This document shows positions 1 to 27,775 of a DNA stretch of 27,775 nt, one piece after another (the stretch's first letter is position 1; every line of letters starts with the position of its first letter). Under the pieces are notes generated by a model. It was given only the letters and a program-made list of their open reading frames with translations, was not told where the DNA came from and did not search any database. Position numbers and translations under genes: made by a program. The stretch lies in the IMG/VR virus record IMGVR_UViG_3300035698_032001, positions 1 through 27,775 of that record; one strand, 5' to 3'. The DNA comes from a virus.

Positions 1-2
1 AA

Positions 3-95
3 TGGAAGAATGAATTTCTCAGAGAAGCAATAGATAAAATAAATAGTTTATTAGATATAAATTTAATAACAAATTTGGGGTACGAGGTATTATAA
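3..95 (+). CDS. 3' end of an unknown protein (partial)
   Basis: An open frame enters from the left edge and gives 30 residues (starting W-K-N-E-F-L-R-E-A, ending L-G-Y-E-V-L) before a TAA stop at 93-95. Its stop overlaps the ATG of the next small ORF by one base, the usual sign of translational coupling in phage operons. Too little is visible to name the product. Confidence 0.5.
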   Translation, partial: WKNEFLREAIDKINSLLDINLITNLGYEVL

Positions 96-193
96 TGCCA
101 AATGTAAAAAAAGATAAGAAAACATTAGATAAAATTGATTTTCCAATTGAAATAGGAGAAGTAAGACTAGCGGCTGAAAGTCACCAGGAATAA
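95..193 (+). CDS. Small hypothetical protein, 32 aa
   Basis: The ATG shares its A with the preceding TAA stop, and a GGGGTACGAGG stretch lies just upstream as a possible ribosome-binding site. The 32-residue product is charged (Lys-rich start, then IDFPIEIGEVRLAAESHQE). It may be a genuine small phage protein, or the N-terminal stub of a longer gene cut short when the downstream homing-endonuclease-like gene arrived. No family recognised. Confidence 0.4.
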   Translation: MPNVKKDKKTLDKIDFPIEIGEVRLAAESHQE

Positions 194-202
194 TAAAATA
201 AC

Positions 203-847
203 ATGAATAATGAATTGAAAGAATGGATAAAAATTAGTCTTTTTACAAAGCGTGGAATTAATTCTAATATTTCAGGAAAAAAATGGTTTATTAATAATAA
301 TTATTTAGATAAATACAATAAAATAATATCATCAACGGCATGTTTAGATAATAATTGTAAGTTTTCGGAACGTATTTATTGTATATTAAATGATATAAAC
401 GAAATAGTTAAATGTAAAAGTTGCAACAATAAAGTAAAGTTTATAGTTTTTGCAAAAGGATATCATGCTTTTTGTTGTGTAAAGTGTATAGGAAAAAATA
501 AAGAAATCAAAAAAAAAATAAAACAAACAAATTTAAAAAAATACGGAGCAAAATATCCAAATCAATCAAAAGAAATCAAAGAAAAGACAAGACAAACAAA
601 CTTGAAAAGATATGGAGTGGAATGTTCTTTACATTCAAAAGAAACAAAAAATAAAGTGAAACAAACAAATTTAAAAAGATATGGAGTAAAGTATTCAAAT
701 CAATCGTATGTTTCTGAAAAATCAGTAAAAAAACTTAATGATAAAAAATGGATGCAATCAAATTATATAAAACAACAATTAAATATATATGAAATAGCTA
801 AAATTTTAAAAGTATGTTCCACGACTGTTGGTAGATATTTACTATAG
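203..847 (+). CDS. Homing-endonuclease-like protein lacking a nuclease domain
   Basis: The 214-residue protein has a zinc-ribbon-like centre (C71, C74, then C91/C92 and C95), three copies of a repeat of the type QTNLKRYGVxxxxQSKE (about residues 104-125, 127-149 and 151-170), and a C-terminal helix-turn-helix-like segment (IYEIAKILKVCSTTVGRYL). This architecture is known from free-standing homing endonucleases of T4-like phages and giant viruses, where the repeats and HTH bind DNA and a nuclease domain normally follows. Here the frame stops right after the HTH, and only 48 bases separate it from the next gene, so no catalytic domain is present. It may be a degenerate selfish gene or a DNA-binding remnant. 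The only SD-like sequence (AGGA) is far from the ATG, which fits weak translation. Confidence 0.65.
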   Translation: MNNELKEWIKISLFTKRGINSNISGKKWFINNNYLDKYNKIISSTACLDNNCKFSERIYCILNDINEIVKCKSCNNKVKFIVFAKGYHAFCCVKCIGKNKEIKKKIKQTNLKKYGAKYPNQSKEIKEKTRQTNLKRYGVECSLHSKETKNKVKQTNLKRYGVKYSNQSYVSEKSVKKLNDKKWMQSNYIKQQLNIYEIAKILKVCSTTVGRYLL

Positions 848-894
848 TTTATAATAATTTAATCAGCTGCTATATATACAAGAGATCAACTAAA

Positions 895-1602
895 ATGATT
901 AAAAACGATAAAAAGAAAATCATATGCTTCATATGTGCTACAGAACTACCAGATGTAGATTCGTGGACAAGCCACATAATCAACTTCCATCAAGAGAATG
1001 AAGAATACTTGTTGTGTCCTTTGTGTCACGTTCCTTGCAGGGATCTTTTCTCACATTGGAAAGTTCATCATAAAAACGAAGAAACGCCCAACTTCCCCGT
1101 GGCCCGAGTCAATAAAATGTATGACTGGAATTTCAAATATCAAAAGAACCAGCGTAAAAAACGCAAATGGAAAGAAGGTCTTTTTGATTCTATCAAAATG
1201 GGTAAAAAAATACATTATAGATCTTCATGGGAAAGAGACGTAATGGTTTGTTTAGAAAAATGTGTGGATGTACTTGAATATTATGGAGATGACCACTTGT
1301 GCATTCCGTATTACATTCATAGTAAACCACATAGATACTGGCCTGATTTTACAGTCAAAATAAGAGGTAACAAAACATACATTTTAGAAATTAAACCAAT
1401 AGATCAAGCAGAATGGGAAATTAATCAAGCTAAATGGGAATATGCAGTAAAATATTGCAATACAAGACAGTGGACGTTTCAAGTCTGGACACAAAAACAT
1501 ATTCGAAAAATAAAAACACGTGCCACGAGACACGATATATTACTAGAAGAACATGTTATTCCTTCGGACAATGAAACTATCAAGGAAATTCAAATAACAT
1601 AA
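895..1602 (+). CDS. 4: gp4-like head-completion nuclease with two N-terminal zinc fingers
   Basis: The C-terminal part (about residues 105-205 of 235) carries the TnsA/PD-(D/E)XK nuclease pattern shared by T4 head-completion protein gp4 (gp50): YRSSWERDVM with E113, WPDF with D151, LEIKP with E165 and K167, and QAKWE at 178-182. In T4 this protein is needed to finish DNA-filled heads so that tails can join. Two fingers precede it: C11-x2-C14-x12-H27-x4-H32 and C41-x2-C44-x9-H54 with H58 or H59. A basic linker (about 85-92) follows them. From memory T4 gp4 is shorter and has no such fingers, so this seems to be a domain addition. An AAGAGA stretch lies upstream of the ATG. The family call is good; the head-completion role is inferred from T4. 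Confidence 0.75.
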   Translation: MIKNDKKKIICFICATELPDVDSWTSHIINFHQENEEYLLCPLCHVPCRDLFSHWKVHHKNEETPNFPVARVNKMYDWNFKYQKNQRKKRKWKEGLFDSIKMGKKIHYRSSWERDVMVCLEKCVDVLEYYGDDHLCIPYYIHSKPHRYWPDFTVKIRGNKTYILEIKPIDQAEWEINQAKWEYAVKYCNTRQWTFQVWTQKHIRKIKTRATRHDILLEEHVIPSDNETIKEIQIT

Positions 1603-1605
1603 ATA
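1598..1605 (+). promoter_or_regulatory. Possible T4-type late promoter box (CATAAATA)
   Basis: CATAAATA differs by one base from the T4 late consensus TATAAATA and overlaps the stop of the gp4-like gene. If real it would transcribe the non-coding stretch that follows, since no + strand gene starts until 2340. AT-rich DNA makes chance matches common. Confidence 0.2.
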
Positions 1606-1852
1606 CACGGATTATTAAGGTAGGAAAAAAAAGAAAATAAACCAACGTTATATTATTGATTTTTTCAAATCAATAAAAATTATAGATATAAACTATAACG
1701 ATAGAGAATTTATCAGAATGCGTAAATACTGCGATCGGAAACATTTGAACATGTTGGTTTTAGCATGATAAGCTATGAGCGAAATGTATTTAGGTCAACG
1801 TTGATCAACAAAGAGAAAAGTTCGAGCTCAAAAACGGCCCTCCACTATAAAT
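1603..1852 (+). other. Non-coding interval with several hairpins
   Basis: No convincing ORF is present on either strand between the convergent gp4-like gene and the 137-aa minus-strand gene. Visible structures are a 10-bp hairpin with a TTTC loop (1653-1662 with 1667-1676), a 6-bp hairpin TTATAG/CTATAA (1680-1685 with 1693-1698), ACATTT (1741-1746) pairing with AAATGT (1782-1787) around an inner TAGC/GCTA hairpin (1761-1764 with 1772-1775), and CAACGTT at 1643-1649 that can pair with AACGTTG near 1797-1803. I could not fold a tRNA or tmRNA from it. It may hold a small RNA or be a transcription-termination zone. Confidence 0.4.
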
Positions 1853-2266
1853 TTAATTAATTATCTCTGAGAGACTTTTTTTGAATGTTGCAAGATCTAC
1901 TTTAATATTGCTAGGTGATAGTGTTACTTTATTTATCTTCGCTCCAAAAATAACAGCTTCACCTAAATTTTTATCATTAATAATTACTTCGACAATTTCT
2001 TTACGAAATGTTGTTGACACGACATACTGATGCTTTTTAGATTCACAACGTATTTTGCCCACATAAGATAGGCTCTTTGGTTTTCTACGCAAACTACACG
2101 CCTGTATAGTGACTTTCGGCATCTTTTCTACAAATCTAGTAATCTCAACAAATATTTTATCGTACACAGCTTTCATATATTTGTTATTCTTCAACAGATC
2201 TTCTGAAAACATAAAATCACTGGTCGGATTTACTATCTTTTCAAAGCTTTTATTGATATTCGTCAT
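1853..2266 (-). CDS. Hypothetical protein, 137 aa
   Basis: Not recognised. The ATG is preceded by GGAGACAATTTT, a good ribosome-binding site. The protein is mixed alpha/beta in appearance: a helical N-terminal part (to about residue 50) followed by alternating beta-like stretches (VTIQACSL, YVVSTTFRKEIVEVIIN, AVIFGAKINKVTLS) and a short C-terminal helix. It has no signal peptide or membrane segment. It is transcribed divergently from the TS-family gene at 2340 across a 73-base AT-rich gap that probably contains promoters for both. Confidence 0.7.
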   Translation of the reverse strand: MTNINKSFEKIVNPTSDFMFSEDLLKNNKYMKAVYDKIFVEITRFVEKMPKVTIQACSLRRKPKSLSYVGKIRCESKKHQYVVSTTFRKEIVEVIINDKNLGEAVIFGAKINKVTLSPSNIKVDLATFKKSLSEIIN

Positions 2267-2339
2267 AAAATTGTCTCCATGTATTTTCTATTATATGTTA
2301 TGTTGTTTCATATTATATAAGGTGATATAGGAGAAATTA

Positions 2340-3383
2340 ATGAATATTTTTACATCGAATCAAGATCTATTTCATAAAACTACAAGAAAACTTTACATAG
2401 ATCCTGAATTCAAATGTAAACCTAGAAATTTATTTATTCACGAAGATTTAGGTTTCTCTGCGCGTATTACAAATCCTTGTGACAGGCTTTTATTAATGCC
2501 TGAAAGACGTTGGGACATCGTATACGGAGTAGGAGAATTTTTGTGGTATGTAACTGGAAGTAACGCTCTTGATTTTATTCAATATTATGCTCCTTCTTAT
2601 GAAAGATTCTCAGATGATGGAAAAACACTCTATGGTGCTTATGGAACACGTCTTTTCAAATCAACAAAAGCAAACAGTGTTCATCATATGAATCATACTG
2701 AAAGCGGTATACGAAGTGTTATTAGAAAGCTTCGTAATGACCCAGATTCAAGACAGGCGCTCGTAATTATATGGCGAGCGTGTGATATGCATCTTTTAAA
2801 AACAAAAGATCTTCCATGTACAATATCTCTTCAATTTTTTATAAGAGACAACAAGCTCTGTATGATCACCAATATGAGATCTAATGATATTTGGCTTGGA
2901 GCAACTAATGATGTTTTCTGCTTTACTATGATTCAAGAGCTTATTGCATCTGAATTAGGAATAGATATGTGTTTCTACCAACACAACGTTGGGTCAATGC
3001 ATTTGTACAGCAGAGACATACAAAAAATAGAAAGTCATTGTAAAACATTCTTTATTCAAAGAGCTTCTTCTCCTATGGCTAAAATAGATAAATTCCATGA
3101 GCAAATTAGACATCTTATTCGATATGAAAAAGAGCTAAGAAATTCTGATTCTGAAATTCAGTACCAATCTTTGTTTAGTAAAAAAATAAATGATTCAATT
3201 TCAGATGGAATTCATGATCTTATAACAGTTTTATATTATGGAAAAATACGTAAAATATATAAAAAAGACAAACCAAAATTATTTGTCGAAATGTTACAAG
3301 AGAGAGTATTAGAAGAACTTAATGACTCTTCTATTAAAGAATGTGTTACGATATACGAAGAAGACCGAGGAGATCAAGTATGA
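2340..3383 (+). CDS. Thymidylate synthase family enzyme, probable dCMP hydroxymethylase/methylase
   Basis: The fold signatures of thymidylate synthase (TS) are complete: E66 in GEFLWY, catalytic C160 in LPC, R180-S181-x-D183 in MRSNDIWLG, and H221-x-Y223 in MHLYS. From C160 onward every landmark sits 14 residues after its E. coli TS counterpart (C146, R166, D169, H207, Y209). At that offset the dUMP-recognising Asn177 of TS falls on D191 (GATND). Asp at this place is the hallmark of T4 dCMP hydroxymethylase and is known to shift TS toward dCMP. The residue after the catalytic Cys is Thr rather than the His of bacterial TS, and the Trp of the TS YGxxW motif reads as L105. The product is therefore more likely 5-hydroxymethyl- or 5-methyl-dCMP than dTMP. 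About 100 C-terminal residues exceed the usual TS length. AGGAGAAATTA precedes the ATG, and the stop overlaps the next start (ATGA). Confidence 0.8.
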   Translation: MNIFTSNQDLFHKTTRKLYIDPEFKCKPRNLFIHEDLGFSARITNPCDRLLLMPERRWDIVYGVGEFLWYVTGSNALDFIQYYAPSYERFSDDGKTLYGAYGTRLFKSTKANSVHHMNHTESGIRSVIRKLRNDPDSRQALVIIWRACDMHLLKTKDLPCTISLQFFIRDNKLCMITNMRSNDIWLGATNDVFCFTMIQELIASELGIDMCFYQHNVGSMHLYSRDIQKIESHCKTFFIQRASSPMAKIDKFHEQIRHLIRYEKELRNSDSEIQYQSLFSKKINDSISDGIHDLITVLYYGKIRKIYKKDKPKLFVEMLQERVLEELNDSSIKECVTIYEEDRGDQV

Positions 3384-4231
3384 TTATAATTGAAGGAACT
3401 GATAAAGCAGGCAAAACTACTCTTATTACGAATCTACGAAGATTTTTTCCGCGTAAGATTCAGTCAGAGTTGCAAATAATTCATTTTGGTCTTCTTCCTA
3501 AAAATTGGGATTACTGTCATGATTATCTTCAGTATGTTAGACCTAATGTAATACTTGATAGATTTATTGACTCTGAAAGAGCTTATGGCCCAGTATACAG
3601 AAACTCTATTGACCCGCGTCTTTCTTCAAATAATTTGTCAAAAGTTTATCGCAAATGTGCCGAGGTTGGCTCGCTTGTTCTTTATTGTGATCCTGATATC
3701 GAAGAGGTTATGAAACGAATTGATCTTGAAGGAGATCTTATGATTAAAAAGAGAGAACAATTAGAGTCGCTGCGCTCTCAGTTTAATAATATTTTCACTA
3801 ATCAATACCCTCTTGATTTTATAACAATTGATACTACATCTCCGTTACAAGACGATGTTTACAAGAGCATCGTTAACAAATCTATTATTTTAGAGAGATC
3901 ATCTAGTAGACTTCTAAATCTAAATTACAGAGGATCAGTTACTCCACTCTCAAAATATGTTATTTATACAAATTTTGATACAGAAGAAGTTTTATCTATT
4001 CTAAGAACATCTTGCAATATACCTGCAACTCAATTTTCTATAGTTCAGTCTAGAGATATAGAAAATCATCCAGTGAATGTCAGTTCATTAGTTTTGTCTC
4101 TTACGAGTATGAGACTTTTGTTTGTATTAGGAAAAGATGCTGAAAAAGATTATATAACTGCAAATAATAAGAATGCAACTATACAAGCTAAAGATTATGC
4201 AAATTTGATCAAACTGTTTCCGGATGATTGA
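3380..4231 (+). CDS. Thymidylate-kinase-like P-loop kinase with unknown C-terminal domain
   Basis: I start at the ATG that overlaps the TS-family stop as ATGA: it is preceded by GAGGAGATCAAGT and leads straight into the first strand and P-loop, MIIIEGTDKAGKTT (G6 to T13). An earlier in-frame ATG at 3341 only adds residues read from the neighbouring gene. The N-terminal ~170 residues resemble dNMP/thymidylate kinases, with a DR motif (NVILDRFIDSERAYG) and a LID-like stretch. The remaining ~110 residues (from about LNLNYRGSV to the end) are not part of that fold and I do not recognise them. Its coupling to the TS-family gene suggests it phosphorylates that enzyme's product or dTMP. The 3' end overlaps the convergent gp1-like gene by 23 bases. 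Confidence 0.7.
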   Translation: MIIIEGTDKAGKTTLITNLRRFFPRKIQSELQIIHFGLLPKNWDYCHDYLQYVRPNVILDRFIDSERAYGPVYRNSIDPRLSSNNLSKVYRKCAEVGSLVLYCDPDIEEVMKRIDLEGDLMIKKREQLESLRSQFNNIFTNQYPLDFITIDTTSPLQDDVYKSIVNKSIILERSSSRLLNLNYRGSVTPLSKYVIYTNFDTEEVLSILRTSCNIPATQFSIVQSRDIENHPVNVSSLVLSLTSMRLLFVLGKDAEKDYITANNKNATIQAKDYANLIKLFPDD

Positions 4232-4898
4232 AGTATTTCCATTTATTAAGAATATATGGAACAAGCCTGGTGTTAACTTTGATTTTTAGATCTTCTTTAG
4301 ACCCATCGTTTCTTAGCAAAAAATCATAAGATATTCTATTGTCGAGTAATGGTCCCTCATAATTTTGTGGAAGATATTTATCTAATTCTAACATAGATGT
4401 TTCCGATCTATGTCCGTTTGATTTTTCGAATTCTGGTCGTATAATTTTTACTACAAGTCCTTTTGTGTTATTATGAATTTTGATAACTTCATTTGGATAT
4501 CTTACATCTGTAATAACCTTATCTTTCTTGTTATTTAGAAGCGCAATATCAATCCATATCTCAGGATTAATTTCCCTGAATCTATCTCCTATATTACATA
4601 AAGCCCATCTAACATTGCCTTTCCATCCTTTTGGGAAATATTTGGTATTTTCTTTATTATCTTCAATAAATTGACGCGACACTCTTATAGGTTCATTTGT
4701 TTCTTCATTTAAATAGTAAAACATACATAATGTATTTTTTACCGCATCGGCAAAAGCCACGCGTGTAAAATCTTTATTTAAATTTTTTGAGAGGGCAGGA
4801 ATGAGAGTTTTTGCGATTGTGTCTTTGCCAACTTGTTTTTGTCCGCATAACCCTACACAAAACGGTTCGGGCTTTGCCAAACATGCTGTTATTTTCAT
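4209..4898 (-). CDS. 1: gp1-like deoxynucleoside monophosphate kinase
   Basis: The 229-residue protein has a P-loop GQKQVGKDT (residues 19-27), a second conserved block ITDVRYPNEV (129-138) and a basic LID-like region, the pattern of phage T4 gp1-type dNMP kinases. T4 gp1 phosphorylates dTMP, dGMP and hydroxymethyl-dCMP, and is the kinase that lets hm-dCMP enter DNA. Having it beside a TS-family enzyme with a dCMP-type active site supports a modified-cytosine pathway, although substrate use cannot be read from sequence. A strong SD (AAGGAGATTTTTAT) precedes the ATG, but it sits inside a 9-bp hairpin (see 4904-4937). The gene converges on, and overlaps by 23 bases, the + strand kinase gene. 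Confidence 0.8.
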   Translation of the reverse strand: MKITACLAKPEPFCVGLCGQKQVGKDTIAKTLIPALSKNLNKDFTRVAFADAVKNTLCMFYYLNEETNEPIRVSRQFIEDNKENTKYFPKGWKGNVRWALCNIGDRFREINPEIWIDIALLNNKKDKVITDVRYPNEVIKIHNNTKGLVVKIIRPEFEKSNGHRSETSMLELDKYLPQNYEGPLLDNRISYDFLLRNDGSKEDLKIKVNTRLVPYILNKWKYFNHPETV

Positions 4899-4903
4899 AT
4901 AAA

Positions 4904-4937
4904 AATCTCCTTTTAAGTTATAATATAGAAGGAGATT
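4904..4937 (-). promoter_or_regulatory. Hairpin enclosing the gp1-like ribosome-binding site
   Basis: On the minus strand AATCTCCTT (4937-4929) can pair perfectly with AAGGAGATT (4912-4904), 9 bp with a 16-base AU-rich loop. The second arm is the Shine-Dalgarno sequence of the gp1-like gene. The arm is followed by TTT giving five consecutive T, so the same structure could also act as a weak intrinsic terminator after the 581-aa gene. Either reading implies reduced gp1-like expression from read-through transcripts. Confidence 0.45.
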
Positions 4938-4950
4938 GATACAATATTAA

Positions 4951-6696
4951 CTACTTATCTGAATTACATTTGGTGTTATCTCTTTTCCTCTCTTTGAGGA
5001 GGAAATCTCCAAATAATTGCAAAGATTCTCCTACTCCTGATAGAGGAGGAGGTTCTGGTAAAGGAGGCTGTGACATAGTTTGCGGATTACGTGGTGCCGG
5101 CGCCGGAATCCTCGTAAAACGAGATGATTTTCTTCGAGGTGGTTGTTTCCTTCTTTGTATTGCTGCTTCTTTTTCCGCTATAGTAGGGTCGAGTTTTCTA
5201 AGAAGTTTTTTTATCTCCTCTGTGTCGATAACGAAATCTGCGAATGTTTTCATAAACTCTGTATGATTATATAAGTCATTTGCGATATCTTGCGTTGTAT
5301 CTAGAATGGCTTGTTTTACTAGCGCAGACATCTTGAATGTTTCTCCTTCAGGAGTTTTATTCAATCTGTTTGCATAATATTCTAATTCTTGTCCTAATTG
5401 ATCGTCAAAACCTGCTCTCTCCAGATTTTTGGATGCTATTTCGATCCATCGTTTACCCAAATTCTTGACGGTGACTGGAAGTAGTTTGATTCCGGATAAT
5501 TCCATTTGATCTTTAATTTTTTCGAAAATTTGATTAGCATAAGAAGCTAGATCCTCTTGGCTAATTGGTTTAACGTCTTTGTATATAGGATGTTTGATGC
5601 TTGTTATATCTGGTTCATCTTCTTTGTGTTTATCATCTAAATTAAAGTCCACTTCGGGATCAAAATCAAAATCTTCATCGGGATTATCTATTTGTTGCGA
5701 TTCTGTTTTTCGTGGTCCCGAATTTGGTTGAAAACCAGTGCCTGCGTTTAGTAATTCAAATTCAATTAGAGCTCTAACAGCAATATCAGCAAAATTAAAT
5801 GCGATAGCAGCAACAACCGGTTTGACTGCTTGGGTAAAAGCATATTCATATGCACCGATATCTTTTCCACTAGCTCTTCCGCCTTGGCCTTTGCTTGTGA
5901 CAGAAATAGTTTTTAACACCCCAGATTTGTGAGCTTGTCTTAGGACTTTTTTAATAAATTCTGTGAAGAACCTTCTGTTTTCTTCAGGAATTTTAGATCT
6001 TCCTCTGTATTTCTCTACTGTTTTTTGTTGTTGTCTTACTTCTTTTTCAGATGATTTTTGTCTATTTATTTTTACTTCAGGTTCTCCTGATGGATCTGAT
6101 TCGTCTAATTCACCAGACCAAAGCTCTTTACTCCATCCAGTTACAGGTTCACCGTTTATTCCAACTATTTGAGCAGTTCCGCCAGGACCTCTAATCCCGC
6201 TAAGTATTTCTTGCCCTATTTCATTTCCTGGATCGAGAATCAAGGATTGCACCATGGCATCAGTGATACCTTCACTTGCGTGAGCTGCAACATAGTCTTT
6301 TACTCTTGCCCATATTCTATATGCTAACTGAGATGCTTTTTTATGAGCGGCCAAGCCTTCGGCGGCAGATTGAATTTTTTCTTTTTCTACTGGATCAAGA
6401 TTAGGATCTTTTAGCTGTGCTTGTATTTTTAGTATTTCAGCTTGCACTTCGTCTTTATTTAATTTTTGTTCTCTTTTTTTTTGAGTTTGAAGGGAGTCAA
6501 CATACTGTTTTGCAGTATCGTATGTCCCCATTCCTTCGGCTTTGAATAAATTCATTTCTGGAGGATATATTGATCTAAAAACATTATATGCTAATCTATT
6601 ATAACTAGATCCTGATGTGGTTTTAGAACTTCCTCTAGTAGCTAATTCATTTATTCTGCGTTTTTCAATATCGTATATAAAATCTTGTCCATTCAT
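4951..6696 (-). CDS. Large hypothetical protein, probably virion-associated, 581 aa
   Basis: Not recognised. I choose the second ATG (MNGQDFIYDIEK) because GGAGAGTGTT lies directly upstream; the earlier ATG at 6708 has no SD. The protein has Lys/Glu/Gln-rich helices near residues 80-120, a Gly-rich turn region (GIRGPGGTAQIVGINGEPVTGW), a basic KKVLRQAHKSG block, an alanine-rich hydrophobic helix (AVKPVVAAIAFNFADIAVRALI), an acidic low-complexity linker (DEDFDFDPEVDFNLDDK) and a Pro/Arg-rich tail (PAPAPRNPQ, PPLPEPPPL). The mosaic of low-complexity linkers suggests a structural or head-packaged protein, but no catalytic motif is visible. It lies upstream of the gp1-like gene on the same strand. 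Confidence 0.75.
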   Translation of the reverse strand: MNGQDFIYDIEKRRINELATRGSSKTTSGSSYNRLAYNVFRSIYPPEMNLFKAEGMGTYDTAKQYVDSLQTQKKREQKLNKDEVQAEILKIQAQLKDPNLDPVEKEKIQSAAEGLAAHKKASQLAYRIWARVKDYVAAHASEGITDAMVQSLILDPGNEIGQEILSGIRGPGGTAQIVGINGEPVTGWSKELWSGELDESDPSGEPEVKINRQKSSEKEVRQQQKTVEKYRGRSKIPEENRRFFTEFIKKVLRQAHKSGVLKTISVTSKGQGGRASGKDIGAYEYAFTQAVKPVVAAIAFNFADIAVRALIEFELLNAGTGFQPNSGPRKTESQQIDNPDEDFDFDPEVDFNLDDKHKEDEPDITSIKHPIYKDVKPISQEDLASYANQIFEKIKDQMELSGIKLLPVTVKNLGKRWIEIASKNLERAGFDDQLGQELEYYANRLNKTPEGETFKMSALVKQAILDTTQDIANDLYNHTEFMKTFADFVIDTEEIKKLLRKLDPTIAEKEAAIQRRKQPPRRKSSRFTRIPAPAPRNPQTMSQPPLPEPPPLSGVGESLQLFGDFLLKERKRDNTKCNSDK

Positions 6697-6796
6697 AACA
6701 CTCTCCATAACTAGTACATTAGTTTACTTTAATTATATATGATTATTATAAAAATTTTTATTCATTCAAATTATATTTTTTATCTTATAAGTGATA

Positions 6797-7153
6797 TTAA
6801 TTAAAATCTGTTGCCCAACAATTAATACCAAGTAAAACAAGAATTACTCCTTCTAGGCGAGAAATCTGTGCTTGACTCCACATAAAAAAGATAATTATTG
6901 TGGATATTATAATAAGTTCTACAATACTTGCAGTTGAATTAGAAGAAACAAGAACCGATTCGGCCAGTGGTTTTTGTAAAATTATTGCCTCGGGAGCACT
7001 TGTTCCAGCAGCTATAATAGTTAAACCAATTATAAGCTGTGACACTCCTAAAGACTTAGCCAAACGCGAAGAAGCTTCTATTAAACAATCCGACCCCTTA
7101 GCAATTATAACAGAAGCAATGAAAATTATAAATAATTGAACAATAAAAATCAT
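6797..7153 (-). CDS. Half-size Na+/Ca2+ antiporter-like membrane protein
   Basis: I start at MIFIVQLF, preceded by GGGTGGAAATAATA and 17 bases after the nrdJ stop; the longer frame only reads back into nrdJ. The 118-residue protein has three hydrophobic segments (about 2-18, 39-55, 77-92) plus a fourth near 100-113. Residues 20-55 (KGSDCLIEASSRLAKSLGVSQ... then GLTIIAAGTSAPE) match the alpha-1 repeat of the CaCA/YrbG cation exchangers, including the ion-binding G-T-S-A-P-E. The end (QAQISRLEGVILVLL) also resembles the close of the exchanger N-terminal half. Full antiporters have two such halves and about 300 residues; the second half is absent and the loop after PE is rewritten. It could work as a homodimer, act on a host transporter, or be a decayed host-derived gene. 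Confidence 0.6.
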   Translation of the reverse strand: MIFIVQLFIIFIASVIIAKGSDCLIEASSRLAKSLGVSQLIIGLTIIAAGTSAPEAIILQKPLAESVLVSSNSTASIVELIIISTIIIFFMWSQAQISRLEGVILVLLGINCWATDFN

Positions 7154-7170
7154 TATTATTTCCACCCGCG

Positions 7171-10100
7171 TTATCCGCCACATGCTCCATATGATGTTTG
7201 ACATGATAGACAAACACCACACTTGACAGTGCCCTTTGTTCTCCACGACCCACATTCTTCACATCGTATTCCAGAATATCCTCTAGATTTTGCCTGATTT
7301 GATTCTGATACTAATGGTGGTTCTTCTCCATTTTCTATATCATTATCCCAAACTGGTACTATCTTGTCGGAATCAAGACCGTTATACTCCGTATGAAGCT
7401 TAGTAAGAACTTTAGCTGTAAGATCTGATAGACTTTTTGCGGTTCTAATTCCGAGATCATTCTTCCTTAGGAATCCCGCAGGACTAAATTGTAATCCTTC
7501 CATGGTAGAGCATAAAGCTTCAATTGGAACTCCATATTGTATTGCTATAGAGCATATTCTTCCAATTGTATCTGCAAGTCCATTAACAGTTGGATTCTCT
7601 TTTCCTACTTCCATCCATACTTCCGATATTCCGTTGTTTGGGAATCTAACAATATTCATCCAGACATTTTCTGATCCTATATTAAAGTTCATTCTTTCTG
7701 ACTGAGCTCTATTAGCAGCTTTCTTTCTTGTTAATAACCCTCTGTGAAATTCCCAAAAATCATCTGGCGATGTTTGGCGAAAATCTGAAGATAATAATCT
7801 GTCACGCGTTCGTTTTATTTCTCTTTTAATCGTTTCTTTCTTAAAATTACTATTTTTAGAATTTAATGGCTGAGACCATTTCGACCCTGATCGGTATAAT
7901 GCTAAACCCTTGCACCCTTTTTTCCATCCTTCAATATAACAATTCCAAATATCTTCTCTTGTTGCATCCTCTGGCAAATTAGTTGTTTTACTAATTCCTC
8001 CAGAAACGAAAGGTGTTGCCGCGGCAATAGCTCCGACATGTGCGTTCTTATCAATGCACCGGCTTCCGTTTCCGTCAACATTTGCAGTATCAAATATTGG
8101 GTAGTGCTGCAAGCTTAGATAAGGAGCTCCCTCAACGGTTCCGTTTTCAAGGATATAATCACTTATGTCTTTAACTTGATCATGATTGTACCCTAAATCT
8201 TTAAGTGCAATTTTTGCCTCTTCGCATAATAGTTCGACAACAGATCCATCGCTCATAAGTTTATACGCACAAAGAGAATATGAAGGCTCGATTCCATTAT
8301 TGGTTGTTCCCATCAAAAACATAACCGTTCCGGTCGGAGCTACAACAACTGCCTGTGAATTTCTAACACCGTGTCTTTGTATGAGATTAGTAGCTTCTGT
8401 CCAAGATTCCGTTGCTGCTTGGTGTATTTGTTTCGCAAATTTAATTCTTGGTTTTAATTCCGAGTTTGCTTCTTCGTGTTTTTTAATAACTTTAAGAAAA
8501 CATTGTTTATTTTTACCATATTCATTGAATGGTCCTACTACAGAAGCGATTTTTGCTGACTGGGCATAAGCAGTAGATGTTTCAAGCGACGTTATTGTTG
8601 ATATAATAGAACGAGCCTGATCTGAGTCATATGGATAACCTAAAATCATAATAAGACCACCCATGTTACAATAACCTAGACCAAGTGGTCTTGTATCCTT
8701 TGTCATCTCGGCAATTTCCTTGGAAGGATATGATGACCCACCAACAATAATTTCCATTGCAGTAATAAAATATTCAATACTAGCTTTAAATGAAGCAATA
8801 TCAAATGTTTTATCTTGATTCAAGAATTTAACTAAATTCAATGAAGCTAAATTGCAAGATGTTTTATTTAAGTGGAGAAATTCACCACATTGTTTTATTA
8901 AAACAAACGATTTAGTTAGTCTGTTTTCGCTGTCTCTTGATTCTTTTTCGCCAATAAAGAAATTATGGAATTCATCTACGGTGCCATTGTATACGTCTTC
9001 ATATCCATCTTTTTCAATTGAGATAACTCTATGGTTATAACTTGATGCTGCTTCTTGTAATTTTTTATAATTTCTAAATGGACTTGAAGGTCTTGATATT
9101 TCAGGACTTATATTTTTATTTCTACAAGCTTGTACCCATTCTTTCTTTTGTGGTATATTTCCTAATGATAATTTCAAATCATTAAAAATGTTTATTTGTT
9201 TATCTCTTATACCTACTTTTTTATTTTTAACTCTGGTTTTTAATTTTAATAATGTTTGTTCTTCATTTTTTTCCCATGTTGTTTTGAAAGAGCACGACTG
9301 AGAGCAAAACGCGCGTTCTCTATTTTCCCATTTTACTTGAAATGTTGTATTGCAGCGCTCGCATTTTTTATCAATAGTAAATTTAAAATTTGTATTTTGT
9401 ATTTTTACGTTTTGATAACCTAAATCAAGTGCATTATAATAATTATCAACATTTCTATAAAAGCTTTTAAGTGAGGCAGCTGGAAGATTTAATTCTCGAG
9501 CAGCTTTACAAGATAATTTCATTATACTTCCAATTTCTTTTTTTCTAAAAAGTGAAAAACTAGAAAAAATTCCTTTTTCTTTTGCATACCTTGTCCATTC
9601 ATTCTGAGTAAACGATCTTTTTAAAAGAGAACAAAGAATTTTAGCATGTTCATAAATTTCATCACTAGAAATATTAATATATCTTCCATTTTTTTCTCCA
9701 GCTGTAGCTTTTGACATATTTCTTCTATATCTTTGTCTTTCTTCTTCTGTGGCTATATTCCACCATCTATTTCTCATTGGATTTTTATCTCCAATCATAT
9801 CTACGGAGTGTAATAAATTATGGTCATATTTATCCATAACTGTAAGATTACTTGGAATATTATTGAGTCCGTTTCTATCATTGTGGTGAACTATTTCTTT
9901 CATGCCAATTTTTTTATTATTATAAAACTCGGCAATCATTCTATGTTCAGATTTTAATAATTTGTTTCCATCGTCTATCCATAAATAATTTTGACTTTTT
10001 GTTGGTCTTATATTTGTAAAAACTTCATTTAATTTTTTTTGTCTTTTAGTAAGAGAAGCAATTGAATCTCCATATTCGAGGTCTTTAGCTTCTACATGAA

Positions 10101-12309
10101 TGCCATTTCTCATTATGAATTTATGGTTTTCTGTACATCTCACGATAAGTCCGTCATCAAATGTTACTTTTAATATTTTTTTGTTTGTCCCTGTTAGTCT
10201 TGGGTTTCTCATTTGTCTAATAACTATTTTTTTATTATTATCCAGACAATATACTGGGATATCTTTTCCTTCTTCTGAAAGTTGTTTAATAGAAACAGTG
10301 TTTCTTCCATCGGCAGTTGCAATTAAAGTCTCTCCTGTTATACAAGGATTTGATCCCTCGATTTTGCCTGTGTTAGGAATAGTATTCCAATTATTGATCG
10401 TGTCAATAAAAAATACTCCTGGATCACCACACTCCCAATTAGCTTCAACTATTTTGTCGAATATTTCTCTAGCTTTTATAATTTTTTTCGTTTTTCCAGA
10501 TATTACGTATTTAAGTTCCCAGTCTTCGTCATTGATAACGGCTTTCATAAAATCATCTGTTAGAGCAATTGAATTATTGGCATTTTGTGCTTGAACTGTT
10601 TTATACGCCCCGTTTTCATCTGACCAGTTTTGCGGGTATCCCATTAGCATTAATGCTCTAGCTTTAAACTCTTCATTTTTTTTCCAGTCAATAAAATCTA
10701 ATAAATCTGGATGATTATCATTTAAAATAATCATTTTTGCCGCGCGACGAGTATTAAAAACAACTATTCCAGACCCAGTTTGTTTTTTGTTTGGCCATAT
10801 AACAAAATTATGTCCAGAATTTATTGTTTTGTCATCTGCGGTAGGGCACTCTACCTCTATAGAATAAACATCAGATTTATTTTTAAAGTTAACCGCTTTT
10901 ACTTTTTTCTCATTTTTATAAAAAGGAGATGACTTGTGCATTCCATTTTTACTTCCAGGTATATCAAATTTGGCCATTTCTTCGTTATGAATTTTTGCAT
11001 GTTCAGATTGCATTAATAATTCAAGATTATCAAGACTATTATCATATTTATAATTGTTTTTATGGTGTATAGATTTATTATCTAAATTCCAATTTAAAAC
11101 ATCTCGTGCAATAAGTTTATGTAAATATATTCTTTCATTTTTCTCGTTTTTTAAATTTATTCTTAAATATCCCATAGAATCATTAATAACACAATTAAAA
11201 ATACTCATTCCAAGTTGAAGTTTTCCAGCTTCAACGATTTCGCCAGAAGATAGTCTTACTGGATGATCTGTTGAAAGATAAAATTTTCCTTTATCTGTTA
11301 CTATTTCAACTATTTTTTTTATTCCACTTTTCCAACAGTGAGCTTTTTTAGCTTTGTACCTATTAGAAGGAGGATCATAACTAATACATATGAATTCTTT
11401 TCCATCTAGGTCTTTTGCTTTTATAGGCCCTTTTTCAGTATATACATATTGATCAGGAGCTAGACATTTTCCGCCTGATTTAATCACTCCTGCAGAAGCG
11501 TCGGCAACTTCTAAAAAAGATATTAAACCAGAAGATTTTCCACCTCCAGTAATAGGTTCGTCTTTTCCACGAATTTTTGATACATTTAGTCCTGATCCTG
11601 AACCACTGGCAAAAATAGACATTTCTGTTTTAATCCAGTCATATATCCCATTTTTGCCATTTATCAACTCGTCTTCTACTTCGGTGATGAAACAAGCGCT
11701 CCCACGTCCATTTTCATATTCAAATTCTTGTCGATATACGTCTTGGTCTCTATTTTTTATAGCCCATTGTTCTGAGCTTGTGTTTCCTTTAAAATTATAA
11801 ACATCATATAGACCCCAATTAAAGAAAACTGGAGAGTTGAAAGCTCCAATTTGATGTAAGATTAAATAACAAATTTCATTATATAGTATTTGACCATTTT
11901 CTTCATTGAAGTATTCCATTTGAACACCTCTATGTGAAATGCTGTATGCAACACGATGAATAACATCACGTACCGATCTTTCTCCACCTTGAGAATGATT
12001 TTCTAAATCACATGTTTTGAAATATTTATCAGCACATGTTCTAACGGCCATTTCATTCCATTCAACTGGATGTTCAACTTCATGGTCAAAAATTATTTTT
12101 TGGTCAAGGTTTTTTATCCGAACTCTAGTGGTTGACCATTCAACTTCGTCAAATGGATGGACGTCTGGTTTTGTAAAGAATCTTGTTAATTTTAATAATT
12201 TTTTTGGTACAATTTTTTCTTTTTCTTTCATTCTTTCCTCTTCTTTTCTATCTTCTTCACTGTTAGTGTTGAACACAACAATATTATTAATAGAAGACCT
12301 TTCAGTCAT
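7171..12309 (-). CDS. nrdJ: Class II (B12-dependent) ribonucleotide reductase with two inteins
   Basis: The 1712-residue precursor encodes adenosylcobalamin-dependent ribonucleotide reductase, which makes deoxynucleotides without oxygen or a second subunit. Extein segments are 1-281, 520-655 and 1141-1712, giving a mature enzyme of 989 residues. Visible landmarks are GSAC (C206, one of the redox pair), SGLISFLEVADASAGVIKSGG followed by TRRAAKM across intein 1, NP|CGE across intein 2 (C1141 is the expected thiyl-radical cysteine), SCNLASLNL with C1152, PTGTV, WKKGCKGLALYRSGS, and a C-terminal cysteine cluster (CEEC 1683-1686, CGVC 1697-1700, C1703, C1710) typical of the redox/zinc tail. The start follows AGGAGAAATTAAT. 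Both inteins lie in frame at conserved active-site sequence, so the enzyme depends on protein splicing. The gene sits upstream of the half antiporter in the same direction. Confidence 0.92.
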   Translation of the reverse strand: MTERSSINNIVVFNTNSEEDRKEEERMKEKEKIVPKKLLKLTRFFTKPDVHPFDEVEWSTTRVRIKNLDQKIIFDHEVEHPVEWNEMAVRTCADKYFKTCDLENHSQGGERSVRDVIHRVAYSISHRGVQMEYFNEENGQILYNEICYLILHQIGAFNSPVFFNWGLYDVYNFKGNTSSEQWAIKNRDQDVYRQEFEYENGRGSACFITEVEDELINGKNGIYDWIKTEMSIFASGSGSGLNVSKIRGKDEPITGGGKSSGLISFLEVADASAGVIKSGGKCLAPDQYVYTEKGPIKAKDLDGKEFICISYDPPSNRYKAKKAHCWKSGIKKIVEIVTDKGKFYLSTDHPVRLSSGEIVEAGKLQLGMSIFNCVINDSMGYLRINLKNEKNERIYLHKLIARDVLNWNLDNKSIHHKNNYKYDNSLDNLELLMQSEHAKIHNEEMAKFDIPGSKNGMHKSSPFYKNEKKVKAVNFKNKSDVYSIEVECPTADDKTINSGHNFVIWPNKKQTGSGIVVFNTRRAAKMIILNDNHPDLLDFIDWKKNEEFKARALMLMGYPQNWSDENGAYKTVQAQNANNSIALTDDFMKAVINDEDWELKYVISGKTKKIIKAREIFDKIVEANWECGDPGVFFIDTINNWNTIPNTGKIEGSNPCITGETLIATADGRNTVSIKQLSEEGKDIPVYCLDNNKKIVIRQMRNPRLTGTNKKILKVTFDDGLIVRCTENHKFIMRNGIHVEAKDLEYGDSIASLTKRQKKLNEVFTNIRPTKSQNYLWIDDGNKLLKSEHRMIAEFYNNKKIGMKEIVHHNDRNGLNNIPSNLTVMDKYDHNLLHSVDMIGDKNPMRNRWWNIATEEERQRYRRNMSKATAGEKNGRYINISSDEIYEHAKILCSLLKRSFTQNEWTRYAKEKGIFSSFSLFRKKEIGSIMKLSCKAARELNLPAASLKSFYRNVDNYYNALDLGYQNVKIQNTNFKFTIDKKCERCNTTFQVKWENRERAFCSQSCSFKTTWEKNEEQTLLKLKTRVKNKKVGIRDKQINIFNDLKLSLGNIPQKKEWVQACRNKNISPEISRPSSPFRNYKKLQEAASSYNHRVISIEKDGYEDVYNGTVDEFHNFFIGEKESRDSENRLTKSFVLIKQCGEFLHLNKTSCNLASLNLVKFLNQDKTFDIASFKASIEYFITAMEIIVGGSSYPSKEIAEMTKDTRPLGLGYCNMGGLIMILGYPYDSDQARSIISTITSLETSTAYAQSAKIASVVGPFNEYGKNKQCFLKVIKKHEEANSELKPRIKFAKQIHQAATESWTEATNLIQRHGVRNSQAVVVAPTGTVMFLMGTTNNGIEPSYSLCAYKLMSDGSVVELLCEEAKIALKDLGYNHDQVKDISDYILENGTVEGAPYLSLQHYPIFDTANVDGNGSRCIDKNAHVGAIAAATPFVSGGISKTTNLPEDATREDIWNCYIEGWKKGCKGLALYRSGSKWSQPLNSKNSNFKKETIKREIKRTRDRLLSSDFRQTSPDDFWEFHRGLLTRKKAANRAQSERMNFNIGSENVWMNIVRFPNNGISEVWMEVGKENPTVNGLADTIGRICSIAIQYGVPIEALCSTMEGLQFSPAGFLRKNDLGIRTAKSLSDLTAKVLTKLHTEYNGLDSDKIVPVWDNDIENGEEPPLVSESNQAKSRGYSGIRCEECGSWRTKGTVKCGVCLSCQTSYGACGG
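8890..10344 (-). other. Intein 2 of nrdJ (residues 656-1140) with HNH endonuclease and zinc finger, ending in Gln
   Basis: The 485-residue insertion begins at C656 (SNP|CITGETL) and ends at Q1140 before C1141 (LIKQ|CGEFLHL). Block B is CTENHKF (T726-x2-H729). An HNH domain spans about 788-835 (SEHRMIAEF, VHHNDRNGLNN, NLLH), followed by a NUMOD3-like GDKNPM/GEKNGR region (about 839-878) and a C4 zinc ribbon (C983, C986, C1002, C1006), probably for DNA-site recognition. Block F is DVYNGTVDEFHNFFIG. The terminal residue is Gln where most inteins have Asn, a rare but experimentally known type. The +1 cysteine is also the catalytic radical cysteine of the host enzyme. Confidence 0.88.
10753..11466 (-). 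other. Intein 1 of nrdJ (residues 282-519) with HNH endonuclease
   Basis: The 238-residue insertion begins with C282 (GGK|CLAPDQY) and ends with N519 before T520 (GIVVFN|TRRAAKM), restoring the conserved SGGKTRRAAKM of NrdJ. Block A is at the N terminus and block B at STDHP (T347-x-H349). A compact HNH endonuclease occupies about 387-441 (LHKLIARDVL, H415-H416, NLELL, EHAKIH), and block F reads DVYSIEVE. The penultimate residue is Phe instead of the usual His and the +1 nucleophile is Thr, both less common but known among inteins. Confidence 0.88.
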
Positions 12310-12381
12310 ATTAATTTCTCCTATTGAATCAATTTATTATTTAGACAAAACGATTATTTACGACTTAAAATTTTATTGTTA

Positions 12382-13008
12382 TCAGAAAGATTCCGGCGGT
12401 ACAGTTTCTTCGTCATCTGGCAATCCTAATTCTTCCTCTGAAGGTGGCATTGGTCTCCTATCTGGATATGGCATTGGTCTTCTATCTGGAGATGGCATTG
12501 GTCTCCTATCTGGAGATGGCATTGGTCTCCTATCTGGAGATGGCATTGATTCCCTATCTGAAGATGGCATTGGTCCCCTAGTCTTAAACATTCCTTCTCT
12601 TTCATCATTATCTGGTTGTCTTTCAACGTCTTCTACATCGTCTGTAATTTCGGGTTCATCAGCCTGAGGTATTTGAACGCCAGAAGCTTTTTCCATATAT
12701 GATTTGGCCTGTTTTTTTGCTTCGGCCATTTTAATTTGAGCAAGATCATATAAATTGCATATAATTTCAGTCATCTTGCCAGATGATTCTTGAAAATCAT
12801 TATCTTGAATTGATCTCTCGAACATACGAATCATTGCATCTATTTTGTTTAAAACATCGCTAACGGCCATGTGCCCTTCATATTCTTTGGGGTCTCCGCC
12901 GCCGGATCGCATAACTGTTAACGCAAGCGCTTCTTGCACCTTAACAGCTGCTGCATATGCTTCTGTGATTTCTTTGGTTTTCTTATAATCTTTATAATTA
13001 CTAGGCAT
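12382..13008 (-). CDS. Acidic hypothetical protein with MPSPDRRP tail repeats, 208 aa
   Basis: Not recognised. The start MPSNYKDYKK is chosen because AGAGGAGAAGAAATT lies directly upstream; a longer frame from 13059 lacks an SD. Residues 1 to about 125 look wholly helical (EITEAYAAAVKVQEALALTV, VSDVLNKIDAMIRMFERS, NLYDLAQIKMAEAKKQAKSYM). An acidic linker (EITDDVEDVERQPDNDEREG) and a repeat tail built on MPSPDRRP follow, ending in another acidic stretch. The disordered charged tail suggests a tether or scaffold. It lies between gp46 and nrdJ on the same strand, so it may be co-transcribed with replication genes, but its function is unknown. Confidence 0.75.
   Translation of the reverse strand: MPSNYKDYKKTKEITEAYAAAVKVQEALALTVMRSGGGDPKEYEGHMAVSDVLNKIDAMIRMFERSIQDNDFQESSGKMTEIICNLYDLAQIKMAEAKKQAKSYMEKASGVQIPQADEPEITDDVEDVERQPDNDEREGMFKTRGPMPSSDRESMPSPDRRPMPSPDRRPMPSPDRRPMPYPDRRPMPPSEEELGLPDDEETVPPESF
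12446..12589 (-). repeat. 24-bp tandem repeat, about six units, coding MPSPDRRP
   Basis: On the + strand the unit GGCATTGGTCTCCTATCTGG plus AGAT recurs every 24 bases from 12446. Units two to four are nearly identical; the outer ones are degenerate (YPDRRP, SSDRES-type variants). Reading frame is preserved (8 residues per unit), so copy number could change without breaking the gene. Confidence 0.85.
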
Positions 13009-13074
13009 AATTTCTTCTCCTCTTTGATTATTATATATGAGATTTACCAGGTATTTCAAATATAAAGATTCACG

Positions 13075-15408
13075 CTATTTCGTGGTTGATATTTTAGAAA
13101 AACCTTTTTCTTTCCTTATTGTTATTTTCTTTTTGTTTTCTAAATCATTGAGCAAATCTGGTCTATGTGTGATTAAAAACACGGTACAACTCTTAGATAA
13201 TTCCGCCAGAGTTCGACGGATTCCATCAATAACATCTATAGATTCTGCTAATTCATCTAAAAAAATTAAATTATTGTTACTGTTAGACCTCAGTTTCATT
13301 ATATACGCAAAAGCTAATGTTATAGCTAAATCTATTCTCTTTTTTTCTCCTCCTGATCCCTGGCTATAGGTAAAATGTCCTAAATCATTTGGTCTTTCAA
13401 TTTCGACGTCTAGAAACTTGTCAAATTTTACAATTATATTATTATCAATCAAAAACTGAAGCCAATAATTAATCTGTTGGTTGAGAATAGGAATGATTTG
13501 CTCGATAACAAAACTTTTTACCCCTGTGTCTCCAAATCCTTTAATCCAAAAATTATAATACGGTGAAAGCTCTTCGTTTTTCTTTATTTCTTTCTCGTTT
13601 TCCTTTAGTAAAACCTGAGCCTCAGATAAACTTTTATTCAAATCGGCAATAATTTCTGCATATGGATTTTCATCTATCTGGGATTCTTTATCTAATAATA
13701 ACTTCTCGAGATGAGATTGCTCTGTTTGTTGTCTTGTTAAAGATTCTCGTGAACAAGAAGGTTTAGTTGTTTTATTTAATTCTGATTTTTTCTTAATTAA
13801 TTTTTTTCTTTCATTGCTTATTTCTAAAATATTATCTGCTCCAAGAGTCTGTATTTCAGCATATAGTTTTAAAGGGCCATCAAGAGAAGATTTCAATTTT
13901 TTCAACTTTTTGTCGAGTTCTTCTTTCAATTCTCCATAATTCTCTTTATCTACTGTTTGATAACATGAATTGCATCGTACGCCCTCTTGTAAATTATCTA
14001 TTTTTGTTATATCTTTTTGCACTCTTATAATATCACTTTTTATGGGTGACACTTCATTCTGAAGTTTAGTTTCTTTGTCTAAAAAAAGTTTTCTAATTTT
14101 GTTTTCTTTTCCAGACAAACTATTAATGTCGGCATTAATATTATTATGCTCTTTTTCTAAAGAATCATAACGTTCCCAAAGAGATATTTCTGATTGAATG
14201 TCAATTTTTTCTATTTCTTGAATTTTCGATTTAATTCTTTTTATTTCTCTCTCAACTTCTAATTTGAAATTTTTCAACTTACTAATATATCCGTCGAGTT
14301 GTACTTTTCTACTAAATATATCTTTTTGATTTCTTTCATATTGAAATGATAAGCCTGATACGAGATTCTTTATTCCTCTGGTATATCTTCTGGAATTTTC
14401 TTCATATCTATTATATTCACATAGTTGTAACAGATCTTCTACGATTTTTCTCTTGTCTTCTTTGTTAGAAGACAAAAAACTGTAGTCGTTATGTTGCCCA
14501 AAACAACATGTGTTGGCAAAAGTGTGATGATTTATTCCTAACTTATCTTCAATCTCTGCTTGGGTTAAAGCCATGGTTGAAAGTGTCTTATCTTCACCGT
14601 TTTCTTCTAATTTAAGCCTATCAGGCTTGCGTGTTCTTTTTACTTTTAAGTTATCAACATCTATTTCAATTACTAATCCTTTTTTAGTTAGATTATTGAT
14701 ACAGTTATCAATTCTTTCTATTTTCCGTATTGTTTTTCCAAACAACCCGAAAGATATCGCCTCTGCTATTAAGGAATTATGTGAAAGATAATTATTAGAA
14801 TAATAAATATGAGTGTTTTTAACTTGAATATCAAATAAATCTATTTTATCATTTGACATTGTTTTTTGTATTATTTTTGATAAACCATATTTTGTGTGTA
14901 CAATATCATTTATTTTTATGTTTTTAATTTTTACTTCATTGTTATCTTTGTCAAATATAATATGATCAGGAGAACATAATAATTCATCTCCGCGATCATT
15001 TATAATTGTATAATATTTTCCACTATAAGTTTTTTTTGCTTCTTCTATAGGTTGAAAAGAATTATTTATAGATTCAACAAAAATTTTTGATTTAAAATTA
15101 GGGTGTTTTTTGAATATGTTAATAACTATTTCGATTGTTGCTTCCACTACCGTTCCTATACGATCATCTTTTTTCTTTATATATCCAGGTCTTAAAATAG
15201 AAACAATATCGTCGTCATTACATCCGATAATTATTTTTGTGTTTTTATCCACACATTTTCCAGCCCCATTGCTAGCCAACGGGCCAACATCCATATTTTC
15301 TCCTTTGATTATAACGATATCATCATCTTTATAATCTTCAAAGTTGATTTCGATAGGCTCTTCACCAATACTCATGAAATTTTTCACAAACATACGTTTT
15401 AAATACAT
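13075..15408 (-). CDS. 46: gp46-like recombination nuclease ATPase subunit (SbcC/Rad50 family) with intein
   Basis: The 777-residue precursor is an SMC-like ATPase: Walker A GPLASNGAGK|S (residues 42-51 plus S212, interrupted by an intein), Q-loop GQHNDYSFL (about 304-312), long coiled-coil arms around a zinc hook C479-N-S-C482, ABC signature YSQGSGGEKK (681-690), Walker B NLIFLDEL (713-720) and an H-loop at LITHRPD. Without the intein it is 617 residues, comparable to T4 gp46 (about 560). With gp47 it forms the Mre11-Rad50-type complex that resects DNA ends for recombination-dependent replication. The ATG lies two bases after the gp47 stop, so the two are coupled. Its P-loop cannot form until splicing occurs. 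Confidence 0.92.
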   Translation of the reverse strand: MYLKRMFVKNFMSIGEEPIEINFEDYKDDDIVIIKGENMDVGPLASNGAGKCVDKNTKIIIGCNDDDIVSILRPGYIKKKDDRIGTVVEATIEIVINIFKKHPNFKSKIFVESINNSFQPIEEAKKTYSGKYYTIINDRGDELLCSPDHIIFDKDNNEVKIKNIKINDIVHTKYGLSKIIQKTMSNDKIDLFDIQVKNTHIYYSNNYLSHNSLIAEAISFGLFGKTIRKIERIDNCINNLTKKGLVIEIDVDNLKVKRTRKPDRLKLEENGEDKTLSTMALTQAEIEDKLGINHHTFANTCCFGQHNDYSFLSSNKEDKRKIVEDLLQLCEYNRYEENSRRYTRGIKNLVSGLSFQYERNQKDIFSRKVQLDGYISKLKNFKLEVEREIKRIKSKIQEIEKIDIQSEISLWERYDSLEKEHNNINADINSLSGKENKIRKLFLDKETKLQNEVSPIKSDIIRVQKDITKIDNLQEGVRCNSCYQTVDKENYGELKEELDKKLKKLKSSLDGPLKLYAEIQTLGADNILEISNERKKLIKKKSELNKTTKPSCSRESLTRQQTEQSHLEKLLLDKESQIDENPYAEIIADLNKSLSEAQVLLKENEKEIKKNEELSPYYNFWIKGFGDTGVKSFVIEQIIPILNQQINYWLQFLIDNNIIVKFDKFLDVEIERPNDLGHFTYSQGSGGEKKRIDLAITLAFAYIMKLRSNSNNNLIFLDELAESIDVIDGIRRTLAELSKSCTVFLITHRPDLLNDLENKKKITIRKEKGFSKISTTK
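14776..15255 (-). other. Mini-intein inside the Walker A motif of gp46 (residues 52-211)
   Basis: The 160-residue element begins at C52 (GAGK|CVDKNTK) and ends at N211 before S212 (NYLSHN|SLIAEA). Block A is CVDKNTKIII, block B is LLCSPDHIIF (H149), block F is DLFDIQVKNTHIYYSNNYL and block G is the canonical SHN followed by Ser. There is no room for, and no sign of, a homing endonuclease. It splits GK from S in the nucleotide-binding loop, so removal must restore the intact P-loop. Confidence 0.9.
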
Positions 15409-15409
15409 A

Positions 15410-16489
15410 TTAATATTCTATCTCTTTATTATCAATGGTCTGTACGATTTTTATTCCTATGTTAATAAGTTTGTCTTTGTCTAATTCTGTTTCAACTGAA
15501 TTAATAAATTTTGTAATAATATCTTGAGTGTTATTAGTAAAATCTTCGACGGCGCTAATTTTTTCACTAAGTTTTATATCTTCTTCGGTAGAAGAAGGCA
15601 TTATAACTTCAATTGTTTTAGGACCAAAACTATTTTTAATCTCTTCTTTGAGTGCTAATTGGTCAATCTTAGAGGATTTAGATGTTATAATCTTTAAATA
15701 ACTGTTTTCTAAATTGTGTTTAGAAAAATCAGCGTCATAAGGAAGAATGAAGTATTTCGACGTAAAATTATTCTCAATGAATTCTGTTTCTATATTTTTA
15801 GGATCAAAGATAATAAACCCTTTTTGATCCATGGCTTCGCCAAAAGAGAGTTGAAGCGGGGACCCTATATACTCAATACGTTTTGATACTTGTTGTTTAG
15901 CGTGGAAGTGCCCCAGAAAGACCTTCTGATAACCCGAGAGAGACTTTATTGGTGTCTCTGATATATTCTCCATTAAACCATTTTCTTTGTATCTTGAGCC
16001 CCAGAGCGAGTTTAAAGTAGCACCGACAATAGAAAGATGACCAATTAAAATGTTAGATTTATTTTTGATCTTATTGAGCTCTTTAGCTTGTTCAGATTCG
16101 GTATACGGAAGAAAATCTATAGGCACATCATAGAATTTAATTGTTTTAGGTTTATCTATAACCTGTATGATCTCAGAGAACGGTTTAATGGACGTAACAT
16201 TTCTGGAAGATCGATAGAACATATCATGGTTGCCAACAAGATAATATGATTTTATTTTCTTGGCATATTTGCGTAAAATATCATATGTTTTATTGTATGC
16301 AAAAATATTGATTCGGTGTCGATCGTGAAACAAATCACCAGCAAAAATAATGTAAGGTATTTCTCTTGCAGTGGATTCTTTATAAATCCATTCTAAACAT
16401 TTTAAACAATCTTCCAATTTCTCTATGGATAAACTATGAGGATGAATGTGTATGTCTGAAAATAATGTAATCGACTTCTTATAATCCAT
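15410..16489 (-). CDS. 47: gp47-like recombination nuclease subunit (SbcD/Mre11 family)
   Basis: The 359-residue protein has the five metallophosphoesterase motifs in order: DIHIH (12-16), GDLFHDRH (51-58), GNHD (86-89), GHLS in the middle, and GHFH before the cap domain. These ligate the two metal ions of Mre11/SbcD nucleases. Length and order match T4 gp47 (about 340). It is followed at once by its ATPase partner gp46, as in T4-like phages. The C-terminal third (from about 240) is the less conserved partner-binding region. No clear SD precedes the ATG. The 97-base gap to the divergent uvsW-like gene probably holds both promoters. Confidence 0.92.
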   Translation of the reverse strand: MDYKKSITLFSDIHIHPHSLSIEKLEDCLKCLEWIYKESTAREIPYIIFAGDLFHDRHRINIFAYNKTYDILRKYAKKIKSYYLVGNHDMFYRSSRNVTSIKPFSEIIQVIDKPKTIKFYDVPIDFLPYTESEQAKELNKIKNKSNILIGHLSIVGATLNSLWGSRYKENGLMENISETPIKSLSGYQKVFLGHFHAKQQVSKRIEYIGSPLQLSFGEAMDQKGFIIFDPKNIETEFIENNFTSKYFILPYDADFSKHNLENSYLKIITSKSSKIDQLALKEEIKNSFGPKTIEVIMPSSTEEDIKLSEKISAVEDFTNNTQDIITKFINSVETELDKDKLINIGIKIVQTIDNKEIEY

Positions 16490-16586
16490 GTTTAATTATA
16501 GTAATAGTTGGCATTTAAAGTAACACAAATTTATACGCAGAAAAGTAAAAAAACACGCAGTTTAAATCTTATATGTATTTGTAATT

Positions 16587-17987
16587 ATGTCTAATAAACT
16601 TACTATAAAAAACAGTATATCTCAACTTACATTGGATAGTGAGTCTATCCATAATTCTATTTGGGAAGCACTGCGTTTTCGCAAAAAAGGATATTTTCAT
16701 TCTCCACAATACAAAAAATTCAGAATGAGTGGAGGAAAAAGTGGGTGGGATGGATATACTGAATTTTTTTCAAAAAAAACAGGTAAATTTCCTACTGGAA
16801 TACTTCCAGAAATTGTAAAAGCCCTTAATTCTCTAAAAATAAAAGCTGAAATTGAAGATCAAAGATCAGATCTCATAGAATTTACTCCTGTTGATGAAAA
16901 CTTTTTTAGTGATAAAGGAATTACTCTGTATGATTATCAAGTAGAGATTATAAACTCTATGTGGAAATCAGAAAGAGGAATTATTAAAGCTGCTACCGCT
17001 GCAGGTAAAACATTAATGTTTACGGCATTAATTAAATCTATTCCTCCGGACACTCCCACGCTTGTATTATTTAGAAGTAGAACGCTAGTAAGACAGACAT
17101 ATAAAATATTCAAAGAAAACAATATACCAAGTATTGGAAGAATATATTCTGGATGTTTTGAGCCTAATTCTGTTTTGCTTACAACTATCCAGTCAAAAGA
17201 AAATTATCTTCCTTTACTAGATAAATTCAAAGTTCTTATTACGGACGAGTGTCACGAATTTTCTACGAGTAAATCTATTGAATTTTTCAAAAAAATGAAA
17301 AACTGTAGATATAGATTTGGTTTTTCTGCGACTCCGTGGTCTAAAGGAGACAATGTTAAAAAATATCAAGTCAAAAGCTGGTTTGGACCGGTTATCGTAG
17401 ATCTTGGAGCCAAAGAACTTCAAAAAAAAGGAAGATTGTCTAAATCTGAATGTTTCTTTCATAAAATTAACAAGCCGTTTGAAATTGCATTATTAAATTA
17501 TATGGGAGCATACCAAAAAGGCGTAGTAGAAAATATTCACCTATATGATAAAATAAAAGAAATTGTAGATGGGTATAATGTAGGAAATAGAATACTTATC
17601 GTTGTAGAAAAAATTCCTCATGGACAAGCATTGCATGAAGAAATACCTGAATCGATATGGGTATCAGGAGTAGATAATGATAAAGATAGAGACTATGCAA
17701 TTAGCAAACTAAGAGAAAGTTCTCCAGATGAAAAAGTAGTAGTTATTGCTTCGAGAATTATGCAAACTGGAGTTGACGTATTTTTGCACGTTCTGATTAA
17801 TGCCGCTGGATTTAAATCTGATATTATGACCATCCAAAGAAAAGGAAGAGGTTTAAGATTAGCTCCTGATAAAGAAAAATTAGATTATCATGATTTTTAC
17901 TATACTAACAATTCATATTTAGAAAAACACTCCAAAGAAAGAATAAAACACTTAAAAGCCGAAGGACATGAAATACAAATTATTTAA
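16587..17987 (+). CDS. uvsW: UvsW-like recombination helicase
   Basis: The 466-residue SF2 helicase has Walker A KAATAAGKT (134-142), motif II DECH (220-223), motif III SATP (247-250) and motif VI QRKGRGLR near residue 425. An N-terminal region of about 110 residues before the helicase core, including GGKSGWDGYTEFF, corresponds to the DNA-binding domain of T4 UvsW, and overall length is close to that of T4 UvsW. UvsW unwinds branched DNA and R-loops and helps shift T4 from origin- to recombination-driven replication. The gene is divergent from gp47/gp46, its functional partners. No SD is evident before the ATG, so translation may be weak or rely on an AU-rich leader. Confidence 0.9.
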   Translation: MSNKLTIKNSISQLTLDSESIHNSIWEALRFRKKGYFHSPQYKKFRMSGGKSGWDGYTEFFSKKTGKFPTGILPEIVKALNSLKIKAEIEDQRSDLIEFTPVDENFFSDKGITLYDYQVEIINSMWKSERGIIKAATAAGKTLMFTALIKSIPPDTPTLVLFRSRTLVRQTYKIFKENNIPSIGRIYSGCFEPNSVLLTTIQSKENYLPLLDKFKVLITDECHEFSTSKSIEFFKKMKNCRYRFGFSATPWSKGDNVKKYQVKSWFGPVIVDLGAKELQKKGRLSKSECFFHKINKPFEIALLNYMGAYQKGVVENIHLYDKIKEIVDGYNVGNRILIVVEKIPHGQALHEEIPESIWVSGVDNDKDRDYAISKLRESSPDEKVVVIASRIMQTGVDVFLHVLINAAGFKSDIMTIQRKGRGLRLAPDKEKLDYHDFYYTNNSYLEKHSKERIKHLKAEGHEIQII

Positions 17988-18011
17988 CAATTAATATGTA
18001 TATATTTTATT

Positions 18012-18287
18012 ATGAAGACATTTCAACAATTCCTAGAAAAGAAAGACATAGAAAAAAAATCATGGTCTAAAGAAGAGGCTAAAGCAATTGGAAATAAAAT
18101 CGGTATCGATTGGGATAAATTTGATGTCACAGAATTTCAAATGGGTCTAGTCGTTGAAAAAGAGCATGATACCGATGATAAAAAAACCGATCTCGCTTCA
18201 AGCGAAGAAGATCTCGGTAAAATAGCATTTGCACATCTGAAAGAACTAAAAAATTATTATACTAAGCTAAAAAAAGCGGAAGGTTAA
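18012..18287 (+). CDS. Small conserved phage protein, DUF5661-like, 91 aa
   Basis: The protein reads MKTFQQFLEKK, then WSKEEAKAIGNKIGIDWDKF, then FQMGLVVEKEHD, an acidic Ser/Asp-rich spacer, and a final GKIAFAHLKELKNYYTKL helix. This matches my memory of small phage and bacterial proteins grouped as DUF5661, in which EEAKAIGxxLGIDWxxF and AxxHLKExPxYYxxL are the conserved blocks. No function is established that I know of. It follows uvsW closely on the same strand with no clear SD. Its stop codon overlaps the stop of the convergent AAA+ gene. Confidence 0.7.
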   Translation: MKTFQQFLEKKDIEKKSWSKEEAKAIGNKIGIDWDKFDVTEFQMGLVVEKEHDTDDKKTDLASSEEDLGKIAFAHLKELKNYYTKLKKAEG

Positions 18288-19885
18288 TCCACAAGGCTTC
18301 TAATCAATGACTTTCTTTTAGGTTCTTCTATCCCTAAAGTTTCTTCTGTTTCGGCTATATTTTTTACGACTTCAGGTTGATATGCAACTTCATGCGGAAC
18401 TGTGTATTCTTTCTTTTTACTAAGATAGTTGGCTTTTTCTTCCCCGGCCTTCATTTTCATATCCTTTATCTTACCAACAGCATCATTTAGATTATCTTTT
18501 GTAATAATAGTTATATCATCTTCGTCTAATGAATTATCTTTGATTGCATATATTACTGATAAATCACAAAGTCTCTTAATGTGTGCTCCTGTAAGTTTCA
18601 TTTCCTCAGAACTCTTAGCAACACTCACGAGATCTTTTTCATCATATTGAGGAATAGATAAGTATTTTTTCATCATCTTCATGGCTAATTCTGCAGGAGG
18701 AGGATCAAATACAATTCGTTCATCAAATCTTCCAGGTCTATCAACAAGAGCTTTTTCCATTACTCCAGGATCATTACTTGTAAAGACAGTGACAACACCT
18801 TCTAATGGAACAAGACCGTCTAATTGATTCATAATTTCTCCAAGAACTGGATTGCCATGACTATAACTACGATCTACACAGTATAAATCAGCGTCTTCAA
18901 AGAAAACAAGAGAAGGAGACAGATCTTTAGAAATTTCATATATACCTTTTACATCACTAGAAGAATGTACGCTATCTGGAGTAACCCATAAGCATGTAAT
19001 ACCATCTAATTTATTGAAGAGTATTTTTGCTGTGAGTGTTTTTCCTGTTCCAGGCTGCCCTTCCCAAATAAGACCACATTTTGAATTGATTCCATTTTTT
19101 TTATAAATCTCTTCTTTATCATAGAAATCAGTGATATTATACATGATTTGTTCTTTAACTTCATCTTTAAGAAAAACATCAGACCAATCAAGATCTTCTA
19201 ATTTTAAAAATTCCATTTTAGGTGTTATTTTTCCACCTTTATAGAAATTATTTTTCTTCATCAATTCGTCAAAATATTTAATGAATCTATCAATTGCTTT
19301 CTCGTTGCCTTTTTTATATCTAAAACAAATAGCAAAATATCCGTAATCTTCAACTGTTTCTAAAACAAATTTATCTTTTCCTTTTTGTAGACCAATATGA
19401 AAACACGTGGGAATACGAACTGTTTCAACGGGACCAATATGGATGATCTGATAACTTTTATCTGATTCGCTTACAGATATTGTTTTTATACCATCATCTA
19501 GTTTTTTATCAAATGTAAGATCTACATTCGAATATGTTCCTTTTGATTTAAGTATTTTGTTTAAACAGAATTTTATTACACTTGCTTTGTAAGAAGAATA
19601 TTTTTTTGTATCTTTTTTGATTTCTTCAGGAGAACAATTTAAAAATTTAGAATATGCTTCTTCTAGTAAATTTCTTTGTTTAACATGAGGATTCATTACA
19701 ATGTCTAAAACTTGTCCTAATTGTCCAAGGTTAGAATCGCTCAGTGCAACATCTTTGTTATCTACGAAACGTTGATCTTTTGCGTTTAACTCTAAAAGTA
19801 TACGATCTTGTTTTGAAAAATTTCTTTCTATTAGGTCTCTTTTGAGTTCATATTCAGATATAATATTATTGAGATTAGAATTCAT
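18284..19885 (-). CDS. AAA+ ATPase of the Cdc48/FtsH-like class, 533 aa
   Basis: I use the ATG at 19885 (MNSNLNNIISEYELK) because AAGGATGAAACAA sits at a suitable distance; an in-frame ATG nine bases earlier abuts the SD. In the longer numbering the ATPase core has Walker A GQPGTGKT (279-286), Walker B SLVFFEDADL (328-337), sensor 1 VFTSND (370-375) and the second region of homology DRPGRFDERI (385-394), followed by an AAA lid helix bundle. The N-terminal 230 residues are unlike known protease or unfoldase adaptors that I can recognise, and there is no protease domain or membrane segment. It most resembles remodelling ATPases acting on proteins. It overlaps by 11 bases the unknown gene upstream, which may encode its partner. 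Confidence 0.8.
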   Translation of the reverse strand: MNSNLNNIISEYELKRDLIERNFSKQDRILLELNAKDQRFVDNKDVALSDSNLGQLGQVLDIVMNPHVKQRNLLEEAYSKFLNCSPEEIKKDTKKYSSYKASVIKFCLNKILKSKGTYSNVDLTFDKKLDDGIKTISVSESDKSYQIIHIGPVETVRIPTCFHIGLQKGKDKFVLETVEDYGYFAICFRYKKGNEKAIDRFIKYFDELMKKNNFYKGGKITPKMEFLKLEDLDWSDVFLKDEVKEQIMYNITDFYDKEEIYKKNGINSKCGLIWEGQPGTGKTLTAKILFNKLDGITCLWVTPDSVHSSSDVKGIYEISKDLSPSLVFFEDADLYCVDRSYSHGNPVLGEIMNQLDGLVPLEGVVTVFTSNDPGVMEKALVDRPGRFDERIVFDPPPAELAMKMMKKYLSIPQYDEKDLVSVAKSSEEMKLTGAHIKRLCDLSVIYAIKDNSLDEDDITIITKDNLNDAVGKIKDMKMKAGEEKANYLSKKKEYTVPHEVAYQPEVVKNIAETEETLGIEEPKRKSLIRSLVD

Positions 19886-20606
19886 TTGTTTCATCCTTAA
19901 ATAGTTTTTTCGCTATGCCAATTATTTCTTGGTCTAATAAGACTTCTTGCTTATATATATCAAAGTTTTTAGGTATTTCTTTTCGAATTTCATTTGGTAG
20001 ATCAATCTCCGAGAATGTTTTTGATATAGCCAGAAAATAAGGCGAGATTATTTGATTAAGTATACACAACCATATTCGATTATCTCCGAATAGTTTTATA
20101 TAATTTATCTCTTTATCACCAAAATTATTTAGACTGAAGCTTTTCATAAAAGAAAATGTCGATTTAAGATCTCGAATAATATTTATCTTATTACTGCGTG
20201 TTTTCTTTTTGTTGTTTACTTTTATATTCTCATTTACACATAGCTGATTAATATATCGTCTATATCTTTTCTGTGCATATTTACTAAATAGATATTGTGG
20301 CGGACAATAAACATTCTTCTTATGATATTCTGTACATAATATCATGAATTGTGCTTTGATAAATAATTTTGGATAAGGAATTGATGTTCTTTCAGATTCA
20401 GATTCAATAATTAGTTTTTTAAAACTTCCAAAGAATTTGGAATTTCTCGGATCTTTACTTCGGGAAAAAAGCATATAAGAAGAATTATGGCAATATGTTC
20501 TGCGCATTCTTTCATATGTGCGCATAAGATTTAATGCTTGTGTTTCTGTTGGATCTAGTTTAAATCTATATTCAATCGGCGCGAGTCGGCTTTCTTCAAA
20601 TATCAT
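19875..20606 (-). CDS. Hypothetical protein, 243 aa, coupled to the AAA+ ATPase
   Basis: Not recognised. It is basic and aromatic-rich, with likely helices throughout (ETQALNLMRTYERMRRTY, LFSKYAQKRYRRYINQLC) and a Lys/Arg/Asn-rich central patch (NENIKVNNKKKTRSNK) suitable for nucleic-acid contact. The C-terminal end (LLDQEIIGIAKKLFKD) is acidic/helical. Its last codons overlap the beginning of the AAA+ gene, implying co-expression. The start is weakly supported: only AGAG lies upstream of the ATG, in the AT-rich 42-base gap after the 262-aa virion-like gene. Confidence 0.65.
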   Translation of the reverse strand: MIFEESRLAPIEYRFKLDPTETQALNLMRTYERMRRTYCHNSSYMLFSRSKDPRNSKFFGSFKKLIIESESERTSIPYPKLFIKAQFMILCTEYHKKNVYCPPQYLFSKYAQKRYRRYINQLCVNENIKVNNKKKTRSNKINIIRDLKSTFSFMKSFSLNNFGDKEINYIKLFGDNRIWLCILNQIISPYFLAISKTFSEIDLPNEIRKEIPKNFDIYKQEVLLDQEIIGIAKKLFKDETNEF

Positions 20607-20648
20607 TATACTCTATATAATATAAAAATAAAATTTTAAATTACATTT

Positions 20649-21437
20649 TTAATTATATATCTGAAGATAGAATTTTTCAGAGATTATTTCTTGTCCTTGA
20701 ATTTCTGTTTTAAACTGTACCCAGTATATACCTAGGTTGTAATCTCCGTCATCCGTAGAGTCAATCATAAAGTATCCTTCATTGTCGCCTCTAATATCTA
20801 CTGGAGACCACTCTGGGTCAGTAATAATATTTGCATCAGGATATTCAGAATTATATCCGCAACCTTCTATCATTTCTATCTTGACATAAAGACTGCCTCC
20901 TGTTTTAAGATTATAGTAAAATTGATCTAATTGCTCTTGAGCCAACGATTTAATTCCGATATCACCATGCACCGAAGGGAAAAATCCTATTTTCAAATAT
21001 CTTTTCGAATCTTTTACTATTTTTTTTGGGCTTAATGTAAAGCTTACATCATATAAAAATGGTCTATCTTCTGTTTGCGTAAGCTCAGCATATATTTCAA
21101 AATTATTGGTAATTTGACTAAAAGTTGATTCTGATGAATTAAACTTTATATACCAAATGTCAACATGTTTTCCTATTTCATACAAATTAGGATTTAATTC
21201 TAATTCTGACCTGTAATGACCGGATCCTAAATATACAATTGGACTAGAAGGATAGATAATTTCTTTGATTCTACGTCCGTCTGGATTACTCTCATTAATT
21301 TGCGATGGGTCTAAAAAGTAAATTTCTATTTTTTGAATGTCATACAAATCTACAAGACTGTTATTGTTATATGCATATAGATCTAAATTAATAGAATCTC
21401 CTAAGACTGCTGATTGGTATCTTTCTCTTATAGCCAT
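20649..21437 (-). CDS. Probable virion protein, beta-rich, 262 aa
   Basis: The N-terminal part (VLGDSINLDLYAYNNNSLVD...IQKIEIYFLDP, then SGHYRSELELNPN and HVDIWYIKF) has the alternating beta pattern of the immunoglobulin-like N-terminal domains of baseplate or fibre-attachment proteins. A second beta domain begins near residue 125 (YDVSFTLSPKKIVKDSKRYLKIGF) and ends with NLGIYWVQFKTEI. A similar opening is seen in the 227-aa protein at 22781, so they may be distant relatives. GAGGATATT precedes the ATG, and a terminator plus TATAAATA-like box lies immediately upstream, suiting late expression. Exact structural role unknown. Confidence 0.65.
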   Translation of the reverse strand: MAIRERYQSAVLGDSINLDLYAYNNNSLVDLYDIQKIEIYFLDPSQINESNPDGRRIKEIIYPSSPIVYLGSGHYRSELELNPNLYEIGKHVDIWYIKFNSSESTFSQITNNFEIYAELTQTEDRPFLYDVSFTLSPKKIVKDSKRYLKIGFFPSVHGDIGIKSLAQEQLDQFYYNLKTGGSLYVKIEMIEGCGYNSEYPDANIITDPEWSPVDIRGDNEGYFMIDSTDDGDYNLGIYWVQFKTEIQGQEIISEKFYLQIYN

Positions 21438-21466
21438 AATATCCTCTTTTGGTAATATCTTTAAAG

Positions 21467-21474
21467 TATTTATG
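21467..21474 (-). promoter_or_regulatory. Candidate T4-type late promoter box CATAAATA
   Basis: The minus-strand octamer CATAAATA is one base from TATAAATA, the -10-like element read by T4 gp55 holoenzyme. It lies 30 bases before the ATG of the 262-aa virion-like gene, giving a short leader containing GAGGATATT, and directly follows a terminator hairpin. A gp55-like gene is present at 26313. Confidence 0.4.
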
Positions 21475-21503
21475 AAAAAAAGGAGATATTTCTATCTCCT
21501 TTT
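21475..21503 (-). terminator. Intrinsic terminator with GAAA tetraloop
   Basis: On the minus strand AAAAGGAGATA pairs perfectly with TATCTCCTTTT around a GAAA loop (arms 21503-21493 and 21488-21478), and the T run continues to 21475. It lies after the gp51-like stop at 21534 and so would end the gp26-like transcription unit. Confidence 0.8.
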
Positions 21504-21533
21504 CAAATTTAATGAGAATGTTATTGGTTTATT

Positions 21534-21737
21534 TTACTTTCTCTTTTTATCCATATTTCTTAGATGTTCTTCTTCCTTTTCTTTTTGTTCTACAAACCTA
21601 TCAATTAGCCATTTTCTTTCAAATATTGGTATTTCTTGTATTTGATTGAATCCTTGTTTTAGGTGATAGATCATTATAAATTCTTCTTCAAATAGATTGC
21701 GTTTAAATCTTAGGACGTTCTCTTCGTCCGTGGGAAG
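21534..21737 (-). CDS. 51: gp51-like frame expressed by -1 frameshift from the gp26-like gene
   Basis: An open frame of 67 residues (LPTDEENVLR... to NMDKKRK) overlaps the end of the gp26-like gene in the -1 frame. The middle reads FIMIYHLKQGFNQIQEIPIFE then RKWLIDRFVEQKEKE, an alpha-helical pattern with a central I-P-x-x-E-R-x-W motif like those of short phage tail-assembly proteins. T4 has gene 51 (baseplate hub assembly) directly after gene 26. Upstream of the internal ATG at 21674 the frame contains no ATG, GTG or TTG before the overlap, and that ATG has only a weak GAAGAAG upstream, so a frameshift product is favoured. Internal initiation would give 46 residues. Homology to gp51 is positional and weakly motif-based. 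Confidence 0.55.
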   Translation of the reverse strand, partial: LPTDEENVLRFKRNLFEEEFIMIYHLKQGFNQIQEIPIFERKWLIDRFVEQKEKEEEHLRNMDKKRK

Positions 21738-22768
21738 AAAAAATTGACATCAATTGGAAGATCAAGTTCCCATTCGTGATAACAATATTCACAATGTATA
21801 TTAACATCTGTAATAATACCAAAATCTGGGTTATTGATTTTTTCGCGAAGAAAATTTGAATCTTTAACTCCCAAATTATTTACGATTTGTTCAATTTCGA
21901 TCTTGTTGGTAATACCTTCGATGTTAGTAATAAGCATGATGTTTCTTCGTACCAACGTATCATCTGGAGCATCAGATCTAAAACCACCGCGAATCATCAT
22001 ATCACGATGTCTTGTAAGTGCTCGTTCATCATCTCCAGTAGGAACTTTATATCGTATTGACAGTCCTGAATCTGGAAGTATACAGCTAATCTCGCCTTCA
22101 AAATCATCTGTGCACATTTCTATAGGCAATGTATCAAGATTTATTTCTTCTGTAAATTGCATTTCACAACTTGGGCATTTTACGTCGACTTCATAGTCTG
22201 GTCCATAAGAAATACCACGTATATAGAAGAGAAGGAATGTTCTATCTGCTGACAGCATTTTGCCAGATGGAATATTCTCATATATACATGAATCGAAAAT
22301 CTTATCTATTGCTTGTCCTGATCTAATAAGGCGAGGAGTAGAAATAATTTTTTCTTCCTCAATTGTCATTGGTCTAACATGAATTGGTTTATCTGGCTCA
22401 AGTCCGTATTTCTCATAGAGAAAACTTCGTGAAGGAAGCATTACTTCTTCAAATCTTTGTTTTTTCTTTAGTTGAGCAATAATGTCTTTTACTGTTTTGT
22501 TTCCAATTGTCTCAACCACCCCTGAGTTAATGTCTTCTTCTCTAATGAGTTCAGGAACCATACTTCTTTCTTCTTGAGTTGGAGGTGAAACTTGTGACAT
22601 TTTATTTGCTTGTTGTAATTTAATAGCAGTAAGTGCGTTTTCAGCTCCTTCAGGCATTTCATCATCTATTTCTGGTCTTAAATTTTGCATTCTCACTCCA
22701 GGACGACGTGGTTTTTGGTCTTTAGGTAATTCAAACATTGGCGGGCGTTTGTCGTTTGAATCTGTCAT
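21710..22768 (-). CDS. 26: gp26-like baseplate/tail assembly protein
   Basis: After an 85-residue disordered Pro/Glu/Gln-rich N terminus, the protein shows the T4 gp26-type pattern: VMLPSRSFLYEKYG (109-122), VRPMTIEEEKII (131-142), a helix with IDKIFDSC, FLLFYIRGISYGPDY (178-192) and a zinc-ribbon CPSC (198-201) paired with CEYC (326-329) near the C terminus. The family is known from T4 gp26 and cyanophage homologues and is required for baseplate hub assembly. It is 352 residues against about 208 for T4 gp26. AAAAGGAGATTTAT precedes the ATG. Near its end lies a slippery heptamer that would extend translation into the gp51-like frame (411-residue product), a layout like the lambda G/GT tail chaperones. 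Confidence 0.75.
   Translation of the reverse strand: MTDSNDKRPPMFELPKDQKPRRPGVRMQNLRPEIDDEMPEGAENALTAIKLQQANKMSQVSPPTQEERSMVPELIREEDINSGVVETIGNKTVKDIIAQLKKKQRFEEVMLPSRSFLYEKYGLEPDKPIHVRPMTIEEEKIISTPRLIRSGQAIDKIFDSCIYENIPSGKMLSADRTFLLFYIRGISYGPDYEVDVKCPSCEMQFTEEINLDTLPIEMCTDDFEGEISCILPDSGLSIRYKVPTGDDERALTRHRDMMIRGGFRSDAPDDTLVRRNIMLITNIEGITNKIEIEQIVNNLGVKDSNFLREKINNPDFGIITDVNIHCEYCYHEWELDLPIDVNFFFPRTKRTS
21713..21743 (-). promoter_or_regulatory. -1 programmed frameshift signal: T TTT TTC plus downstream stem-loop
   Basis: In the zero frame of the gp26-like gene the heptamer reads T TTT TTC (21743-21737), a canonical X XXY YYZ site on which both Phe tRNAs can re-pair at -1. Seven bases later comes a stem GGACG/CGTCC with a 7-base loop (21729-21713), a spacing typical of stimulatory structures. 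Zero-frame translation stops eight codons later at 21710. Confidence 0.65.
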
Positions 22769-22780
22769 ATAAATCTCCTT

Positions 22781-23464
22781 TTACACAATATTAACAATGT
22801 AATTTGTAGAATCGGCTGGGAATGACCTTATCTGTGTATCAATCAGTAAAGTAGGATCGTCATCATCATATACTAGGTTAATTGCTTTGAACTCGAGTAA
22901 ATATTTTCCTTTATGACTTGTATCTTCAACATCCCATTGATACCCTAGTATTGAAAAATCTGCTTCAACCTCTTCTTCGGCATCTTCTTCATATTTACTA
23001 TTAATATAGCCATCTTTCCCATAAATTCTAAAAAAAAGCAATTTGTCACCTTTTTTATGTGTATAAATATCACTATTACCATAACCTCTTTCTACAGTAA
23101 TTTCACTCGTATCATAGTTAACTGCAGTGACAAGCATAAATTCTTGTAAATTTTGATTACAATCTTCAACTCCAATTATATCACCGATTTTAACTTGACA
23201 AAGATTTGCGTCGCCTAAAAGTCGAATAATAGAAACTGGATAAGAACCAGACGCTCCAGAATCTGACCGTAAACATGATTCGAAATGCATATAAACTTCT
23301 ATGCTCCATCCTTCATATGAAACCATCTGCCCGGTAGATGGGTCTTTGATTTCAATTGTAAAATTTGGACACGTGTCACCTTGTTTTATATTAAATTCTG
23401 TACTATTATAATTTGAATTAGACGCACAAGATGAGCAAGCGGCCGTAGTATATGTTGATCCCAT
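22781..23464 (-). CDS. Probable baseplate/fibre-associated virion protein, 227 aa
   Basis: The start of the mature domain (STEFNIKQGDTCPNFTIEI then SIEVYMHFES) has the GDT-beta pattern of N-terminal baseplate-upper-protein domains. Inserted in it, about residues 90-150, is a small barrel reading VKIGDIIGVEDC, EFMLVTAVNY, EITVERGYGNSD, THKKGDKLLFF, a motif I know from many tail and fibre proteins (E-x-M-x-V-T followed by I-T-V-x-R-G and H-x-x-G). The end returns to the first domain (GKYLLEFKAINLVY). An unusual Cys/Ser/Asn-rich head (AACSSCASNSNYN) precedes it. AGAGGAAAAATC lies upstream of the ATG. It sits 12 bases before the gp26-like gene, so the two are probably one operon. Confidence 0.7.
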   Translation of the reverse strand: MGSTYTTAACSSCASNSNYNSTEFNIKQGDTCPNFTIEIKDPSTGQMVSYEGWSIEVYMHFESCLRSDSGASGSYPVSIIRLLGDANLCQVKIGDIIGVEDCNQNLQEFMLVTAVNYDTSEITVERGYGNSDIYTHKKGDKLLFFRIYGKDGYINSKYEEDAEEEVEADFSILGYQWDVEDTSHKGKYLLEFKAINLVYDDDDPTLLIDTQIRSFPADSTNYIVNIV

Positions 23465-23476
23465 GATTTTTCCTCT

Positions 23477-23508
23477 GTAAATAGAATAGATTTCTCTATT
23501 CTATTTAC
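23477..23508. promoter_or_regulatory. Perfect 14-bp hairpin between divergent starts
   Basis: GTAAATAGAATAGA (23477-23490) pairs perfectly with TCTATTCTATTTAC (23495-23508) around a TTTC loop (GAAA on the minus strand). It abuts the ATG at 23509 on one side and lies 12 bases from the ATG of the 227-aa gene on the other. There is no T run on either side, so it is not an ordinary terminator; it may be a leader structure, processing site or operator. Confidence 0.6.
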
Positions 23509-23961
23509 ATGGAGACTCTCAATATTTTCACAGTAGAAAAACTTATTTTTTTGAACCCAAAAGCCAAACGAGTGCTCTGGAAGGAATTCTCTGAATTTTT
23601 CAAGGAATATATTTTTTTAAAACAAGCAGGTGTAGATTCTGCGTTATTCAATAAATTATTTATGAAGTTTTTTGAAAAATTTGCTAAAAAAGATTTTAAG
23701 CAATATTTGAAGGAAATTTTTGAATCCCAGTTAATTAACTTTAATTATAACTTTAAAAGAATATTAATTAATATTAACTTTAAGTTTAAAGAGGTGAGTA
23801 TTAAGTTTAGTTATTTTAATAAGGTTAACCTTAAATATAGTAATTTAATATTAATTAACTTAACGGAAAGTTTGACGAATGTTCACGAAATTTTACGCCA
23901 ATATCCAAACATGGCTTGTACAAGGGATAAAGAAAATCTAAAAGTAACATTCTGGAGATAG
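23509..23961 (+). CDS. Hypothetical protein, 150 aa, Phe/Asn/Lys-rich
   Basis: Not recognised. The first half is amphipathic helix (LWKEFSEFFKEYIFLKQ, FNKLFMKFFEKFAKKDFKQYL) and the second half alternates like beta strands (FNYNFKRILININFKF, VSIKFSYFNKVNLKYSN), ending with HEILRQYPNMACTRDKEN. The ATG directly follows the 14-bp hairpin, leaving no room for a Shine-Dalgarno sequence. The DNA of the second half is dense in palindromes (see 23729-23833). The stop lies three bases before the DUF1360 gene, whose SD (CTGGAGATAGTTT) is in its last codons, which supports it being translated as part of an operon. The start and even the coding status are less certain than for its neighbours. Confidence 0.5.
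   Translation: METLNIFTVEKLIFLNPKAKRVLWKEFSEFFKEYIFLKQAGVDSALFNKLFMKFFEKFAKKDFKQYLKEIFESQLINFNYNFKRILININFKFKEVSIKFSYFNKVNLKYSNLILINLTESLTNVHEILRQYPNMACTRDKENLKVTFWR
23729..23833. repeat. Cluster of AT-rich perfect palindromes
   Basis: Within about 105 bases lie AGTTAATTAACT (23729-23740), AATATTAATTAATATT (23760-23775) and TAAGGTTAACCTTA (23820-23833), with further TTAACTTTAA-type repeats between them. They fall inside the 150-aa ORF. They may reflect biased codon use for Asn/Leu/Ile/Lys/Phe, or be a protein-binding or replication site. Confidence 0.5.
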
Positions 23962-23964
23962 TTT

Positions 23965-24321
23965 ATGAACCTAAACACACACATATTATGGTTATTTTAT
24001 TTATTAGCATCAATTTCGATCACACATATTGTAGTTGGAGGATCGATATTTGGACCAATTCGTAAAAAAATAATTAACTCAAAAAACTTTATAGTAAATA
24101 AATTAAAGATTTCTGATTTAGTAATGTGTTATCAATGCTCTGGGTTTTGGGTAGGAGTTGTTACTGCTCCGGTATGGCTCGGAGTGATATATGGAATTTA
24201 TTTTATGAAATTGCATTTCATAGAGTCTATTATATTTATATTTTCATTCGGAGCCGTAAACTCGTTATTAGCTGATTTATTTTATAGAATCAAACAACAT
24301 CTTTGTGACCAATGCGGGTAA
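23965..24321 (+). CDS. DUF1360-family membrane protein, 118 aa
   Basis: Hydrophobic segments at about 8-25, 60-80 and 86-108 flank the block SDLVMCYQCSGFWVGVV, the signature CxxCxGFWxG of DUF1360 proteins, which occur in bacteria and in T4-like phages. The C terminus carries a second C-x2-C (CDQCG). Placement in the host inner membrane is expected; no function is established that I know of. A good SD (GGAGATAGTTT) lies in the 3' end of the preceding ORF, and a short gene follows three bases after the stop. Confidence 0.75.
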   Translation: MNLNTHILWLFYLLASISITHIVVGGSIFGPIRKKIINSKNFIVNKLKISDLVMCYQCSGFWVGVVTAPVWLGVIYGIYFMKLHFIESIIFIFSFGAVNSLLADLFYRIKQHLCDQCG

Positions 24322-24324
24322 AAT

Positions 24325-24495
24325 ATGAAAGAAAAAATAAAAATTGAGGTAATAGGTGATTTTTTAGGACGCGGTCATCTAATATTCTATGTGGATGCTG
24401 GAATAATAGATGAATCTGAAATAGAAGATCTTTTGAATGATGTTAAAATGATGGTGGAATTAAGAAGGAAAAGAAATAATAATGACAGAAATTAA
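24325..24495 (+). CDS. Small hypothetical protein, 56 aa
   Basis: The ATG lies three bases after the DUF1360 stop, and the frame runs 56 residues: a beta-like start (KIKIEVIGDFLGRGHLIFYVD), an acidic helix (DESEIEDLLNDVKMMVELRRK) and an Asn-rich end. It overlaps the next gene by 14 bases. No family recognised. The tight packing between two genes and balanced composition argue it is real. Confidence 0.55.
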   Translation: MKEKIKIEVIGDFLGRGHLIFYVDAGIIDESEIEDLLNDVKMMVELRRKRNNNDRN

Positions 24496-24853
24496 AATTG
24501 CAAGTATAAAAACAGCTTTGCGAAGTCATGAATTTAGAAATATGTATCCTGAACTCAAAGATGAATTGGACACATATCTTACCAATCCAGATTGTAAATG
24601 TAATGTTCCATTATATAATGCTATTTTATCTGATTTGGATAGATTGAAAAAATGGTTTGGCAAAGATGCTGTTGTTGTAGATCCTCCATTACCTGAAGAA
24701 CCTGATCAGTTAAATAGATGGCAAGTTATAAATTGCCATATAGATGAATTAGACAAATATTTGCAGGAACTCCCACACGGACCTAAGCAGATTGCAATCG
24801 CTCGTTTTGAAAATGAAGTAACAGTTATTATTAATGATCCAATTTTTAACTAG
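24482..24853 (+). CDS. Hypothetical protein, 123 aa
   Basis: Not recognised by function. The N-terminal part (IKTALRSHEFRNMYPELKDELDTYL) is helical and leads to a short Cys motif (NPDCKCNVPLYNAIL), which recalls small conserved proteins of T4-like cyanophages, but I cannot name one. A Pro-rich hinge (VVDPPLPEEPDQ) separates it from a C-terminal alpha/beta piece ending ENEVTVIINDPIFN. GAAGGAAAAGAAATAATA lies before the ATG, inside the overlapping 56-aa gene. It is the last of four tightly packed + strand genes. Confidence 0.65.
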   Translation: MTEIKIASIKTALRSHEFRNMYPELKDELDTYLTNPDCKCNVPLYNAILSDLDRLKKWFGKDAVVVDPPLPEEPDQLNRWQVINCHIDELDKYLQELPHGPKQIAIARFENEVTVIINDPIFN

Positions 24854-24895
24854 GAAATAAGGTAATGGAAGCGATGAGAGAGTGGTTAAATGATT

Positions 24896-25921
24896 CTAAG
24901 GGATAATAGGTTGATGGATTTCTCTTTGAAATTTCATTAGGTCAACACCATTAAATTTTTCACAGTACTGAATTCTTTCTTTAGGATATTTATCGTATTT
25001 ATCTAAATCTGTTAACCACATATTATCATATTTGAATTTACCCATAGTAATTGCATTTGAATAAAATTGTTTAGCCAAATCAAATTTTCCTAATCTAACA
25101 TAAGCATCTCCAAGTAAACACCAAAATTCTGATATATTACAATTCATTATTAGTTGTGCAAGTAATATTTGAATTGCTTTTTGATGATTACCAATGTGAT
25201 AAATATTGATCCATGAAATAAGGTATCTCATATACATTTTTCGAATATCAATACCTTTAATTCCATTAAAATATAAAAATTTTTCTGCATGAAGTAAAGC
25301 TTTCATTTGTTTTCCACATAGATGATATTCGATTGCAATATAAAAATGAAACTCAGGATTTGTTTCAAGTTGGTTAATTGATTTTTTTAGTATTCTTATA
25401 TTTCTGTCCGATGATCGTAAAATATTTTGAATTTTATGAATGATTTCTATATCAAAATGATTTTGCGGAAGATCATCAAATAATATTTTTTCATGTACCG
25501 GATATGACCATTTTATCTTATCAACATTATAGAACATTCTAACCTGTCCCATTGTAGTTGATCCGTGGACTAGTTTAAATTTATGGTATAATCCTTTAGG
25601 TTTAGATTCTAATAATTTATTAATTTTATCAATTGAATTTTGTTTAATAAGTTCATCTGAGTCTATCCATATAATCCAAGGAGATTTAGTTTTCTCACGT
25701 ATAAAATTTCTTGCATCAGAAAAGTTATCGTTCCATTCAAAAATATATGTAGAATCAGGAGCATATTGTAGACAAATCTCATATTCTTTTTTTGATATAT
25801 CTCCAGTATATCCAATTACATATTCTGGATTTAATCCAGAAACTGATTGGAGACATTTTTCTAAATGCGGTTCGTTATGAGTAGTAATTATATTAATTGC
25901 TACTTTCTTTTTCTCGTTCAT
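24896..25921 (-). CDS. Family 2 glycosyltransferase with TPR-like C-terminal region
   Basis: I start at ATG (MNEKKKVAINIITTHNEPHL); the frame can be read four codons further back only from a TTG. The first ~100 residues are a GT-A glycosyltransferase: a first-strand INIITTHNE motif, then DNFSDARNFI and WIIWIDSDE, whose D-x-D binds the metal-nucleotide sugar. The sequence after it (VHGSTTMGQVRMFYN, then SYPVHEKIL) is the acceptor side typical of family 2 enzymes. The last ~150 residues are helical repeats (ISEFWCLLGDAYVRLGKFDLAKQFYSNAI is cut across two helices) like tetratricopeptide repeats. The acceptor is unknown: virion protein, lipid or modified DNA base are possible. It overlaps by 29 bases a separate TPR-like gene upstream. 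Confidence 0.8.
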   Translation of the reverse strand: MNEKKKVAINIITTHNEPHLEKCLQSVSGLNPEYVIGYTGDISKKEYEICLQYAPDSTYIFEWNDNFSDARNFIREKTKSPWIIWIDSDELIKQNSIDKINKLLESKPKGLYHKFKLVHGSTTMGQVRMFYNVDKIKWSYPVHEKILFDDLPQNHFDIEIIHKIQNILRSSDRNIRILKKSINQLETNPEFHFYIAIEYHLCGKQMKALLHAEKFLYFNGIKGIDIRKMYMRYLISWINIYHIGNHQKAIQILLAQLIMNCNISEFWCLLGDAYVRLGKFDLAKQFYSNAITMGKFKYDNMWLTDLDKYDKYPKERIQYCEKFNGVDLMKFQREIHQPIIP

Positions 25922-26174
25922 CACATAACTCAATTAGTTTATTATAATTTTTAATTTTATTTTGATTATTCTCGAATGTCTTAGATGTATAAAATGATCC
26001 TCTACTTTGAGACCACATTCCTAGATTTAGATATGAATATCCACATAAATCATATATCCATTGTAATGAAGGATTAATTGATATACATGTAAAACACACT
26101 TTCAAACATTCTTTGAATTGTTTTTGATCAAAGTATTTTTTTGCGTTTATTTCGTATTCTTTTTCTAGTTTCAT
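25893..26174 (-). CDS. TPR-like protein, 93 aa
   Basis: The core (YEINAKKYFDQKQFKECLKV, then ISINPSLQWIYDLCGYSYL, then GMWSQSRGSFYTSK) has the A-G-Y-A/F spacing of two tetratricopeptide repeats. I place the start at MKLEKEYEINAKK, because that is where the repeat fold begins; the frame stays open to a GTG at 26282 with an ATG at 26273, which would add a hydrophobic leader of about 33 residues. None of these starts has a clear SD. It overlaps the glycosyltransferase, whose own C-terminal end is TPR-like, so the two probably work together or derive from one another. Confidence 0.55.
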   Translation of the reverse strand: MKLEKEYEINAKKYFDQKQFKECLKVCFTCISINPSLQWIYDLCGYSYLNLGMWSQSRGSFYTSKTFENNQNKIKNYNKLIELCDEREKESSN

Positions 26175-26312
26175 AATATTTTTTGAAAATACACTTGTTC
26201 TATATATATTAGATATTATAATGTTGATTTTTCCCAAAAAAATCCTTGCGAAAGAAAGACAGTAAAAAAGCATGCGTCGCACAAATTAAGTATATGGAGT
26301 GTAAAAAAAAAT

Positions 26313-26741
26313 ATGGGAAGTGAATATATTAACAATAGAGATTTTGAAGTACTTATACGTAGTTACTTGAAAGACTCTGATGATGAAGACGTTAAAAGAG
26401 AAATCACATTATGTTTTTATTTACTGTCAGACACAATTTTACGAGCATTCAACTTTAAACTAATCGATAAAGAAGACGCTTTACAGGAAGGAGTTTTAGC
26501 TTGTCTCTCTAAAGTTGAAAGATTTGATCCTGATAGAGGAAAAGCTTTCAATTGGTTTACAACAATAATACTAAATCACTATAGACAACTTTACCGTACT
26601 TGTAAGAATGATATAAATCTAAAGAGAAAGTATATAGAGAGGCAAATAATTGGCAAAGCGACGTCCATCTTTGAAGGGAGTTCTTCCGAGCTTGATCAAA
26701 ATATCACAGATAGAATTAGACGAAATTTTAAACAATATTAG
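26313..26741 (+). CDS. 55: gp55-like late sigma factor
   Basis: The 142-residue protein has a sigma-70 region 2 pattern at about 53-95: DKEDALQEGVLACLSKVERF, DPDRGKAFNWFTTIILNHYRQ. This is the core-binding and promoter-melting helix pair, and the protein is close in length to T4 gp55 (185 residues) rather than to a host sigma. It has no region 4. In T4, gp55 directs RNA polymerase to TATAAATA late promoters with help from the sliding clamp and gp33. GGAGTGTAAAAAAAA precedes the ATG. Its 3' end overlaps the next gene by 92 bases. Confidence 0.82.
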   Translation: MGSEYINNRDFEVLIRSYLKDSDDEDVKREITLCFYLLSDTILRAFNFKLIDKEDALQEGVLACLSKVERFDPDRGKAFNWFTTIILNHYRQLYRTCKNDINLKRKYIERQIIGKATSIFEGSSSELDQNITDRIRRNFKQY

Positions 26742-26910
26742 GGAGAAAGGTCCCGAGTACACAAGGTTAGTAAAAATTTTAATAGAAGAAGAAGTAGTAT
26801 ATACAAATAAGGGCAGATTAAATAAATCTGCTCTTTCTAGAATGATGAGAATGAAACCAAAAGAACTAGAAGATTTGTTTTATAACTGCCAAAAAGAGTT
26901 TTCAAAATGA
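26650..26910 (+). CDS. Small protein with helix-turn-helix-like end, TTG start, 86 aa
   Basis: The frame opens at a TTG preceded by AGAGAGGCAAATAA, a fair SD, and there is no ATG until near residue 60. The protein is basic at the N terminus (AKRRPSLKG), then helical (IELDEILNNIREKGPEYTRLV), and ends with a helix-turn-helix-like NKSALSRMMRMKPKELEDLFY. It begins inside the gp55-like gene and its stop overlaps the next ATG (ATGA), so all three are translationally linked. A transcription accessory role is suggested by position only; I see no similarity to T4 gp33. Confidence 0.55.
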   Translation: MAKRRPSLKGVLPSLIKISQIELDEILNNIREKGPEYTRLVKILIEEEVVYTNKGRLNKSALSRMMRMKPKELEDLFYNCQKEFSK

Positions 26911-27305
26911 CAATAAATAATAAGATAAAGAAATTTTTTGAAGAATTTGATCTTGATTTTGATGAAATATTTGGTGAAGAAGAAGCATTAGAAGAAGTAG
27001 ATGAGGCTATATATGAACCTAGCCTGAAAACTTTGTTAGCTAAAATGAATGAAATTCAAAGTTCGAATAATACACATAAAGTATTATTTGCCGCAGGGCT
27101 TCTTGAACTGCGCATGCAAGTTAAAAAAAATCAAGAACAAACAGCTGAAATACGAAAACAATTAGAGAAAGGAATTAAAGAGATTCAACAATCTATTGTA
27201 GAGCTCAACAAAAAAGAAGAGAGTCTTTCAAGAAAATTAGATCTCTTGAAAGACTCTCTTAATACTTTTTTACGAATCACGAGCAGTAGTAGAAAAGCTT
27301 CTTAG
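26907..27305 (+). CDS. Acidic coiled-coil protein, 132 aa
   Basis: The ATG overlaps the previous stop as ATGA. The N terminus is very acidic (EEFDLDFDEIFGEEEALEEVDEAI); residues about 68-120 form a heptad-patterned coiled coil (LLELRMQVKKNQEQ, then IRKQLEKGIKEIQQSIVELNKKEE). No family recognised. The 3' end of the coding sequence contains a perfect 17-bp inverted repeat that is a likely bidirectional terminator (27217-27260). The gene converges on the tail tube gene and overlaps its stop by four bases. Confidence 0.65.
   Translation: MTINNKIKKFFEEFDLDFDEIFGEEEALEEVDEAIYEPSLKTLLAKMNEIQSSNNTHKVLFAAGLLELRMQVKKNQEQTAEIRKQLEKGIKEIQQSIVELNKKEESLSRKLDLLKDSLNTFLRITSSSRKAS
27217..27271. terminator. 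Bidirectional terminator embedded in coding sequence
   Basis: AAGAGAGTCTTTCAAGA (27217-27233) pairs perfectly with TCTTGAAAGACTCTCTT (27244-27260), loop 10 bases. Downstream on the + strand is a T6 run within 27265-27271, and on the minus strand TTCTTTTTTG follows the hairpin. It separates two convergent genes and lies inside the last codons of the + strand one. Confidence 0.75.
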
Positions 27306-27775
27306 GATCCTAATGGTTCCGTTATTGGAAATCCATTAGGATTTTGAAGTAGTGCTCTATCATATCTTAATTGGAATGATACATTAGCCAAATCGCTTGA
27401 TTCGTAATTTAATTCTCCCCAATCAATCGAAGCGGGCCAACAACCTTCTAGTTTCCAAAATTCAATTGTATTTCCGTGACCATCTAAGAGTCTTAGAAAT
27501 CCAGTTTTTTTTGGTTTAGAAATAGCCGAAATAGGTTCTGCTATTGGTACAACTTGCCCATAGTATGGGTCATAGAAAGAAATCAACCATTTATATAAGT
27601 AGCTATCTCCTACCATATCATAGGCAGTTATAGTAATAGAATCCCACTGGGCTTTAGCAGGAAGATTTATAATTTCAATTGCATGTTGAACTTGTTGTTC
27701 ATCAAAATTGATAACAGGCCTAGATGATATTTTACATATGTTACCTAGAGTTGTTGATCCGCCATATGAAACAAC
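27302..27775 (-). CDS. 19: gp19-like tail tube protein, C-terminal part (partial)
   Basis: The frame is open through the right edge, so 157 residues of the C-terminal part are visible and the start lies outside. Features of T4 gp19-type tube proteins are seen: INLPAKAQWDSITITAYD, SYLYKWLISFYDP, GNTIEFWKLEGCWPASIDWG and the final strand VSFQLRYDRALL. Such proteins stack as hexamers to form the inner tube through which DNA is ejected. An internal ATG at 27616 is not the start, because the same frame continues upstream with fully plausible tube sequence (VVSYGGSTTLGNIC). Late, virion-structural. Confidence 0.85.
   Translation of the reverse strand, partial: VVSYGGSTTLGNICKISSRPVINFDEQQVQHAIEIINLPAKAQWDSITITAYDMVGDSYLYKWLISFYDPYYGQVVPIAEPISAISKPKKTGFLRLLDGHGNTIEFWKLEGCWPASIDWGELNYESSDLANVSFQLRYDRALLQNPNGFPITEPLGS

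Follow-up and report, generated by a model that had tools for sequence, protein, structure and literature searches.

A gp26-family gene and its open -1 frame

The window analyzed here, a 27,775-nucleotide stretch of viral DNA, carries on its minus strand a gene for a protein of 352 aa (positions 21,710 to 22,768), with an AAGGAG ribosome-binding site, seen on reading the start region, directly 5' of its ATG. The protein belongs to the gp26 family: it matches Pfam PF12322 ("T4_baseplate") with 63.8 bits against a cut-off of 24.5 (E = 2.5e-17) and phrog_150 ("baseplate hub") with E = 9e-25, and it is 33 to 45% identical to its relatives in IMG/VR and in LR756511, a 595-kb uncultured phage. From these matches and relatives we read it as TAC-N, the short, G-like form of a tail-assembly chaperone.

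A slippery heptamer, T TTT TTC (21,737 to 21,743, minus strand), lies in this gene in the zero-frame phase X XXY YYZ, the zero-frame codons being AAT TTT TTC TTC CCA. Seven nucleotides past it, after the spacer TTCCCAC (21,736 to 21,730), comes a putative stimulator, a 5-bp stem-loop (21,713 to 21,729, minus strand) with arms GGACG (21,729 to 21,725) and CGTCC (21,717 to 21,713) and a 7-nt loop. It ends directly before the zero-frame stop codon TAA (21,712 to 21,710), eight codons past the heptamer. In the -1 frame, a stop lies two codons 5' of the heptamer; counted from the heptamer, this frame stays open for 69 codons, 67 of them after the FF pair, up to a stop at 21,536 to 21,534. This open frame, which has homologous -1 frames in relatives, is the candidate C-terminal domain (TAC-C; 21,534 to 21,736 on the minus strand, stop included). 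The sole start codon in the window's -1 frame is an internal ATG (21,674 to 21,672) within the conserved domain, in line with the claim of a preliminary description of this DNA that no usable start codon precedes the overlap; the coordinates given there hold throughout, as do the heptamer, the 7-base spacer, the GGACG/CGTCC stem, the stop, and the 67-residue -1 frame. Tandem slippage would yield a predicted fusion of 411 aa, ...DVNFF-LPTDEENVLRFKRNLFEEEFIMIYHLKQGFNQIQEIPIFERKWLIDRFVEQKEKEEEHLRNMDKKRK, with a junction-spanning peptide that contains ...DVNFFLPTDEENVLR....

The two parts of the predicted fusion were modeled separately with AlphaFold2. The model of the zero-frame protein has a mean pLDDT of 76.8 and is good from about residue 90. 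Its best fold match in the PDB is the HK97 tail assembly chaperone 2ob9, though with a probability of 0.63 and an E value of 0.33, which is not significant, and with partial coverage (TM score of 0.44 over 2ob9, about 100 of the 352 residues); the other PDB matches listed reach a probability of at most 0.08 each. Fold matches in BFVD are gp26-family proteins, the first being that of phage SP-15 (E = 2.8e-20; TM score, 0.85), and a sequence search of the PDB returned zinc-finger noise only. The -1 domain is modeled as a two-helix hairpin (pLDDT, 89.2; helices 7 to 27 and 40 to 68). Taken alone, the -1 peptide was not recognized in Pfam or PHROGs, the best match being phrog_20255 at an E value of 0.021.

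The neighbors of the gene in the window are an AAA ATPase and, downstream, a gene for a 262-aa protein of no known family (20,649 to 21,437, minus strand). The latter is syntenic with the chaperone gene across the clade by tblastn: matches were found in 88 fetched loci, the best lying directly 3' of the -1 extension at 35 to 37% identity, and its product is possibly a tail or assembly protein. Between the two genes, just past the -1 stop, a hairpin, AAGGAGATA/TATCTCCTT, with a T run after it (21,471 to 21,503, minus strand) looks like an intrinsic terminator. Elsewhere in the window (7,171 to 12,309, minus strand), a 1,712-aa class II (B12-dependent) ribonucleotide reductase contains an intein that interrupts it, and an HNH-type match lies close by.

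Conservation of the heptamer and the -1 extension

When at least 100 open codons, a T6 heptamer no more than 20 codons from the stop, and at least 55 open -1 codons were demanded, the arrangement turned up a single time in the window itself and a single time among 200 dinucleotide shuffles. Conservation in relatives decides the matter: the cassette is genuine and conserved. In LR756511, the protein of which is 36% identical, the same T TTT TTC TTC CCA is followed by a homologous -1 extension. Likewise, an alignment-based scan found an exact in-frame TTTTTTC together with a -1 extension of 70 to 80 codons (about 75 aa) in 78 of the 80 best IMG/VR relatives; the remaining two do not differ from one another at this site, reading C TTT TTC, and have kept the extension. 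Heptamer and -1 frame are both conserved, and the programmed -1 frameshift that had been proposed to join the gp26-family protein to the -1 extension is supported by these relatives and is very likely real in the window. Phage records searched at the nucleotide level with this region gave no match, and an IMG/VR scan with the window protein as a single sequence gave no relative, whereas the alignment query succeeded. The nearest relatives are at most about 44% identical, and the window falls in an uncultivated clade near LR756511.

Past the zero-frame stop, substitutions among 57 non-redundant loci number 3,726, 2,315, and 6,531 at the first, second, and third positions of the -1 codons, respectively, and the median dN/dS of the -1 extension is 0.12 (44 pairs with finite dS). 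The low ratio and the third-position excess therefore indicate that the -1 frame encodes a protein under purifying selection.

Conservation does not extend to the stem-loop. In the window it has a folding energy of -6.8 kcal/mol (z about -1.5), but a search for a conserved downstream stem-loop in 57 relatives found none, with z below -2 in 8 of the 57 and a mean z of -0.35. It is possibly a stimulator of the shift and is the weakest element of the cassette. An upstream Shine-Dalgarno (SD)-like motif was not found in the window.

A second group with a -1 extension comprises 61 IMG/VR loci related to gp26 of Synechococcus phage S-H38. In these cyanophage-type loci the zero frame ends with NNT TTT TTN near the stop, and the -1 frame continues for 63 to 71 codons. 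The codon preceding TTT ends in T in all 23 non-redundant loci, whether it encodes Ala, Ser, Asn, or Asp, and an SD-like motif stands exactly 10 nt 5' of the heptamer in 21 of the 23, these loci being interrelated and the counts therefore not independent trials. Where the preceding residue is Ala, its codon is GCT in 8/8 cases, while elsewhere in these genes 26% of Ala codons end in T. In E. coli dnaX, an SD-like stimulator is found at the same 10-nt spacing.

A probable chaperone pair and alternative explanations

We consider it very probable that this locus encodes the tail-assembly chaperone of a large T4-like myovirus, in a short and a frameshifted long form. Most ribosomes would stop at 21,710 and produce TAC-N of 352 aa, while a minority would slip by -1 on T TTT TTC, with both Phe tRNAs re-pairing in tandem. 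The slipped ribosomes would read 67 more codons, giving TAC-NC, a 411-aa protein with the two-helix C-terminal domain. If lambda gpG/gpGT is a guide, the tape-measure protein would be coated by the N domain and the tail-tube protein recruited by the C domain, and neither form of the chaperone would stay in the virion. We infer the frameshift efficiency, the ratio of the two proteins, and their binding partners, and we take tape-measure and tube binding from lambda.

The gene context in annotated relatives is consistent with this role. In SP-15, LIS04, and immuto, the annotated order is sheath, tube, TAC, and tape measure, so that the gene lies between the tube/sheath genes and the tape-measure gene; the tape-measure slot is named as such in LIS04 and immuto and is a "putative tail protein" in SP-15. 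In Mel-JY01, the sheath, tube, and chaperone genes are followed by hypothetical genes. No tube or tape-measure gene was recognized beside the chaperone gene in the 27.8-kb fragment.

Conceivably, gp26 might instead be a structural baseplate-hub protein, with the long form as a minor structural variant and no chaperone pair at all. The "baseplate hub" annotation points that way, as does genetic work, cited in a T4 review (PMC3004832), that assigned gp26 to the T4 hub. In its table, however, the same review classes gp26 and gp51 among the chaperones of hub assembly, with gp51 absent from the particle, and the gene order by the tape-measure gene, the short/long architecture, and the 2ob9 fold match all fit a chaperone. 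We therefore regard a purely structural role as improbable; the chaperone reading is well supported, and so is the proposal in the preliminary description that gp26 and gp51 be recast as tail-assembly chaperones.

A second alternative concerns how the extension is translated. The -1 frame might be a separate small gene, reached by reinitiation or an internal start. An ATG in this frame precedes the domain core in 28 of 57 non-redundant relatives, overlapping the zero-frame stop in LR756511 (TAATG), and public annotations name fragments of the extension as hypothetical proteins. Yet 13 of the 57 loci, the window among them, have no start codon before the core, and an ATG accompanied by an SD-like motif is present in only 2/57. 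Reinitiation can thus not be the shared mechanism. Moreover, the window's single start would remove the first helix, and the need to encode particular amino acids does not account for the conservation of the heptamer and of the third-base T before it. We hold a separate gene to be distinctly improbable as a general explanation; reinitiation may nevertheless occur in some loci, for example in LR756511.

The long form might also arise from transcriptional slippage on the T run rather than from ribosomal frameshifting. The site does consist of six Ts, and some relatives have longer T runs. Six Ts are short for slippage by RNA polymerase, though, and the phase X XXY YYZ is kept while the last base of the heptamer varies among C, T, A, and G in the cyanophage-type group. 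The SD-like motif at the dnaX spacing in cyanophages and the many +1 relatives described below, in which the run is interrupted (TTT CTT TGG), also argue for a shift on the ribosome, and we find slippage of the polymerase very improbable. Finally, a broken gene or sequencing error, in which a continuous gene was split by one base and a single -1 step restores one open frame, is refuted by conservation and has next to no probability, the same break occurring at the same codons in LR756511, the cyanophages, and 80 independent IMG/VR loci with both frames conserved.

T4 genes 26 and 51, +1 relatives, and known systems

T4 gp26 and gp51 are paralogues, because both match PF12322 (E = 8.8e-64 for gp26 and E = 3.9e-52 for residues 1 to 201 of gp51). 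Along the 282 positions of phrog_150, gp26 aligns with 14 to 235 and gp51 with 13 to 280; as judged from these alignments, T4 gp51 is a gp26-like domain with a C-terminal extension. The preliminary description took the -1 frame for a gp51-like frame, which goes too far: it corresponds to just the C-terminal domain that gp51 also has. The window's -1 frame is not gene 51 itself: it encodes the C domain alone and lacks a start codon ahead of the core, whereas T4 gp51 has both N and C domains. Nor does T4 place gene 51 after gene 26, as had been stated. The two genes are divergent, lying head to head on opposite strands (26 on the minus, 51 on the plus), so they do not form one transcript and frameshifting cannot join them. 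The existence of gene 51 as a separate gene that has an ATG of its own, named beforehand as an observation that would speak against the frameshift, is thus found in T4, but this does not refute frameshifting elsewhere. In T4, the short form would come from gene 26 and the long form from its paralogue 51, fused in frame, without a frameshift; in most relatives, both forms would come from one gene via frameshifting.

A profile built from the cyanophage -1 extensions only finds residues 208 to 244 of T4 gp51 as its best non-self match (E = 1.9e-4), above 2,000 shuffled controls. The pooled profile of all extensions reaches T4 gp51 only at an E value of 0.12, level with shuffled sequences, and it is absent from the list obtained with the profile of the window's own clade. 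Since these other profiles fail, the link between the extension and gp51 rests on the cyanophage-only profile and the shared N domain, which suggest a modest case for homology of the extension to the C terminus of T4 gp51.

Six phage records (immuto, Mel-JY01, LR756508, SP-15, LIS04, and GXN1) have the extension in the +1 frame. The -1 profile of the window's clade matches these +1 extensions (E = 6.1e-11 for SP-15, 4e-9 for Mel-JY01, and 2e-7 for LIS04), and they are therefore homologous to the -1 extensions. Among 107 scorable loci from two further IMG/VR scans, the extension is in the +1 frame in 97 and in the -1 frame in none, with no clear match in 10. The +1 loci make up an SP-15-like and a Flavobacterium/Microcystis-phage-like group, and their sites are CUU/UUU_UGG_C or UUU_CGN. 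One +1 group has TTT_YTT_TGG_CCT in 65 of 71 non-redundant loci, and its P-site Leu codon is CTT in 16/16, compared with 18% of Leu codons elsewhere; the other has mostly TTT_CGN. The frame read after a -2 shift would be identical to that after +1; such a shift is unlikely at TTT_CTT_TGG but conceivable at pure T runs.

In a phylogeny of 63 N domains, the -1 and +1 sequences are intermixed, and branches with good support require a minimum of three changes for -1 and two for +1; given that the deep branches are long and that the positions of RaK2, XacN1, and gp51 are uncertain, the exact number of switches may differ. On balance, we lean slightly toward the view that PF12322 chaperones make the long form in three ways, by -1 shifting on T TTT TTN, by +1 shifting on CUU/UUU_UGG_C or UUU_CGN, and from a duplicated in-frame gene like T4 gene 51, and that the direction switched more than once while shift position and architecture were kept. 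Possibly, the +1 groups are a new variant. If they are unreported, they would constitute a natural experiment in which the recoding signal changes direction while the product is kept.

About 200 independent loci support the view that T4 makes its short and its long tail-assembly chaperone from genes 26 and 51, respectively, and that the usual route to the two forms in relatives is frameshifting. Vladimirov, Gautam, and Davidson are said to have named genes 26 and 51 in 2022 and to have described frameshifting as conserved in several T4-like groups. The remark in the preliminary description that such a fusion was not established for T4-like phages is outdated, and the claim to novelty fails, because these authors, according to papers that cite them, proposed it in outline in that year. 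A 2016 review had described G-T frameshifting as widely conserved "except T4" (PMC5009743). PRFect cites the 2022 study (Virology 2022;566:9-15) for T4-like phages in which a short gene exists beside a distinct long, fused gene (PMC10885494), and another paper cites it for -1 sites of the poly-T type within the TAC-N genes of such phages (PMC12846349). The window adds a new clade to the known T4-like frameshifting chaperones. It also calls for a correction of annotations, in which the C-terminal domain is now listed as tiny "hypothetical proteins" or is missing. At L002:3070-3183, L003:3863-3973, L006:3755-3874, and L009:3855-4037, pieces of the extension are entered as small hypothetical proteins in their own right or as predicted ORFs, and the extension is without annotation in LIS04, GXN1, and RaK2.

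Among known systems, lambda gpG/gpGT resembles the window in pairing a short form with a low-level -1 long form that aids tape-measure/tube assembly (PMC5009743), although its heptamer differs and sequence similarity is not to be expected. SP-15 (SP15_045, annotated as a baseplate hub subunit) and its Thornevirus relatives have the same N domain and a homologous extension, beside the gene in the tape-measure position, but SP-15 has the extension in the +1 frame at TTT_CAC, in contrast to the -1 shift at T TTT TTC in the window. The CTT_TGG_C site of the +1 loci recalls the release-factor-2 site CUU_UGA_C. The T4-like chaperones of Vladimirov et al. (2022), as described in citing papers (PMC10885494, PMC12846349), combine in several T4-like groups a gp26-family N domain, a C-terminal extension, and a poly-T -1 site, as the window does. 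T4 itself, with two separate genes, stands apart from the single frameshifting gene of the window.
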